From the NCBI RefSeq assembly GCF_001293165.1, contig NZ_CP010552.1, positions 558,001-622,000 on the forward strand: 64,000 nt of DNA, read 5' to 3'. This DNA is from Candidatus Thioglobus autotrophicus (GTDB lineage Bacteria > Pseudomonadota > Gammaproteobacteria > PS1 > Pseudothioglobaceae). Below, piece by piece: positions 1 through 64,000 of this stretch (position 1 is its first letter; every line of letters begins with the position of its first letter). The position numbers and the translations under genes were made by a program. Under the pieces are notes generated by a model that saw nothing but the letters and a program-made list of their open reading frames with translations, was not told where the DNA came from and ran no database searches.

Positions 1-339
1 TGCACAAAAGCAGAAAAGGCGATTATATCCAGCATGGGTGCAGGCGGGCGGCTTGATCCCACCCAAGTGCAAATCTCACGCATGGATAAAACGCAAAACT
101 GCGCCTTAGCAAGAGAAATGCGTAAACAGCTTAGAAACATCAGGGCTTCAATGAAGTTTCCTGTGGTGCACTCCACAGAGCTACCAATCAAAGCCCTGCC
201 CCACAAAGCAGTCGCTGTTACAGATACCGCGCCTGCTGGCAGACCCAGAGCCGTAAATGGCGCTATTTCTTATATGCCTAATATTTTTGGACTGATGATG
301 GCAGGACATATTATTCAAACCCTATTAAAATCTAAATAA
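1..339 (+). CDS. tcdA: tRNA threonylcarbamoyladenosine dehydratase TcdA, 3' part only
   Basis: The reading frame is open from the first base, so the gene enters from the left edge and only its last 112 codons are seen. The visible part begins CTKAEKAI, then SSMGAGGRLDPT, a stretch typical of the ThiF/MoeB-like E1 family member TcdA (CsdL). It ends with the family's GRPRAVNGAISYMPNIFG segment and a hydrophobic C-terminal helix. TcdA uses ATP to cyclise t6A37 in ANN-decoding tRNAs to ct6A. The ATP-binding N-terminal half lies outside the window. An internal ATG at 34 is not the real start, because conserved family residues lie upstream of it. Confidence 0.85.
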   Translation, partial: CTKAEKAIISSMGAGGRLDPTQVQISRMDKTQNCALAREMRKQLRNIRASMKFPVVHSTELPIKALPHKAVAVTDTAPAGRPRAVNGAISYMPNIFGLMMAGHIIQTLLKSK

Positions 340-383
340 AGGAAAGCTTTGTTTGCCGCTTAAGTGAATAACAAGGAGAAAAA

Positions 384-935
384 ATGGTTAGTACCGAAAC
401 CCCAGTTTGCAATTTCAACACGCCAGCAATTAACTTTGTATTAAAAGGCACTGACAATCAATGGCATAGCTTAGAAAGTTGCAAGGGTAAAAAAGGCTTG
501 CTTATTATGTTTATTTGCAATCATTGCCCTTACGTTAAAGCCATTATTGATCGCATTATTCGCGATACTCAGGCGCTTAAAAAAACAGGGATAAATACCG
601 TCGCCATCATGTCTAACAACCCCGATGAGTATGAGGCAGATTCTTTTGAAAATATGCAAAAAATTTCTGCAGAAATGCACTTCCCTTTCCCCTATTTAAT
701 AGATGAAACACAAGCGGTTGCCAAGGCTTACGGTGCGGTCTGTACGCCAGATTTCTTTGGCTATAATGCCAATTTAGAATTGCAATATCGGGGTCGATTA
801 GATGCCTCTCGCAAAGAAAGTGCTGCTATCGATGTAAAACGTGATCTATTTGACGCCATGACTCAAATAGCCAAAACAAGCAAAGGCCCTCTAGTGCAAA
901 TCCCATCAATGGGCTGTTCAATTAAGTGGCATTAA
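384..935 (+). CDS. thioredoxin-like redoxin family protein
   Basis: A 183-residue cytoplasmic protein of the AhpC/TSA-thioredoxin fold (PRX_like1 type). A CxxC pair (CNHC) sits near residues 49-52 within FICNHCPYVKAI. The protein ends with the signature PSMGCSIKWH, usual for this family of about 185 residues. No signal peptide is visible. The start at 384 follows a good Shine-Dalgarno sequence (AAGGAG, 373-378). Likely role: thiol-dependent peroxidase or reductase. The substrate cannot be told from sequence. It lies 44 bases after tcdA and may be co-transcribed with it. Confidence 0.8.
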   Translation: MVSTETPVCNFNTPAINFVLKGTDNQWHSLESCKGKKGLLIMFICNHCPYVKAIIDRIIRDTQALKKTGINTVAIMSNNPDEYEADSFENMQKISAEMHFPFPYLIDETQAVAKAYGAVCTPDFFGYNANLELQYRGRLDASRKESAAIDVKRDLFDAMTQIAKTSKGPLVQIPSMGCSIKWH

Positions 936-1030
936 ATTGACACAACTCAATACCTTAAACATAATAAATAGCTAATATATATTAGGAACCTAAAGCTCTT
1001 AATAGGTATAATTGCGATCTTTGCTTGTCT

Positions 1031-1036
1031 TATAAT
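1031..1036 (+). promoter_or_regulatory. candidate -10 box directly before deaD (possible leaderless start)
   Basis: A perfect TATAAT whose last base is six bases before the ATG at 1043, where transcription would begin at or next to the A of the ATG. No Shine-Dalgarno sequence precedes the ATG. A second perfect TATAAT lies at 1007-1012 and could give a short conventional leader instead. No convincing -35 box accompanies either one. Confidence 0.4.
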
Positions 1037-1042
1037 TTCCCC

Positions 1043-2902
1043 ATGTCTGAACAAAACACCAACACCGCGTCACCCAAAAAATTTAGTGACCTAGGCCTTT
1101 CTGATTCAATTCTAGGTGTACTAGAATCAATTGGTTACGAAACGCCATCCCCCATTCAAGAGCAGTGTATTACGCACTTATTAAATGGCGAAGATATTAT
1201 CGGACAAGCGCAAACAGGCACAGGAAAAACGGCCGCTTTTGCACTGCCATTATTAGACAACATTGATCTAAGTCTTAATGCGCCTCAGCTGTTAATTTTG
1301 GCGCCGACGCGCGAGCTAGCTATCCAGGTTTCAGAAGCAGTTCAGACTTATGCACGCGGCATGAAAGGTTTTCACGTATTGCCAATTTATGGCGGTCAAT
1401 CATACGACATTCAATTACGCCCCCTAAAGCGTGGTGTGCATTGTGTGGTGGGCACGCCAGGTCGTGTTATGGATCATATTAAAAAAGGCACACTTAAATT
1501 AGACAAACTCAAGTCTTTTGTACTTGATGAAGCTGATGAAATGCTGAAAATGGGCTTTATTGATGATATTAAATGGGTCATGGAGCGCATTCCAGAGCAG
1601 CGTCAAATTGCACTTTTCTCAGCCACCATGCCATCGGTTATCAAGCGTGTTGCTGAAGAATTTTTAAACAAGCCTAAAGTTGTTAAAGTTAAAACCAAAA
1701 CAGAAACTGCAACGAACATCGAGCAAAAATATTGCTTGGTGGGTGGCCTCAGTCAAAAATTAGATGCACTAACTCGAATTCTAGAAGTAATAGAATTTGA
1801 CGCAATGATTATTTTCGCTAGAACTAAAACTTTAACGGTTGAATTAGCGGAAAAATTAGCTGCAAGAGGGTTTACTGCAGAAGCTATCAATGGCGATATT
1901 CAGCAAAGCCAGCGAGAGAAAATCATTAACAAATTTAAAAAAGGTAGTATTGATATTTTAGTTGCGACTGATGTTGCAGCACGTGGATTAGATGTACCGC
2001 GCATCTCTCACGTAGTGAACTACGACATCCCTCAAGACGCTGAAACCTACGTACACCGTATTGGTCGTACAGGTCGTGCAGGTCGTTCAGGTGAGGCGAT
2101 TTTATTCGTATCACATCGCGAACGTCGCATGCTCAACAATATTGAACGCGTGACTCGTCAAAAAATTACACCAATTGAATTGCCAACAGCAAAAATCATC
2201 AATGAAAAGCGTGTTAATGATTTTAAAAAGAAAATTACTGAAACTATTAGCAATCGAGATTTAAGTGTTTTTGAGAAGTTAGTTGGTGAATTCCAAGAAG
2301 CTAATGAAGAAGTAACACATATCAAAATTGCCGCAGCATTGGCACATATCGCCCAAGGCAATGAGCCTTTGTTTTTATCTGAAAAAGAGCCTAGCTTTGG
2401 CAGAGACCAAAAACCTGGCGAAGAAAAGATAGTTCCTGTACAAGCTAACTCGCTAAAAAATAACCCGCAAATTCCAATGCGCCGCTACAAAGTTGCAGTA
2501 GGCAACAATAACAATATTAAGCCCGGCAACATTCTTGGCGCTATTGCCAATGAAGCAGACATGGATAGCGAATTTATCGGCTCTATTCAAATATTTGACA
2601 ACTTCTCAACGGTAGACCTACCTGATGAAATGCCAAAAGAGACTTTTGAGGTATTGAAAAAAACCATTGTTAATGGCAATCGTTTAAATATTGAAGCACT
2701 CACTGAGGAAAACAACAAAGCAACCGTTGGCGGCTCTAATCAAGGTAAGCGCAACTTTGGTCGCAAGAAATTCTCTAAAGACTCGAGAGGCGGCTACAAA
2801 GGCTCTAAAGATGGTGGCAGAGGTGATAGTAGAGGCAAAGGCAACAGGGATGATAGAGGAAATCGAAAGCCTAAATTTTCACGCTCAAAACCTAAAAAAT
2901 AA
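1043..2902 (+). CDS. deaD: ATP-dependent DEAD-box RNA helicase DeaD/CsdA
   Basis: A 619-residue helicase. Motif I AQTGTGKT is near residues 56-63, DEAD is near 162-165, then FSATMP and the motif VI region HRIGRTGRAGR. After the two RecA domains comes a dimerisation segment, then a DbpA/CsdA RNA-binding domain beginning RRYKVAVGNNNN near residue 482. The tail is rich in Gly, Arg, Lys and Asp. This layout is that of DeaD/CsdA, which unwinds RNA in cold-adapted ribosome assembly and mRNA decay, and a cold-shock gene follows downstream. I chose the ATG at 1043; an in-frame TTG at 1025 would add six residues. Confidence 0.93.
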   Translation: MSEQNTNTASPKKFSDLGLSDSILGVLESIGYETPSPIQEQCITHLLNGEDIIGQAQTGTGKTAAFALPLLDNIDLSLNAPQLLILAPTRELAIQVSEAVQTYARGMKGFHVLPIYGGQSYDIQLRPLKRGVHCVVGTPGRVMDHIKKGTLKLDKLKSFVLDEADEMLKMGFIDDIKWVMERIPEQRQIALFSATMPSVIKRVAEEFLNKPKVVKVKTKTETATNIEQKYCLVGGLSQKLDALTRILEVIEFDAMIIFARTKTLTVELAEKLAARGFTAEAINGDIQQSQREKIINKFKKGSIDILVATDVAARGLDVPRISHVVNYDIPQDAETYVHRIGRTGRAGRSGEAILFVSHRERRMLNNIERVTRQKITPIELPTAKIINEKRVNDFKKKITETISNRDLSVFEKLVGEFQEANEEVTHIKIAAALAHIAQGNEPLFLSEKEPSFGRDQKPGEEKIVPVQANSLKNNPQIPMRRYKVAVGNNNNIKPGNILGAIANEADMDSEFIGSIQIFDNFSTVDLPDEMPKETFEVLKKTIVNGNRLNIEALTEENNKATVGGSNQGKRNFGRKKFSKDSRGGYKGSKDGGRGDSRGKGNRDDRGNRKPKFSRSKPKK

Positions 2903-2917
2903 ACCCTAGACTAATTT

Positions 2918-2933
2918 AACCCTTTAAAGGGTT
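2918..2933. repeat. 16-bp perfect palindrome after deaD
   Basis: AACCCTTTAAAGGGTT reads the same on both strands, 15 bases after the deaD stop. It is not followed by a run of T, so it is not a textbook intrinsic terminator. It could stabilise the mRNA 3' end or serve as a protein site. Confidence 0.35.
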
Positions 2934-3067
2934 GAAACTACGTTAAAATACACGTGCTGGTAAAGTATACAGCTGCTATTTATATTGTTTGACTGATGTT
3001 CTCATCTTTTCTAAGTTATAAATGTGGTCTATTTTTTCGGTATTTTTTTAAACTTATAGGAGACATC

Positions 3068-3271
3068 ATGTCTACAACAGGAAAGGTAAAGTGGTTTGAC
3101 GCTAAAAAAGGTTTTGGTTTTATTGAGCAAGAAAGTGGTGACGATGTATTCGTTCACTTCCGTGCAATCCAAGGCGACGGTTACAAATCTTTAGAAGAAG
3201 GTCAAGAAGTAGAATTTGACTTAGAAGATGGTGCTAAAGGTCCTCAAGCGGCTAACGTACATCCTCAGTAG
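3068..3271 (+). CDS. cold-shock domain protein (CspA family)
   Basis: A 67-residue single cold-shock domain, the normal length for CspA relatives. The RNP1 motif KGFGFI and RNP2 motif VFVHF, which bind single-stranded RNA and DNA, are both present. The start at 3068 follows the Shine-Dalgarno TAGGAG (3057-3062) and matches the family N terminus [10 protein letters not shown]; an upstream in-frame start at 2996 would add 24 residues unlike the family. The 165 bases between deaD and this gene leave room for a long 5' leader of the kind that regulates cspA in cold. The gene ends in a strong terminator. Confidence 0.95.
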
Positions 3272-3294
3272 TTTTTCACTAAACTATTGAAACT

Positions 3295-3324
3295 AAAAAA
3301 CCCAGCATAAACGCTGGGTTTTTT
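3295..3324 (+). terminator. intrinsic terminator after the cold-shock gene
   Basis: An A-rich stem, AAAAAACCCAGC, pairs with GCTGGGTTTTTT around a six-base loop and ends in a T run. The A run on the other side means it could also act on the minus strand. It lies just before sbcB. Confidence 0.9.
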
Positions 3325-3340
3325 ATTGCCAAAAATTCGT

Positions 3341-3346
3341 TAAAAT
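3341..3346 (+). promoter_or_regulatory. candidate -10 box directly before sbcB
   Basis: TAAAAT (five of six consensus bases) ends exactly six bases before the sbcB ATG at 3353. There is no Shine-Dalgarno sequence. The spacing is the same as at deaD, def and fthC, which suggests a leaderless transcript. No clear -35 box is present. Confidence 0.3.
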
Positions 3347-3352
3347 AAGCCT

Positions 3353-4768
3353 ATGAAAACATTTTATTGGTACGACTACGAGACTTTTGGTATTAGCCCA
3401 AAAACAGACAGAATTTCTCAATTTGCAGGCATTCGAACAGATGAAAATCTCAATATTCTTGATGAGCATATGTTTTATTGTAAGCCAACTCATGACTGCC
3501 TACCTTCGCCTGAAGCCTGCGCCGTTACTGGTATTAGCCCGCAATTGTGCGAGCAAAAAGGCATGATCGAGCATGAGTTTATTAAAAAAATTCATCAAGA
3601 GTTTTCAACACCTAATACTTGTATTGCTGGCTACAATTCAATTCGCTTTGATGATGAATTTACCCGCTACACGCTTTATCGTAATTTTCTAGACCCTTAT
3701 GCTTGGCATTGGCAAAATGGCAACACCCGTTGGGATATTCTCGATGTAGTACGGCTGTGTTACGCACTTAAAAAAGACGCAAGTCTTAAATGGGTTCACG
3801 ATGATAACGGCAAGCCGATTTTTAAACTCGACCAACTCTCCCCTGCCAATGGTATTGAGCATACTAATGCGCATGATGCGCTAGCCGACGTGCGTGCTAC
3901 CATTGCCATTGCCAAAATTATTAAAGACACACAACCGCAACTATTTGATTACGCCTTTAGTTTGCGCGAGAAAAAGACTGTGGAGAAAAAAATCAAACTG
4001 TTTGAGCCAATGCTACATACATCAGGCATGTATCCAGCGCAAAAATCTTGCACACGCTTATCAGTTGCTTTGGCTTATCATCCAGAATATAAAGATCGTG
4101 CGATTGTATTCAATCTAGACCAAGATCCATCCATACTGTTAGAGTTAAACACCGAAGAATTAAAAGCACTGATATTTACCAAGCAATCAGAATTGCCCAA
4201 TGGTGTCGAACGCTTACAAATCAAAGACTTGATTTTTAATAAAAGCCCCATGTTTGTACCTAATATCTACAAAATAGAGCCCAAGGTTGTTGAACAATTG
4301 CAAATTGATATGGATACCTGCATGCAACATTTAAATTTTATTAAAAACAACCAAGTGGCCATAGAAAAAGTAATCCATGATCTATACCGAAATGACCAAG
4401 ATTTTGCTGGCAATGATGATGTTGACCAATCTTTGTACGGTGGTTTTATGGATAATGCGGACAAACGCCTTGGCGAGCAAATTCAGAGATTGAGTCAAAC
4501 AGAGCTTCAAGATTTTCATCCAAAATTTAAAGATAAAAAACTCTCAGACTTGCTTATATATTTTAAAGCGAGAAATTATCCAGAATCTTTAACAGAGAAT
4601 GAGGCTGAAAAATGGTTTGAAATAGTACAAGGTAGAGTGCAAGCTGGTGAAAATGGCTATTTATCAATTGATGCGTATTTTCAACGTATTAATGCCATGC
4701 GCGAGCAACATCCAGAAAAAGAAAATCTTTGGAAACAGCTTGAAAGCTATGGAGAGTCCTTCTTCTGA
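3353..4768 (+). CDS. sbcB: exodeoxyribonuclease I (SbcB)
   Basis: A 471-residue single-strand 3'-5' exonuclease, close to the E. coli length. The DEDDh catalytic motif starts with D8-x-E10 in the YDYETFG segment. A conserved YCKP and ITGISPQ region follows, and later HDALADVRAT supplies the catalytic His and Asp. The C-terminal part matches the SH3-like and helical extension of SbcB that contacts SSB. It acts in recombination and mismatch repair. It appears to be transcribed alone, with a terminator upstream and about 100 bases before nth. Confidence 0.95.
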   Translation: MKTFYWYDYETFGISPKTDRISQFAGIRTDENLNILDEHMFYCKPTHDCLPSPEACAVTGISPQLCEQKGMIEHEFIKKIHQEFSTPNTCIAGYNSIRFDDEFTRYTLYRNFLDPYAWHWQNGNTRWDILDVVRLCYALKKDASLKWVHDDNGKPIFKLDQLSPANGIEHTNAHDALADVRATIAIAKIIKDTQPQLFDYAFSLREKKTVEKKIKLFEPMLHTSGMYPAQKSCTRLSVALAYHPEYKDRAIVFNLDQDPSILLELNTEELKALIFTKQSELPNGVERLQIKDLIFNKSPMFVPNIYKIEPKVVEQLQIDMDTCMQHLNFIKNNQVAIEKVIHDLYRNDQDFAGNDDVDQSLYGGFMDNADKRLGEQIQRLSQTELQDFHPKFKDKKLSDLLIYFKARNYPESLTENEAEKWFEIVQGRVQAGENGYLSIDAYFQRINAMREQHPEKENLWKQLESYGESFF

Positions 4769-4832
4769 TCTTTAATACCAATACAGCTTGAGCTATTATC
4801 TCGCTCTTTTTGCTATTAAATCAGATATCGGG

Positions 4833-4838
4833 TATAAT
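4833..4838 (+). promoter_or_regulatory. candidate -10 box for nth
   Basis: A perfect TATAAT (GGTATAATC) in the gap between sbcB and nth, about 34 bases before the nth ATG. This would give a conventional leader carrying the AGAGAAG ribosome binding site. Confidence 0.4.
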
Positions 4839-4872
4839 CTTTGGCTATTGAGAAATTAACACAGAGAAGAAA

Positions 4873-5505
4873 ATGAACGCTGAGACTCGTTTTGAAATGT
4901 TTGAAAGGCTGTTAAAAAAGATACCTAATCCAACCACAGAATTAAACTACTCAACCCCGTTTGAGCTATTAGTAGCAGTCACTTTATCTGCTCAAGCAAC
5001 GGACAAAAGTGTTAACAAAGTAACAGACAAACTGTTCCCTATTGCCAATACACCAGAGGCGATTTTTGAGCTCGGTGAAGACACACTTAGAGACACCATT
5101 AAAACCATCGGCCTGTTTAACTCAAAAGCCAAGCATATTATCCAAGCTTGTAAAATTCTAATCGATAAATACGACTCAAACGTACCTGAGACTCGCAAAG
5201 AATTAGAAGCACTTCCAGGCGTTGGTCGCAAGACGGCAAATGTTGTTTTAAATACGGCATTTGGCCACCCTACCATCGCAGTTGATACCCATATTTATCG
5301 TGTTGCTAATCGCACCGCGATTGCCAGTGGTAAGACGGTACTTGAGGTAGAAAAGAAATTGGTTAAATTTATTCCTGATGAATACCGAGTGCCTGCACAT
5401 CACTTAATGATTCTACATGGTCGTTACACGTGTAAAGCTCGCTCTCCGCTATGCACAGAATGCATCTTGCTTGATTTGTGTGAATACGAAGAAAAAAACC
5501 TCTAA
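4873..5505 (+). CDS. nth: endonuclease III (Nth)
   Basis: A 210-residue DNA glycosylase/AP lyase for oxidised pyrimidines. The helix-hairpin-helix LPGVGRKTANV carries the catalytic Lys120, and Asp138 lies in VDTHIYRVANR. The [4Fe-4S] cluster ligands are Cys187, Cys194, Cys197 and Cys203, the spacing known from E. coli Nth. The next gene begins eight bases downstream and probably shares the transcript. Confidence 0.97.
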   Translation: MNAETRFEMFERLLKKIPNPTTELNYSTPFELLVAVTLSAQATDKSVNKVTDKLFPIANTPEAIFELGEDTLRDTIKTIGLFNSKAKHIIQACKILIDKYDSNVPETRKELEALPGVGRKTANVVLNTAFGHPTIAVDTHIYRVANRTAIASGKTVLEVEKKLVKFIPDEYRVPAHHLMILHGRYTCKARSPLCTECILLDLCEYEEKNL

Positions 5506-5513
5506 TCTGAGTA

Positions 5514-5933
5514 GTGCTCTACACCCAAGATAGAACAGAGCAAAGGAAGTTTTTAGCCGCTGCTTGGGAGAAATTTTTAGCCAAGCAACTACTAGATCCT
5601 TTAGAAGATCAGCTCACGCAAGTGATTAAAATTCATCCTGAATATCACTCGCTGATTAAAGATATAGAATCTGATTATTTTCCAGAGCAAGGTGAAGTTA
5701 ATCCTTTCTTGCACATCAATCTACATTTGTCATTGCGAGAGCAGTTATCAATTAATCAGCCACATGGTATTCAAGAGATTTATCAAAAAATTCTAAAAAA
5801 GAATCAAGATTCTCATCAAACAGAGCACCAAATGATGGACTGTATTGCTGAGATGATTTTTTCAGCACAAAAGAATAATGCGCCTATGGATCACCAAGCC
5901 TACCTGCAATGCTTAAAGTCTATTTGCCGTTAA
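5514..5933 (+). CDS. DUF1841 family protein of unknown function
   Basis: A 139-residue soluble, helical protein starting with GTG eight bases after nth. The opening YTQDR, the central HPEYHSLI, and the NPFLHINLHLSLREQ and QPHGIQEIYQ segments are those of the DUF1841 family, found in beta- and gammaproteobacteria. It has no cysteine pair, membrane helix or recognisable catalytic motif beyond conserved His residues. The function is unknown; linkage to nth hints at a co-regulated role but does not prove one. Confidence 0.75.
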   Translation: MLYTQDRTEQRKFLAAAWEKFLAKQLLDPLEDQLTQVIKIHPEYHSLIKDIESDYFPEQGEVNPFLHINLHLSLREQLSINQPHGIQEIYQKILKKNQDSHQTEHQMMDCIAEMIFSAQKNNAPMDHQAYLQCLKSICR

Positions 5934-5968
5934 AAATTTGTTAATGCTGATCAGAATTTAGCAACGCT

Positions 5969-6586
5969 TTAGCCTTTCCAATTAACAAAATTGGTTAACA
6001 TTTGCAAGCCATCATGCTGAGATTTTTCAGGATGAAACTGCACTGCAAACATATTATCTTTGGCAACGGCGCAGGTAAAGTCTATGCCGTAATGAGTCGT
6101 GCCAGCCACTGTTGAGACGTCTGCTTCTGACACGTAATAACTGTGCACACTATAAAAACGTGAATTATCATCAATATTGTGCCAAAGTGGATGATCCATC
6201 GATTGTTTCACGGTATTCCATCCCATATGTGGGATTTTTAGATCACTTTTGGCAAATTTAACCACATTGCCAGGAATAATCGACAAGCCTTCTGTGCCGC
6301 CATTTTCCTGAGAATGATCAAACAGTAATTGCATGCCTAGGCAAATTCCCAAAAAAGGTTTTTCATGGGCAGATTTTTTAATAATATCAGTCAAACCATG
6401 TTCATTAAGCGCTTGCATGCATGCACCCATCGCCCCTTGACCTGGGAAAACAATTCTATCTGCTTCATTAATTAACTCAGCATTATCTGTAATTAAGACT
6501 GTATCGTTTGGGGCGACATGCTCAATGGCTTTTTGCACACTACGCACGTTACCCATGCCATAATCAATAATCGCAATAGTTTGCAT
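5969..6586 (-). CDS. hisH: imidazole glycerol phosphate synthase, glutaminase subunit HisH
   Basis: A 205-residue class I glutamine amidotransferase. The nucleophile Cys82 is in GICLGMQ, and His185 and Glu187 are in FHPEKS. With HisF it makes IGP and AICAR in histidine synthesis. HisF is not in this window. The gene is last in the asd-hisB-hisH group, 12 bases after hisB. Its 3' end faces the DUF1841 gene across 35 bases. Confidence 0.97.
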   Translation of the reverse strand: MQTIAIIDYGMGNVRSVQKAIEHVAPNDTVLITDNAELINEADRIVFPGQGAMGACMQALNEHGLTDIIKKSAHEKPFLGICLGMQLLFDHSQENGGTEGLSIIPGNVVKFAKSDLKIPHMGWNTVKQSMDHPLWHNIDDNSRFYSVHSYYVSEADVSTVAGTTHYGIDFTCAVAKDNMFAVQFHPEKSQHDGLQMLTNFVNWKG

Positions 6587-6598
6587 TAGAGTGGCTGC

Positions 6599-7180
6599 CT
6601 AAAGAGAGCCTTTAGTCGAAGGGATCGCACCTGCTTGACGCTCATCAACTGTAATCGCCATTCTCAGTGCGCGTCCAAATGCTTTAAAAATGGTTTCTGC
6701 TTGGTGGTGCGAGTTAACCCCTTTTAAGTTGTCGATATGCAGTGTCACTAGCGCGTGATTCACAAATCCAGTAAAAAATTCTGAAAATAAATCTACATCA
6801 AATGTACCAATTAAAGCACGTGTAAAGCTCACATTAAGATCTAATCCGGGGCGGCCAGAAAGATCTAACACGACACGAGACAAAGCCTCGTCCAAGGGAA
6901 CGTAAGAATGCCCATAACGAGTTAAGCCCGCTTTGTCGCCCACTGCCTGTGAAAAAGCCTGACCTAAAGTAATGCCAATATCTTCCACACTATGGTGATC
7001 ATCAATTTGGGTATCGCCATCACATTTAATGGTTAAATCCATCAATCCGTGACGCGCTACTTGATCCAACATGTGGTCTAAAAATGGCACGCCTGTGTCA
7101 ATATTTGACTTACCAGTACCATATAGATTTAGCTCTACCGCAATGTCGGTTTCATTAGTTTTTCTTGATACTTTAATCAT
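6599..7180 (-). CDS. hisB: imidazoleglycerol-phosphate dehydratase HisB (monofunctional)
   Basis: A 193-residue dehydratase, without the N-terminal phosphatase domain of the bifunctional E. coli HisB. Two metal-binding repeats are visible: [11 protein letters not shown] and [11 protein letters not shown] in the first half, and [17 protein letters not shown] in the second. It converts imidazole-glycerol phosphate to imidazole-acetol phosphate. It begins 12 bases after asd and lies directly upstream of hisH. Confidence 0.97.
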
Positions 7181-7192
7181 GCTTATTATTGT

Positions 7193-8218
7193 TTATAAAT
7201 ATTCTTCAATTAAAATTTCAGCAATTTGAATAGTGTTCAATGCTGCTCCCTTACGGATATTATCAGAAACTACCCATAAGTTTAGGCCTTTCTCATGAGA
7301 AATATCTTCACGAATACGACTCACAAACGTATCGTCGTGATTAGTTGCTTCCACAAACGGGGTTGCATAGCCGCCATCTTCACGCTTATCCATCACCGTT
7401 ACACCATTTGCCTCTGACAAAAGTTTAGTTGCTTCTTTGGCACTAATCTTTTTCTTTGTTTCAATATTAATTGCTTCAGAGTGGCCATAAATAACTGGCA
7501 CACGTACAGCGGTTGGGTTAACCAGAATATTTTCATCCTCAAAAATCTTTTGAGTCTCCCATACCATCTTCATTTCTTCTTTGGTATAGCCGTTGTCTTG
7601 GAAAACATCGATATGCGGAATCACATTAAAAGCAATTTGCTTTGGATAAACTTCAACATCCACATCGGTATTACCACCTAGGAGTTTTGTTGTTTGGTCA
7701 ATTAACTCAGAAATCGCTTCTTTGCCAGAGCCTGATACTGCCTGATAAGTCGCTACATTAATACGCTCAATACCCACTGCATCATAAATTGGCTTTAACG
7801 CCACCAACATTTGAATGGTTGAGCAGTTAGGATTGGCAATAATATTACGCTGTGTATAGCCTGCAATTGCATGAGGATTGACCTCAGGCACTACTAACGG
7901 GATGTCCTTGTCACGGCGAAAATGTGCGGTATTATCAATAACGATACAACCTGCTTCAGCTGCAATTGGCGCATACTTTTCAGAAATATGACCACCTGCT
8001 GAAAATAAACCCACCTGAGCTTGTGAGAAATCAAAGGTGTCTAAATCTTGAACTGTCCAGCTTTTTCCCTGACAAAACACTTTCTTGCCCGCAGAGTTGG
8101 CACTTGCAAGTGGATATAGATTATCAATAGGGAAATCACGTTGTTCTAAAATAGAAAGGATGGTTTCGCCCACAGCGCCTGTTGCGCCAACAACAGCAAC
8201 ATTAAATTTCTTGCTCAT
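7193..8218 (-). CDS. asd: aspartate-semialdehyde dehydrogenase
   Basis: A 341-residue NADPH enzyme. The dinucleotide-binding motif GATGAVG is near residues 11-17, the catalytic Cys132 is in NPNCST, and a conserved HIDVF segment follows. It makes aspartate semialdehyde for Lys/DAP, Thr and Met synthesis. It heads a three-gene group with hisB and hisH, an amino-acid cluster that does not share one pathway. No clear ribosome binding site precedes the ATG. A TATAAT lies on this strand at 8254-8259. Confidence 0.95.
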   Translation of the reverse strand: MSKKFNVAVVGATGAVGETILSILEQRDFPIDNLYPLASANSAGKKVFCQGKSWTVQDLDTFDFSQAQVGLFSAGGHISEKYAPIAAEAGCIVIDNTAHFRRDKDIPLVVPEVNPHAIAGYTQRNIIANPNCSTIQMLVALKPIYDAVGIERINVATYQAVSGSGKEAISELIDQTTKLLGGNTDVDVEVYPKQIAFNVIPHIDVFQDNGYTKEEMKMVWETQKIFEDENILVNPTAVRVPVIYGHSEAINIETKKKISAKEATKLLSEANGVTVMDKREDGGYATPFVEATNHDDTFVSRIREDISHEKGLNLWVVSDNIRKGAALNTIQIAEILIEEYL

Positions 8219-8253
8219 AAGTATTGAAATAAAATCAAAAAAATAAAACCAAT

Positions 8254-8259
8254 ATTATA
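8254..8259 (-). promoter_or_regulatory. candidate -10 box for asd-hisB-hisH
   Basis: A perfect TATAAT on the minus strand in the 95-base gap between the Nif3-like gene and asd, about 35 bases before the asd ATG. No convincing -35 box is present. Confidence 0.35.
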
Positions 8260-8313
8260 CGTGATTTTAACAAATGCTATCAGGCTTGAAACAAGTGCCG
8301 CTTTAGCCTTTAT

Positions 8314-9051
8314 CTAAACAATATTGTCAATATCGATGTATTGATAATCAAGCGCGAACTCTTGGCTGAGATGTTGGCATAATGCCTGCACACCATAACG
8401 CTCGGTAGCATGATGCCCTGCTGAAATAAAAGCAATATCGTTTTCTTTACAAATGGCTGGGATCTGCTCTGATACTTCACCTGTTATAAAGCAATCTGCG
8501 CCTACATCGATCGCATGCTCAATATAGCTCTGTGCGCCGCCACTACACCAAGTGATTTTCTTGATTGATTTACGCTTTGGTCCAAACACCAGTGGCGTAC
8601 GCTGAGTAATGCTTTGAACAGATTGAGCCACATCTTCCAGGGTTGAATCTACTTCGCCTTGCCACACTAGCGTATCGCCAATTGGCTCAGGGTTTTGAAT
8701 ATTAAAACGCATAGCCAATTGAATATTATTACCCACGATCGGGTGTGCATCTAAGGGCAAATGGTAGGCAAATAAATTAATATTATTATCCAGCAAGGCT
8801 TTAATTCTATTTCTCTTAATACCAGTTATGACCGAACTTTCATTTTTCCAAAAAAATCCATGATGAACAAATAATGCATCTGCTTGTTCATCAATAGCAC
8901 GCTCAATTAAATCTTGATTGGCGCTAACACCCGCAATAATTTTACTAATGTCTGATTTCCCTTCAACTTGAAGCCCATTTGGGCAATAATCAGAGAAGTT
9001 AGAGACATTTAGATACTTATCTAAATATTTTTCCAGTGTTTTATTGTTCAT
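8314..9051 (-). CDS. Nif3-like dinuclear metal centre protein (YbgI family)
   Basis: A 245-residue protein of the NIF3/YbgI/DUF34 family. Metal ligands are visible in FVHHGFFWK and, near the C terminus, in SAGHHATERYGV. Intermediate conserved segments are YHLPLDAHP and WCSGGAQSYI. Family members form toroidal hexamers with a two-metal site. The biochemical role is unsettled; it is often annotated as a GTP cyclohydrolase-like protein. Its start overlaps the end of hisC by 11 bases, so it is probably translated from the same mRNA as folB-folK-dsbA-thiD-hisC. Confidence 0.9.
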   Translation of the reverse strand: MNNKTLEKYLDKYLNVSNFSDYCPNGLQVEGKSDISKIIAGVSANQDLIERAIDEQADALFVHHGFFWKNESSVITGIKRNRIKALLDNNINLFAYHLPLDAHPIVGNNIQLAMRFNIQNPEPIGDTLVWQGEVDSTLEDVAQSVQSITQRTPLVFGPKRKSIKKITWCSGGAQSYIEHAIDVGADCFITGEVSEQIPAICKENDIAFISAGHHATERYGVQALCQHLSQEFALDYQYIDIDNIV

Positions 9052-10108
9052 GATAAAACCTCTTTACAATTTGCAAAAATTGCTGATTTTGAGCATGGTC
9101 GCCCACTGTCACTCGCAAGCAATCTGCAAGCTTTGGTGCACTACTCAAATTTTTAATTAGTATGCCATTAGCCTTTAAATAATCAAACAGGGCTTGGGCT
9201 TGGGGCGCTTTAAATAAAATAAAATTAGCCTGTGATGGATAAACTTGCAACGCTTCAATATTCGTCAATGCCTCTGATAGGATTTGTCGTTGCTCAATAA
9301 TAATAGCCGCATTGCGATTGATTTCATCTTTTTCTGTTAATAAAAAATTCGCACTCACCTGGGTGAGGGTATTAATATTGTATGGTAAGCGCAGTTTGTC
9401 TAATTCTGCAACCGTTTCTTCAGCAGCTATTAACAAACCCAGGCGTAACCCAGCAAAGCCGATTTTAGAGACGGTTCGCAATACCACTAAATTAGGATAT
9501 TTTTCAATATCGCCCATAAAACTATCACCCGCATAAGCGTAGTACGCCTCGTCCAACACTACCATAGCTTTAGTCGAGCTGATAATCGTCTCAATTGATT
9601 TTCGATCAAATGTATTGCCAGTTGGATTATTAGGATAAGCAATAAAAATCAACTTAGGTGTGTGCGTATTGATTGCTGCAAGCATCTTATCTAAATCAAG
9701 CTGATAATCTTGCGTGAGCGCCACACCTTGATAGTTCAGATGGGTAAATTTAGCAATCATCCCGTACATTACAAAGCTTGGCTCAACACTCAAAATAGTG
9801 TCATCAGCCTCACAAGCCAGTGCTAACAATTGAATTAGCTCATCAGAGCCATTACCCAATAAAACACCAAACTCCTTAGGGATACTCATCAAATCCCTAA
9901 GCGTTTTGTTTAGCTCTTCAGCACCTGGATTAGGATAGCGATTAAGCTGTGCATCGGCCAAATATGCCAAATATTGGCCAATCAATTCATCAGGTAGTGC
10001 AAACGGTGACTCCATCGCATCAAGCTTAATCATATCTTCTGCCGGCGGCACATGATAAGCCTTAATTGCTTGAATGTCAGCTCTTAGCCATTTTCTTATA
10101 AAACTCAT
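9041..10108 (-). CDS. hisC: histidinol-phosphate aminotransferase HisC
   Basis: A 355-residue PLP-dependent fold-type I aminotransferase. The PLP-binding Lys215 is in TVSKIGFAG. YPNNPTGN and VVLDEAYY are the usual cofactor-contact motifs, and the early RYPNPGAEELN is typical of HisC. It converts imidazole-acetol phosphate and glutamate to histidinol phosphate. It is separated from hisB/hisH by the Nif3-like gene and asd, so the his genes are scattered. It starts one base after thiD ends. Confidence 0.95.
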   Translation of the reverse strand: MSFIRKWLRADIQAIKAYHVPPAEDMIKLDAMESPFALPDELIGQYLAYLADAQLNRYPNPGAEELNKTLRDLMSIPKEFGVLLGNGSDELIQLLALACEADDTILSVEPSFVMYGMIAKFTHLNYQGVALTQDYQLDLDKMLAAINTHTPKLIFIAYPNNPTGNTFDRKSIETIISSTKAMVVLDEAYYAYAGDSFMGDIEKYPNLVVLRTVSKIGFAGLRLGLLIAAEETVAELDKLRLPYNINTLTQVSANFLLTEKDEINRNAAIIIEQRQILSEALTNIEALQVYPSQANFILFKAPQAQALFDYLKANGILIKNLSSAPKLADCLRVTVGDHAQNQQFLQIVKRFYHEQ

Positions 10109-10109
10109 G

Positions 10110-10862
10110 TTAAGGCCTTATTCTATTGGGATGATATTGCATTTTACCTATTCGTTTAGCGTTTAACAAAGTTTGATAGGTGTAGTCTAGGGCGCGCTTA
10201 ACGCCAACGCTTACATCAAGTTTAGAGGCGATGAGCGCACTGATTGCACTGGCCAATGTACAGCCAGATCCATGATAATCCCCAGGTAGTTTATGATACG
10301 AAAAACGCTCACACAATTCGCCCTGATGATATAAACGATGCTCAATCATTTTCTCAGAGGCGTCTGTTGTGGTGAGTAGTACCCACTCACAAGGCAAAGA
10401 TTTAACCGCCTCCTGCTCATTAAGACCAGGAGCTAATCTTTCTAGTTCTGCGACATTTGGCGTTAATAAGAAAACTTTAGGCAGTAATACCTGCTTAAGC
10501 GCATGCAGAGAATCTGGCGCTAACAACTCATCCGCAGTACTGGCTTTAAGAATGGGATCCAATATAACAGTATGATTTTCGTTAAGCCAACTGGCGATAG
10601 CTTGTATCTGCTCAATAGAAGATAACAAACCAATCTTAATAACATGAATATCAATATCTTCTACTAGTGCATTTAATTGTTTAACGATTAAATCTTGATC
10701 TACCGTCTGAATCTCACTAACACGCTGTGTATTTTGGACGGTTAGTGTGGTTATGATGGGTAGTGGCGTGACACCAAATTGATTAATAGTTTCAATATCA
10801 GCAGCAATCCCTGCACCACCACAAGGATCCAAGCCCGATAAAACTAAAACACGATCAAGCAC
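10110..10862 (-). CDS. thiD: hydroxymethylpyrimidine (phosphate) kinase ThiD
   Basis: A 250-residue ribokinase-fold kinase with a GTG start. The N-terminal LSGLDPCGGAGI and the C-terminal anion-hole motif GSGCTLASA are typical of ThiD, as is the central VLDPILKAS. It phosphorylates HMP and HMP-P for thiamine synthesis. It begins five bases after the dsbA stop. No ThiE domain is fused and no TPP riboswitch is visible upstream. Confidence 0.9.
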   Translation of the reverse strand: MLDRVLVLSGLDPCGGAGIAADIETINQFGVTPLPIITTLTVQNTQRVSEIQTVDQDLIVKQLNALVEDIDIHVIKIGLLSSIEQIQAIASWLNENHTVILDPILKASTADELLAPDSLHALKQVLLPKVFLLTPNVAELERLAPGLNEQEAVKSLPCEWVLLTTTDASEKMIEHRLYHQGELCERFSYHKLPGDYHGSGCTLASAISALIASKLDVSVGVKRALDYTYQTLLNAKRIGKMQYHPNRIRP

Positions 10863-10867
10863 CCGGG

Positions 10868-11488
10868 CTAGTTTGACTCTTTTTCAATTAAATAATCAGC
10901 CACTTTAAACATCTCTAGCTCACCACCTGCGTGAGAAGCATCTGTCCAGTATTTACCGTTAATAACAAGGGCTGGCACGCCAGAAGTATGATATTTCACT
11001 GTATTAACTTTTGATTTATTCACCTTAATACGCACCGAAAAAGATTTAAATGCGCCATTTGCCTTATCTTTATCAACACCCTGATTAACCAACCAATCGA
11101 CAAAATCAGCCTGATCAATAAAAGCGGTTTTATGCAAATGAATCGCTTCAAACAATTGCCCATGCAGACGTTCAACTTCACCCAATTGCTCTAGTACATA
11201 ATAAAAAATAGCACCATTCATCCAGCGGTCTGAAAAAACTGCTGGCTGGCGAACAAAAGCTGTGTTGCTTGGTAATTTTTTGACCCAACTATCTAATACA
11301 GGCTCCACATTAAAACAATGTGGGCAGTAATACCAAAACAATTCCCGCACCTCGACTTTCGCGCCCGTTGTGGTTTTAACTGGCTTATCCAGCGCAATAT
11401 AATGTTCGCCTTCCGTGTATGTTTCGGCAAAAATAGCTGTGGAAAAACTGAGTAAAAATATCGATAGAATGAGTCTTATTTTTGGCAT
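10868..11488 (-). CDS. dsbA: thiol:disulfide interchange protein DsbA
   Basis: A 206-residue periplasmic oxidase. The signal peptide runs MPKIRLILSIFLLSFSTAIFA with likely cleavage before ETYTEG. The active site CPHC is at residues 55-58, and the cis-Pro loop TSGVPALVING is present. I chose the ATG at 11488 because it gives a clean signal peptide and has an AGAGA ribosome site upstream; an in-frame start 54 bases further upstream would bury the signal peptide and overlap folK. It would make disulfides in secreted proteins, including the Cys-containing pilins and PilY1 in this window. Confidence 0.93.
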   Translation of the reverse strand: MPKIRLILSIFLLSFSTAIFAETYTEGEHYIALDKPVKTTTGAKVEVRELFWYYCPHCFNVEPVLDSWVKKLPSNTAFVRQPAVFSDRWMNGAIFYYVLEQLGEVERLHGQLFEAIHLHKTAFIDQADFVDWLVNQGVDKDKANGAFKSFSVRIKVNKSKVNTVKYHTSGVPALVINGKYWTDASHAGGELEMFKVADYLIEKESN

Positions 11489-11501
11489 AAATTTCTCTAA
11501 A

Positions 11502-11996
11502 TTATGGAAGAATTTTTTCAATATTATACTGCGATAACTCAAACTGATTGTCTGTTTGAAAAGACTGCCACAATTGCTGGTAAGTCTGATTAGTTAACGG
11601 ATGAATCTCACCGCCACTCAACTGCGCTAAAGGCGCTAATACGAACGAATATTTTAAAATATCATCTCTAGGGAGGTTGGCATCTGCATCAACAGCATCA
11701 TCATAAGTTACCAAATCAAGGTCAATCAGCCGAGAAGAAAATTTAGGCTGGATGCGATCTCGACCAAAAGTTTTTTCGATATTTTTTAAAACAGCGTTAA
11801 CATCTTCAACACTCAACTGCGTACTGGCGTTAACGCCCACATTGTAAAAATCGTCACCATCAAAACCTTCAGCGGGTGATTCAAAAATATCGGAAATTTT
11901 GATAATGGTGAAATTTAGCCGCAAATAATCCATCGCACCGGCAATATTCGCCTCTCGATTTTGATTTGAGCCAATATTTATGTGAATTTTAGCCAT
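11502..11996 (-). CDS. folK: HPPK (6-hydroxymethyl-7,8-dihydropterin pyrophosphokinase) FolK
   Basis: A 164-residue enzyme that pyrophosphorylates hydroxymethyl-dihydropterin in folate synthesis. It begins with IHINIGSNQNREANI. The NVGV segment and the catalytic-loop motif SSRLIDLDLVTYDD, where most HPPKs have R-x2-R-x2-DLDLL, are visible, followed by PRDDI. Its start overlaps folB by eight bases, indicating translational coupling. Confidence 0.93.
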   Translation of the reverse strand: MAKIHINIGSNQNREANIAGAMDYLRLNFTIIKISDIFESPAEGFDGDDFYNVGVNASTQLSVEDVNAVLKNIEKTFGRDRIQPKFSSRLIDLDLVTYDDAVDADANLPRDDILKYSFVLAPLAQLSGGEIHPLTNQTYQQLWQSFQTDNQFELSQYNIEKILP

Positions 11997-12345
11997 TTTT
12001 ACGTCGATTAATGATCACACCTACGCCTTGGGCGCCTGTAACTGCCTTACCTTTGTTTAAAGTTAGCTTAACTTGCTCAACAGGAAATTCACTCAAAATA
12101 ATTTGGCAAATTTCTTCAGCGAGCGTTTCTACTAGCTGAAATTCACTATTTTTAACAAAATCAATCAAACGCTTTGAAACTGCTTTGTAATCGAGTGTTT
12201 GATCGATATGATCGGTCTGGCTGGCCGGGAAAATATCAAAACCCATCTCAAGATCTAGTGTCATATCTTGACGAATTTCACGCTCCCAATCGTAAATACC
12301 AATCACACAATCAATTTTTAATCCTTGTATAAATACAATATCCAT
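11989..12345 (-). CDS. folB: dihydroneopterin aldolase FolB
   Basis: A 118-residue enzyme that precedes FolK in the folate pathway. It starts with the characteristic FIQGLKIDCVIGIYDWERE. It has a catalytic Glu in the VETLAEEIC segment and ends with LTLNKGKAVTGAQGVGVII, usual for FolB. It is first in the operon folB-folK-dsbA-thiD-hisC-nif3 and is divergent from plsY across 38 bases. Confidence 0.93.
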   Translation of the reverse strand: MDIVFIQGLKIDCVIGIYDWEREIRQDMTLDLEMGFDIFPASQTDHIDQTLDYKAVSKRLIDFVKNSEFQLVETLAEEICQIILSEFPVEQVKLTLNKGKAVTGAQGVGVIINRRKNG

Positions 12346-12383
12346 GCTTAAATTAATTCCAAATAAATAATACTGAAAATTAT

Positions 12384-12965
12384 ATGCTACCCCTACTCAT
12401 CATTTCTGCTTATCTAATCGGCTCAATTTCTATGGCTATTATTATTTGTAGAGCGCTCGATTTACCCGATCCAAGAACCCAAGGCTCTAACAACCCAGGT
12501 GCCACTAATGTGCTTCGAATTGGCGGTAAAAAAGCAGCAGCTGCAACGCTTGTTGGAGACGGACTAAAAGGCTTTGTTCCAGTTGCCATTGGCCAATATT
12601 TGGGTCTGGAGACTCAAGCATTAGCACTGATTGCACTTGGCGCTTTTTTAGGCCATGTATATCCAATATTTTTCGGTTTTAAAGGCGGTAAAGGTGTGGC
12701 CACCTTTATTGGTAGCTTGTTAGCGCTTAGTTATTTTGCTGGTTTAGCATTCATCGTAACTTGGCTATTTGTCGCCAAAGTGCTCAAAATTTCATCTTTA
12801 TCAGCACTAATTGCCACCTTACTAACGCCACTTTATTTTTACCTAATAGACGGCGATATTGAAGCAACCTTTATTGTAGGCATTCTGTGTCTGTGGATTT
12901 TTTATACGCATAAGAGCAATATTAAACGCATGCTTTCTGGAGAAGAAGACTCCATTAAGTCTTAA
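12384..12965 (+). CDS. plsY: glycerol-3-phosphate acyltransferase PlsY
   Basis: A 193-residue integral membrane enzyme that transfers acyl from acyl-phosphate to glycerol-3-phosphate to make lysophosphatidic acid. The three PlsY motifs are visible: the first cytoplasmic loop with GSNNPGATNVLR, then GHVYPIFFGFKGGKGVAT, and the last loop near YTHKSNIKR. About five hydrophobic helices are present. Its end overlaps the convergent YadH-like gene by 11 bases. Confidence 0.95.
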   Translation: MLPLLIISAYLIGSISMAIIICRALDLPDPRTQGSNNPGATNVLRIGGKKAAAATLVGDGLKGFVPVAIGQYLGLETQALALIALGAFLGHVYPIFFGFKGGKGVATFIGSLLALSYFAGLAFIVTWLFVAKVLKISSLSALIATLLTPLYFYLIDGDIEATFIVGILCLWIFYTHKSNIKRMLSGEEDSIKS

Positions 12966-13713
12966 TATTAACGCCCCGTTTGAGTAAATAAAAGGCCGCC
13001 ACTGCCAGCACTAAAATCATCGAAGATAAGACAGTCATCGACACCCAAAAATCTGTAGTAGAGCTCCCCAAAAACCCCATTCTAAAGCTATCTACCATAT
13101 AGTAGATTGGATTAAATTTGCTCAAATCTTGCCAGAATTCTGGCAAGATTTCAACACTATAAAACATACCGCCCAGATAGGTCATGGGCATTAAAATAAA
13201 AGTTGGAACAATGGAAATATCATCGAATGATTGAGCAAAAACCGCATTAATAAATCCGGCCAATGAGAACAAAATAGCAGTTAATAAAAAGGTTATAAGC
13301 ACAATCCAAACGTTGTCAATATGCAAATCTACAAAGAAAGATATAGCGATAAAAACTCCCAGTCCGACTGTAAAGCCACGAGCTATACCGCCTGAAATAT
13401 AACCCAGTAAAATTACCCAATAAGACACCGGTGAGATTAATAATTCTTCAATACTGTGATTAAATTTGGCCAAGAAAAAAGAAGCCACTGTATTGGCATA
13501 AGAGTTTTGGATAACCGTCATTAAAATAATCCCTGGGATAATAAAATGCAGATAGTCAACCCCCTGCATATCACCAATGCGCTCACCCATTAGACCACCA
13601 AAAATAAGCAAATATAGAGACGTAGTAATAATCGGTGGGAAAATGGTTTGTACCCAAATGCGAGAAAAACGCAAAATCTCTTTAACAACAATAGTTTTAT
13701 AAGCAATCCACAT
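12955..13713 (-). CDS. yadH: ABC-2 type exporter permease, YadH-like
   Basis: A 252-residue membrane protein with six hydrophobic segments and the ABC-2 signature region. Near the N terminus are RIWVQTIFPPIIT and the GERIGDMQGVDY loop, and later FDDISIVPTFILMPMTYLGG, which closely follow E. coli YadH. It pairs with the ATPase encoded two bases upstream. The exported substrate is unknown. A 28-bp perfect palindrome lies inside this gene at 13124-13151. Confidence 0.88.
   Translation of the reverse strand: MWIAYKTIVVKEILRFSRIWVQTIFPPIITTSLYLLIFGGLMGERIGDMQGVDYLHFIIPGIILMTVIQNSYANTVASFFLAKFNHSIEELLISPVSYWVILLGYISGGIARGFTVGLGVFIAISFFVDLHIDNVWIVLITFLLTAILFSLAGFINAVFAQSFDDISIVPTFILMPMTYLGGMFYSVEILPEFWQDLSKFNPIYYMVDSFRMGFLGSSTTDFWVSMTVLSSMILVLAVAAFYLLKRGVNIKT
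13124..13151. repeat. 28-bp perfect palindrome inside yadH
   Basis: The two 14-base arms, AAATCTTGCCAGAA and TTCTGGCAAGATTT, abut with no loop and match perfectly. The sequence encodes the conserved ILPEFWQDL stretch of the permease, so protein constraint may explain part of it. It could form a cruciform or a protein-binding dyad. Confidence 0.6.
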
Positions 13714-13715
13714 AA

Positions 13716-14630
13716 TCAGTTGGCCTTTGATGTTAAGCGCAAAAACAACGTTTCTAGTCGATTTTGTGCACTTCTAACATGTTCGATTTCAATCGACTGA
13801 GCACTCAGCGCACTCAGCGCTTGACTAATACTCTCGTGCTCTAAGATCACTTGTATTGAATGCGTATCTAGTTGCTCTATTTTAAAACCAAATTCAGGTA
13901 GTGTCTCAGGCAGCGGCTGAACACTTTCCAAAATTAAAGTCTGTTGTGAGACTCGAGCCAATAGTTTTTTCATACTGGTTTGTTCAATAATTTTACCTTT
14001 ATCTAAAATGGCAATATTACGACACAAAGACTCCGCCTCCTCTAAATAATGCGTAGTAAGAATAATTGTCATACCTTGCGCATTCAACTCTCGCAAAAAA
14101 TTCCACATTGAACGACGAATCTCAACATCCACACCAGCACTAGGCTCATCTAAAATCAGAATTTTAGGTTGATGGATTAGAGCCCTTGCCAACATTAGCC
14201 GCCTTTTCATGCCGCCCGACAATGATTTTGCCATATCCGAGCGCTTCTCCCAAAGCTCCATACGTTTTAATAAAATCTCTGCCTGAGCTTTGGCATGAGG
14301 GCGATCAATGCCATAATATCCCGCTTGATTAATTAAAATCTCTTCAATGGGTTCAAACGGATTAAAGTTAAACTCTTGTGGCATCAGGCCAATAAGTCGT
14401 TTAACGTCGTTTAGATATTTTGACTGGTCTTTGCCCAACACTTGCACTTCGCCTGAAGACTTATTCAGTAAAGAGCAGATAATGCCAATCATGGTGGTTT
14501 TACCTGCGCCATTACTGCCTAATAATGCAAAAAAATCGCCCTGCTTAATACTTAAATTCACACTCGATAATGCCTGTATATTATTGGCATACGTTTTAGT
14601 TAAATTAGAAATTGAAAGTGCTTCTAGCAT
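13716..14630 (-). CDS. yadG: ABC transporter ATP-binding protein, YadG-like
   Basis: A 304-residue ATPase. Walker A is GSNGAGKTT, the Q-loop is MPQEFNFNPF, the signature is LSGGMKRRL, Walker B is ILILDEPSAGVD, and the H-loop is TTHYLEE. The C-terminal 80 residues form the YadG-type extension. I chose the ATG at 14630 (MLEALSISNL) because it matches the family N terminus; an in-frame TTG at 14660 would add ten residues. With the adjacent permease it forms an exporter of unknown substrate. Confidence 0.9.
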   Translation of the reverse strand: MLEALSISNLTKTYANNIQALSSVNLSIKQGDFFALLGSNGAGKTTMIGIICSLLNKSSGEVQVLGKDQSKYLNDVKRLIGLMPQEFNFNPFEPIEEILINQAGYYGIDRPHAKAQAEILLKRMELWEKRSDMAKSLSGGMKRRLMLARALIHQPKILILDEPSAGVDVEIRRSMWNFLRELNAQGMTIILTTHYLEEAESLCRNIAILDKGKIIEQTSMKKLLARVSQQTLILESVQPLPETLPEFGFKIEQLDTHSIQVILEHESISQALSALSAQSIEIEHVRSAQNRLETLFLRLTSKAN

Positions 14631-14650
14631 GCAATATGAGTCCAGTAAAA

Positions 14651-14670
14651 AATCATTCAAGTGAATGATT
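14651..14670. repeat. 20-bp inverted repeat between yadG and aceF
   Basis: AATCATTCA-AG-TGAATGATT, two perfect nine-base arms around a two-base centre, in the divergent promoter region of yadG and aceF. The geometry would suit a dimeric regulator; no factor can be named. Confidence 0.45.
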
Positions 14671-14752
14671 AAAAGTATTTTAACATTTATCCCCTTTTAT
14701 CGGCTGTTTTTGCGATAATTATCACCTTTAATTGAGTGATGAAATTTGCATT

Positions 14753-16312
14753 ATGTCTGCGATGAAAAATATAGAATTACCTGATATTGGTGACTTTGAT
14801 GAAGTTGAAGTTATTGAGATTTTAGTGAGTGTTGGCGACAAAATCGCAGCTGAAGACAGCATTATAACCTTAGAAAGCGATAAAGCTTCTATGGAGATTC
14901 CCACACCTCATGCAGGTATAGTGGCTAGTATTAATGTCAATATTGGCGACAAAATTAAACAAGGCGACATACTTATTGCGCTAGAAAATAGCGAAGCGGA
15001 TGAAAAAACCACTCAGCCAGAAGCTCAAAAAGTGGACAAACCCAAGCAAACAACATCCGAAATAGTAGCAGTTAATGTGCCTGATATTGGTGACTTTGAT
15101 GAAGTTGAAGTGATTGAAATATTAGCCGCTGTTGGTGATGAAGTATCTCAAGAAGATAGCATTATAACGCTAGAAAGTGACAAAGCTTCTATGGAGATTC
15201 CGACACCAGTTGCTGGAAAAATTGTTGATATCAGTGTTAACTTAGGCGATAAACTCAGCTTGGGCGACCTTATTCTTAATATTGAAACAATCGGTGGTGA
15301 GTCTTCATCTGCAACACTAGATACAACACCCGCCTCAACACCGACTGCCGTACCTGAAAAACTTGCTACAGTTGCCGCTCCAATTGCAAAAACAGCTAAG
15401 CCAGCACTAGATCAATCTGTCTCAATGCAGCCAAAAGGCGACTCTCACGCCTCTCCCTCGATTCGAAAAATGGCTAGAGAAATCGGTGTTGATTTAAGTC
15501 GTGTCACTGGAACAGGACAAAAAGGTAGAATCTTAGATAAAGACCTTAAGGCTTATGTAAAACAGATTCTTACCTCTGGTGGTGGTAGCGCTCTACCTAA
15601 AACACCTGTGATTGATTTTTCTAAATTTGGCGACACTGAAACACTCGCCTTATCTCGAATCAACAAACTCTCTGGCAAACACTTAACTGCTTGCTGGCTT
15701 AACATTCCACACGTCACTCAATTTGATGAAGTTAATATTGATCAAATGGAAGCCTTCAGACAAGAGCAAAAAAGCAAAGGCGTCAAATTAACGCCGCTTG
15801 TGTTTATTATGAAAGCGGTTATTCAAGCACTCAAAAAACACCCACGCTTTAACGCTTCTTTGGATGAATCTGGTGAAAACCTTATTATTAAAAAATACTT
15901 TAATTTAGGTATTGCCATGGATACTCCAAACGGCTTAGTTGTTCCGGTTATTAAAGATGTTGAGAAGAAATCATTAACCGAATTAGCAACAGAGCTCGCA
16001 GAAACCTCGGTCAAAGCACGTGATGGCAAACTCAAACCTGGAGATATGCAGGGTGCAGGGTTTACTATTTCCAGCTTAGGTGGCATTGGTGGCACGCAAT
16101 TCACACCGATTGTCAATGCGCCAGAAGTCGCCATTTTAGGGGTGTCGCGCTCACAAACCAAACCTGTATGGGATGGTAAGAACTTCATTCCAACACTAAC
16201 CTTGCCGCTCGCCCTATCTTACGATCATCGTGTAATTGATGGCGCTCAAGGCGGGCGTTTTATGGCGGATTTACACTCAATATTAAGTGACATTAGAGAA
16301 ATTTTATTATGA
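14753..16312 (+). CDS. aceF: pyruvate dehydrogenase E2 (dihydrolipoyl acetyltransferase) with two lipoyl domains
   Basis: A 519-residue E2 subunit. Two lipoyl domains carry lipoyl-Lys44 and Lys144, each in ESDKASMEIPTP. A Pro/Ala/Thr-rich linker follows, then a peripheral subunit-binding domain (SPSIRKMAREIGVD) and the catalytic domain ending SYDHRVIDGAQGGRF, with the HxxxDG active site. It moves acetyl groups to CoA. The ATG at 14753 was chosen over an in-frame TTG at 14732 and a further ATG at 14762. It overlaps lpdA by four bases (ATGA). No E1 gene (aceE) is adjacent upstream. Confidence 0.93.
   Translation: MSAMKNIELPDIGDFDEVEVIEILVSVGDKIAAEDSIITLESDKASMEIPTPHAGIVASINVNIGDKIKQGDILIALENSEADEKTTQPEAQKVDKPKQTTSEIVAVNVPDIGDFDEVEVIEILAAVGDEVSQEDSIITLESDKASMEIPTPVAGKIVDISVNLGDKLSLGDLILNIETIGGESSSATLDTTPASTPTAVPEKLATVAAPIAKTAKPALDQSVSMQPKGDSHASPSIRKMAREIGVDLSRVTGTGQKGRILDKDLKAYVKQILTSGGGSALPKTPVIDFSKFGDTETLALSRINKLSGKHLTACWLNIPHVTQFDEVNIDQMEAFRQEQKSKGVKLTPLVFIMKAVIQALKKHPRFNASLDESGENLIIKKYFNLGIAMDTPNGLVVPVIKDVEKKSLTELATELAETSVKARDGKLKPGDMQGAGFTISSLGGIGGTQFTPIVNAPEVAILGVSRSQTKPVWDGKNFIPTLTLPLALSYDHRVIDGAQGGRFMADLHSILSDIREILL
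14780..15201 (+). repeat. internal tandem duplication encoding the two lipoyl domains
   Basis: The DNA at 14780-14811 and at 15080-15111 is identical over 32 bases, and 14882-14901 is identical to 15182-15201 over 20 bases. The offset is exactly 300 bases in both cases. This marks a recent duplication, or gene conversion between the lipoyl-domain units of aceF. Confidence 0.85.
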
Positions 16313-17715
16313 TTACCAAAACTCAAGTTGTTGTTATCGGATCAGGCCCAGGCGGCTACACTGCAGCATTTAGAGCGGCAGATCTTGGCAAGCAAGTAAC
16401 ATTAATTGAGCGTTATGATGCCCTTGGCGGTGTTTGTTTAAACGTAGGCTGTATTCCTTCTAAAGCACTCTTGCACACCGCTCAAGTGATTAACGAGGCA
16501 CATGAAGCACCGAATTTGGGTGTTACTTTTAACGAGCCAACGATTGATATTGATGGCGTGCGCAGCAATAAGGAAAATATTGTTGGCAAACTAACGGGTG
16601 GCATTAAGGCTTTAGCTAAAGCGAGAAAAGTAAACGTTGTGACGGGTTATGGAAAATTTATCTCCAATAATCAAATTGCTATTGAGAATAGTGACGAGAT
16701 TATCGAGTTTGAACAGTGCATTATTGCTGCAGGCTCTAGAGTGACCAAAATCCCCGCTTTCCCATTTGACGATCCACGAGTAATGGACTCAACAGACGCT
16801 CTAGAGCTTACCGATGTACCAAAGCGCTTGCTAATTGTGGGTGGTGGTATTATTGGTTTAGAAATGGCGACTGTATACGAAGCGCTAGGCAGTGAAATTA
16901 CAGTTGTTGAACTATCCGAGCAACTCATTGCTAGTGCTGACAAAGACATTGTTAATCCACTATTCAGACGTATTAAAAAACGCTATGCAAATATCTTTCT
17001 AAATACCAAAGTGACGAGCATGGAAGCACTAGAAGCAGGCATAAAAGTTGGCTTTGAAGGTAAAAAATCACCAGAATTTGACACCTTTGACAAGGTGCTG
17101 GTCTCTATTGGTCGTACGCCTAATGGCAAACTTATCGATGCTGAAAAATCAGGTGTTGAAGTGGACGACTGGGGATTTATCCATGTTGATAAACAAATGA
17201 AAACCAACGTAGAAAATATTTATGCAATCGGCGATATTATCGGCCAACCCATGTTGGCTCATAAAGCCGTACACGAGGCGAAAGTAGCCGCTGAAGTTAT
17301 TTGTGGCCACAAATCTGGTTTTGATGCACTCACCATTCCATCGGTTGCCTATACAGACCCTGAGGTTGCTTGGACAGGCAAAACTGAAAAAGAGCTAAAA
17401 GCCGAAGGTGCAGATTATGAAAAAGGCGTCTTTCCATGGGCAGCAAGTGGTCGCAGCTTAAGTATTGGCAGGTCTGAAGGTGTGACTAAAGGACTATTTG
17501 ATGCTAAAACAGGCAAAATTTTAGGCATGGGTATTTGTGGTACAAATGCTGGAGAGCTAATTGCAGAAGCAACTTTAGCCATTGAAATGGGTTGCGATAT
17601 GTCAGATATTGCGCTCACCATTCATGCCCACCCAACCTTAAGTGAAACCACAGCATTTGCTGTAGAAATGGCTGAAGGTACGATTACCGACTTACTACCA
17701 CCAAAAAAACGATAA
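16309..17715 (+). CDS. lpdA: dihydrolipoyl dehydrogenase (E3)
   Basis: A 468-residue FAD disulfide oxidoreductase. FAD binding is by GSGPGGYTAAFRA, the redox disulfide is in GGVCLNVGCIPSK, NAD binding is by GGGIIGLEMA, and the C-terminal HAHPTLSE holds the catalytic His and Glu. It reoxidises lipoyl groups on E2. It is translationally coupled to aceF by a four-base overlap. As the only lpd copy here it could also serve oxoglutarate dehydrogenase or the glycine cleavage system. Confidence 0.96.
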   Translation: MITKTQVVVIGSGPGGYTAAFRAADLGKQVTLIERYDALGGVCLNVGCIPSKALLHTAQVINEAHEAPNLGVTFNEPTIDIDGVRSNKENIVGKLTGGIKALAKARKVNVVTGYGKFISNNQIAIENSDEIIEFEQCIIAAGSRVTKIPAFPFDDPRVMDSTDALELTDVPKRLLIVGGGIIGLEMATVYEALGSEITVVELSEQLIASADKDIVNPLFRRIKKRYANIFLNTKVTSMEALEAGIKVGFEGKKSPEFDTFDKVLVSIGRTPNGKLIDAEKSGVEVDDWGFIHVDKQMKTNVENIYAIGDIIGQPMLAHKAVHEAKVAAEVICGHKSGFDALTIPSVAYTDPEVAWTGKTEKELKAEGADYEKGVFPWAASGRSLSIGRSEGVTKGLFDAKTGKILGMGICGTNAGELIAEATLAIEMGCDMSDIALTIHAHPTLSETTAFAVEMAEGTITDLLPPKKR

Positions 17716-17719
17716 AAAA

Positions 17720-18376
17720 ATGGATATCAAACAAGCTAGAAAAAACTCGATTGACAACCAAATTCGTCCCTGGGGAGGCTTAGATTATATTGCCAATAAT
17801 GCTTTAGAATCTATCCCCAGAGAGGAGTTTGTGCCTGATCATTATAAAAATCTTGCATTTGCTGATATTGAAATCCCGCTAACAGACAAAGCAAAAATGC
17901 TTTCACCGAAAATGGAAGGCCGCTTGTTAGATGCGCTCAACATCCAAAAAAATGAAACCGTGTTAGAAGTGGGCACAGGTAGCGGCTACTTAACAGCTGT
18001 TTTATCAAAATTATGTCAGTCTGTTACCAGTATTGAAATTAATGAAACACTCAGTCAAGGCGCCCAAGAGAAGTTAAAGCAGCTTAATATTAACAATGTC
18101 ACATTAGAGGTTGGTGATGCCTCAAAAGGCTGGAGACGCTCTACAGACTTTTTCGATGTGGTTGTAATCAGCACTTCTGTGCCAAAAATCACCGGGCGAT
18201 TTTTTCACCTACTTAATGTTGGTGGGCGTATTTTTGTGGTTGAAGGTACCGGAAAAGCCATGAGTGCAAAGGTTGTTACTCGTCTCAGCGAGCACAAATG
18301 GGAAACCAAATCTCTGTTTGAAACGCAGCTAGATGTTATGCGAGGTCTAGAGACGCCGGCAAAATTTGAGTTCTAA
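17720..18376 (+). CDS. Pcm-like (protein-L-isoaspartate methyltransferase family) SAM methyltransferase
   Basis: A 218-residue class I methyltransferase beginning four bases after lpdA. The SAM-binding motif is VLEVGTGSGYLTAVL, and the family features IDNQIRP, REEFVP and ADIEIPL are present. The Pcm-specific catalytic Ser/Thr region is less clear, so repair of isoaspartate is possible but unproven; divergent Pcm homologues of unknown substrate are common in gammaproteobacteria. Confidence 0.78.
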   Translation: MDIKQARKNSIDNQIRPWGGLDYIANNALESIPREEFVPDHYKNLAFADIEIPLTDKAKMLSPKMEGRLLDALNIQKNETVLEVGTGSGYLTAVLSKLCQSVTSIEINETLSQGAQEKLKQLNINNVTLEVGDASKGWRRSTDFFDVVVISTSVPKITGRFFHLLNVGGRIFVVEGTGKAMSAKVVTRLSEHKWETKSLFETQLDVMRGLETPAKFEF

Positions 18377-18400
18377 TTGTTTTAAAAATTAACCAATACT

Positions 18401-20776
18401 ATGAATATGTTTTTTAACTTTGTTTTAAAAAAGTCTATTTTAGGCATAACCCTGCTACTTATTATTGCAGGGTTTTTTGTTTCTCAAATACCCAATTTTC
18501 AACTCGATGCTTCTTCAGACTCTTTGGTGCTTGAAGGTGATGAGAATCTGGCTTTTTATCAGCGTGTTAAGAAAAATTATGGATCGGATGATTATTTAGT
18601 CATTTCCTATCAGGTAAAAAATGATCTACTTGATCCAAAACAACTAACCCACTTATCCAAACTTAAACAAGATTTGGTAGCCATTGAGCAAGTTAAGTCT
18701 GTCACCAGCATTTTAGATGTACCACTATTTCGCTCACCGCCTTTATCGTTAGTAAATTTAGCCGATGAGAATATCACCATTGAAAACGGTAATGCCAATC
18801 TAGAATTGGCCGCCAATGAATTCATAACATCGCCGTTATATGCCAATAACCTAGTCAGTAAAGATGGCAAAACAACCGCTATTTTAGTCACCCTTAAAGA
18901 CAACCAAAGATTTAAAGAGCTTCGTGCAACTCGTGATCAAATGCGCATTCAGCGAGCAAACAACACTTTAAGTGCTAACGATATAAACAAGCTGAAAACC
19001 ATTGAAAGGCAAGTTTTGCGTAACACCACTACACAAAGTGGCCTGCAAGCACAAACCATTGCTGAAATTCGCTCAACCATTAACAATTATAGAGACAAGG
19101 CGCAGTTATTTTTAGGTGGACTACCTATGATTACCACTGATATTGTTAGCTATATTAGTAATGATTTAATTGTTTTTAGCTTGGCAGTTATAGGCTTAAT
19201 GACCATTGTGCTTGCGCTTATTTTTAGAGGTGTCCGTTGGGTGGTTACCCCTATTTTTGTCAGTCTTACTTCTGCACTTATTATGACTGGTGTTATCTCA
19301 TTATTAGAATGGAAAGTTACAGTTATATCTAGCAACTTTTTTTCACTCTTATTAGTATTAACACTCTCAGTGATCATTCACCTAGTTGTACATTATCGAG
19401 AATCTGCCCAAAACAATCCAGATGCTGAACTAGAATTTCTCATCAAAGGCACAGTGCAAAAAATGTTTAAGCCTTGTTTATTCACAACGCTAACAACATT
19501 TGTTGCCTTTGGCTCTTTTTTAGTTAGTGGTATTAAGCCTGTTATAGACTTTGGCTGGATGATGTCTATTGGAGTTGCTATTGCTTTAGCAATATCATTT
19601 TTGATGTTTCCATTATTAATGAGTCTAATGCCAAAAGCAAAAATCAAGACACATAAAACTAAAATTGGCGCCACAAACTCACTGGCTAAGTTCACTGAAC
19701 ATTTTGGCAGCCATTTAATTATCTTTCTAATTGTTATTATGGGCATCTCTGGCCTTGGTATTAGCAAGCTAACAGTAGAGAATCGTTTTATTGATTACTT
19801 TAAAGAAAGCACTGAAATTAACCAAGGGCTCACATTGATTGATGAAAAGCTTGGTGGCACCATTCCATTGGAAATTATTTTTGATGACTTAGCAGAAGAC
19901 TACTGGTTTGATGAAGATCTTAGAGCAGAAATTCATGAAATTCATACTTATCTTGATTCATTAGATGAAACTGGAAAAGTATTGTCTATTGATACTTTAA
20001 TGCAAGTCTTAACGCAAGCTAATGATGGTGACAAGCTTAATGGATTTTTCTTAAATATTGTAAGAGGACAAATACCTGAAAGCGCTAAAAAACATGTACT
20101 TTACCCATACATATCTGAAGATAATGGTCAATTGCGTATAGTTATTAGAGTTTTGGAAACTAATAAAAATCTCAATCGCAATGATCTTATTAATAAAATT
20201 CAACACCATATAGCTAATAATCTAGGTTTTAAAGAGGATAGTTTTCATCTAACTGGCATGCTTGTTCTATATAACAACATGCTTCAAAGTTTATTTGACT
20301 CTCAAATTAAAACCATTGCCATGGTTTTTGCAATGATCTTCTTAATGTTTTGGTTTATATTTAAATCATTTAGTTTATCCATTATAGCAATTATTCCAAA
20401 TATTATCCCATCGACACTAATTTTGGGCGTCATGGGATTATTCAACATACCGCTAGATTTAATGACCATTACCATTGCCGCAATTGCAATTGGAATCGGT
20501 GTTGATGATGCTATTCATTATGTCTATCGTTTTAAAGTAGAATTTAAAAAAGATGGTAATTATCTAGCAACCATGTATCGTGCACACAATAGTGTGGGTT
20601 TAGCAATGTTCTATACTTCGTTGACAATTACATTGGGCTTTTTAATCTTAGTGCTTTCAAACTTTATTCCAAGTATCTATTTTGGTATATTTACTGCGAT
20701 TGCAATGATTAGTGCAATGTTTGTAAATCTGACTTTATTGCCTAAATTAATATTAATATTTAAGCCAAAAATTTAA
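18401..20776 (+). CDS. RND superfamily (MMPL-type) exporter
   Basis: A 791-residue membrane protein with two similar halves. Each half has one N-terminal transmembrane helix, a large periplasmic loop, and a five-helix bundle (helices near residues 10-30, 255-385, 425-445 and 640-785). The motif GIGVDDAIHYVYRF in the second half is typical of COG1033 predicted exporters. The substrate is unknown; hopanoid, lipid or hydrophobic export are family possibilities. The AT content rises toward the 3' end. It is followed by nadB after ten bases. Confidence 0.82.
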   Translation: MNMFFNFVLKKSILGITLLLIIAGFFVSQIPNFQLDASSDSLVLEGDENLAFYQRVKKNYGSDDYLVISYQVKNDLLDPKQLTHLSKLKQDLVAIEQVKSVTSILDVPLFRSPPLSLVNLADENITIENGNANLELAANEFITSPLYANNLVSKDGKTTAILVTLKDNQRFKELRATRDQMRIQRANNTLSANDINKLKTIERQVLRNTTTQSGLQAQTIAEIRSTINNYRDKAQLFLGGLPMITTDIVSYISNDLIVFSLAVIGLMTIVLALIFRGVRWVVTPIFVSLTSALIMTGVISLLEWKVTVISSNFFSLLLVLTLSVIIHLVVHYRESAQNNPDAELEFLIKGTVQKMFKPCLFTTLTTFVAFGSFLVSGIKPVIDFGWMMSIGVAIALAISFLMFPLLMSLMPKAKIKTHKTKIGATNSLAKFTEHFGSHLIIFLIVIMGISGLGISKLTVENRFIDYFKESTEINQGLTLIDEKLGGTIPLEIIFDDLAEDYWFDEDLRAEIHEIHTYLDSLDETGKVLSIDTLMQVLTQANDGDKLNGFFLNIVRGQIPESAKKHVLYPYISEDNGQLRIVIRVLETNKNLNRNDLINKIQHHIANNLGFKEDSFHLTGMLVLYNNMLQSLFDSQIKTIAMVFAMIFLMFWFIFKSFSLSIIAIIPNIIPSTLILGVMGLFNIPLDLMTITIAAIAIGIGVDDAIHYVYRFKVEFKKDGNYLATMYRAHNSVGLAMFYTSLTITLGFLILVLSNFIPSIYFGIFTAIAMISAMFVNLTLLPKLILIFKPKI

Positions 20777-20786
20777 TTTCTTTTCA

Positions 20787-22337
20787 ATGTCTAAAAAGCA
20801 TCAATTTGACATCTTAATTATCGGCACAGGTAGCGCTGGGTTAATGAGTGCACTGCAACTTTCAAGAAACCTTTCTGTTGCACTTGTTGCCAAAGACGAC
20901 CTACTAGAGGGTAGCTCTTTTTATGCTCAAGGTGGTATTTCAGCGGTATTAGATGCGCATGATAATTTTGATTCCCATGTTGCTGACACACTTGCCACGG
21001 CTGCTGGTTTGGCTGAAAAAACAGCGGTAAAATTTATGGTAGAAAGCGCGCCAGCTGCCATTGCTTCATTAGAGCGCTCAGGTGTTCGCTTTACTAAAGA
21101 TAGCGACCGCTACCATCTCACGACCGAGGGCGGCCACACACATAGGCGCGTGGCTCATGTTGCAGATAAAACAGGTCAGTCTATTCAGGTAAATCTCTTA
21201 GATAATGTCAAACAATGCGCCAACATTACTTTGTTTGAAAACTACATTGCCATTGATCTACTTATACAAAATAAGCAATGTTGTGGCGCCTATATTCTTA
21301 ATAAGAATACTCATCAAGTTGAGAGTTTTATCGCCCATAAAACCATACTAGCTACCGGAGGCGCCTCCAAAGCTTACCTGTATACTTCTAATCCAGACAC
21401 CTCAACTGGAGACGGTATTGCTATGGCCAGTCGTGCAGGTTGTGACATTATGAACATGGAATTTACTCAATTTCATCCTACTTGTCTTTATCACCCCCAT
21501 GCGAAATCTTTTTTGATTTCAGAAGCCATTCGCGGAGAAGGTGGTAAATTACACTTGCCTAGTGGCGAGATGTTTATGCAAAAATATGATTCACGGGGTG
21601 AGCTAGCACCTAGGGATGTTGTTGCTAGAGCCATTGATTCAGAAATGAAATCCGGCGGCCTAGATTGTGTTTATTTAGATATCTCCTTTAAAGGCGAAAG
21701 CTGGATCAAACAACACTTTCCCACCATTTATGAAAAATGTTTAACATTTGGCATAGATATTTCCAAGACCTCTATTCCCGTGGTGCCAGCGGCGCACTAT
21801 ACTTGTGGTGGCATCGATACCAACCTCCAAGGATTAACCAATATTGCTAACTTGTACGCCATTGGTGAAGTGGCTCATGCGCGGGTACATGGCGCTAATC
21901 GCATGGCTAGTAATTCTCTTTTAGAGTGTATTGTCTTTGCCAAATCGTGCGCTCAAGATATTAACCAGAAAAAATTGCAGAGCGATCATTGTCACTTCGA
22001 TCCTTGGGACGCTTCTCGTGTCGCCCCTTCTAAAGAAAAAGTCGTGGTGACACATTTATGGGATGAAGTGCGCTTAATTATGTGGAATTTTGTCGGCATT
22101 GTACGCTCTGATAGGCGCCTAAATTATGCTCAACATCGACTGGAACAAATTGAAACAGAAGTTGATGAATACTACAGTTTATATCTCATATCGAGTGATT
22201 TAATTGAGCTAAGAAACTTAGTTAAAACAGCTCAAATTATCATTAAATCAGCACTCTCTAGAAAAGAAAGTCGGGGACTACACTTCAACGAAGATCATCC
22301 CAAGCAGTCTGAGCAAGCAAAAAACACTATAATATAA
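20787..22337 (+). CDS. nadB: L-aspartate oxidase NadB
   Basis: A 516-residue flavoprotein that oxidises aspartate to iminoaspartate for NAD synthesis. The FAD motif is [13 protein letters not shown], the active-site loop is [14 protein letters not shown], and [25 protein letters not shown] and [13 protein letters not shown] are all conserved in NadB. nadA and nadC are not in the window. There is no good ribosome binding site. def begins two bases after its stop. Confidence 0.95.
22328..22333 (+). promoter_or_regulatory. candidate -10 box directly before def
   Basis: A perfect TATAAT over the last codons of nadB, ending six bases before the def ATG at 22340. No Shine-Dalgarno sequence precedes def. 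Spacing is identical to that at deaD and fthC, suggesting a leaderless def transcript in addition to any read-through from nadB. No -35 box is clear. Confidence 0.4.
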
Positions 22338-22339
22338 CC

Positions 22340-22831
22340 ATGCTACTCCCTATCCTACATTACCCAGACAAGCGCCTTAGAACTAAAGCCACGCCGATTG
22401 AAAACGTTGATGAGACGATTCGCTCACTCGTCAAAGATATGTTTGAAACTATGTATGATGCGCCCGGTATTGGGCTAGCGGCGACACAAGTTAATCACCA
22501 TGTTCGCCTGATTGTCATTGATACCTCAGAGGATAAGTCTCAACCCCTATGCCTGATCAATCCTGAGATTATTGAAAAAGATGGTGAGCTCGAATGGGAT
22601 GAGGGCTGTTTATCAGTGCCAAACTATTATGAGTGTGTGACGCGAGCTAATCATATTAAAGTAAGGGCTTTAAACGAACACGGTGAAATATTCGAGCTAG
22701 AAGCAGAAGAATTGCTAGGCGTTTGTATTCAACATGAAATCGACCACCTAGACGGCATTCTATTTGTCGATCACCTTTCCAAACTCAAACAAAGACGCTT
22801 ACTTGAGAAAACCAAAAAAGCACAAAAATAA
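22340..22831 (+). CDS. def: peptide deformylase
   Basis: A 163-residue metalloenzyme that removes formyl from nascent N-terminal Met. All three motifs are present: GIGLAATQ (residues 43-50), EGCLS with metal ligand Cys90, and QHEIDHLDG with His132 and His136. In many gammaproteobacteria def precedes fmt; here it is followed by dusB. Confidence 0.97.
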
Positions 22832-22839
22832 CCCCGCTC

Positions 22840-23814
22840 GTGTCAGTTCAAATCGGTCCCTACAAACTTGATTCTATCGCACTCTTAGCGCCTATGGCGG
22901 GTACCAGTGATAAACCTTTTAGAATGCTATGCAGATCTCTAGGCGCAGGGCTTACCACCTCAGAAATGGTGGTTATACAAGATCATTTACTCAACACCAA
23001 TAAATCTAAATATCGCCTTAATTTTGAAGGTGAAAAAACACCGATTAGCATTCAAATCGCAGGATCAGAAGCGCAAGAACTAGCACTAGCCGCACAAAAA
23101 GCAGTTGAATTTGGCGCCGATATTATCGATATTAACATGGGCTGCCCTGCCAAAAAAGTCTGCAATAAAGCCTCCGGATCAGCACTCATGCAAAACGAGA
23201 CATTGGTTAAGAATATTTTAGAATCAGTGGTCTCGGCGGTTAGCATCCCAGTAACTTTAAAAATGCGCACTGGCTGGGATTCTGATAATAAAAATGCACC
23301 AACCATTGCTCAAATTGCCGAGCAAGCCGGCATTCAAATGCTTAGTGTACATGGGCGTACTAAGGCGGACAAATACAACGGCATGGCAGAGTATGACACC
23401 ATCAAATCTGTGGTTAATCAAGTCAGCATTCCTGTGATTGCTAATGGCGATATCACCAGCGCCCAAAAAGCGCAACAAGTTTTGGACTATACGCAGGCTG
23501 CTGGTATTATGATTGGGCGGGCCGCTCAAGGCAATCCTTGGATATTTTCTGAGGTTAATCATTATCTTAACAGTGGGAAAATCTCAGATCCAGTCCCACT
23601 TAAAGAGCAAAAATCCACGATTCTTGAGCATATTGCACAAATTCATGTGTTTTATGGTGATTTTTTGGGATTGAGGCTCGCCAGGAAGCACATTCTTTGG
23701 TATGCTACGCACCTTGATAAAAACCACATGCAGCAATTTTGGCAAACCATTAACAAAATTACCGATCGTGAACAGCAATTTACACTTTTTGAGAACTATT
23801 TAAACCAGCTATGA
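22840..23814 (+). CDS. dusB: tRNA-dihydrouridine synthase DusB
   Basis: A 324-residue FMN enzyme, starting with GTG, that reduces uridines in the tRNA D-loop. LLAPMAGTSDKPFR begins the TIM barrel. DINMGCPAKKVCNKASGSAL contains the catalytic Cys. VSVHGRTK and IANGDI contact FMN, and GIMIGRAAQGNPWIF closes the barrel. It overlaps fis by four bases, the classical dusB-fis operon in which E. coli controls Fis by growth rate. Confidence 0.96.
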   Translation: MSVQIGPYKLDSIALLAPMAGTSDKPFRMLCRSLGAGLTTSEMVVIQDHLLNTNKSKYRLNFEGEKTPISIQIAGSEAQELALAAQKAVEFGADIIDINMGCPAKKVCNKASGSALMQNETLVKNILESVVSAVSIPVTLKMRTGWDSDNKNAPTIAQIAEQAGIQMLSVHGRTKADKYNGMAEYDTIKSVVNQVSIPVIANGDITSAQKAQQVLDYTQAAGIMIGRAAQGNPWIFSEVNHYLNSGKISDPVPLKEQKSTILEHIAQIHVFYGDFLGLRLARKHILWYATHLDKNHMQQFWQTINKITDREQQFTLFENYLNQL

Positions 23815-24041
23815 ACCCCACTGATTTACCGGCTTGTATCAATGCAAAATTAGCTCGTTACTTCGAACAACTCGATGGCGAGCAAGCATCTGGCGTCTAT
23901 AAAATGGTGATGAATGAAGTAGAACCTGTGACAATCAAATTTGTTTTGGAACTGGTTAATCATAATCAAAGCGAAGCTTCTCGCATCTTAGGTATGAATC
24001 GCGGCACACTCAAGAAAAAAATCGAACTCTATAAGCTCTAA
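23811..24041 (+). CDS. fis: Fis family DNA-binding protein
   Basis: A 76-residue protein with the Fis helix-turn-helix at its C terminus (NHNQSEASRILGMNRGTLKKKIELYKL). The N-terminal part is shorter than E. coli Fis (98 residues) but is consistent with Fis from other gammaproteobacteria. It is a nucleoid-associated regulator that bends DNA. It starts inside the dusB stop (ATGA overlap). Confidence 0.93.
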   Translation: MNPTDLPACINAKLARYFEQLDGEQASGVYKMVMNEVEPVTIKFVLELVNHNQSEASRILGMNRGTLKKKIELYKL

Positions 24042-24046
24042 AACTC

Positions 24047-24052
24047 TATAAT
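24047..24052 (+). promoter_or_regulatory. candidate -10 box for purH
   Basis: A perfect TATAAT six bases after the fis stop, followed by a leader of about 33 bases that contains the ribosome site AAAGGAA before the purH ATG at 24092. No clear -35 box is visible. Confidence 0.35.
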
Positions 24053-24091
24053 AACCTTTGTAATTAAAACCCATTCTCTCAAAGGAACAAT

Positions 24092-25633
24092 ATGTCTATA
24101 CAACGCGCCTTAATCAGTGTTTCTGATAAAACTGGTATTCTTGAATTAGCTCAAACATTAGCCAGCAAAAATATTGAAATTCTTTCAACAGGTGGTACGG
24201 CTAAACTCCTAGCAGATAACGACATTCCTGTTATTGAAGTATCAGACTACACTGGCTTTCCTGAGATGATGGCGGGTCGTGTTAAAACCCTAAATCCAAA
24301 GATTCATGGTGGCATATTAGCACGCCGAGGGCTTGATGAAGATGTGATGGCGCAGAACGATATCAATCCAATTGATTTGGTCATCGTTAACCTTTACCCT
24401 TTCCAAGCAACCATTGCCAATCCAGATTGCACACTAGAAGATGCGATTGAAAATATTGATATTGGCGGCCCTGCCATGTTGCGCTCAAGCGCTAAAAACC
24501 ATGCATCAGTAACCGTTGTTGTGGACGCTGCAGATTATCAAACAGTTATCAATGAAATTAACGAAAATGGCAATACAACTCTTGAAACTCGTATTAAGCT
24601 TGCCCTTAAAACCTTTGAACACACGGCGCAATACGACGGTGCCATTGCCAACTATTTAGGCAAAGAAGAGGATGGGTTTTCTAATACTATGAACCTACAA
24701 TTTCATAAAACCCAATCAATGCGCTATGGTGAAAATCCACACCAATCTGCTGCGTTTTATAAAGAGAGCAACATTACCGAAACCTGTGTCGCCTCAAGCA
24801 CACAATTCCAAGGCAAAGAAATGTCGTACAACAATATGGCAGATGCAGACGCTGCACTAGAATGTGTACGCAGTTTTGATGAGCCTGCTTGTGTGATTGT
24901 TAAGCACGCCAATCCTTGTGGTGTCGCCGTTCGTAGTAATATTTTTGACGCCTATGATGACGCTTTTAAAACCGATCCAACCTCAGCATTCGGCGGCATT
25001 ATTGCCTTTAACCGTAATCTTGACATTAAAACCGCACAAACTATTATTGATCGTCAATTTGTAGAAGTGATCATTGCCCCAAGTGTAGATACTGATGCCA
25101 AAGAAGCGCTATCAACCAAGAAAAATGTACGTGCACTAGAATGTGGCGACTTGGCAAAAGCACAAGCTTCACTTGACTTTAAGCGTGTCACAGGTGGCTT
25201 ATTGGTACAAGATAAAGATCTTGGTATTATTACCGAAACTGACATTAAATGTGTGAGCGAACTAGCGCCAACCGCTGAACAAATTCAAGACTTACTATTC
25301 GCCTGGAAAGTGGCTAAAACTGTTAAATCAAACGCCATTGTTTACGTTAAAAACCGAATGACTATTGGTGTTGGCGCCGGGCAAATGTCACGCGTCTATT
25401 CGGCCAAAATTGCTGGCATTAAGGCTGCAGACGAGGGTTTGGTTGTCCAAGGCTCGGTGATGGCATCAGACGCCTTTTTCCCATTTAGAGATGGTATTGA
25501 CGCCGCCGCCCAAGCTGGTATTAAAGCTATTATTCAGCCAGGCGGTTCAATGCGCGATGACGAAGTGATTGCAGCAGCTAATGAACACGGCATTGCCATG
25601 GTCTTTACCGGCATGCGTCATTTCAAGCACTAG
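24092..25633 (+). CDS. purH: bifunctional AICAR formyltransferase / IMP cyclohydrolase PurH
   Basis: A 513-residue enzyme for the last two steps of IMP synthesis. The N-terminal MGS-like cyclohydrolase domain shows [30 protein letters not shown] and NLYPF. The C-terminal transformylase domain shows [23 protein letters not shown] and [10 protein letters not shown], and ends with [12 protein letters not shown] and FTGMRHFKH. It begins a purine group with the unknown 137-residue gene, apt and mtnN. Confidence 0.97.
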
Positions 25634-25641
25634 GAGAAATT

Positions 25642-26055
25642 ATGCCAATAGAAACTATGAATGTTTTTCCAATGATTCATTCAATTACCATCGATAAAGA
25701 AAATGATTTAGTGACTGAGTTGGTACAAGATATTAATGATGCAGAAGGTATTCGACAGAATTTATTAGAATCTGTTGCCACGGTTAGAATGTATGAAAGA
25801 ATAAAATTCTACCCATTAGCGCCACCCACTTTTATTGAAGATGTTATGGGTAGCTTTGCACAAATGGGGCTTAGCCGACACATTACTATTTCGGATAATA
25901 CTTATCATGAGATTAATGGCTATCTTGGTTGCACGCGTGTATGGGAGCTTCCGTTGGTACTCAGAGATCAAGTTGAAAAATCCTTGGTTGGCTATGAAGT
26001 AGAATACGACTCAGAAACCTGGGAAATTTTAGATATTGTTCAACTAGAGGCATAA
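25642..26055 (+). CDS. conserved-looking protein of unknown function in the purine cluster
   Basis: A 137-residue acidic soluble protein that I do not recognise. It has a good ribosome site (TAGGAGAAATT before the ATG), sits eight bases after purH and two bases before apt, and has the same codon style as its neighbours, so it is very probably expressed. No signal peptide, membrane helix or Cys motif is present; it has a single Cys (GYLGCTRVW). Noticeable segments are ERIKFYPLAPPTF and VEYDSETWEILDI. Co-transcription with purH and apt suggests a link to purine metabolism or to translation-rate-linked genes; this is only an inference. Confidence 0.75.
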   Translation: MPIETMNVFPMIHSITIDKENDLVTELVQDINDAEGIRQNLLESVATVRMYERIKFYPLAPPTFIEDVMGSFAQMGLSRHITISDNTYHEINGYLGCTRVWELPLVLRDQVEKSLVGYEVEYDSETWEILDIVQLEA

Positions 26056-26057
26056 TT

Positions 26058-26570
26058 ATGAACTTAACCGATCACATTAAAGATATTGTTGACTTTCCAC
26101 AAAAGGGCATTGTCTTTAAGGATATTTCACCCTTATTAGCCAATCCAGAAGCTTTTGCATATGTGGTTGATAATATTGCTAACAAATACAACACCAATTC
26201 AATTGATAAAATTGTTGGCCTAGATGCCAGGGGATTTATCTTTGGTGCGGCAGTTGCTTATAAAATGGGCGTGCCTTTTGTCATGGTTCGTAAACCTGGC
26301 AAGCTTCCAGATCAATGTATCAGCGTTGATTATCAACTTGAATATGGTCAAAACACATTTGAAATTCATGAAAATTCTATCCATGAAAATGACAACGTAT
26401 TAATTGTTGATGACTTATTAGCCACAGGCGGCTCAGTTAAAGCGGTTGTTCAATTGATTGAAGAGTTAAAGGCAGAAGTAATTGCCCTGGAATGTGTCAT
26501 TGAACTGTCTTTTTTGAACGCTAGAAATAGCTTAGGCATCGATATTAATGCGCAAATTACCTATGGCTAG
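26058..26570 (+). CDS. apt: adenine phosphoribosyltransferase
   Basis: A 170-residue type I PRTase that salvages adenine to AMP. The opening DFPQKGIVFKDISPLL is typical of Apt, DARGFIFGAAVAYKMGVPFVMVRKPGKLP follows, and the PRPP-binding motif is VLIVDDLLATGGS. It overlaps the next gene by eight bases. Together they form a logical pair: the nucleosidase releases adenine, which Apt recycles. Confidence 0.96.
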   Translation: MNLTDHIKDIVDFPQKGIVFKDISPLLANPEAFAYVVDNIANKYNTNSIDKIVGLDARGFIFGAAVAYKMGVPFVMVRKPGKLPDQCISVDYQLEYGQNTFEIHENSIHENDNVLIVDDLLATGGSVKAVVQLIEELKAEVIALECVIELSFLNARNSLGIDINAQITYG

Positions 26571-27165
26571 TATCGGCATTGTCTGCGCTATGCACGAAGA
26601 AGTGCAAAAAATTGTCACTGCGCTGAATCTTAAAAAACTAACAACAAATTCAAACTTTGCTATTTATCAAAATCAGCAAATAACACTGATTGAATCTAGC
26701 ATTGGAAAAGTTGCCAGTACTCTGGCCACTTGCACTTTAATCGAAAATTATAATATTGATCGTTTGATCAATATTGGTCTTGCAGGTGCACTAAAAACAA
26801 CCCCTGTTGGATCGGCTTATTTTGTCAGCTCAGTAACGCAGCATGATGCGTTCATCCCCTTTGAGCAATATCAAGCTGACATGTATCAAAGCATCAATTG
26901 CATGGTACCAACAAATGCCGCCAACGCCATGACTCTAACCACAGGTGATCAATTTATTGACAACATGCATCATGCCAATAGCGATGCTGATATGGTTGAT
27001 ATGGAGGGGTTTGCTATTGCTTATGTGGCCAACAAATATAAGCTGCCCATTACCATGATTAAAGGCATCTCTGATGATGCTAATGGTGCCAGTGAAGAAG
27101 TTTTATTCAAAAACCTTAATGCAGCTATGGATCAGACTATTGTCTTATTAAAGCAAGCAATTTAG
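26563..27165 (+). CDS. mtnN: MTA/SAH nucleosidase-like protein (short form)
   Basis: A 200-residue member of the PNP/UDP phosphorylase superfamily, about 30 residues shorter than E. coli MtnN. The N-terminal CAMHEEV supplies the acid Glu, and IGKV, INIGLAGAL, QHDAFIPF, VDMEGFAIAYV and GISDDANGA match MtnN motifs in order, including the catalytic Asp. The gap falls between the HDA motif and the DMEG motif, in the substrate-loop region. I chose the ATG at 26563, which overlaps the apt stop, over the in-frame ATG at 26548. It would cleave methylthioadenosine or S-adenosylhomocysteine to adenine. Confidence 0.82.
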   Translation: MASIGIVCAMHEEVQKIVTALNLKKLTTNSNFAIYQNQQITLIESSIGKVASTLATCTLIENYNIDRLINIGLAGALKTTPVGSAYFVSSVTQHDAFIPFEQYQADMYQSINCMVPTNAANAMTLTTGDQFIDNMHHANSDADMVDMEGFAIAYVANKYKLPITMIKGISDDANGASEEVLFKNLNAAMDQTIVLLKQAI

Positions 27166-28539
27166 TTAAGAAAGAATTCTCACTCTAAATGTTCTACCTT
27201 TAAGCTTGTCGCTTTGAATTTTCTTTAAAGCGGGCTTTACCAATGCAGACTCTACTGCAACATAAGACCAATTGCTAGAAACTGTAATTTTGCCAATTTT
27301 GTCGCCAGGAATGCCGCCCTTACCTGTTAGGCCGCCCACAATATCGCCAGGGCGGAGTTTTTGTTTTTTGCCGCCATCAATCTTTAGAGTGGTCATTGCT
27401 GGCTTTTTAATCGGCTTATCAAGATAAGTATCACTCGGCAGCTCATCTGTACTAATATCAATTTCCAAAGCGTCTAATTTTCTAGTTTCTCTGTCACTAT
27501 AAAGAGTGGCTGCAATACCACTACGCCCCGCTCGCCCAGTACGGCCGATACGATGAACATGAATCTCAGGATCATGAGCAAGATTAAAGTTAATCACCAT
27601 ATCTAATGCATCAATATCTAAGCCGCGTGCTGCCACATCGGTAGCCACCAAAACTGATACACTCTTATTAGAAAATCGAATCAATGCCTGATCGCGCTCA
27701 CGCTGATCAAGATCACCATGAATGGCCAGCGCATAAAAGCCGTAATGAGCTAATTCATCAGCCACGTCTTGTGTGTCAAGCTTAGTATTGCAAAAAACCA
27801 AAGCTGAATCAGGCTTATGCTTTGCTAGCAATATACGCAAAGCGTTCATACGCTCGTCATCTGTATTGGTTTGATAAAAATATTGTTTAATGGTTGAAGC
27901 TTCATGCGTTGAGGGCGCATTCACCACGGCTGGATTATTCATCACACGCATAGCAATATCTTCAATTTCTTGCGGATAAGTCGCACTAAACAACAAAGTT
28001 TGTCGATTGCTAGGGATTTTTTCAACAATGTCATCAATCGCATCTTGAAAGCCCATATCCAGCATGCGATCTGCCTCATCAAGCACTAACATTTCAACAT
28101 GATCAAGCTTGAGTGTTTTTTTACGTAAATGCTCCTCAATACGCCCAGGCGTACCCACAACAATATGTGCACCATGTTCTAGCGAACCAATTTGCGGGCC
28201 AAATGGCGCGCCACCACAAAGCGTTAAAATCTTAATATTGTGAATGGCTCTGGCTAATTTTCGAATTTCACTTGCCACTTGATCGGCCAACTCTCGAGTC
28301 GGACACAAAACAATTGACTGAATCTTGTATGACTTAACATTCAACTTATGCAAAAGCCCCAAACCAAAAGCCGCCGTCTTTCCAGAGCCCGTCTTGCCTT
28401 GACCAATCACATCTTTACCCTCTAGAATCAAAGGCAGGCTAAGCGCCTGAATCGGGGTCATTTGTTCATAACCTAGGGTACTAAGGTTTTTTAACAAACC
28501 AGCTTGAAGACCTAACGAGGAAAAATCTGATGTACTCAC
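27166..28539 (-). CDS. dbpA: ATP-dependent RNA helicase DbpA
   Basis: A 457-residue DEAD-box helicase with a GTG start and the same length as E. coli DbpA. Motif I is GQGKTGSGKTAAF, motif II DEADRMLDMGF, motif III FSATYP and motif VI HRIGRTGRAGR. The C-terminal DbpA domain (KIDGGKKQKLRPGDIVGGLTG onward) recognises hairpin 92 of 23S rRNA. It functions in 50S assembly. It is convergent with mtnN, with the stop codons adjacent. Confidence 0.94.
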   Translation of the reverse strand: MSTSDFSSLGLQAGLLKNLSTLGYEQMTPIQALSLPLILEGKDVIGQGKTGSGKTAAFGLGLLHKLNVKSYKIQSIVLCPTRELADQVASEIRKLARAIHNIKILTLCGGAPFGPQIGSLEHGAHIVVGTPGRIEEHLRKKTLKLDHVEMLVLDEADRMLDMGFQDAIDDIVEKIPSNRQTLLFSATYPQEIEDIAMRVMNNPAVVNAPSTHEASTIKQYFYQTNTDDERMNALRILLAKHKPDSALVFCNTKLDTQDVADELAHYGFYALAIHGDLDQRERDQALIRFSNKSVSVLVATDVAARGLDIDALDMVINFNLAHDPEIHVHRIGRTGRAGRSGIAATLYSDRETRKLDALEIDISTDELPSDTYLDKPIKKPAMTTLKIDGGKKQKLRPGDIVGGLTGKGGIPGDKIGKITVSSNWSYVAVESALVKPALKKIQSDKLKGRTFRVRILS

Positions 28540-28590
28540 AATAATAATGCCAAAATAAATATGTGTTGAATTTTACACGCTAAATGCCTG

Positions 28591-29178
28591 CTAAAGTCCA
28601 AAGGCCTTTTTAATCCCATCCAAAATCATATCAACAGCAATAATGGTTAATAAAATCCCCATCAGTCGCTCAATAGCAGCAAAAGCTTTATGACTAATAT
28701 GCTGGCTAAATTTTTCAGAAAAAATTAAAATTATCCCCACTAAGCTCCAAGCCACCAACAAAGCGACACTCCAATCCATCCACCGGCTTGGATCGTTTGC
28801 CATAATCAATATTACCGCAGCAATCGCAGAAGGGCCTGCAATTAATGGTACAGCCAAAGGCACAACTAACGGCTCACCTTCTGGGGTATTGGCAAAAATA
28901 TCTTCAGAGCCAGAAAAAATCATTTTTAAAGAAATCAAAAACAATACAACGCCACCCGCTACACCTAATGAAGATTCTGATATTTGCAATAACTGCAAAA
29001 TATATTTGCCTGAAAACATGAATATTAACAAAATCAGAAAAGCTATTAACAACTCTCTAATAATAATAGCTCGACGTCTTGTTGCTGGAAGATTCTTCAA
29101 CAAGCCCAAGAAAATAGGTACATTGGCAAAAGGATCCATAATCAAAAACAGCAAAAAAATAGCAGAAGCAATCGTCAT
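28591..29178 (-). CDS. MarC family integral membrane protein
   Basis: A 195-residue membrane protein with six hydrophobic helices. The family signatures FLIMDPFANVPIFLGLL near the N terminus and PLAVPLIAGPSAIAAVI in the middle identify MarC/UPF0056 (YhgN/YchE type). The function is unknown; the older link to multiple antibiotic resistance has been withdrawn for E. coli MarC. A GAGAGGG ribosome site precedes the ATG. Confidence 0.9.
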   Translation of the reverse strand: MTIASAIFLLFLIMDPFANVPIFLGLLKNLPATRRRAIIIRELLIAFLILLIFMFSGKYILQLLQISESSLGVAGGVVLFLISLKMIFSGSEDIFANTPEGEPLVVPLAVPLIAGPSAIAAVILIMANDPSRWMDWSVALLVAWSLVGIILIFSEKFSQHISHKAFAAIERLMGILLTIIAVDMILDGIKKAFGL

Positions 29179-29208
29179 AAACCCTCTCCAGAATACATAA
29201 TCATTTTC

Positions 29209-30216
29209 TTAATCAACGATATTAATATCGACACCCTTTTCTAACAACTCGGCCTGTCTAGCGCGCAGATAAGTGCTAAATTTTGGATAATACTGATAAT
29301 GCTTACCACGGACATACTTCAACACCGTATTAAAATGAAAGCTATAGAGCTTGCCATCAATTTTGGTGATATTTTCACCCTCATCAAACAGCAAAATACC
29401 CGGGCGATAATTTAAATCATAATCTTTAACCATTTGCCTTGGTGAGGTGAGCTTGCCGTCAAAGCCTATAATTTTCTGGTCCGAGTAAGCATCAAAACGC
29501 ACAAACAAATATTTATCCAGCTCAGCTTTAACATCTGCTCGATTAATCAAATTTTGATGAAAATCTTCGCACGCTGTACAGTCTTTATCTTCAAATAGTA
29601 TCGCCACTGGCTGATCAAACTCTTGGAAATTAGACGCCACTTGCAAGCTCGCATGATCAATAAAAGTATAGGCTTGGCTGGCATTTTGCTGGGCTTCGAT
29701 ATAATTTGATAACGTCGTATTTTTGTAAGATTTACTAGCCACATATTCTAGCACTTGCCTAAAAGCGGCAACATCACGATAGCCATTTGTTCTAAAGGCT
29801 TGCTTGCCACTCTCATCTAAAAAAAATAATGGTTGGCGTATATTTTACCGCCAGCATTTCGCTGAGTGCTTGCTCAGTTTTGCTTTCAGATTCACTCATG
29901 GTAATTTCTCTCGACCCCCTGATATTCACCGCAACGACAGAAAAATGTTTTTTAATAAAAGCTAAATTTTCACCACTTTTAAAATTTTGCGTCAGCATGG
30001 CGTCGCAATATGGGCAACCGTCTAAATGAAAATACAATAAAACCGTTTTGTTTTCATCAAGTGCATCCTGTGCATCTTCAGCCACATCCAAAAAACTATC
30101 GGTAAACCAGCTAGGCACATCGTAAAGCGCACCCCCAACAACCTTGCCTGAATCAGCATAAGTATTGATAAAAAAAATGCAATAACCAATATAAAAATTC
30201 GACGCATTAATACCAT
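29209..30216 (-). pseudogene. periplasmic two-domain thioredoxin (SoxW-like) broken by two frameshifts
   Basis: Three reading frames together make one protein. The first piece (from 30216, AAGG ribosome site) is a signal peptide, MRRIFILVIAFF. After a run of eight T (minus strand, 30170-30177) the frame must change to continue with a YADSGKVVGG cleavage region and a thioredoxin domain with CPYC. After a second run of eight T (29819-29826) it must change again, giving TPTIIF then LDESGK, and a second thioredoxin-like domain with CTAC. One extra T at the first run and one fewer T at the second restore a single protein of about 335 residues. It resembles COG2143 (SoxW-type) thioredoxins. Either a recent pseudogene, homopolymer sequencing errors, or slippage. 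Confidence 0.75.
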
Positions 30217-30322
30217 AAAATAACCTTAGTTTAAAAACTCAACCGTCTAATATTACACCTATTAAAACTATGTATATGCCTTTATTAAAACAAAAAAGTT
30301 TAATATTGCCAGTGCAAAAGGT

Positions 30323-30328
30323 GATAAT
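30323..30328 (+). promoter_or_regulatory. candidate -10 box of the 6S RNA gene
   Basis: GATAAT about six bases before the predicted 5' end of 6S RNA. A weak -35-like TTTAAT lies at 30299-30304, 18 bases upstream. Confidence 0.35.
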
Positions 30329-30333
30329 AATGA

Positions 30334-30512
30334 TTGTCTGTTGTGTTTGTGACTGGCTACGTCCCCTGAGCCGATAAATAAACAACTAAGGATATGAGAT
30401 AGGCTGCTATTGTGCAAGCCCACCACGTAGTGGGAAGCCTGCGGTAGACTTCGAATTTCCGCCTTGAACCTTACTGGTTCAGGTTTTATGCCATCACGGC
30501 ACAACGGATTTT
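30334..30512 (+). ncRNA. ssrS: 6S RNA
   Basis: The conserved block GTCCCCTGAGCCGATA (30361-30376) is a 6S RNA hallmark. The ends pair: GTTGTG (30340-30345) with CACAAC (30500-30505), then GTGA and TGG with their partners. A CCTTGAACC/GGTTCAGG hairpin at 30462-30483 matches the E. coli arm. The length is about 180 nt and the 5-formyltetrahydrofolate cyclo-ligase gene follows directly, the classical ssrS-ygfA arrangement. 6S RNA binds sigma70 RNA polymerase as a mimic of an open promoter and damps transcription in stationary phase. The exact ends are estimated. A short open frame on the opposite strand here is spurious. Confidence 0.93.
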
Positions 30513-30524
30513 AACTTCTTCGGC

Positions 30525-30530
30525 TATAAT
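30525..30530 (+). promoter_or_regulatory. candidate -10 box directly before fthC
   Basis: A perfect TATAAT ending six bases before the ATG at 30537, with no ribosome binding site between them. It has the same spacing as at deaD and def. It would give a leaderless fthC mRNA separate from 6S RNA read-through. Confidence 0.4.
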
Positions 30531-30536
30531 GCAAAT

Positions 30537-31088
30537 ATGAAAGCACTACGCCAACTCCTTCGACAAAAAAGACTCGACATCAACCCTTCCGATCGTGTCA
30601 AATTTGCCAAACAGTTATTATCTCAATTACAAAAAATAGCAAATTTTGAGAATGACCAAAAAGTTGCTCTTTATTTACCTAATAACGGTGAAATTAACCC
30701 AAAATACATTGAAAACTTCCTAAAAAATCAAGGAATTAGCACTTATTTGCCTATATTAGACGACAAAAGTCTTAATTTTGCAAAAATTGGGGAAAATTTC
30801 AGAAAAAACCGATTTGGCATTAAAGAGCCAATTTCTACTGATATTATTAACGCAGATCAGCTCGATATTCTATTTATGCCATTAGTAGGCTTTGATAAAG
30901 ATAAAAATCGCATTGGCATGGGTGGTGGCTTTTACGATCGCACACTAGCCTTTAAAAAACAGCAAAAAATGGCTAAAAATCCCAAGCTTATTGGGTTAGC
31001 TTTTGATTGTCAACAAGTCGAGCAGTTAGAAGTACAAGAATGGGACGTTCCACTCGATGTGATTATTACACCCAGTCAAATTCTTTAA
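30537..31088 (+). CDS. fthC: 5-formyltetrahydrofolate cyclo-ligase
   Basis: A 183-residue enzyme (YgfA/MTHFS family) converting 5-formyl-THF to 5,10-methenyl-THF. It begins ALRQLLRQKR, has the substrate-binding FMPLVGFDKDKNRIGMGGGFYDRTL segment, and ends IGLAFDCQQVEQLEVQEWDVPLDVIITP, all family hallmarks. The 6S RNA gene lies just upstream. Its end overlaps the convergent ubiH-family gene by four bases. Confidence 0.95.
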   Translation: MKALRQLLRQKRLDINPSDRVKFAKQLLSQLQKIANFENDQKVALYLPNNGEINPKYIENFLKNQGISTYLPILDDKSLNFAKIGENFRKNRFGIKEPISTDIINADQLDILFMPLVGFDKDKNRIGMGGGFYDRTLAFKKQQKMAKNPKLIGLAFDCQQVEQLEVQEWDVPLDVIITPSQIL

Positions 31089-32236
31089 GAATTTCCTAAT
31101 GCGTGCTTTTGTAAAAACGATTTTAACGTAGGATTTTCGTTAATAATATTCATGCCGAAACCGCGCAGCCATCTGAGTGGCTCATTATTTTCTTTATAAA
31201 TCCAGTTTAGCCCTGTCATGGTTTTTGCCATTAGCTCGTTATCGAGCCTTCTAGCTCTAGCGTAGTTTCTTAATGTAGAATAATCGCCTAATGGCTTCGA
31301 TGAAGACTGTAATTGTTGTGATAATTCAATAATATCTGAAAAACCAAGATTAACACCTTGACCAGCAAGCGGATGAATATTATGCGCCGCATCGCCAATC
31401 AAGGCTAGATTTTCTTGCACATAGTCCTTGGCGCTGCGCTCAATCAGTGGAAAGGCTTGGATATCGCTCACTAGCTCAAACTCACCAAAACGATACTCCA
31501 CACCTGCTGATAATCGCTTAGCAAAGGCCTCTTTAGACAACTGCATTAACTCGTCTGCCAATGTATTTTCAGCGGACCAAACAATCGAAGCCTGATGCTC
31601 ACTGAGTGGCAAAAGGGCAATAATACTATCAGACAAGAATCGCTGCCAAGTCGTATCCTTGAAACCTTGTAAAGATTTAATATTGCAAACGATGGCTTTT
31701 TGCTGGTAGTCATTTTCGCTAAATTCAATACTGGCTAGATCTCTCACGCGTGATCTAGCGCCATCTGCACCAATCAGTAGTTGGCAAGCTAACGCAGTGT
31801 TGTTATCTAGCTGAACTTGATAGCCTGTTGTTGTTTTTTCAAGGGTGGTGACTTTAGCATTGATAAATTCAACATCGGTCTTTTCTAGCGCTGAAAATAA
31901 AGCTGACTGAATAACGTCATTCTCAATAATGTGGCCTAGATGATCAAGGTTTTCATCTTGAGCATGAAAATCTAGAGAGCCATGAGAATTCTGATCCCAC
32001 ACGCTGGTATGGCTAAAAGCATGCTTGCGTTTGATTAAATCCCAAGCGCTAATATTTTTCAGCAGTTTTTCTGAAGTTGGGGTGATGGCACTCACGCGGG
32101 TATGATAATCAGCTTGCAACTCTGGATTGGGATTATTAGGCTCGATAATGGCAATTTTATAATCAGTTTTCGCCATTGATAAAGCAAAGGCCTGACCCAC
32201 CATACCACCGCCAACAATGATAATATCGTAGCTCAC
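31085..32236 (-). CDS. UbiH/UbiF/VisC family FAD-dependent ubiquinone hydroxylase
   Basis: A 383-residue flavin monooxygenase. The N-terminal Rossmann motif is IIVGGGMVGQAFAL, the middle motif is LIGADGARSRVRDL, and the C-terminal FAD motif is LIGDAAHNIHPLAGQGVNLGF, the ubiquinone-hydroxylase signature. It hydroxylates the ubiquinone ring at C1, C5 or C6; which of UbiH, UbiI or UbiF it matches cannot be settled from sequence by eye. It overlaps the end of pmbA by four bases. Confidence 0.88.
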   Translation of the reverse strand: MSYDIIIVGGGMVGQAFALSMAKTDYKIAIIEPNNPNPELQADYHTRVSAITPTSEKLLKNISAWDLIKRKHAFSHTSVWDQNSHGSLDFHAQDENLDHLGHIIENDVIQSALFSALEKTDVEFINAKVTTLEKTTTGYQVQLDNNTALACQLLIGADGARSRVRDLASIEFSENDYQQKAIVCNIKSLQGFKDTTWQRFLSDSIIALLPLSEHQASIVWSAENTLADELMQLSKEAFAKRLSAGVEYRFGEFELVSDIQAFPLIERSAKDYVQENLALIGDAAHNIHPLAGQGVNLGFSDIIELSQQLQSSSKPLGDYSTLRNYARARRLDNELMAKTMTGLNWIYKENNEPLRWLRGFGMNIINENPTLKSFLQKHALGNS

Positions 32237-33552
32237 TCGCCCTCTCCGGCAATTGTCATCTGATTAATCAGTACTGAACCAACCTTAATATTACCTCGAT
32301 GATCTACATCGGTACCAACATGCTCAATACCTAAGAGCATGTCTTTTAAATTACCAGCAATGGTAATGCCTGATACCGGGTATTGGATTTCACCATGTTC
32401 TACCCAAAATCCTGTTGCACCTCGAGAGTAATCTCCCGTCGTGCCATTCACACCCTGACCCATTAATTCTGTCACCACCAAACCTTTATCCATGGATTTA
32501 ATCATATCATTTAAATCCCCTGAATATTGATGCTCAATAATCAAATTGTTAACACCGCCCGCATTAGCGGTAGTTTGCAAGCCTAATTGATTGGCCGAAT
32601 ATTGGCTTAGGACATAGCTTTGCACTCGTCCATCTTTTACAAAATGCTGTTTTCTTTTAAGTACACCGTCACGGTCAAAAGCTTTGGCACCAATGGTTTT
32701 TTGAGCGAATGGATTTTCTAAAATGGAAAGTGTGTCTGGCAATACCAATTGGTCGAGACTGTTTAATAAAAAAGTTGATTTTTTGTACTGACGAGAGCCG
32801 CCCAGCGCACTTATTAATTGTGAAAAAATCCCGCCAGATACTCTGGGTGAAAAAATAACAGGGCATTTTTGTGCCGCTAAAGATCTAGCGCCGAGCTTGC
32901 TTATGGCAATTTTTGCCACTTGATCGCCCACCCATTCTGGTGTTTGCAAATCTTGTGCATCAAGTGCTATTGTGTATTCATAAGCTGTTTGCATGTCCAT
33001 ACCTTGCTTGGCAATAACACTACAATTCAACGAGTGTTTGGCACCTTTTTGTATGCTCATCATGCCATTCGAATTTGCATATAAACCTTCGCCTTGATAA
33101 CTAGACACCTCAGCACCATCAGAATTATCAATAGCGCCATATTCCAAAGCTTGCGACTCACAGCGTGTGGCCAAATCGATACTATGGCTAGGATCTAACT
33201 CCCAAGGGTGGTATAGATCCAAATCAGGCACTTCAAAGGCCATTAACTCTTTTGGTGCTAGACCGCTAAATGGGTCGTGCTGGGTATATTTAGCAATAAG
33301 ACAGGCAGATTCAACGGTTTTTAAAATACCGCTTTCACTTAAATCGACACTTGATGCATGACCCTTGGCATGGCCCATATAAACATTAACATCCAAAGAC
33401 TTATCAAGGTGATATTCCAGAGTCTCAACCTTGCCTAAACGCACAGCGGTAGAGACACCTGAGCTGGCGCTTAAGGACATCTCATAATCGCTCACGTTGT
33501 GGCGTTTAAGGACTTGAATAACTTGTTGTGCGGTTTGCTCTAACGACATCAT
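32233..33552 (-). CDS. pmbA: metalloprotease PmbA (TldE)
   Basis: A 439-residue protein of the TldD/TldE family, close to the usual 450. The N-terminal domain opens with TAQQVIQVLKRH. The C-terminal region carries YSRGATGFWVEHGEIQYPVSGITIAGNLKDML, strongly conserved in PmbA. PmbA and TldD form a heterodimeric protease that matures microcin-type peptides and degrades CcdA; TldD holds the metal site. tldD is not in the window. An alternative ATG lies one codon downstream (33549). Confidence 0.93.
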   Translation of the reverse strand: MMSLEQTAQQVIQVLKRHNVSDYEMSLSASSGVSTAVRLGKVETLEYHLDKSLDVNVYMGHAKGHASSVDLSESGILKTVESACLIAKYTQHDPFSGLAPKELMAFEVPDLDLYHPWELDPSHSIDLATRCESQALEYGAIDNSDGAEVSSYQGEGLYANSNGMMSIQKGAKHSLNCSVIAKQGMDMQTAYEYTIALDAQDLQTPEWVGDQVAKIAISKLGARSLAAQKCPVIFSPRVSGGIFSQLISALGGSRQYKKSTFLLNSLDQLVLPDTLSILENPFAQKTIGAKAFDRDGVLKRKQHFVKDGRVQSYVLSQYSANQLGLQTTANAGGVNNLIIEHQYSGDLNDMIKSMDKGLVVTELMGQGVNGTTGDYSRGATGFWVEHGEIQYPVSGITIAGNLKDMLLGIEHVGTDVDHRGNIKVGSVLINQMTIAGEGE

Positions 33553-33555
33553 AGG

Positions 33556-34323
33556 CTAGGTTAGGTAATCTAAATCAGTTGGTTGTTGAAAGGTATTAAT
33601 ACTTTGTGGTTGAGGGTTATTATCTCTGGGCGACTTAGCGTCCAACATGGAATTAATCGGCATCCATAAGGCCGCCACACCCAAGCCGATAATTAATAAT
33701 CCTGATGTTTTTCTAACCCAAGGCTTTTGCACAAGATGTGTTAACTGGTTAGACAGGCTAGCCATTAACAATAAACTGGGTAATGTACCTAGGCCGAATG
33801 CCAGCATAATCAAACCGCCTTGAGTAGCTGAGCCCGATACAATGGCAAAACTCAGTGCCCCATAAACCAAGCCACAAGGAATACCGCCCCATAACAAGCC
33901 TGTGAAAAAAGCAGATTTTAAGTCTTTAACAGGCAAAAAACGCTTAGTTAGTGGTTGTAATAATGCCCAAAATTTTGCGCCAAATTTTTCCAGTAGTTGA
34001 ATGCCTGATGACCAGCCACCAATATACAAACCCACCATAATCATAAGCACGCCCGAAAAAATTCTCAGCGCTTTATCAAAGGAGCTCATTTGCAAAGTTT
34101 GCGCCAATACTGCGCCTAATAGGCCAAATACAACCCCCATTAGGATGTAACTTAGAATTCGACCAAGGTTGTAATTTAGGTGAAAAAGTGCCACTTTGCT
34201 AGGATTTGATCTCACTTGTGGATCTAGACCTGCTGTTAGCATGGCGACCACACCACCACACATACCTAAGCAATGAACACCGCCTAGCAAGCCCATCAAA
34301 AAAACACTAATCAGAACATCCAT
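33556..34323 (-). CDS. TauE/SafE-like sulfite exporter family membrane protein (COG2836)
   Basis: A 255-residue membrane protein with about six helices. The start GLLGGVHCLGMCGGVVAML and the second-half GLLWGGIPCGLVYGALSFA form the inverted DsbD/CcdA-like repeat of COG2836, with Cys in both halves. Relatives occur near cytochrome oxidase or metal-handling genes and have been proposed to move heavy metals or sulfur compounds. The substrate is not known. It overlaps corC by one base (TAATG) and lies three bases upstream of pmbA. Confidence 0.83.
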   Translation of the reverse strand: MDVLISVFLMGLLGGVHCLGMCGGVVAMLTAGLDPQVRSNPSKVALFHLNYNLGRILSYILMGVVFGLLGAVLAQTLQMSSFDKALRIFSGVLMIMVGLYIGGWSSGIQLLEKFGAKFWALLQPLTKRFLPVKDLKSAFFTGLLWGGIPCGLVYGALSFAIVSGSATQGGLIMLAFGLGTLPSLLLMASLSNQLTHLVQKPWVRKTSGLLIIGLGVAALWMPINSMLDAKSPRDNNPQPQSINTFQQPTDLDYLT

Positions 34324-35171
34324 TAACTGGCGTTTTGACTGTCTAAGCGTTCAACTTCTAGCAAATGAATGCGGCGTGAATCAGTTTTTAAGACTTTAAA
34401 CTTAAACCCTTGCAAGCTAATTTCGTCCATTTGTTCAGGCAAGCGGGTGAATCCAGAGATGACCACGCCAGCAATTGTATCAATATCTTCAGCGATGAGC
34501 TTAATGTCAAAAAATGCCTCAAACTCTTCGACTGGTGTGTTGGCTTTTAGCAAAAAACGCCCATCACCAAAATCAATAATATTGTCTTCTTCAAAGTCGT
34601 GCTCATCTTCAATTTCTCCCACGATTTGCTCTAATACATCTTCCAGCGTTACCAAGCCAGCAATTTCGCCATACTCATCCATGACAATAGCCATATGTGA
34701 TTTTTTTTGTTGGAATACTCTCAGCAAAGCGCCCAATGTTTTACTCTCAGGAACCAAAATGGCACTACGTAGATATTCCTTGTAGTTAAACTCAGCACGC
34801 TTATCACCCGCTAAATAACTCAACAAATCTTTGGCTAAGATAACGCCTTGAATTTTATGGCGCTTAGAGTTAATAATTGGAAAACGGGAATGCGCCGATT
34901 TGATCATAATATCAAGCAGCGTTTTGGTATCAGCATTATGCTCGATGGTCACCATTTTTGATTTTGGCACCATGACATCGCGCACCTCCATATTCTCCAG
35001 CTGCATCGTGCCTTCGATAATGCTTCGACTATGAGAGTCGATAATATGGCTTTCTTCAGCCTCTTTAAGAGCTTGCAATAACTCTTCGTTTGAACCAAGA
35101 GGCGTGTGGAAAAATTTCTTAATAAGTCGTTTTAGAAAAGACTTTGTCGAGGGAGGTTGGTCGTCAAACAT
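34323..35171 (-). CDS. corC: CorC/HlyC family CBS-domain protein
   Basis: A 282-residue cytoplasmic protein. Two CBS domains lie at about residues 60-180: VRDVMVPKSKMVTIE, SRFPIIN, and then MAIVMDEYGEIAGLVTLEDVLEQIVGEIEDEHD. A C-terminal CorC_HlyC (transporter-associated) domain follows with GRFLLKANTPVEEF. The homologue E. coli YbeX/CorC is linked to Mg/Co efflux and ribosome metabolism. It leads the group corC-TauE-like-pmbA-ubiH. Confidence 0.9.
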   Translation of the reverse strand: MFDDQPPSTKSFLKRLIKKFFHTPLGSNEELLQALKEAEESHIIDSHSRSIIEGTMQLENMEVRDVMVPKSKMVTIEHNADTKTLLDIMIKSAHSRFPIINSKRHKIQGVILAKDLLSYLAGDKRAEFNYKEYLRSAILVPESKTLGALLRVFQQKKSHMAIVMDEYGEIAGLVTLEDVLEQIVGEIEDEHDFEEDNIIDFGDGRFLLKANTPVEEFEAFFDIKLIAEDIDTIAGVVISGFTRLPEQMDEISLQGFKFKVLKTDSRRIHLLEVERLDSQNAS

Positions 35172-35210
35172 GTATTAGAGCTTTAAGTTAAAGGAGTATT
35201 TTACCAAAAA

Positions 35211-35507
35211 TTAGGATTTTTTACCACTACGCATATTTTTGCCTTGGGCGGCGCGCTCTTTACGCACTTGCTTAGGATCTGCAATCAGTGGCCTATAGAT
35301 TTCAACACGGTCTTTTTCACGCAGAATTGTATCTAATTTGGCAATTTTCCCAAAAATACCCGTCTTATCTTTCATTAAATTAATTTGAGGGTAAAGCGTT
35401 AACAGGCCTGAAAGTTCGATTGCTTGTTTTAGCGTTGTGCCTGCATCAACTTCTATATTTAATAGCGTTTGTTTGTTTTCTAATGCGTAGGCAACTTCAA
35501 TATGCAT
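35211..35507 (-). CDS. rnfH: RnfH/RatB family ubiquitin-like protein (UPF0125)
   Basis: A 98-residue beta-grasp protein. VEVAYAL-type opening (IEVAYALENKQ), then GIFGKIAKLDT, DRVEIYRPLIADPK and RKERAAQ are the family's conserved blocks. I chose the ATG at 35507, which overlaps the hisA stop (TAATG); another ATG at 35525 would add six residues inside hisA. In many genomes it sits with a RatA-type toxin gene and smpB, but here it ends the hisA operon. The function is unsettled. Confidence 0.87.
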   Translation of the reverse strand: MHIEVAYALENKQTLLNIEVDAGTTLKQAIELSGLLTLYPQINLMKDKTGIFGKIAKLDTILREKDRVEIYRPLIADPKQVRKERAAQGKNMRSGKKS

Positions 35508-36241
35508 TAACTTTGCTGATCGCATAAACGTTGTGCTTTGGCAAAGTCCAGCGTACCTTCATAAATAGCGCGCCCAGTAATAGCACCGCCAATGCCGTGA
35601 TGTGATTGTGCCAATAAATTAGTAATATCGTCCATATTGGTGATTCCGCCAGAAGCAATAATATCAATTGAAGTTTGCTTGGCCAAATCGGCAGTTGCCT
35701 CAACATTGACACCTTGCATCATGCCGTCGCGTGCAATATCGGTATAAACAATTGAGCTGACGCCATCTTGTTCGAACTTTTTAGAAAGCTCGACCACATG
35801 CAAATCGGTTTGTTTAGCCCAGCCTTCAGTGGCAACTAGGCCATTATTAGCATCCAAGCCGACAATCACTTTCCCAGGGAACTCGCGACATAATTCAGAA
35901 ACAAATTCAGGATGCGTCACCGCCATGGTGCCAATAATTAGATAGCTAATGCCAGCTTCGATATAAGTATTGGCAATCTGCATATTGCGAATGCCGCCAC
36001 CAATCTGCACAGGAAGATTTGGGAATTCTTTGGTGATTTCTGTGACGCTGGCAGCGTTAATAGGCTTACCTTCAAAAGCGCCATTTAAATCAACTAAATG
36101 CAAACGTTTTGCACCTTGATCAACCCATTGGGCAGCCATTTTAACAGGATTGTCTGAAAACACTGTGGTGTCGTCCATTAAGCCTTGTCTTAGGCGTACA
36201 CATTGTCCATCTTTTAAATCAATTGCGGGAATAATTACCAT
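35507..36241 (-). CDS. hisA: phosphoribosylformimino-AICAR-phosphate isomerase HisA
   Basis: A 244-residue TIM barrel. [20 protein letters not shown] opens it with the catalytic Asp. GGGIRN and the [13 protein letters not shown] segment, holding the second catalytic Asp, follow, then IASGGI. It supplies the substrate of HisF-HisH. The ATG at 36241 matches the family start and follows a GGATA ribosome site four bases after comM. It is far from hisB/hisH, so histidine genes are dispersed. Confidence 0.95.
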
Positions 36242-36245
36242 TTTT

Positions 36246-37751
36246 TTATCCGTTATGTCGCCGATACCCAATGGCTTCAATTAGATGGCGCTGCTCAACT
36301 TCTTGGGCATGATCTAAATCAGCAATGGTTCTAGCCACTTTTAAAATTCGGTGATAAGCTCTTGCCGAAAGGTGCAGTTTGTCAATCACACTCTCTAATA
36401 ATTGCTTATTATCTTTATCTAAAATAATCAGGTTATCAATCTCGTCTGGACTTAGACGATCATTTAATTTACCCTGTCTGTTTAGCTGCATATTATAACA
36501 ATCTAATACACGTGCTCTAATGGTTTCGCTATTTTCTATTGACTCACTTTTTTGAGCTAATAGCAGCTCTTTTGGCAAAGGTGGAACCTCTAATACCATA
36601 TCAATACGGTCTAATAATGGGCCCGAAATTTTAACTTGGTATTTTCGAATTTGATCCTGCGTACAATGACACTTGCTAGTACCATCGCCATAATACCCGC
36701 ACGGACAAGGGTTCATGGCAGCAACCAACTGAAAATTAGCCGGAAAAGTGACTTGTTGTTGTGCCCGTGAAACATGTATCTCGCCACTCTCTAAGGGTTG
36801 TCTTAAAGTTTCTAAAACCTGGCGCGGAAATTCAGGCAACTCATCTAAAAACAACACCCCTTCATGCGCAAGAGAAATCTCTCCCGGCCTAGGGTAAGAG
36901 CCGCCGCCAACCAATGAGACGGCTGAAGATGAATGATGTGGCGCTCGAAATGCTCGACGATACATTTGCGAGCTATCTAGTATTTTTCCAGCAATGGAAT
37001 AAATAGAAGCCCTTTGTAAAGCTTTCTCAGTGCTCAAGGGTGGTAGTATCGAAGGCAGCCTTTCTGCCAACATGGTTTTGCCAGAGCCTGGTGTACCGCG
37101 CAATAAAATATTATGCCCGCCACTAGCCGCAACTTCCAATGCGCGTTTAGCCTGATATTGGCCTTTAACCTGCGAAAAATCATTCGCATAAATTGCTTGA
37201 AATTCACTCGGGGTTGAGCACTGCTCAGGCTCGCCCACACCTGATAAAAATTCACAAACTTGCAACAAATGCTTAGCTGGAAATATTTTTGCCTGTTCAG
37301 CCAGAGCACATTGTGCATAATCATCAGCGGGAATAACCAGTGTGTGTTTGGCCTTGTGCGCCTCAATAATAGCCGGCAGTAGGCCCTCAGTCGTATGCAA
37401 CAAGCCGTCCAAACCTAGCTCGCCATAGAATTCAATCTTTGTTATATCAACTTCAGGTTTAACTTGGCCAGAGGCCAGCAGTATGCCAAGTGCAATAGGC
37501 AAATCATAGCGTCCACCACGCTTGGGCAGGTTGGCCGGTGCCAAGCTAACAGTAATACGCCCTTTGGGGGATTTAAAACGTGAATTAATCAGAGCAGATC
37601 GAACTCGATCTTTACTTTCTTTGAGTGCACCTTCAGGCAATCCAACAATAGAAAACCCAGGCAAGCCACCAGAAATATGCACTTCAATGGTAACTATTGG
37701 CGCATCAAGCCCTGTTGAGGCGCGCGTAAAAATTTTAGCCAGTTGACTCAC
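36246..37751 (-). CDS. comM: ComM/YifB family Mg-chelatase-like AAA+ ATPase
   Basis: A 501-residue protein. The N-terminal Lon-like ChlI fold ([31 protein letters not shown]) comes first. The AAA+ core with Walker [18 protein letters not shown] and [10 protein letters not shown] follows, and a C-terminal domain ends [17 protein letters not shown]. ComM is a branch-migration helicase that integrates heterologous DNA in natural transformation. I chose the GTG at 37751, giving a four-base overlap with tsaD and the usual family N terminus; an upstream in-frame start at 37778 is less likely. With type IV pilus genes in the same window, competence is plausible. Confidence 0.92.
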
Positions 37752-38773
37752 ACCGCCTCCAAATCTTCTAGACTCCATCTGGGTTGAATGGTGATTTCAT
37801 CACTGTTTGTTGCCTGTCCTTTACTTAGGCGAAGATGCCCTGCAAGCGCGATCATAGCGCCATTATCAGTGCAAAATTCTTGGCGCGGATAAAACACCTG
37901 AGCACCTTGCTTTAAACCCATTGCATCTAACTCTTGGCGTAGCGCTAGATTAGCGCTAACACCGCCTGCTACTACCAATGTTGCTCTGCCTGTTTGCTCT
38001 AAAGCGCGGCGACATTTAATCATCAAGGTTGAGGTTACTGCCACCTCAAAGGCTTTGGCAATATTAGCCTTTTGCTCAGGATATTTAGCAAACGTATTGC
38101 GTGCAAATGTTTTCAGGCCACTAAAACTAAAATCCAGCCCTGGACGATCAATCATAGGTCTTGGAAACTTAAAAGCATTTGCATCACCCTGCTGGGCGAG
38201 TTCGGCTAAAGCTGGGCCGCCTGGATATCCCAAGCCTAAAATTTTGGCCGTTTTATCAAAGGCTTCGCCAACTGCATCGTCTAGAGATTCGCCCAAAATC
38301 TGGTACTCACCAATCGCCTTAACATCAATCAACATAGTGTGTCCGCCCGATACTAATAAAGCCACAAACGGAAAGCTAGGCACCTTCTCTTCTAACAAAG
38401 GTGCCAATAAATGCCCTTCCATATGGTGTACACCAAGTGAAGGGATTTTAAGACTCCAGGCCAATGATTTTGCCACTGCACTACCCACCAACAAAGCCCC
38501 GGCAAGACCAGGGCCTGCCGTATACGCAACGCCACTGATATCGCTTAATGTTAAGTGTGTATCAGCAAGCACTGATTTAATTAATGGCAGGGCGCGCTGA
38601 ATATGATCGCGAGATGCTAGCTCAGGAACCACGCCGCCATATTCGCAATGAATCTCTACTTGAGAAAACAACTGGTGACCAATCAGGCCTTTTTCACTAT
38701 GATATAGGCCGATGCCTGTTTCATCACAAGAGCTTTCAACACCTAAGGTAATAAAGGGCTTAATAGCCGACAC
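37748..38773 (-). CDS. tsaD: tRNA N6-threonylcarbamoyladenosine transferase subunit TsaD
   Basis: A 341-residue ASKHA-fold protein (formerly Gcp). It opens [14 protein letters not shown]. The metal-binding HMEGH (His117, His121), VSGGHTML and [13 protein letters not shown] motifs are all present, then [12 protein letters not shown] and [10 protein letters not shown]. It acts with TsaB/TsaE to make t6A37, the substrate of TcdA encoded at the left edge. It starts with GTG inside the end of lptB (14-base overlap). Confidence 0.96.
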
Positions 38774-39494
38774 TAGACTCGCCTAAATAGACTTTTTTAA
38801 CTTCTGAATTATCAAGAATAGCTTGTTTATCGCCCCTGGCAATAATATTCCCACCATGTAAAACATAGGAGTGATCACAAGTATCAAGCATTTCTCGATA
38901 ATTATGATCTGTAATTAACACGCCAATACCTTTATCCTTTAAATGGTAAATAATTTGCTGAATATCGCCCACAGAAATTGGGTCCACCCCTGCAAATGGC
39001 TCATCTAGTAGGACAAATTTTGGATCCATTGCTAGCGCTCTAGCAATCTCAACTCGACGCCTTTCTCCACCTGAAAGACTCAGGCCGTCAATATGACGAA
39101 TATGTTCAATATGAAATTCAGATAACAACTCTTCTAGACGATGCTTTCTTTGCGGCTTATCTAAGGCACTATTTAATTCCAAAACAGCCAAAATATTATC
39201 CTCAACTGACAGCTTTCGAAAAATTGAAGGCTCTTGTGGTAAATATCCTAAGCCCAATTTAGAGCGTTTATGCATAGGCATTTTGCTCACCTTAACCCCG
39301 TCAATAAAGACTTGGCCTTTATCTGCCCGAACCAAGCCACATGCAATATAAAAACAGGTCGTTTTACCAGCGCCATTAGGACCTAACAAGCCCACAATTT
39401 CACCGGACTTAACCTCAAACGAGACGTCGGAAACCACTTCACGTCGGGCGTATTTTTTAGAGATATGGGTAACAGTGAGTGTGCTTGATGACAT
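38760..39494 (-). CDS. lptB: LPS export ABC transporter ATPase LptB
   Basis: A 244-residue ATPase. Walker A is GPNGAGKTT, the Q-loop [16 protein letters not shown] is characteristic of LptB, the signature is [15 protein letters not shown], Walker B is [13 protein letters not shown], and the H-loop is ITDHNYRE. With LptFG it drives lipopolysaccharide transport to the outer membrane. lptA, lptC and rpoN, its usual neighbours, are not adjacent; instead it leads tsaD-comM-hisA-rnfH. Confidence 0.95.
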
Positions 39495-39529
39495 GATAAA
39501 TTGATTTATTTTCTATAAGATATCTTACC

Positions 39530-40282
39530 CTAAATAAGTCGGATTTGTTTAGAGCTACAGACCTCAATCAACTGTCCATTCACCTCTACTATTAGCATTC
39601 CTTGGGAATTAATACCCTTGACTACGCCAATCAATTTTTGATTATTTATATCCAACTCTACTTGCTTATTTGTTAAATAATCCACTTGTTGCCATGACTT
39701 TAGAAAATAAGCAAGGCCGTGAGAGGCGAATAATTGGCAATTTTTTAAAATATGGTTGATTAATAAAGCGGATAAATCTTCAATAGCTGGCGGCTTTTGG
39801 ATGATACTGGCTAAATCAATCCAAGGGGAGTCGCATTCAAAATTTTGCCTCAAATCATAATTTAAACCAAGCCCGATAACAACAGATTGATATTGGCCTT
39901 GTAATGTATTTTCAATTAAAATACCCGCTAGTTTTTTCTGACCAACAAATACATCATTTGGCCATTTAAGCTTTACTTGGCTAATACCGAGCGCTTCCAG
40001 TGCGCTAACCACACCAAGCCCAATCACTAAACTCAAGCCGTTCAGCGATAAATCTACGCCAAAAACATGGCGAATAGACAACAACACACTAGCATCTTTT
40101 TGACTCAGCCAGCTACGATCATACTGACCTTTCCCCTGTGTTTGCTCACTAGTAATGCAAATTTGGGTGGTTTGTGAAAATGCGAGCGCCGACAGGTAGT
40201 CATTCGTACTCGCTATTGAATCAAAAGCAAAACACTCAACTGCTGGTTTAATTTGAGCGGCTAGATTAGAATAATTAGCCAT
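39530..40282 (-). CDS. birA: biotin--[acetyl-CoA-carboxylase] ligase BirA (no DNA-binding domain)
   Basis: A 250-residue class I biotin protein ligase. The substrate-binding segments STNDYL, QTQGKGQYDRSW, KWPNDVFVGQKKLAGILIE and VIGLGLNYD are in order, and a C-terminal SH3-like domain closes it. The N-terminal helix-turn-helix of E. coli BirA is absent, so it should biotinylate but not repress. I chose the ATG at 40282; an earlier in-frame codon at 40312 would overlap dgkA further. As chosen the overlap is 22 bases. Confidence 0.88.
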   Translation of the reverse strand: MANYSNLAAQIKPAVECFAFDSIASTNDYLSALAFSQTTQICITSEQTQGKGQYDRSWLSQKDASVLLSIRHVFGVDLSLNGLSLVIGLGVVSALEALGISQVKLKWPNDVFVGQKKLAGILIENTLQGQYQSVVIGLGLNYDLRQNFECDSPWIDLASIIQKPPAIEDLSALLINHILKNCQLFASHGLAYFLKSWQQVDYLTNKQVELDINNQKLIGVVKGINSQGMLIVEVNGQLIEVCSSKQIRLI

Positions 40283-40617
40283 GTGATAACCAGCAATACT
40301 AATGAAAGCCAAACTGCCGCTGAACCCATATCTTTAGCAGCGCCTGATAAGGCGTGATAGTCGTCTCCAATACGATCTATTGCTGCCTCAATGGCAGAAT
40401 TAAGCATTTCTACAATTAACACCAAAAAAACAACAGCAATGAGTGCGAATTTTTCCAGAGGAGAGCTGCCTAAAATCAATGCTAACGGGATCAAAACAAA
40501 CGCCAACCAGACTTCTTGCCTGAAAGCGGCTTCAGATTGATAGCAGGTTTTAAGGCCTTTTATTGAAAATTCAAACGCCTTAAAAATTCTCTTAAGACCA
40601 ACAGCTTCATTTTTCAC
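40261..40617 (-). CDS. dgkA: diacylglycerol kinase DgkA
   Basis: A 118-residue trimeric membrane kinase with a GTG start and three hydrophobic helices. AAFRQE near the N terminus and the signature EMLNSAIEAAIDRI, containing the catalytic Glu, identify it. It recycles diacylglycerol from lipid-modified periplasmic glycans to phosphatidate. It is divergent from truA across 56 bases. Confidence 0.94.
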   Translation of the reverse strand: MKNEAVGLKRIFKAFEFSIKGLKTCYQSEAAFRQEVWLAFVLIPLALILGSSPLEKFALIAVVFLVLIVEMLNSAIEAAIDRIGDDYHALSGAAKDMGSAAVWLSLVLLVITWLIILI

Positions 40618-40673
40618 AAGTGGCTCATTAGATGGTTAAAATAGTTAAATCAATTTTACACATAAGTTTAATT

Positions 40674-41441
40674 ATGAAAATAGCATTAGGCGTTGAATAC
40701 ATGGGCACTGATTTTCATGGCTGGCAATTGCAAAAGTCAGGCATTCGTACTGTGCAACAGGTGGTTGAAAAAGCACTTTCAAAAATTGCTGATCATCCAG
40801 TGAGGGTTTTTTGCTCGGGTAGAACTGATGCAGGTGTGCATGCTATTGAACAAGTTATTCATTTTGAAACTCACGTTGATCGCGAAGACAAGGCCTGGCT
40901 GTTTGGGGGTAATGTCAACTTGCCTTATGATGTGAATTTCACCTGGGCAAAACGTGTTGATGATGACTTTCATGCTCGTTTTAATGCGCATGCCAGGCGC
41001 TATCATTACAAAATTCATAATGCCAAAGTGCGCTCTGCCATTATTGGCCGACACTCTCTCTGGGAGCCAAGAGCACTTAATATTGAGGATATGAGTGAAG
41101 CAGCACAATACCTTCTAGGAGAGCATGACTTTTCTGCTTTTAGAGGGAGCTTATGCCAGGCGAAATCTCCTATTAAAACCATTGAATTTATTCGCTTAAG
41201 TAGGCACAATGACGAAATATTACTAGATATTAAAGCCAATGCGTTTTTACATCATATGGTTAGAAACATTGTTGGCACACTACTCAAGGTGGGCAAGGGT
41301 GAGCGCCCTGTCGAATGGGTGCAAACCGTATTAGCCTCGAAACAACGCAAAGAGGCTGGTGCAACAGCCCAGCCTCAAGGTTTATATTTTGTTAAAGCGT
41401 TTTACGAATCTAGAACACAAGGTTCATCATTGTCATCATAA
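40674..41441 (+). CDS. truA: tRNA pseudouridine(38-40) synthase TruA
   Basis: A 255-residue synthase. The catalytic Asp52 is in SGRTDAGVHA. MKIALGVEYMGTDFHGWQ is the typical start, and RYHYKI, ARRY, FSAFRGS and FLHHMVRNIVGTLL complete the family pattern. I chose the ATG at 40674; an upstream start at 40632 adds 14 unsupported residues. Its 3' end overlaps the convergent SLC13 transporter gene by 32 bases. Confidence 0.95.
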   Translation: MKIALGVEYMGTDFHGWQLQKSGIRTVQQVVEKALSKIADHPVRVFCSGRTDAGVHAIEQVIHFETHVDREDKAWLFGGNVNLPYDVNFTWAKRVDDDFHARFNAHARRYHYKIHNAKVRSAIIGRHSLWEPRALNIEDMSEAAQYLLGEHDFSAFRGSLCQAKSPIKTIEFIRLSRHNDEILLDIKANAFLHHMVRNIVGTLLKVGKGERPVEWVQTVLASKQRKEAGATAQPQGLYFVKAFYESRTQGSSLSS

Positions 41442-43353
41442 CAATCAAGAATAAGACCGTCATTACACCACCTGCCTTAATAAAGTCAGCCACCTTATAG
41501 CCACCTGGACCCATAATGAGCGCATTAACTTGGTGCGTTGGAATCAAGAACGAGTTAGATGTTGCAATAGCTACTGTGAGTGCATAGATGGCTGGATCTG
41601 CACCCACCTGAATAGCAATATTAACTGCAATTGGCACCAAAAGAATAGTAGCACCAACATTGGACATAACCAAAGTGAAGAAAGTTGCTAGTACAGCAAT
41701 CGACGCCAAAATAACCCAAGGTGCCATATCGCCAACCACTTTCACAGTTTCCTGAGCAATCCATAAAGCCGTACCTGTTTTAGAAACAGCCAAGCCTAGT
41801 GGAATTAAACTGGCTAACAAAAATACTGTTTTCCACGAAACCGCTCTATAGGCTTCTTCAATTTTAAGCACCTTCGTCAGAATCATGCCTAGTGCACCAG
41901 TCATTAATGCAATAGAGAGTCTAATATCTGTAAATAAAATTAAAAATAGGGCGATAGCAAAGAAAATACCAGCCCATTTAACCTTTTCAGGGCGAGACTC
42001 TTCTTGCACAGGATACTCTGATGTAACAACAATAAAATCGGTGTTATTTTGTAGGCGCTCTAAGTCTTCCCAACATACATGCGAAACCAGGGTATCGCCT
42101 GATTGAAATGGAAGGTCACGAATCCCTTCACCCTCTTTTAAAGTTTTACCACCACGATGGAGTGCAACCATGGCAAGGCCGTAAGTTTTTCTAAGCCAAA
42201 CATCTCGTGCAGTTTTGCCGATCAGTGTTGAATTTGGTGGAATGACCAGCTCAGCAGTACCGCAGTTTTGTGTTGACAGAAGGTCTGAAAATTTTTCAAT
42301 TTTATCGGATAGATCTAGTTTGAAGCCTTCAACAAAGCTATCTAAATCTTCTTTAGAGGTTAGTAATCCAAGCGTCATATTGGCTTCAATAGCAGTACTA
42401 CGATCAACTGAATCGTGCCCAACTAAGCTATTATTATTAGCATCTTGAATGGCAACAATTCTGACGCGTGAAATGGTTTCAATATCGTCAAGTTTCATGC
42501 CCACCAAATCGCTGGTTGCAGGTACGCTTACTTCAAATAAATCGTAATTAATTTTATAAACTTCTTGAAAATGCTCAATCGCAGATACTGACTCTGACTG
42601 ATCTTCTTTAACTGTTGGCAATACCCATTTCCCAGCTACCACAAAATAAATAATACCCGTTGCCACTAAAGCAATACCAATTGGCGTCACTGAAAACAAA
42701 CCCCAAGTTTCCATCTGATTTTCAACAGGCAAACCTTGGTTCGTTGTTAGAATCAAGTCATTCAGCAAGATCAATGGACTTGACCCTACCATGGTCATCG
42801 TACCACCCAAAATCGCCGTGAAACCCATTGGCATTAAAAGCCTAGACATTGGAACACCTGAGCGAGAAGAAATCCTGCTCACTACTGGAATAAATAAGGC
42901 CGCTGCGCCCACGTTTTGCATAAAGGAAGAAATAAATCCCACCGTTGAAGAAACAATCGGAATAATTCTTGTTTCAGAGCGTCCGCCTACTCTCAGAATA
43001 AAAGCAGCCACTTTAGTCATAAGCCCTGTCTTATCAAGACCGGCACCAATAATCATCACGGCCACAATTGACATAACTGCATTCGATGAAAATCCATCAA
43101 ATAATTGTTCATTATCAACCAAACCACTCTCAAGACCCATTAGGGTATAAACCAACGGCAGTGATGTTAAGCCTAATACAACCATAATCGTAATAGCTGC
43201 CTCATCCACCTCTACCACTTCAAAGGCAAAAAGGAAAATGGTTAATAATAAAATACCTAGCATCCAAGCAATTGGCGCTGTAGGAGCAACAAGAGCGAGC
43301 CACAAGCCAAAGACTAGAAATATAATAGCTGCAATTATTTTTTTATTTAACAT
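41410..43353 (-). CDS. SLC13/DASS family transporter with two TrkA-C (RCK_C) domains
   Basis: A 647-residue inner-membrane protein. Helices run from residue 5 to about 240, with the first transport signature FMQNVGAAALFIPVV and re-entrant GTMTMVGSSPLILLN. A cytoplasmic insert near 270-450 contains two TrkA-C-like units (SVPATSDLVGMKLDDIE and VIPPNSTLIGKTARDVWL). The second helix bundle has MSNVGATILLVPIAVNIA and TSNSFLIPTHQVNALIMGPGGY. Such proteins carry sulfate, thiosulfate or dicarboxylates with Na+. It is divergent from the carbonic anhydrase gene, and a GAGGGA ribosome site precedes the start. The substrate is unproven. Confidence 0.87.
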   Translation of the reverse strand: MLNKKIIAAIIFLVFGLWLALVAPTAPIAWMLGILLLTIFLFAFEVVEVDEAAITIMVVLGLTSLPLVYTLMGLESGLVDNEQLFDGFSSNAVMSIVAVMIIGAGLDKTGLMTKVAAFILRVGGRSETRIIPIVSSTVGFISSFMQNVGAAALFIPVVSRISSRSGVPMSRLLMPMGFTAILGGTMTMVGSSPLILLNDLILTTNQGLPVENQMETWGLFSVTPIGIALVATGIIYFVVAGKWVLPTVKEDQSESVSAIEHFQEVYKINYDLFEVSVPATSDLVGMKLDDIETISRVRIVAIQDANNNSLVGHDSVDRSTAIEANMTLGLLTSKEDLDSFVEGFKLDLSDKIEKFSDLLSTQNCGTAELVIPPNSTLIGKTARDVWLRKTYGLAMVALHRGGKTLKEGEGIRDLPFQSGDTLVSHVCWEDLERLQNNTDFIVVTSEYPVQEESRPEKVKWAGIFFAIALFLILFTDIRLSIALMTGALGMILTKVLKIEEAYRAVSWKTVFLLASLIPLGLAVSKTGTALWIAQETVKVVGDMAPWVILASIAVLATFFTLVMSNVGATILLVPIAVNIAIQVGADPAIYALTVAIATSNSFLIPTHQVNALIMGPGGYKVADFIKAGGVMTVLFLIVMMTMMNLVF

Positions 43354-43584
43354 GAATTCCCTCGCTCTTAAGATCAGATAATAAGCCTATTATTATAATG
43401 TATTTATAATATTATTGATTGCTAACATTCTTAAAAACTCCCAATTAAAGCCAAAGAAGTGCCTATTATTTGTATTTTAATGGCAAATTATTCATTTTTT
43501 AAATCCATACTTTTAAATGTTTACTGGCATGATTATGATAAAATTTTGTCAAAAATATAAGTTGAATCAACCAAGCAAGGAAAA

Positions 43585-44241
43585 ATGTGTAATCAACACG
43601 ACCGTAACGAAGACATTAATCAACTGTTTATTAACAATAATAAATGGGTAGATGAAATCAATCAGCGCGATGCGTCATTCTTTTCTAACCTCTCTAAACA
43701 ACAAGCACCTGATTACCTGTGGATTGGCTGTTCTGATAGCCGAGTCCCAGCCAATGAACTAGTAAAAATGGACCCTGGAACTATTTTCGTACATCGTAAT
43801 ATCGCTAACTTGGTTAACTCAAGTGATATGAATATCTTGGCTGTCATTCAGTATGCGGTTGAAATTCTTAAAGTTAAACACATTATTGTTAATGGACATT
43901 ACGGCTGTGGTGGCGTCCAAGCGGCTATCAATACTAGTAATCCTGATCTCATTGACAACTGGATTAGAGCCATACGTAAGTACTATCAACGCGCCAAAAA
44001 TGAGCTAAAAAACCTCTCTAAAGAGGAGCAGGTTGACAAGCTTTGTGAGATTAATGTGGTTGAACAGGTGCGCAATATATGCCATATTCCGGTTATTAAA
44101 AAAGCTTGGAGAGATGGTCAAGCTTTGTCTGTTCACGGCTTTATTTATGATATTAAGGACGGACACTTACACAATCTAAATGTCACTATTGACAATAGCG
44201 ATGATGCTGAAAAAATGGTCTCTAGAGAGTCAAGTTTTTAA
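43585..44241 (+). CDS. can: beta-class carbonic anhydrase
   Basis: A 218-residue zinc enzyme that interconverts CO2 and bicarbonate. Zinc ligands Cys49 (CSDSR, with Asp51 and Arg53), His105 and Cys108 (HYGCGG) are present. VHRNIAN and the long C-terminal helix region KKAWRDGQALSVHGFIYDIKDG match E. coli Can. No signal peptide, so it is cytoplasmic. An AAGGAAAA ribosome site precedes the ATG. A 231-base intergenic region separates it from the divergent SLC13 transporter. Confidence 0.95.
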   Translation: MCNQHDRNEDINQLFINNNKWVDEINQRDASFFSNLSKQQAPDYLWIGCSDSRVPANELVKMDPGTIFVHRNIANLVNSSDMNILAVIQYAVEILKVKHIIVNGHYGCGGVQAAINTSNPDLIDNWIRAIRKYYQRAKNELKNLSKEEQVDKLCEINVVEQVRNICHIPVIKKAWRDGQALSVHGFIYDIKDGHLHNLNVTIDNSDDAEKMVSRESSF

Positions 44242-44266
44242 AGATTAAAAAAATCAATAATCTCTG

Positions 44267-44806
44267 CTAGAAATTCTCATCCCAGTCAACCAAAATTTGG
44301 CGCTTATCCATATCAATTGATATTAAAAATGGTTCAATATAAGGCACCCAGTGCTCTTTATTGTCCTTGCTTGACGAGGACTCTGTTCCAGCGCTAACAA
44401 CCATGACTTTATTAGAGCCGGTATCAACCATATAAGCAATCTCACCCAAAACAATCCCTTGGCAATTAACAACTTCTAGCCCTGTTAATTCATCCCAATA
44501 ATATTCTCCTTCTGGCAGCTTGGGTAATTGCGATTTTTCAATATACAGCTCAGTGCCGATATAGTCTCTAGCTACCTCGCGATCATTAACGTTTTTAAGC
44601 TGTGCAACAATCGTTTTGGCCTGAACCCGTCCTTTGACAATTTCTAAGGTAGTCCAGGCGCCATTTACTTTAATGTGCCAAGGCTGATAAGAAAGAATAT
44701 TTTTTCTAGGATGGGCGTGAGAAAATATTTTCACCCATCCCTGGACGCCAAAAAGGCCATTAATCTGTCCGATCAATAGCCTTTTATTGTCGAGAGGTTG
44801 GTCCAC
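44267..44806 (-). CDS. rimM: 16S rRNA processing protein RimM
   Basis: A 179-residue ribosome assembly factor for the 30S head. The N-terminal RimM domain has LIGQINGLFGVQGWVKIFSHA, and the PRC-barrel begins YYWDELTGLEVVN, ending with EHWVPYIEPFLISIDMDKRQILVDWDENF. It binds S19. It follows rpsP by three bases, the conserved order, but trmD and rplS do not follow: the next gene is the convergent carbonic anhydrase. Confidence 0.95.
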   Translation of the reverse strand: MDQPLDNKRLLIGQINGLFGVQGWVKIFSHAHPRKNILSYQPWHIKVNGAWTTLEIVKGRVQAKTIVAQLKNVNDREVARDYIGTELYIEKSQLPKLPEGEYYWDELTGLEVVNCQGIVLGEIAYMVDTGSNKVMVVSAGTESSSSKDNKEHWVPYIEPFLISIDMDKRQILVDWDENF

Positions 44807-44809
44807 TAC

Positions 44810-45253
44810 TTACTCAGCAGCCGTCTCTTCCTCTGTTGCTGCTGCCGCTTCTGCTTCTGCAGCCGCTTTAGCCTCCGCAGCTTCAGCTGCTTTCGCTTCA
44901 GCCTCAGCTTTCGCTTCTTCATCAGCTTTTGCCTTAGCTTCAGCTGCTAGCTTAGCTGCAACTGCTGCCGCTCTAGCTTCTTGAGCCGCAACACGCTTTT
45001 CACGAATTGAAGGATCTTTAAATTCTTTTACAAGTTGTTTAACACGATCAGACACTTGTGCACCTTTTGATGCCCAGTAATCTAATCTGTCTTCTTCGAT
45101 AGTAAGCCTAACCTCTTGTCCACGAGCAACTGGATTAAAATATCCGATACGCTCGATATAACCACTGTCTCTACGCTTTCTAGAGTCTGTTGCTACAATT
45201 GAATAAAAAGGTTTTTTCTTGGCTCCACCGCGGGCTAGTCTAATTTTAACCAT
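44810..45253 (-). CDS. rpsP: 30S ribosomal protein S16 with a long Ala/Glu/Lys-rich tail
   Basis: The first ~82 residues are a normal S16 ([43 protein letters not shown]). It then continues for about 65 residues made almost only of Ala, Glu, Lys and some Asp/Thr, predicted as a long charged helix or coiled coil. Typical bacterial S16 is 80-90 residues. An AGGAG ribosome site precedes the ATG. The GC-rich Ala codons in the tail raise local GC above its neighbours. Confidence 0.95.
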
Positions 45254-45310
45254 GGGTTTTTTGCTCCTGTGTTTATTAAAAGCTTACACCGAAAAGGTAT
45301 AAGACGCGAG

Positions 45311-46703
<1,393 letters not shown>

Positions 46704-46813
46704 CTAAAAACTGCCTTGTATTTCATAATATGACAAATAAAAACTATAATATGAAAAACTTGGTAGTAATAAAATGATAGAATTATACGCTTTATTACTG
46801 ACGAGAAAACACA

Positions 46814-49408
46814 ATGAAATCAGCCTACCTTCAACACGTTAACGAACGTCAACAAGATAATTTACCACCTTTAGCATTAAATGCTGAGCAAGTTGCTTCA
46901 GTGGTTCAGCACCTAATTCAGGGCGATGAAGATGAATTTTATTTAGACCTGCTCACTAACCGTGTGCCACCAGGTGTTGATGAGGCTGCCTATGTGAAGG
47001 CGGGCTTTTTAGCGAGCATTGCCAAAGGTGATCAGCCTTGTAATGCAATCGACCAAAAACAAGCTACTTTCTTATTAGGTACCATGGTGGGTGGCTACAA
47101 TATTGAGCCAATGGTTGGCTTACTAGATAACGATACATTGGCACCGATTGCTGCAACTGGCTTATCTCATACACTACTCATGTTTGATGCGTTTTATGAT
47201 GTCAAAGACAAGGCAGATGCAGGTAATTTGGTCGCCCAACAAGTATTACAATCTTGGGCAGACGCCGAGTGGTTTACGAGTCGTGACAAAGTCGCTGAAA
47301 AAATCTCAGTAACAGTCTTTAAAGTAACTGGAGAAACCAACACGGATGATTTATCTCCTGCACCTGACGCTTGGTCTAGACCTGATATCCCGTTGCACTC
47401 TTTAGCGATGTTAAAAATGACACGCGACGGCATCAATCCAGAAGAACATGGCAAAGTAGGTCCAATTAGCCAAATTGCAGCATTGCAAGAAAAAGGCTTT
47501 CCACTTGCTTATGTGGGCGATGTTGTCGGCACGGGATCCTCACGCAAATCCGCGACCAATTCAGTTTTATGGTTTATGGGCGATGAGATTGCCTACGTAC
47601 CTAATAAAAAAGACGGTGGCGTTTGTTTGGGTGGAAAAATTGCACCTATCTTTTTTAATACCATGGAAGACTCTGGCGCCCTACCAATCGAGCTAGATGT
47701 CGCTCAATTTAATATGGGCGACGTGATTGATATTTACCCTTATGAAGGTGTTGTTAAAGAGCATGGCACTGATAAAGTTTTGAGCACTTTCGAGTTAAAG
47801 TCAGATGTGATTCTTGACGAGGTTCAGGCTGGCGGCAGAATCCCTCTAATCATTGGTCGCGGCCTAACAGCCCGCGCTCGCGAAGCGCTAGAGCTTGAGC
47901 CTTCAACCCTATTCCGCTTACCTGTAGAAATACAAGACACAGGTAAAGGCTACTCATTAGCACAAAAAATGGTGGGCAAGGCCTGTGGCGTTGAAGGTAT
48001 TCGCCCAGGTACTTATTGTGAGCCAAAAATGACAACAGTAGGCTCTCAAGATACCACCGGGCCAATGACACGAGATGAATTAAAAGATCTGGCGTGTTTA
48101 GGGTTTTCAGCAGACTTAACCATGCAATCTTTTTGCCATACAGCCGCCTACCCAAAGCCAGTTGATGTAGAAACACACCACACGCTGCCCGACTTTATTA
48201 TGAACCGTGGCGGTATCTCTCTACGTCCAGGTGATGGCATTATCCACTCTTGGTTAAATCGTATGTTATTGCCAGACACAGTAGGTACAGGTGGCGATTC
48301 ACACACACGCTTCCCTATTGGTATTTCTTTCCCAGCAGGCTCTGGTTTGGTGGCATTTGCCGCTGCCACTGGTGTTATGCCACTAGACATGCCAGAATCA
48401 ATTTTGGTACGTTTTTCTGGTGAAATGCAGCCGGGCATTACCTTGCGTGATATGGTTAACGCTATTCCTCTTAAAGCTATTGAAAAAGGCTTACTAACCG
48501 TTGCCAAAGAAGGCAAAGTTAACGCCTTCTCTGGTCGAGTATTAGAAATTGAAGGCCTGCCTAATCTTAAAGTTGAGCAAGCTTTTGAATTATCCGACTC
48601 TGCCGCTGAACGTTCGGCTGCTGGTTGTTCTATTTATTTAGACGAAGCGCCAATTATTGAGTATTTAAACTCTAACGTAGTCATGCTCAAATGGATGATT
48701 GCACAAGGATATGGCGATAAGAGAACCATTGCACGTCGCATTCAAGCCATGGAAAAATGGCTGGCCAACCCTAAACTCATGAAAGCAGATGCTGATGCAG
48801 ACTACGCAGAAGTCATTGAAATCAACATGAGCGACATTAAAGAGCCAATTTTGGCTTGTCCTAATGATCCTGATGACGTTAAAACACTCTCTGACGTTGC
48901 TAATACCAAGATTGATGAAGTGTTTATCGGCTCATGCATGACCAACATTGGCCACTTCAGAGCAGCAGCCCAGCTATTAAAAGGCAAGTCTGAAATAAAC
49001 ACCGAACTTTGGATTGCACCGCCAACTCGTATGGACGAAAAACAATTAAAACAAGAAGGTGTATATGATGCCTTTAGTGCTATTACTGAGCATACTGAAA
49101 TGCCTGGTTGTTCACTATGTATGGGTAACCAAGCGCGTGTTAAAACTAACGCAACTGTCGTATCGACTTCAACTCGAAACTTCCCAAATCGTCTAGGTGA
49201 TGAAACTAATGTGTATTTATCCTCTGCCGAAGTAGCCGCTATTTCTGCAAAACTTGGCTATATTCCAACTGCGCAAGAATACTTATCTGCAATGAAGGGT
49301 ATTGAGCCAATGGAAGCACAAATTTATCAATATCTAAATTTTGATCAAATTGATGAATACGAAAAGCAAGCAACTACCGTGCCTGTAGAAAATATTCTAA
49401 ATTCATAA
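46814..49408 (+). CDS. acnB: aconitate hydratase B
   Basis: An 864-residue TCA-cycle enzyme, the usual AcnB length. It has the N-terminal HEAT-like domain (YLQHVNERQQDNLPPLALN), a swivel domain with GDVVGTGSSRKSATNSV, then the catalytic domains. The [4Fe-4S] cysteines are in GSCMTNIGHFRAAAQ and PGCSLCMGNQARV. GGDSHTRFPIGISFPAGSG is an active-site loop. It isomerises citrate to isocitrate and may also hydrate 2-methylaconitate. It ends before a bidirectional terminator. Confidence 0.97.
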   Translation: MKSAYLQHVNERQQDNLPPLALNAEQVASVVQHLIQGDEDEFYLDLLTNRVPPGVDEAAYVKAGFLASIAKGDQPCNAIDQKQATFLLGTMVGGYNIEPMVGLLDNDTLAPIAATGLSHTLLMFDAFYDVKDKADAGNLVAQQVLQSWADAEWFTSRDKVAEKISVTVFKVTGETNTDDLSPAPDAWSRPDIPLHSLAMLKMTRDGINPEEHGKVGPISQIAALQEKGFPLAYVGDVVGTGSSRKSATNSVLWFMGDEIAYVPNKKDGGVCLGGKIAPIFFNTMEDSGALPIELDVAQFNMGDVIDIYPYEGVVKEHGTDKVLSTFELKSDVILDEVQAGGRIPLIIGRGLTARAREALELEPSTLFRLPVEIQDTGKGYSLAQKMVGKACGVEGIRPGTYCEPKMTTVGSQDTTGPMTRDELKDLACLGFSADLTMQSFCHTAAYPKPVDVETHHTLPDFIMNRGGISLRPGDGIIHSWLNRMLLPDTVGTGGDSHTRFPIGISFPAGSGLVAFAAATGVMPLDMPESILVRFSGEMQPGITLRDMVNAIPLKAIEKGLLTVAKEGKVNAFSGRVLEIEGLPNLKVEQAFELSDSAAERSAAGCSIYLDEAPIIEYLNSNVVMLKWMIAQGYGDKRTIARRIQAMEKWLANPKLMKADADADYAEVIEINMSDIKEPILACPNDPDDVKTLSDVANTKIDEVFIGSCMTNIGHFRAAAQLLKGKSEINTELWIAPPTRMDEKQLKQEGVYDAFSAITEHTEMPGCSLCMGNQARVKTNATVVSTSTRNFPNRLGDETNVYLSSAEVAAISAKLGYIPTAQEYLSAMKGIEPMEAQIYQYLNFDQIDEYEKQATTVPVENILNS

Positions 49409-49450
49409 AATCAAACGGCATGTTTTAAATGGCATGCTGTTTTCATTAGG

Positions 49451-49489
49451 ACAATAAAAAAGCCGCTATTTAAGCGGCTTTTTTATTGT
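49451..49489. terminator. bidirectional intrinsic terminator between acnB and rpmG
   Basis: A perfect 17-bp stem, arms ACAATAAAAAAGCCGCT and its complement, with a five-base loop ATTTA. Runs of A and T on the two sides give a T tract in both directions, serving acnB (plus) and rpmB-rpmG (minus). Confidence 0.93.
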
Positions 49490-49506
49490 CTGTAAAAAGG
49501 GAAAGA

Positions 49507-49662
49507 TTATTTAATCTTAGCCTCTTTATAGATAACGTGTTGTCTTACAACAGGATCAAACTTCTTAACCTCAACCTTTTCTGGGTGAAGACGCTTGTTC
49601 TTAGTTGTTGTGTAAAAATGGCCTGTCTTAGCCGATGATACTAATTTAATTTTCTCTCTCAT
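49507..49662 (-). CDS. rpmG: 50S ribosomal protein L33
   Basis: A 51-residue protein starting [20 protein letters not shown], then [20 protein letters not shown] and [10 protein letters not shown], a full-length gammaproteobacterial L33. It is the Cys-free form, so it does not bind zinc. It lies nine bases after rpmB and ends just before the shared terminator. Confidence 0.97.
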
Positions 49663-49671
49663 ATCTTACTC

Positions 49672-49908
49672 CTAAACCTTTTCGCCACGTGCGCGGATTT
49701 CTTTAAGCACGACTTCAATGCCTTTTTTATCAACAATTCGTAAACCTTTAGCTGTTAGCTTTAGTTTAACAAAACGATTCTCACTTTCCACCCAAAAACG
49801 GTGTGTGTGAAGATTCGGATAAAAACGACGACGCGTTCTGTTGTTTGCGTGTGATACATTATTACCACTAATTGGGCGCTTACCAGTTACTTGACATATC
49901 TTTGCCAT
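49672..49908 (-). CDS. rpmB: 50S ribosomal protein L28
   Basis: A 78-residue protein beginning [23 protein letters not shown], with [15 protein letters not shown], a normal L28. The ribosome site is AAAGGTGAG. It is first in the rpmB-rpmG operon. A TATAAT on the minus strand lies about 30 bases upstream. Confidence 0.97.
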
Positions 49909-49939
49909 GACTCACCTTTCAAAAATCTAAAAGAAACGA

Positions 49940-49945
49940 ATTATA
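49940..49945 (-). promoter_or_regulatory. candidate -10 box for rpmB-rpmG
   Basis: A perfect TATAAT on the minus strand, about 31 bases upstream of the rpmB ATG, in the 121-base gap before the tRNA-Ser gene. No good -35 box is certain. Confidence 0.4.
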
Positions 49946-49990
49946 CTTAAAATTATTTCACTTTCCAGGCTAAATTTTATAAAAATTCTA

Positions 49991-50019
49991 TTTACTATTG
50001 CTTTGATTGGCTGTATCAT
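49991..50019 (+). promoter_or_regulatory. candidate promoter of the tRNA-Ser gene
   Basis: TTTACT (49991-49996) and TATCAT (50014-50019) are separated by 17 bases. Transcription would start about four bases before the mature tRNA 5' end. Confidence 0.4.
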
Positions 50020-50029
50020 ACCCCACTTC

Positions 50030-50119
50030 GGAGGGATGGCAGAGCGGCTGAATGCACTGGTCTTGAAAACCAGCAAGGATTAATCTCCTTCCAGGGTTCA
50101 AATCCCTGTCCCTCCACCA
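50030..50119 (+). tRNA. tRNA-Ser (anticodon UGA)
   Basis: A full cloverleaf with a long variable arm. The acceptor stem is GGAGGGA/TCCCTCC, the anticodon stem-loop is CTGGT-CTTGAAA-ACCAG with anticodon TGA, the variable arm pairs AAGGA with TCCTT, and the T arm is CAGGG-TTCAAAT-CCCTG. CCA is encoded. The discriminator base is A, whereas the serine tRNAs I know from gammaproteobacteria carry G there. An integrase gene lies 223 bases downstream, so the 3' end is a likely attachment site. Confidence 0.97.
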
Positions 50120-50164
50120 CATTACCCCTTATGTAGCAACGATTACCAAGTAATTTTTTAAAAG

Positions 50165-50186
50165 TTTCACTACATTTTCACTACAT
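50165..50186. repeat. tandem 11-bp direct repeats between tRNA-Ser and the integrase gene
   Basis: TTTCACTACAT occurs twice back to back. An inverted partial copy (TATGTAG, complement of CTACATA) lies at 50130-50136. Short repeats flanking the crossover site are typical arm-type binding sites of tyrosine recombinases. The rest of the 50120-50342 gap is AT-rich with no other recognisable element. Confidence 0.5.
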
Positions 50187-50342
50187 ACAAAAAAAACACC
50201 CCATTAATTCACTAGCTTTTTTAGCTCTAGATATTGTTATTTTTTGTTAAGAATTAATTTGCTGGCTGAGAGATTTTTCCATCGATTTGAAAGAATGCAT
50301 ATGGATAACGATATACCTTATTTATGAATAAAGCATAAATAG

Positions 50343-51296
50343 TTATAAATCAACCACAGGTGCATACTTTATTACATCATTTAGATGGTCTGGAGATAAA
50401 TGGGCATACCTCATAGTCATTGTTAAGGTGCTATGGCCTAACACCTTCTGCAAGCTCAAAACATCGCCACCATTCATAATAAAATGACTGGCAAAGGTAT
50501 GTCTCAATATATGTGTACTTTGTCCTTGAGCTTTTTTAATGCCCGATCTTTCATAACAACTCGCAAAAGTATTCTTATTAGCCGCTAATGGTAGATCTAA
50601 TTGAGCTTCTAATTTTGGATTAATTGGAATATATCTATTCTTACCACTTTTAGTATTAAATAAACAAATCTTGCCGTTTCTAATATGCTCAGGTTGCAAG
50701 CTTCTAGCCTCTCCCCACCTTGTGCCGCAAGTTAAGCATATCAAAGCACACAGGTAAGTATCTTTATATTGTTTAAGCTCTTTAAATAATTTTTTTATTT
50801 CTTCATCATCAAGATAAAACAACTCCCTCTCTGGAATCCTGATAGTGCGAACTTCTGCCAAAGGATTTGGATAATTTACTTCTTTCAGGCGTCTCAATTC
50901 ATTAAACACACTTGATAAATAAGTTTGCTTGTTATTAATTGTTTTTGGCTTGTGTACCTTTAGTTTTTTAGCTCGATAATGTGCAAAATCTTTAGCAGAA
51001 AAATCTGAAGCAATAGGGTTGCCCAAATCATTAGCTACCTTCTTTAATAGCGCTTTACGCTGCTCTCCATCTCTCAAGCTTTGACCGTGCATTGCGTACC
51101 ATGCTTCAATTAAATCTAACAACGTTCTATTGTCTTTTTTTACGCTTGCCCAGTCTTTGTTTTGATAGACCTCCGTAATAAAATTACGCTCATAGCCTTG
51201 GGCTTCTTGCCTAGTTTTAAAGCGTTTTTGTATGCGTTTATTTCGCCCTTGAGTAATATCAACGGTAAATGTGCCATTTGGATTTTTTCTGACCAT
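50343..51296 (-). CDS. int: tyrosine recombinase (phage/island-type integrase)
   Basis: A 317-residue integrase. An N-terminal arm-type DNA-binding part (VRKNPNGTFTVDITQGRNKRIQKRFKT) and a SAM-like core-binding domain come first. The catalytic residues Arg193 (GTRWGEAR), His262, Arg265 (HILRH), His288 (LGHS) and Tyr297 (RYAHL) are all intact. The gene points toward tRNA-Ser(UGA), the common layout for elements integrated into tRNA 3' ends. Its ATG is 24 bases after the higA stop. It is probably active by sequence. Confidence 0.93.
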   Translation of the reverse strand: MVRKNPNGTFTVDITQGRNKRIQKRFKTRQEAQGYERNFITEVYQNKDWASVKKDNRTLLDLIEAWYAMHGQSLRDGEQRKALLKKVANDLGNPIASDFSAKDFAHYRAKKLKVHKPKTINNKQTYLSSVFNELRRLKEVNYPNPLAEVRTIRIPERELFYLDDEEIKKLFKELKQYKDTYLCALICLTCGTRWGEARSLQPEHIRNGKICLFNTKSGKNRYIPINPKLEAQLDLPLAANKNTFASCYERSGIKKAQGQSTHILRHTFASHFIMNGGDVLSLQKVLGHSTLTMTMRYAHLSPDHLNDVIKYAPVVDL

Positions 51297-51320
51297 TTTT
51301 TACCTCATTAACGTCATTAT

Positions 51321-51602
51321 TTACACAACCCTTTGAATAGGATTAATACTGTGGTAATTTTCAACATTACAATTAGTTAAATCATAGCTGTCTTGTAAAT
51401 TAAGCCAATATTGCGGGGAGTTGTTAAAGTATTTACCAAGTCTGATTGCCGTATCACTACTAATTGATCGCCTTCCTTTTAAGATGTCACTAATGCGCGT
51501 CTGTTGCACAAAAATATCTTTAGATAGGCGATAAGCAGTAATGTTGTAATCTTCTAGCAACTCTTGTAAGAATTCACCTGGATGGAAGTTATTTTTAATC
51601 AT
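51321..51602 (-). CDS. higA: HigA-type antitoxin (HTH, Xre family)
   Basis: A 93-residue protein opening with FHPGEFLQELLEDYNIT, then an XRE helix-turn-helix (AYRLSKDIFVQQTRISDILKGRRSIS) and the HigA/VapI motif FNNSPQYWLNLQDSYDL. It neutralises HigB and represses the operon. It lies 14 bases downstream of the toxin gene, the reversed order typical of higBA. Confidence 0.92.
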   Translation of the reverse strand: MIKNNFHPGEFLQELLEDYNITAYRLSKDIFVQQTRISDILKGRRSISSDTAIRLGKYFNNSPQYWLNLQDSYDLTNCNVENYHSINPIQRVV

Positions 51603-51616
51603 GGTTATTTCTCCGT

Positions 51617-51898
51617 TTAATAGTAATTAACAATTTCAACATCATAAGCATTGCCGCCTATAAAAATAAAAAATACCCTGTACTGTTGGTTAATCCTTAT
51701 ACCGCTCTGCCCCTTTCTATCGCCAAATAATCCTTCTAAGTGATTTGATGATGGCAAACACAAATCATTTAAACAAGTAGCACTGTCTATTTGCACCAAT
51801 CTCATTAATGCTCTTTTAATAATATGGCTAGGAATCGATTTATGCTTGCCATCAGTTGCAAATTTTTCAGTTCTTTTGTCAGCGTAACTTTTTATCAT
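51617..51898 (-). CDS. higB: HigB-type toxin (RelE/ParE superfamily mRNA interferase)
   Basis: A 93-residue protein. It opens IKSYADKRTEKFATDGK. The middle has NHLEGLFGDRKGQSGIRINQQYRVFFIF, and the end has AYDVEIVNYY, all conserved in HigB. Family members cleave mRNA at the ribosome. The toxin precedes the antitoxin. TATAAC lies six bases before the ATG and repeats lie further upstream. Confidence 0.92.
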   Translation of the reverse strand: MIKSYADKRTEKFATDGKHKSIPSHIIKRALMRLVQIDSATCLNDLCLPSSNHLEGLFGDRKGQSGIRINQQYRVFFIFIGGNAYDVEIVNYY

Positions 51899-51904
51899 AT
51901 TTTT

Positions 51905-51910
51905 GTTATA
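51905..51910 (-). promoter_or_regulatory. candidate -10 box directly before higB
   Basis: TATAAC on the minus strand ends six bases before the higB ATG, the same spacing as at deaD, sbcB, def and fthC. No Shine-Dalgarno sequence is seen. Confidence 0.3.
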
Positions 51911-51949
51911 TAGTATCGTATTGAAATACTATTGTAAAACAATACTATT
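51910..51949. promoter_or_regulatory. candidate HigA operator repeats
   Basis: ATAGTAT (51910-51916) and ATACTAT (51926-51932) form an inverted repeat. AATACTATT is directly repeated at 51925-51933 and 51941-51949. The block sits just upstream of the candidate -10 box of higBA, where autorepression by HigA would act. Confidence 0.5.
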
Positions 51950-52120
51950 TTAAACTACTTTACCAATCTCATCCTTCACCTCTTCCTTAATGTGAGGATT
52001 AACCTGAGGCATGCATTCATCATCATCCGTCATTAGACACTGCGAATGTTCTGGAAATGCAGAGCACAACTTTTTGGCAAATTTAGCTTTATGAGTAGGT
52101 GTTAATACTATTCTTTCTAA
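51950..52120 (-). pseudogene. possible gene remnant upstream of higB
   Basis: Within the 306-base gap between higB and the first pilin gene, the minus strand holds an open frame of more than 55 codons with no ATG start. It reads LERIVLTPTHKAKFAKKL, then CSAFPEHSQCL, MTDDDECMP and KEEVKDEIGKVV, ending in TAA beside the HigA repeats. The composition looks coding, but I do not recognise a family. It may be the 3' fragment of a gene cut by rearrangement, or chance. The pilin promoter lies at the other end of this gap. Confidence 0.3.
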
Positions 52121-52164
52121 TTTTAAAAAAACTACAAAATCAATACATACAACAAAAATATAGA

Positions 52165-52170
52165 TATAAT
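52165..52170 (+). promoter_or_regulatory. candidate -10 box for the major pilin gene
   Basis: A perfect TATAAT (AGATATAATCG) 34 bases before the pilin ATG, followed by the ribosome site GGGAA. No recognisable sigma54 GG-N10-GC site was found, so sigma70-type expression is the simpler reading. Confidence 0.45.
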
Positions 52171-52204
52171 CGAACTAGATTTAATTTAACTTGGGAATAA
52201 AAAA

Positions 52205-52687
52205 ATGAGAATGAATAAAAAAGGTTTTACATTAATTGAATTATTAATCGTAGTTGCGATTATCGGTGTTTTAACTGCAGTAGGAATGCCTATGTATCAA
52301 GGTTATATTGCAACTGCAAAGGTTAATACGTCCAAAGAGAATCATGCCAGAGCTCGTGATTTTATTGCAGCATCATTTACTAAGTGTGCAACAGGACCAA
52401 CAACGGGAATTCCTTTAAAAACAGATGACGCAGGTGCAACAACTGATGTTTTATGTAGTGAGAGTGCAGCAGATTTTGCAAGTGCATTTATACTTCACTT
52501 TAAAAGTGACGGTTGGAAAAATCCTCATGATGGTAATCAATTCTGCTGTAGCGCCGCTGCGCCAAAATTAAAAAGTGGTCCAAATACACAAATAACAGCC
52601 TCTGGAAACATCTTAACAATAAAGACAAATGTAGGTAAAGAGGATGGAACAGATGACAACAAAACCAATACCGTTATAAAAGAGTAG
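52205..52687 (+). CDS. type IV pilin (probable major pilin)
   Basis: A 160-residue prepilin. The leader MRMNKKG is followed by the cleavage site G/FTLIELLIVVAIIGVLTAVGMP with Glu at +5, the class III signal. The mature body has about 150 residues and four Cys: one at FTKCATG, one at VLCSES, and an adjacent pair in NQFCCSAAAPK. The tail is polar and Lys/Thr-rich. Its own promoter and a downstream terminator suggest high expression of a separate transcript. It faces the pilC-to-pilY1 operon. Confidence 0.92.
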   Translation: MRMNKKGFTLIELLIVVAIIGVLTAVGMPMYQGYIATAKVNTSKENHARARDFIAASFTKCATGPTTGIPLKTDDAGATTDVLCSESAADFASAFILHFKSDGWKNPHDGNQFCCSAAAPKLKSGPNTQITASGNILTIKTNVGKEDGTDDNKTNTVIKE

Positions 52688-52711
52688 TACACCTCTCTTT
52701 GTTAACCTAAC

Positions 52712-52751
52712 AAAAAGCAGAATAAGTCTTAGAATTTGTTCTGCTTTTTTT
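52712..52751 (+). terminator. intrinsic terminator between the two pilin genes
   Basis: AAAAAGCAGAA (52712-52722) pairs with TTCTGCTTTTT, and the right arm runs into seven T (52745-52751), with a 16-base loop. It should end most transcripts after the first pilin and let a fraction pass to the second. Confidence 0.8.
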
Positions 52752-52766
52752 AACTTCAAAAAAACC

Positions 52767-53171
52767 ATGTTAAAAACTAAAAAACCATCTTTTACATTAA
52801 TTGAATTACTTATTGTTGTTGCAATATTAGGCGTTATTACTGCTATTGGAACCCCTATTTACAATGGGTTTATTAGCTCTAGCAAGGAAATTACCGCAAA
52901 AAATAGCCTTCGTAATATCTGCTTAGTTCAGGCAGATTATTTTTCTGAAAACAGTAATTACTTACTAACAAGCGTAGATACGACAGTAAAGATTAATGAC
53001 AATCTCTTTGGTAAAAAAACCTTAAATGAAAATGAATCTGAAGGAGGATATCAATATTCTATTACTAAATCACCAGGTGGGTATCAAGCAAAAGCAACGC
53101 CAAAAGACACATCGTCAGACTTAACACCATATTGTGTTGATCACACTGATGGCCCGCCATTCTCTTGCTAA
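52767..53171 (+). CDS. second type IV pilin-like protein with Ser at the cleavage site
   Basis: A 134-residue prepilin. The leader is MLKTKKPS followed by FTLIELLIVVAILGVITAIGTP with Glu at +5. The residue before the cut is Ser, not the near-invariant Gly. The C terminus has a likely disulfide loop (PYCVDHTDGPPFSC). The body resembles PilE-type pilins (NSLRNICLVQADYF, GGYQYSITKS). It has no ribosome site of its own and begins 15 bases after the terminator. It may be a minor pilin. It ends four bases from the convergent pilC. Confidence 0.85.
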   Translation: MLKTKKPSFTLIELLIVVAILGVITAIGTPIYNGFISSSKEITAKNSLRNICLVQADYFSENSNYLLTSVDTTVKINDNLFGKKTLNENESEGGYQYSITKSPGGYQAKATPKDTSSDLTPYCVDHTDGPPFSC

Positions 53172-53175
53172 TAAC

Positions 53176-54414
53176 TTAAAGAGTTTGTCCCATTTGAAAC
53201 ATTGGAGTATACATCGCTACCAAAATAAAACCAACAGTAACACCCATAAATACAATCATGATCGGCTCCAACATTGAGGTTAGCTGAGTAATAGTAACAT
53301 CCATCTCTTCTTCATAATAACGGGCAATTGATTCAAACATCTCCTCCATGTTGCCGGTCCTTTCCCCGACTGAAGTCATTGCGGTAAAAGTAGCTGGAAA
53401 AATAAAAGGATTCTTCTCAAAAAGTACTGATAGCGGCTCACCTGAGAAAACCCCTTTTTTAACCTCAATCATGGCTTCTTTGATAATAATATTATCATTA
53501 GAAGTGGCAGCAATATCCAAAGATTCGATTACTGGTACGCCTGCAGCAGTTAGGTTGCCTTGAATCATTGCAATTTTAGATAGCGCTGATTTTTGAATTA
53601 ATTCACCAAAAAGAGGGAGTTTTAAAATAAATTTATGCCAGCTACGTCTAATCTTATAATTACTCTTAACAAGGGCTGATAAAGAAACACTTATCGCCAT
53701 AAATACAACTGCTAGCAATCCTCCCCCCATTGGATTTCGCATAAATTCACTAATATCTACCACTATTTGCGTAGTTGCCGGCAATCCACCTGGAACACCT
53801 TTAAACATATCTTGAAATACAGGAACAACAAACACCATCATTAAGATAATAACTGCCATTGCTACTACAAGTAGCACTATAGGATAAGTCAAGGCGCCTT
53901 TAATGCTAGATCGAATCTTCTCATCCTTCTCCATACCAATCACTAATTTACTTAAAAATAAATCAACCTTGCCGCTCGACTCGCCCGCTCTTAATAGATT
54001 AATGTAAACGTTATTAAACACATAAGAGTGTTTTGCAAAGGAGTCTGAAAGTGGTGTGCCGGATTCAACATCATTGTGTATCTGAGTAATAACTTGTTTT
54101 AAAGTCGGATTTATCGTTTGTTTTTCAATCATAGAGATAGTCTCTAAAATCGGCAAACCTGCACGTATCATGGTTTCTAATTTTTTGGTAAAAGCAATAA
54201 CTTCATGAATGGGGACTTTTTTCTTAATTCGTTTAACTTTCTTACCTGCGCCATCATCCAACTCAACTTCTTCCCCCGAAACCCTCTCCAAAGAAGTGAT
54301 AATGATCTTGTCTTCTTTTAACTTGAATGCTGCCTCATCTTTATTGAGTGCCTCAACCTTGCCATCAGTATATTGATTACCTTGTATTCCTTTATATTTA
54401 TATACTGCTGCCAT
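53176..54414 (-). CDS. pilC: type IV pilus inner-membrane platform protein PilC (MshG/GspF family)
   Basis: A 412-residue protein with two T2SSF domains, at about residues 75-200 and 280-400. The first has FTKKLETMIRAGLPILETI and RAGESSGKVDLFL; the second has ALSKIAMIQGNLTAAGVPVIESLDI and SVGERTGNMEEMFESIARYYEEE. Three hydrophobic helices are visible. The N-terminal YKYKGIQGNQ is typical. It is the last gene of the operon. It transmits the ATPase motion to pilin polymerisation. Confidence 0.94.
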   Translation of the reverse strand: MAAVYKYKGIQGNQYTDGKVEALNKDEAAFKLKEDKIIITSLERVSGEEVELDDGAGKKVKRIKKKVPIHEVIAFTKKLETMIRAGLPILETISMIEKQTINPTLKQVITQIHNDVESGTPLSDSFAKHSYVFNNVYINLLRAGESSGKVDLFLSKLVIGMEKDEKIRSSIKGALTYPIVLLVVAMAVIILMMVFVVPVFQDMFKGVPGGLPATTQIVVDISEFMRNPMGGGLLAVVFMAISVSLSALVKSNYKIRRSWHKFILKLPLFGELIQKSALSKIAMIQGNLTAAGVPVIESLDIAATSNDNIIIKEAMIEVKKGVFSGEPLSVLFEKNPFIFPATFTAMTSVGERTGNMEEMFESIARYYEEEMDVTITQLTSMLEPIMIVFMGVTVGFILVAMYTPMFQMGQTL

Positions 54415-54430
54415 AAATCACCTTTAATGC

Positions 54431-56128
54431 TTATTCAGACATGAGTATGCGTTGATACTCTTTTAAGCTAATAGCCCCTTCTAATAAAAATCCTCTGCCT
54501 ACTTCTTGCATAGTGGAAAAATGGTCCTTTTCTTTAGCAATTTTTAAAAGTTCTGGTGTGGTTAATCCGCTCAAAACACCTTGTTTAATATTATCAGTCA
54601 CTCTAAGTACTTCGTATATACCTTTACGCCCTTTATAGCCTGTTTTGTTGCATTTAGAGCACCCTTTGCCATAACAAAGTTGTGTTCTAGATGCCTCCTC
54701 TGGAGTAAAGCCAATTGACATTAATTGCCCTTGTGTGACAGACTCGTCCTGGGTTTTGCAAGCTTCACAAACTTTACGTGCTAATCTTTGCGCCACTATC
54801 AATGTTAAAGATGACGTTATTAAGTAAGGTGCTAGCCCCATATTAATTAGACGGGTGATTGTACTAATAGCGTCGTTAGTATGTAATGTAGAAAGCACTA
54901 AATGCCCTGTTAATGCAGCTTTTATAGCGATATCAGCAGTTTCTTTATCACGAATTTCGCCCACCATTACTACTTCTGGATCTTGGCGTAAAAATGAACG
55001 CAATGCTGCTGAAAATGTCAGTCCAATGTCTTCTTTGACATGCACTTGCCCTACGCCATCGATAGTAAATTCCACAGGGTCTTCCGCAGTAAGTATATTA
55101 ATATCATCTTTATTTATTCTACCTAGTGCAGCGTATAAAGTGGTAGATTTACCACTACCAGTAGGGCCTGTTACTAACACCATGCCTTGTGGCGCATCTA
55201 CTGCATCTTTAAAAGCTTGCTCATCTTCTTCTAAAAACCCTAATGTTTCTATGGTTAAGGAAATAGAACTGGTATCTAAAATACGCATAACTACTCGCTC
55301 ACCAAAGCTTGTTGGTAATACCGATACACGAAAATCAACTTCTTTTTTTCCAGCCTGTAAACTCATTGCACCGTCTTGCGGCAACCTACGCTCAGCAATA
55401 TCAAGCTTTGACATAATCTTAATACGCGTCACAATAGCGGCATAATTCTCAAAAAGGTCTTTATCTTGATCTTTTTGATCTATCAATACACCATCCAGTC
55501 TAAAACGCATCCTACCAAACTTTTTATAAATCTCTAGATGTACATCACTCACTCCCAATTTAATTGCCCTTTTCAAAGCCTTATCTACAAAATCAATAAC
55601 AATACTTGAGCGCGCTTGATTTTGACTAACCTCTTCCTCAACAATACTCTCCCTATCTTTCTCATTTTGAGTTAAAGGAATATCGTTTAAATTTGCTAAA
55701 AACTCATCAACCTGGCTAAAAGTAGTAATATAGGCATGTATTTTTTTATCAGTTAGGAGTCTAATACTTGCCATAATGTTCAGAGCAGAAGGCTCTGAAA
55801 TCACTACATCTAACGTTCCACCCTTATCACGGATAGGAATTACCCTATTTTCACAAATAAACTTTTTAGGTAGTATGCTAATAACAGATGAATCCACAAT
55901 CTTATCATCTAATAAATTTATGTAGTCCAGTTCATAAGTTTCAGAAAGCGCATTAACAATTAACTTCTCACTAGTAAAATTGTGCTCAATTATTGTATCT
56001 ATCAAGCCTTTACCACCCTCATTACTGGAGATAGTGGCATGCGAAAGCTGCTCATCAGTAATCAAGCCATAACCAACTAAAAAAGAAGCTATTTGCTTTG
56101 CTGCTTCAATAGGAATGCCTAACTTCAT
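54431..56128 (-). CDS. pilB: type IV pilus assembly ATPase PilB (GspE/MshE family)
   Basis: A 565-residue hexameric ATPase. An N-terminal GspE_N domain (FLVGYGLITDEQLSHA onward) precedes the motor. Walker A GPTGSGKST is at 321-329. The Asp box (ILTAEDPVE), Walker B (RQDPEVVMVGEIRDKETADIAI) and His box (TGHLVLSTLHTNDA) follow. Four Cys in CEACKTQ and CSKC form the zinc site. It powers pilus extension. It starts four bases after the secretin gene. No retraction ATPase PilT is in the window. Confidence 0.95.
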   Translation of the reverse strand: MKLGIPIEAAKQIASFLVGYGLITDEQLSHATISSNEGGKGLIDTIIEHNFTSEKLIVNALSETYELDYINLLDDKIVDSSVISILPKKFICENRVIPIRDKGGTLDVVISEPSALNIMASIRLLTDKKIHAYITTFSQVDEFLANLNDIPLTQNEKDRESIVEEEVSQNQARSSIVIDFVDKALKRAIKLGVSDVHLEIYKKFGRMRFRLDGVLIDQKDQDKDLFENYAAIVTRIKIMSKLDIAERRLPQDGAMSLQAGKKEVDFRVSVLPTSFGERVVMRILDTSSISLTIETLGFLEEDEQAFKDAVDAPQGMVLVTGPTGSGKSTTLYAALGRINKDDINILTAEDPVEFTIDGVGQVHVKEDIGLTFSAALRSFLRQDPEVVMVGEIRDKETADIAIKAALTGHLVLSTLHTNDAISTITRLINMGLAPYLITSSLTLIVAQRLARKVCEACKTQDESVTQGQLMSIGFTPEEASRTQLCYGKGCSKCNKTGYKGRKGIYEVLRVTDNIKQGVLSGLTTPELLKIAKEKDHFSTMQEVGRGFLLEGAISLKEYQRILMSE

Positions 56129-56132
56129 AAGC

Positions 56133-57695
56133 TTAAATAATACGAGGGGCTAAGAAAATAAGCAGCTCTTTTCGAACATCGGAATCTTTTTTATAACTAA
56201 ATAGACCGCCAATTAAAGGAAGATCTCCAAAAAATGGGACTTTATTAGTTGCATCAACTGTTGTCTGTGTAAACACACCGCCAATTACAACAACAGTGTT
56301 ATCTTTAACTAATAACGTAGTGATGATCTCACGCTTATTAATTGCAGGGGCTGTATTACTCTTACTGTAATCAGGTGAATTTTTTTCAACCTTTACTTTT
56401 AAAATTACATTGCCATCACCAACAATAGATGGTGTTACCGTTAACTTAACTCCTGCTTCTCTAAACTCGTAATCTGTTCCACCGCCATCTGCTGATGATG
56501 GATAAGGTATCTCATCACCCTGAATAACAATGGCCTCCTCATTATCAAGTGTAAACACCCTTGGGTTAGATAATACTTTTGTAACGCCGTCTTTTTCAGA
56601 GGCTGATAATTCTATTTTTAGATTAGTTGAAGATGTTGCCAACATAAAGCCTATGCCACCCAATGGAGATGTAAGACCATTATTTGATAATAATCCTGTA
56701 CCACTACTATATGAACTTGCGGTTCCATCAGCCTGCGTACCACCTCCAGTTCCGGCCGCTGTAAGTGCGTAACGATCACCATCAACATTGCCTAGATTAT
56801 TGGCACTCATGCCAAATTTAGCGCCCAACTCTTTACTAAAGTCATCTGTCGCTTCAACAATAAAAGCCTCAATTAAAACTTGCCTCGTGCGGACGTCCAC
56901 TTCTTTAATCAAACGCGCAATCAGATTTAACTCTGATTTAGTTGCCTGAACAATAAGTGAATTTAAGCGATCATCGATGGTAACCCTTATATTCTTAGAT
57001 TTACTAACAGAGTCGGGGCCACTACTTCCAACAGAGTCCATTACACTCTCAATTTCAGATTTTATATCGACTGCTTTGGTGTAATATAAGCGAAATATTT
57101 CAGTATAAATTGGCTCAATAGCGCGCTGCGCATCACGAGTCTTTTGCAAGTCTTCAATTCTTTTGCGATCAAATTCCTCTTGCGCCACTAGTACACCCTG
57201 GTTATGAATACGAATAATATTCGCCTTCTCATCGACGTGTTTAGCTAATTTCTTAGTTTTTAGGACTGAATCTAGGGCTTTATCCCATGGTACATTTACC
57301 AACTTTGCGGTAACTTTTCCATCAACCTCATCGCCCACTAGGATATTTTTACCTGTAATCTCTGAAAACATAACAGCCATATCTTGAATGCTTACATTTT
57401 CAAAATTAATAGTAATAGGAAACACGCTATTATTAGCATCACTAACATTAATATAATTCTTTCTTTCTTCTTTATTAATTTGCCTTCTTTCATTATTGCG
57501 AATTTTTTTCTCAAGTTCAGAGTCTACTTGAATCACAGGGCCAAGAGAAACAGTTCTATCAACACTTTCAGTCCTTTCTTTCATAAATTTTTCAGGCTCA
57601 AGAAGAGCTTTTTGCCCTCTCATTTCATTTGTAGTACATGATGATGTCAATACTACAAAAAATAAAATAAAAAATACTCTACTAATTCTTATCAT
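56133..57695 (-). CDS. pilQ: type IV pilus outer-membrane secretin (PilQ/MshL type)
   Basis: A 520-residue secretin. The N terminus is a signal sequence ending LTSSC, a possible lipobox. A secretin/TonB short domain (MAVMFSEITGKNILVGDEVDGKVTAKL) is followed by one N1-type domain (IRVTIDDRLNSLIVQATKSEL). The secretin barrel domain contains VLSNPRVFTLDNEEAIV and ends VPFFGDLPLIGGLFSYK then LLIFLAPRII. AMIN domains of long PilQ proteins are absent. The ATG at 57695 has AGGAG eight bases upstream; it overlaps pilP by 14 bases. Confidence 0.92.
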   Translation of the reverse strand: MIRISRVFFILFFVVLTSSCTTNEMRGQKALLEPEKFMKERTESVDRTVSLGPVIQVDSELEKKIRNNERRQINKEERKNYINVSDANNSVFPITINFENVSIQDMAVMFSEITGKNILVGDEVDGKVTAKLVNVPWDKALDSVLKTKKLAKHVDEKANIIRIHNQGVLVAQEEFDRKRIEDLQKTRDAQRAIEPIYTEIFRLYYTKAVDIKSEIESVMDSVGSSGPDSVSKSKNIRVTIDDRLNSLIVQATKSELNLIARLIKEVDVRTRQVLIEAFIVEATDDFSKELGAKFGMSANNLGNVDGDRYALTAAGTGGGTQADGTASSYSSGTGLLSNNGLTSPLGGIGFMLATSSTNLKIELSASEKDGVTKVLSNPRVFTLDNEEAIVIQGDEIPYPSSADGGGTDYEFREAGVKLTVTPSIVGDGNVILKVKVEKNSPDYSKSNTAPAINKREIITTLLVKDNTVVVIGGVFTQTTVDATNKVPFFGDLPLIGGLFSYKKDSDVRKELLIFLAPRII

Positions 57696-58083
57696 TGCTA
57701 ACACTCCTATTTCTAACCAATAAAGAAACTACTTTATCTTTTTCTGTAACCTCAATGCCGCGCTTATTAATGCCTGTTATTTTTCCATTAGCATTGCCGA
57801 GTGTATCATTCACTCTAACAAAAAAATCTTCTCCATTTTTTATTTTAACCATGGCAATATCACCCTCATTTGAGGCAATCAATGCCATCAATATATAATT
57901 ATTAACTGGGTATTTTTTTAGTGGATGTACGCCTTCTAACACTTCACCATTAGGATAAGCATTAACCCCTCCGCCTGATCCAGATGTGATATCTTCAAAC
58001 GGATTCCTACTTTCATTTGCCACCACGGTTACTGCCGTTGATAAAAAAACACTTAAAATAATAATAAATAATTTATTTTTCAT
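57682..58083 (-). CDS. pilP: type IV pilus protein PilP (MshK-like)
   Basis: A 133-residue protein with a signal peptide (NKLFIIILSVFLSTAVTVVANE). The sequence RNPFED is the classic PilP/GspC-HR motif. Next is a homology-region barrel (MALIASNEGDIAMVKIKNGEDFFVRVNDTLG then NGKITGINKRGIEVTE). There is no lipobox Cys, unlike standard PilP, so it is probably secreted or membrane-tethered, as in MshK. It links the PilNO inner-membrane complex to the secretin. Confidence 0.87.
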   Translation of the reverse strand: MKNKLFIIILSVFLSTAVTVVANESRNPFEDITSGSGGGVNAYPNGEVLEGVHPLKKYPVNNYILMALIASNEGDIAMVKIKNGEDFFVRVNDTLGNANGKITGINKRGIEVTEKDKVVSLLVRNRSVSNDKN

Positions 58084-58087
58084 AACA

Positions 58088-58810
58088 CTACCCTCCAGAA
58101 TTTATAGTTTTTTCAGATTCATTAGCTGGTAATCGGTAAGTTGCCAGTGTGGCAGAAACCTTAACTTCACCTTTTTTAGTTTTAGACTCTAATACAATAA
58201 TTTTTTCTACATCAATATTAATAATTTTCTTCAATTCTGCCAGACCCTTTCTAAACCTTGTGTAGTTAGAATAATTGCCGCTAATTTCAAATCTTACCTT
58301 GAACTCATAGTAAGCTACTTTTTTTACTTCATCCTTCGCACTCTTTTTCTTCGAACTGAGTCCTTTTTGTACTTCAAAAACTGGAATTTCACCCACTTTT
58401 TCTAGCTTTGAAATCATAAGCTGATTACTAAGTGCCAACATACTGATATGGCGGTACAAATCCTCCAATTCTTTGTCAGTATGGAATAACTTAGTTCGAC
58501 TGTTAAAATCTTTTTTTGAGGCTTTGAGTTTGATCTCCTCTTTAGTAATTCTAACGGATAAAACTGCTATATCATTTTTTAAATTATTAACTTGAGAAAT
58601 TTGCCTTTTTTGTTGCTCTAATTTTTCTTGCATTGGCACATACACATATACTACATACAAGACAATCACCAATAGCACCAATACACCGGAAATTATAATT
58701 TTTGCATACGGGCCATCCATTAGAGCAGATGAAGAGCCTCTTTTAGATCTTTTTTTGGCAAACAAACTCTTAATCAACTCACCAACATCCATATCCATAT
58801 TAATTGCCAT
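58088..58810 (-). CDS. pilO: type IV pilus alignment protein PilO (MshJ-like)
   Basis: A 240-residue bitopic protein. A short Lys/Arg-rich cytoplasmic part is followed by one helix (IIISGVLVLLVIVLYVVYVYVP), a coiled coil (KLEQQKRQISQVNNLKND) and a ferredoxin-like periplasmic domain. I chose the ATG at 58810, with AAGGAG upstream, rather than an upstream GTG at 58855 that lies inside the preceding gene. It overlaps the PilM-PilN gene by 11 bases. Confidence 0.85.
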   Translation of the reverse strand: MAINMDMDVGELIKSLFAKKRSKRGSSSALMDGPYAKIIISGVLVLLVIVLYVVYVYVPMQEKLEQQKRQISQVNNLKNDIAVLSVRITKEEIKLKASKKDFNSRTKLFHTDKELEDLYRHISMLALSNQLMISKLEKVGEIPVFEVQKGLSSKKKSAKDEVKKVAYYEFKVRFEISGNYSNYTRFRKGLAELKKIINIDVEKIIVLESKTKKGEVKVSATLATYRLPANESEKTINSGG

Positions 58811-60452
58811 TGAGTTTCTCCTTATTTTCAAGTGTTTTCTGCTTGACCAATCCACACCTTATAGAAAATGACTTATAATTTCGCTTATTTTTTACTTGTA
58901 TCGACATTGTTAACAAAGAAGCTTTATCTATTACGCTAGATTCTCCCAAATTTTCAATAAACTGTAATATATTTTGATCACTGATTGACAATCCAGAAAG
59001 GGTTAATATATTGCTTCCAGTATAATTTATTCTATTTAATGACACGCCCTGAGGAACTGAAGCATTAACATCTAACAACACAGAATACATAAAAGCCTGG
59101 TTAGAGGTAATATTCTTGCTAGCTTCAAGCATTCCGCTAAGCTCTTCCCTATCACTCTTGAGCTCATTAAGAATTGTCAATTTGGCTTGCTTTTGTTTTT
59201 TAAGCTCTTGATACTCAATTAATTGTTTTTCACCTTCTTCAATATTTGCATCATCATTGAAAAAACTCCAGGCAGCAGTAAAAATAGAAAGAGCTACAAA
59301 TATTACAACACCCCAGCGAGATAGAAATTTCATTTTTTCTTGATTTTTTACACCGTCTCTATTAGGTAGTAAGTTAATATTATTAGTACCTGTGACATAC
59401 TCATAATAACCAAACACGTCAAGCTTACGAGTTGCCAGGCCTAATACAGAAGAGAATACGGATAAATTAGATTCTGCCAATATTTTTTCTTTTAAATTTT
59501 CAGGTAGGGTGACTGTTTTAAGAGCGTCAAATATTTTGATACTAATATTGGGCAATGCTTCTTGCAAATTATCAATAATATTATTAATATTAGATATTGT
59601 TGAAGAAATCAATATAGAGTCAATTGGCTGAATTTTATATTTTGATTGATATGAAGAAAGCATTTGATTAACTTGCATTGCAAATCGATCGATAATCTTT
59701 TTTTGCAATAAAGGGTCAATATCAGAAGTAGCCAACAAGCTTCTATCTTTGTCAGAAAGGTAAATATCTGAAATAAATGGAGAGTCTTCATGCAAAATCA
59801 ATATGTAATTCTCATTAAGACCAAACTCTAAAATTGCGATTGGCGCATCTCCTTTAGTTAAGTCCTTGCGAAGCTCTAATGCATTACGAATTGCAAAACA
59901 ACGAACATCCACTACTACGGGATTGAGTCCCGCCTGCCTAACAATATCCAAATAATGATCAATATCATCTAATTTAGAAGCTACAAATAACAAGTCCATT
60001 TGATTTTCAGCTGTATTGCGCTTAAGAACCTGCCAAAATATGGAATAGTCTTCTAAATTATCGGTAAGTTGCACAGCATTCTCCCACAGAGAATTTGTGT
60101 CCACCGCCTCTTGAAGCTCTTCATCGCTCATGAGTGGCAGGGTAACCACCTTAATAATCGCACTACTAACAGGAATAGAAACCGCAGCATTGGTGGTGGT
60201 TATTTTAGCTGATGCTATAGTTTGAACAAGCTTATTAACGTACTGTTCGGCTTGACTTTTAATAGAGTTCGTATCTGTAGCATCATCAATATACTTATAA
60301 CCTAATTTTGTGAGTAACCACTTATCATCATTGCCACTTAACTGAGCCAGTCGAATACATCCAGGAGTAATATCTACACCCACAAGATCTTCTTGCTCTA
60401 CGCTAAGCTTACTTAGGTAGTTCATTAACTTTTTAATTAACTTTTTAAACAT
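58800..60452 (-). CDS. fused PilM-PilN protein of the type IV pilus (MshI-like)
   Basis: A 550-residue protein with two parts. Residues 20-350 are an actin-like PilM domain (LVGVDITPGCIRLAQLS, NAAVSIPVSSAIIKVVTLPLMSDEELQEAV, ILEFGLNENYILIL). Residues 359-540 are PilN: NINLLPNRDG is the usual PilN tail-binding motif, then one helix (381-397), a coiled coil and a ferredoxin-like domain. In most systems PilM and PilN are separate genes and PilM grips the PilN tail; here they are joined. MshI of MSHA pili is a comparable protein. Confidence 0.88.
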   Translation of the reverse strand: MFKKLIKKLMNYLSKLSVEQEDLVGVDITPGCIRLAQLSGNDDKWLLTKLGYKYIDDATDTNSIKSQAEQYVNKLVQTIASAKITTTNAAVSIPVSSAIIKVVTLPLMSDEELQEAVDTNSLWENAVQLTDNLEDYSIFWQVLKRNTAENQMDLLFVASKLDDIDHYLDIVRQAGLNPVVVDVRCFAIRNALELRKDLTKGDAPIAILEFGLNENYILILHEDSPFISDIYLSDKDRSLLATSDIDPLLQKKIIDRFAMQVNQMLSSYQSKYKIQPIDSILISSTISNINNIIDNLQEALPNISIKIFDALKTVTLPENLKEKILAESNLSVFSSVLGLATRKLDVFGYYEYVTGTNNINLLPNRDGVKNQEKMKFLSRWGVVIFVALSIFTAAWSFFNDDANIEEGEKQLIEYQELKKQKQAKLTILNELKSDREELSGMLEASKNITSNQAFMYSVLLDVNASVPQGVSLNRINYTGSNILTLSGLSISDQNILQFIENLGESSVIDKASLLTMSIQVKNKRNYKSFSIRCGLVKQKTLENKEKLNGN

Positions 60453-60565
60453 ATTGCTTTACTTTTGATTGGTCTAAATAATTCACTATAAATACTGCAT
60501 TTTGATCCATTGTATACCATTATCATTTGTAAGTTATTTATATTAAAGTATTATAATAATACAAT

Positions 60566-63500
60566 TTAAAATACCTGTCTCCAAGATTCTGTAGAGACAC
60601 TTGATGGTGGAGTGGTCACTGATCCACCACCATCACCACCTTCTACCTTCCCCCTATAAATATCTGGTCCTCCACCTTCAAAAGCAGCCTCACTCTCTTT
60701 TCGATTACTAACAATTGTGTAAAAATTTCCTTTGTAAATAGTGGTTTCTCCTACAATACCAATGCCGAGATCGATAACACTCGACCCGTCAGTAAGTGAA
60801 GTTCCACATTTTTTTTCAAGTTTTATTAAATTTGATTCGCCATCCACTCGACATGTTTCACTCTTAACTGGACTATAAACTGAAAAATATGCATATTTTG
60901 CATCCACAGCGGCCTCTGCTGTAACCTTAGACCATTGCCTATCTGGTAGGATGTTAGATAAATCCCGATACCAGCCTCTTTTACCTTCTCCAGGGCAGCT
61001 GCCTGTAAAGCCATCTTCTAACGAAGATGCTGTATAAGAGATGGTACCGTCAGTATTTACATGCTTAGGAAAATCCGTGTCTCGAATACCAAATATCCTA
61101 TTATTGATTGTATCGTCCGTTCGTTGTAATCTAATAATATCCCCAGTGCCGGTATAATGATATGGAGTACCATCGACAAAACTATTAGTCAACTTGTGGT
61201 ACATTAATCGATCATTTGCCAGTGTAGCTTGAGCATTAAGGTGATTTTCAGCAATAAATATGTCTGAATCAACCTTATCTACATCTGGATTTTTATCAGA
61301 ATGCGCAAGATCTAGCTTCCATGTTTTTCCTTGTAAATCAGACACATATGCCAAAATACCGTAATAATTCGCACCACTGGCACTATCAGCACTAATTGCT
61401 GAAATAGCAGCAACTACACCATTAGCGATATCACTTTCAGAGGAGCTAGCTAATTCGATCGACTTAAGTACTGTTCCTTGCTTATCTGGCAAAGAGGCGC
61501 TTGGCTCGAGGTCAATAATATATATATATCTTGCATAGCCAGCAGACTCTTCATCAGCTCCTGCATAACCGCCACCCAAAACTGCCACCCATTTTAATTC
61601 ATCGTTATAAGGTATTAATGTAATAAATGGTCGCGTCCAAGCTTCACTTAATTTAGAGTAATTAAGTCCGTCTGGAACAACCTCTTTAACATAGTCATAA
61701 GTCGTTAATGTGCCATCAGAAGCCCAGTAATCAACTACTCTCTTTGAGCCGTCATGTAAAAACGAAAATAAATGCGATGGACTGTCAGGATCTGTAATAT
61801 CAATCGCATAATAACCTTTGCCGCCATAACCAAGACCAGCCATCAAAACGGTTCGCCATTGATCTTTATAATAAATATCTTTAATCGTGGGTGTGCCGTC
61901 CACAAGGTAAATGGAGTTGCTCTTACCTTTGACTCCATCACTACCTTTGGTTTTATGCATTTGTCGCAATTTGTCTAGTACTGGTGGTGGCACAAAGGCC
62001 CATAATTCTTCTAAAGATTCGGTATCAAAAGCATGCAGCATGCCGTCATTAGCAGCTGCATAAATCACCTCTTTTCTACTTACATTGGCAGCAATAAAAT
62101 CAGAATATGGCTTAGTTCTGGTTTTTTTATAATATGCTCTAGACTTCTCAGAGGTGCTTGTATCAGAATTACTAGGCGGTATGGAAAGCACTAAATTTGC
62201 ATGATAAATATCGGCTAACTTCCAGTCTCGTTCTTCTGTAAAGTTAGCATCTCCATCTTCATCATAAGAATCATGCCCTCTTATAAAATTAACGATATCA
62301 TCCACTTCATCATCAACTGCTATTTCGGTATCTCTATATAAGGCAGTTTTAAGAACACTACGATTAGTTGTTGTAAAATTGTCATTACCTTTTGTAGAGG
62401 TTAGCACTCCATTTGTTGCTGTCCAAATATTTCTTTTAGAGGGTTTTTTATCTCTTAATAAAACACCCGCATCAATCGCAATAGATGTTGATACATCGCC
62501 TTTATTATCGCCATCAGTAATTAAATCTCTTCTATATAAGTGTCCCTTCCACTGCTGATCTTTTCTGTATTCAAAAGTTGTGTTATACAACCTATCCTTA
62601 TAAGCTAAAATTTTTCCAGTCGCTTGCACTCTATCCAGGCTTGGCAAAGTTGCAGCCTTTGGTGGTAAATCGGTAGCCAGCTTAACGCCGCTCACCCCTT
62701 TAAATGCAAAAATAAAGGTAATTCCATCTCTTGAAGCTCTAGATGCTCCTAATGAATAAAGATCAGCACCAACGGCCTTAATAGCTTCTAGTGCTTTCAC
62801 TCGTGTATTAGCCACACCGTAATACATCATAAATGAAACAGACTCACCACACTTTAAATCAGGAAATTGAAAGGTAAAAGAAGATCCATGATCTTGAGGT
62901 CCATTATGATCAAAATCAACATTCTTTGTGCTTCCTCTCCATGATAAATTTCTACATCCTCGTAACGGATCAGGGGTCTCAAAACCATTATCACATGACT
63001 CAATTAGCTTTGGAAAGCTTGAAGCTGCTATAGATTTACTAACACCGCCATGACTTACATACTCCCGAAACTCCGTAGGTGGAATATCCCAGTCCATGGT
63101 TCTTCTATAACGGACATTGTTTACCACCCCATCTGAGATATTGCTAATGGTAACTAGCCCTTGAAAAAGCGTATGTTGTGCTTCTGGTGCAGGCCCATAA
63201 TCATGAGTGATTTGTAATATTTCACTGTCTTTAATAGGCGTTGACCCATATCCAGTCGGGCCCATCTTAGTTACCGATTTAATATTAGCGATACTAGGCT
63301 CAAATGAATCAAGCGTTAAGCCGTAAATACCACCCGTATCAACAGCCGCTCTCCCGACATAACCATTGCCGCTTACGCCCCAGCCTTCGCACAAACAGCC
63401 AGGAGAGGTGGCATCTTGCCAACTACCCACTGCCCTGCTTTTTCCACTTGGCCATTTATACGCCAACCCTGTTGCACCGGCATTAGAGACTATATTTCCA

Positions 63501-63688
63501 GTTCGTGTATTTAGATGGCCATGCTTATTAACGCCCAAAGCTATTGTTCGACTTTCAGAAACAACAGAGTTGTAAATAATTGCTCCTGTGGTTACATCAG
63601 AATATCGATGCCACGAATAAGTTTGCATTGATAGTAACAACAAAGACACTAATAAAATTATATTTTGATAAATTTTAAAATTTTTCAT
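60566..63688 (-). CDS. pilY1: PilY1-like pilus tip adhesin/assembly protein
   Basis: A 1040-residue secreted protein with a signal peptide (IILLVSLLLLSMQTYSW). The C-terminal ~550 residues form the PilC/PilY1 beta-propeller: VIYAAANDGMLHAFDTESLEELWAFVPPPVLDKL, VDGTPTIKDIYY, WRTVLMAGLGYGGKGYYAIDITDP, and WVAVLGGGYAG. A calcium-loop-like DEDGDANFTEE lies at about 476-486. The N-terminal ~300 residues are not a recognisable von Willebrand A domain: no DxSxS MIDAS is seen. They include several Cys (PGCLCEG, ESCDNG, RGCRNL). It begins 13 bases after a partial gene and ends 113 bases before the PilM-PilN gene. Confidence 0.87.
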   Translation of the reverse strand: MKNFKIYQNIILLVSLLLLSMQTYSWHRYSDVTTGAIIYNSVVSESRTIALGVNKHGHLNTRTGNIVSNAGATGLAYKWPSGKSRAVGSWQDATSPGCLCEGWGVSGNGYVGRAAVDTGGIYGLTLDSFEPSIANIKSVTKMGPTGYGSTPIKDSEILQITHDYGPAPEAQHTLFQGLVTISNISDGVVNNVRYRRTMDWDIPPTEFREYVSHGGVSKSIAASSFPKLIESCDNGFETPDPLRGCRNLSWRGSTKNVDFDHNGPQDHGSSFTFQFPDLKCGESVSFMMYYGVANTRVKALEAIKAVGADLYSLGASRASRDGITFIFAFKGVSGVKLATDLPPKAATLPSLDRVQATGKILAYKDRLYNTTFEYRKDQQWKGHLYRRDLITDGDNKGDVSTSIAIDAGVLLRDKKPSKRNIWTATNGVLTSTKGNDNFTTTNRSVLKTALYRDTEIAVDDEVDDIVNFIRGHDSYDEDGDANFTEERDWKLADIYHANLVLSIPPSNSDTSTSEKSRAYYKKTRTKPYSDFIAANVSRKEVIYAAANDGMLHAFDTESLEELWAFVPPPVLDKLRQMHKTKGSDGVKGKSNSIYLVDGTPTIKDIYYKDQWRTVLMAGLGYGGKGYYAIDITDPDSPSHLFSFLHDGSKRVVDYWASDGTLTTYDYVKEVVPDGLNYSKLSEAWTRPFITLIPYNDELKWVAVLGGGYAGADEESAGYARYIYIIDLEPSASLPDKQGTVLKSIELASSSESDIANGVVAAISAISADSASGANYYGILAYVSDLQGKTWKLDLAHSDKNPDVDKVDSDIFIAENHLNAQATLANDRLMYHKLTNSFVDGTPYHYTGTGDIIRLQRTDDTINNRIFGIRDTDFPKHVNTDGTISYTASSLEDGFTGSCPGEGKRGWYRDLSNILPDRQWSKVTAEAAVDAKYAYFSVYSPVKSETCRVDGESNLIKLEKKCGTSLTDGSSVIDLGIGIVGETTIYKGNFYTIVSNRKESEAAFEGGGPDIYRGKVEGGDGGGSVTTPPSSVSTESWRQVF

Positions 63689-63701
63689 AATAATTACCTT
63701 T

Positions 63702-64000
63702 CTAATTAATTTTAACTATTTCTTCAACAATGGTTACATTTGGGTTATCTGAGTCACAACTACTCGAACTAGTCACACATGCTTTTGATCGAATCTTGTA
63801 ATAAGAAATGTTAGAAATTATCACTCCTGTTCCAGCATCATCACTAACATCGTACCCCTCCTCTCCGTCGCCTGAGCCACTACCACTAACACTACCGCCT
63901 TCAGTCTCAGTTGAAACTGTACTTAAGCGAATAACTTCACACCGATAATAATGGGTACTCAATCGACTATCACTCGTCACGCTACTATCTATTCGTATTG
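63702..64000 (-). CDS. probable PilX-like minor pilin, C-terminal part only
   Basis: Only the last ~99 codons are in the window; the frame is open to the right edge with no start seen. The end, ISYYKIRSKACVTSSSSCDSDNPNVTIVEEIVKIN, has the Y-x-I-x-S-x-A pattern with a Cys pair and the long final strand common in PilX/PilV-type minor pilin tails. A Gly/Ser/Asp-rich loop (GGSVSGSGSGDGEEGYD) interrupts it. Position 13 bases upstream of pilY1 supports PilX. The N-terminal prepilin signal would lie past 64000. Confidence 0.55.
   Translation of the reverse strand, partial: IRIDSSVTSDSRLSTHYYRCEVIRLSTVSTETEGGSVSGSGSGDGEEGYDVSDDAGTGVIISNISYYKIRSKACVTSSSSCDSDNPNVTIVEEIVKIN

Follow-up and report, generated by a model that had tools for sequence, protein, structure and literature searches.

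Two single-base frame changes at runs of eight T in a conserved thioredoxin-like gene of the Candidatus Thioglobus autotrophicus EF1 reference genome

A conserved, putatively exported thiol-disulfide (thioredoxin-fold) gene is spread over three reading frames in the reference genome of Candidatus Thioglobus autotrophicus EF1, and both frame changes are single-base shifts, in opposite directions, at runs of eight T. The gene lies on the minus strand of the window, a stretch of 64,000 bases (558001-622000) of the single 1,512,449-base contig of this strain. The best explanation, to which we would give about an even chance, is that two real and recent slippage mutations at these sense-strand poly-T runs broke the gene in this strain, with errors in the assembly as a close second. 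Neat as it is, the locus is most likely ordinary rather than a novel type of system.

Inspection of the sequence and its open reading frames resolved one two-domain protein in three pieces. The first (30022-30216) comprises the ATG at 30216 and a hydrophobic N-terminus, whose signal peptide and cleavage site were assessed by eye, and its frame runs into an in-frame stop at 30022. The first T8 run (30170-30177) marks the change to the second frame, which contains the CPYC thioredoxin-like domain (29813-30118) and whose similarity to relatives extends up to 30169. The second T8 run (29819-29826) marks the return to the frame of the first piece (30216 minus 29826 is 390), and the third piece (29209-29838), open from 29838, holds the CTAC thioredoxin-like domain and the stop codon at 29209-29211. 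The three frames, the switches at both runs and the common frame of the first and last pieces had been described in an earlier note on this DNA and were borne out here. The same note called the gene SoxW-like, a label that found no support, as no SoxW-named model appeared among the NCBIfam or Pfam matches, and none of the neighbours is a sox gene, going by a reading of their ORFs.

The Pfam model Thioredoxin_2 (PF13098, cut-off 27) matched the CPYC piece with 50.3 bits (E 3.3e-13) and the CTAC piece with 32.2 bits (E 1.4e-7), so that two tandem matches lie above the cut-off; likewise, two stretches of the orthologue L034 were matched, and in that genome both thioredoxin-like domains occupy a single frame of 335 aa. 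The signal-peptide piece gave no Thioredoxin_2 match, its sole Pfam match being PrgI with an E-value of 0.31. The tandem Thioredoxin_2 periplasmic proteins of the SUP05 clade family show the same two domains, CPYC plus CxxC, in the same order, but are encoded in one frame whereas the EF1 gene uses three. Among solved structures the best match was 4fyb, named DsbC, to the first domain (E 1.3e-17). A predicted structure of L034 was discarded on account of its mean pLDDT of 38, no relative turned up among viral contigs, and a promoter and terminator scan yielded nothing that was used in the interpretation.

A search with the third piece over 95 genomes, EF1 included, gave matches in 51 of them. 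The ten loci from other genomes that were closest to the EF1 gene (L005-L014) served as orthologues, their start codons being picked by length. The earlier note had proposed looking for an intact gene in close relatives, and the frame is open through the whole gene in all ten. Identity to relatives was 68-88% for the second piece, except for 56% with the read-through query L039, and 67-83% for the third piece against the nine closest relatives, the value for G008 being 83% over residues 4-209. At the second run each of the ten orthologues lacks one of the EF1 bases in the alignment, and the run in L006 is T7. The first run falls in the fast-changing signal peptide, where the aligned orthologues stay in frame and L011 has T7. 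Provided that the assembly is correct at both runs, a gene interrupted in EF1 and intact in its orthologues has the form of a pseudogene.

According to the favoured explanation, replication slippage at A/T runs would have altered the length of the T runs within the gene, and such slips would go uncorrected because the lineage lacks MutS and MutL. The models PF00488 (MutS) and PF01119 (MutL) matched none of the 83 genomes of the family, 49 of which are at least 90% complete, while both matched in 11 of 14 control genomes. A search at the level of the order covered the same number of genomes with the same result, and in a broader set MutS was found in five of seven genomes of the same class outside the family. 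Once the first slip had silenced the gene, the second would have been neutral, which could explain why this gene has two lesions and the rest of the compared sample none; in a dead gene, lesions are expected to gather in this way. Its double breakage was, however, the reason for selecting the locus, and this weakens the argument drawn from that coincidence.

The loss of such genes is tolerated, since homologues are frame-broken (G012) or decayed to remnants (G029, G045, G057) in relatives of another genus, copies that lie at another locus and are thus homologues, not proven orthologues, and since three genomes of the same genus (G003, G005 and G010, 95-99% complete) contain only a paralogue class of roughly 30% identity. 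In the single-contig family genome G012 the homologue (L092, 2951-3879) switches frame between residues 75 and 87, and this break is not at a long homopolymer.

Substitution patterns were compared with the pieces taken separately and no base altered. Between EF1 and its two nearest relatives dN was 0.06-0.14 and dS 0.97 or more, much as among the relatives themselves. At otherwise invariant columns EF1 carried a single unique change in each piece compared, out of 44 such columns for the first and 65 for the second, a count within the range of the other relatives and no higher than in most. Hence, the relaxed selection typical of a pseudogene was not found in either conserved piece, dN/dS being low and unique changes not in excess, as is expected if the pseudogene is very young. 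Since the coding signal is preserved, the breakage is either young or unreal, and selection acted on the gene until very recently, or does so still. If the lesions are present in the DNA of the cells, as we infer, they should be recent and the gene non-functional or nearly so.

The same absence of decay beyond the two slips fits the leading alternative, namely two sequencing or consensus errors left in the assembly of a gene that cells carry intact, which we consider somewhat less probable than real mutation. Error is conceivable because the EF1 assembly relied on SMRT (PacBio) reads only, assembled with HGAP at 106x, with no other reads named and no Illumina polishing stated (PMC4616170). Both single-base changes fall at the longest homopolymers of the window, which contains five runs of exactly eight and none longer. 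EF1 also has more genes without protein than the hybrid assemblies of EF2 and EF3 (CP137632, CP137633), strains with 97.8% ANI to EF1: the published figures give 1,637 genes against 1,506 KEGG protein-coding genes for EF1, that is 131 without protein, compared with 50 for EF2 and 46 for EF3 (PMC10927645), although sources and annotation versions differ. These 131 genes could reflect more frame errors in EF1.

Nevertheless, the assembly looks clean in the EF1 sequence that was sampled. Its 382,675 bases include 89 runs of eight or more, and in addition to the two considered here 34 such runs lie well inside uninterrupted ORFs (290 ORFs of at least 150 aa), a count that speaks against error, although, being based on ORFs, it can register no run outside them. 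Loci where a run comes close to an ORF end or falls in a short ORF (L048, L051, L053, L054, L057, L061, L069, L070 and L078) were examined as well; Pfam assigned separate known families or a domain to L048, L051, L057, L061 and the upstream ORF of L053, the rest were judged by eye, and no further split gene came to light in the 40 sampled EF1 stretches. Neither was another split gene found among 155,864 EF1 bases matched to proteins of relatives, a comparison that drew on stretches of G014 and contigs of the orthologue genomes. This census covers conserved genes and would therefore miss breaks in poorly conserved ones; its listing omitted splits with known orthologue loci, in one pass also outside the window, whereas the comparisons that listed all such splits in the window returned only this gene and, in one of them, a case at 39487. 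The latter involves no frame break, for it is where an upstream gene, read through in the query, comes to its end. Two other apparent splits were set aside, that of L138 as a spurious antisense ORF over another gene, and those of L142 as repeated partial transposase-like copies, as read from the match pattern only. With no other split gene in the compared bases, two errors in one gene would be a coincidence, and the opposite directions of the two changes also speak against error. On balance, the absence of MutS and MutL, the decay that such genes show in related genomes and the lack of another split gene were counted in favour of real lesions, and the lack of further decay, the PacBio-only assembly and the surplus of protein-less genes against them.

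The earlier note had listed error, early pseudogene and phase variation side by side, a list that was right but left the choice open, and of which phase variation can now be disfavoured. A conserved tract would be expected of a phase-variable gene, and T8 occurred at neither site in any of the ten orthologues; for want of such conservation both phase variation and programmed recoding lose ground. It is unlikely, though slightly less so than these two, that in this family of marine sulfur oxidisers, its free-living members among them, which has existed without MutS and MutL, unrepaired slippage at A/T runs makes genes like this periplasmic thioredoxin flicker off and on, while polymerase slippage on sense-strand poly-T maintains a trickle of full-length product in cells whose gene is nominally broken. 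Phase variation proper, in which a population harbours T runs of varying length that turn the gene on or off, appears improbable. Slippage at runs should indeed be raised in the absence of MutS and MutL, and the DNA sequenced originated from 62 cultures (PMC4616170), but a switch built on two runs, each of which has to be correct, would be a poor one, and no other ORF in the 382,675 bases held two of the 34 runs. Long T runs in coding sequence are also rare, with only 6 T runs against 28 A runs on the sense strand among these 34, as if they were avoided. In 5000 codon shuffles of the gene itself, runs of T8 or longer averaged 0.29, and two or more appeared in 3.1%.

Very improbable, finally, is the restoration of the protein at useful levels by recoding or RNA polymerase slippage. 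Read from the ATG, the first run gives U UUU UUA in phase, which we take to be a -1 slippery heptamer, and a -1 step there enters the second frame, but any T8 contains such a heptamer in every phase. The second site requires the opposite shift, the sites are not conserved, the relatives need no recoding, and a stimulatory structure was absent after the first site (fold z 0.47) and weak after the second (z -1.28). Slippage of E. coli RNA polymerase on poly(T7/8) gave 5% and 10% of in-frame expression, with a bias for T, in the available portion of one study (PMC6260861), while a genome-wide survey that included Buchnera saw, in its accessible part, no frame restored by transcription errors (PMC5574713). 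Some full-length product from polymerase slippage at the T8 runs is possible, but little is to be expected, since slippage would have to occur at both sites and in opposite directions.

To return to real slippage mutations, the preferred explanation has known parallels. In Blochmannia, homopolymer frameshifts are found in an AT-rich reduced genome. The same holds for Buchnera, for which the part of the survey available describes genes that are otherwise conserved but changed by a single base at an A/T run (PMC5574713), the situation seen here. In contrast to these symbionts, EF1 is a free-living isolate with a genome of the 39% GC class, and it carries two lesions in one gene and no other in the compared sample. 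Stocks of Helicobacter pylori SS1/PMSS1, too, differ by genes disrupted at A/T homopolymer tracts, as far as the accessible text of that report goes, and one of these disruptions was itself suspected to be a sequencing error (PMC5358919), whereas the comparison here uses one consensus sequence of EF1, and its tracts are not conserved.

Taken alone, the locus is a single gene, broken or mis-called, of a reference genome. This genome served as a proteomics database, according to the part of the source at hand (PMC6509183), and therefore the thioredoxin-like protein may have entered searches in fragments only, or may have been missing from them. Of more interest is a by-product of the analysis, the family-wide absence of MutS and MutL, which makes homopolymer instability in the clade testable. 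For a sponge symbiont and for two symbionts of clams, the available section of one report describes loss of MutL-MutS as belonging to genome reduction (PMC5361782); our literature search listed one paper for mutS and mismatch repair in SUP05, and none for mutS, or for pseudogenes and frameshifts, in Thioglobus. The absence is not confined to symbionts, since it includes the free-living isolate EF1, and its occurrence in 83 of 83 family genomes suggests that mismatch repair was lost before symbiosis.

Some minor observations concern the surroundings of the gene. Its divergent neighbour is a 6S RNA on the plus strand (30332-30514; Rfam RF00013, 100.5 bits), which separates the broken gene from the adjoining ORF (30537-31088), taken by eye for a 5-formyltetrahydrofolate cyclo-ligase. 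Among 15 loci given to Rfam, the 6S RNA adjoins the gene at six, namely the orthologues in this neighbourhood, and the other nine, more distant homologues or remnants, have no adjacent 6S RNA. In G006 the ORF by the 6S RNA (L046, 7737-9130) matches twice, with a partial copy (residues 135-182) and a full one, which looks like a partial duplication. Elsewhere in the window, positions 2983-3326 match the cspA thermoregulator family (RF01766) with 106.9 bits.
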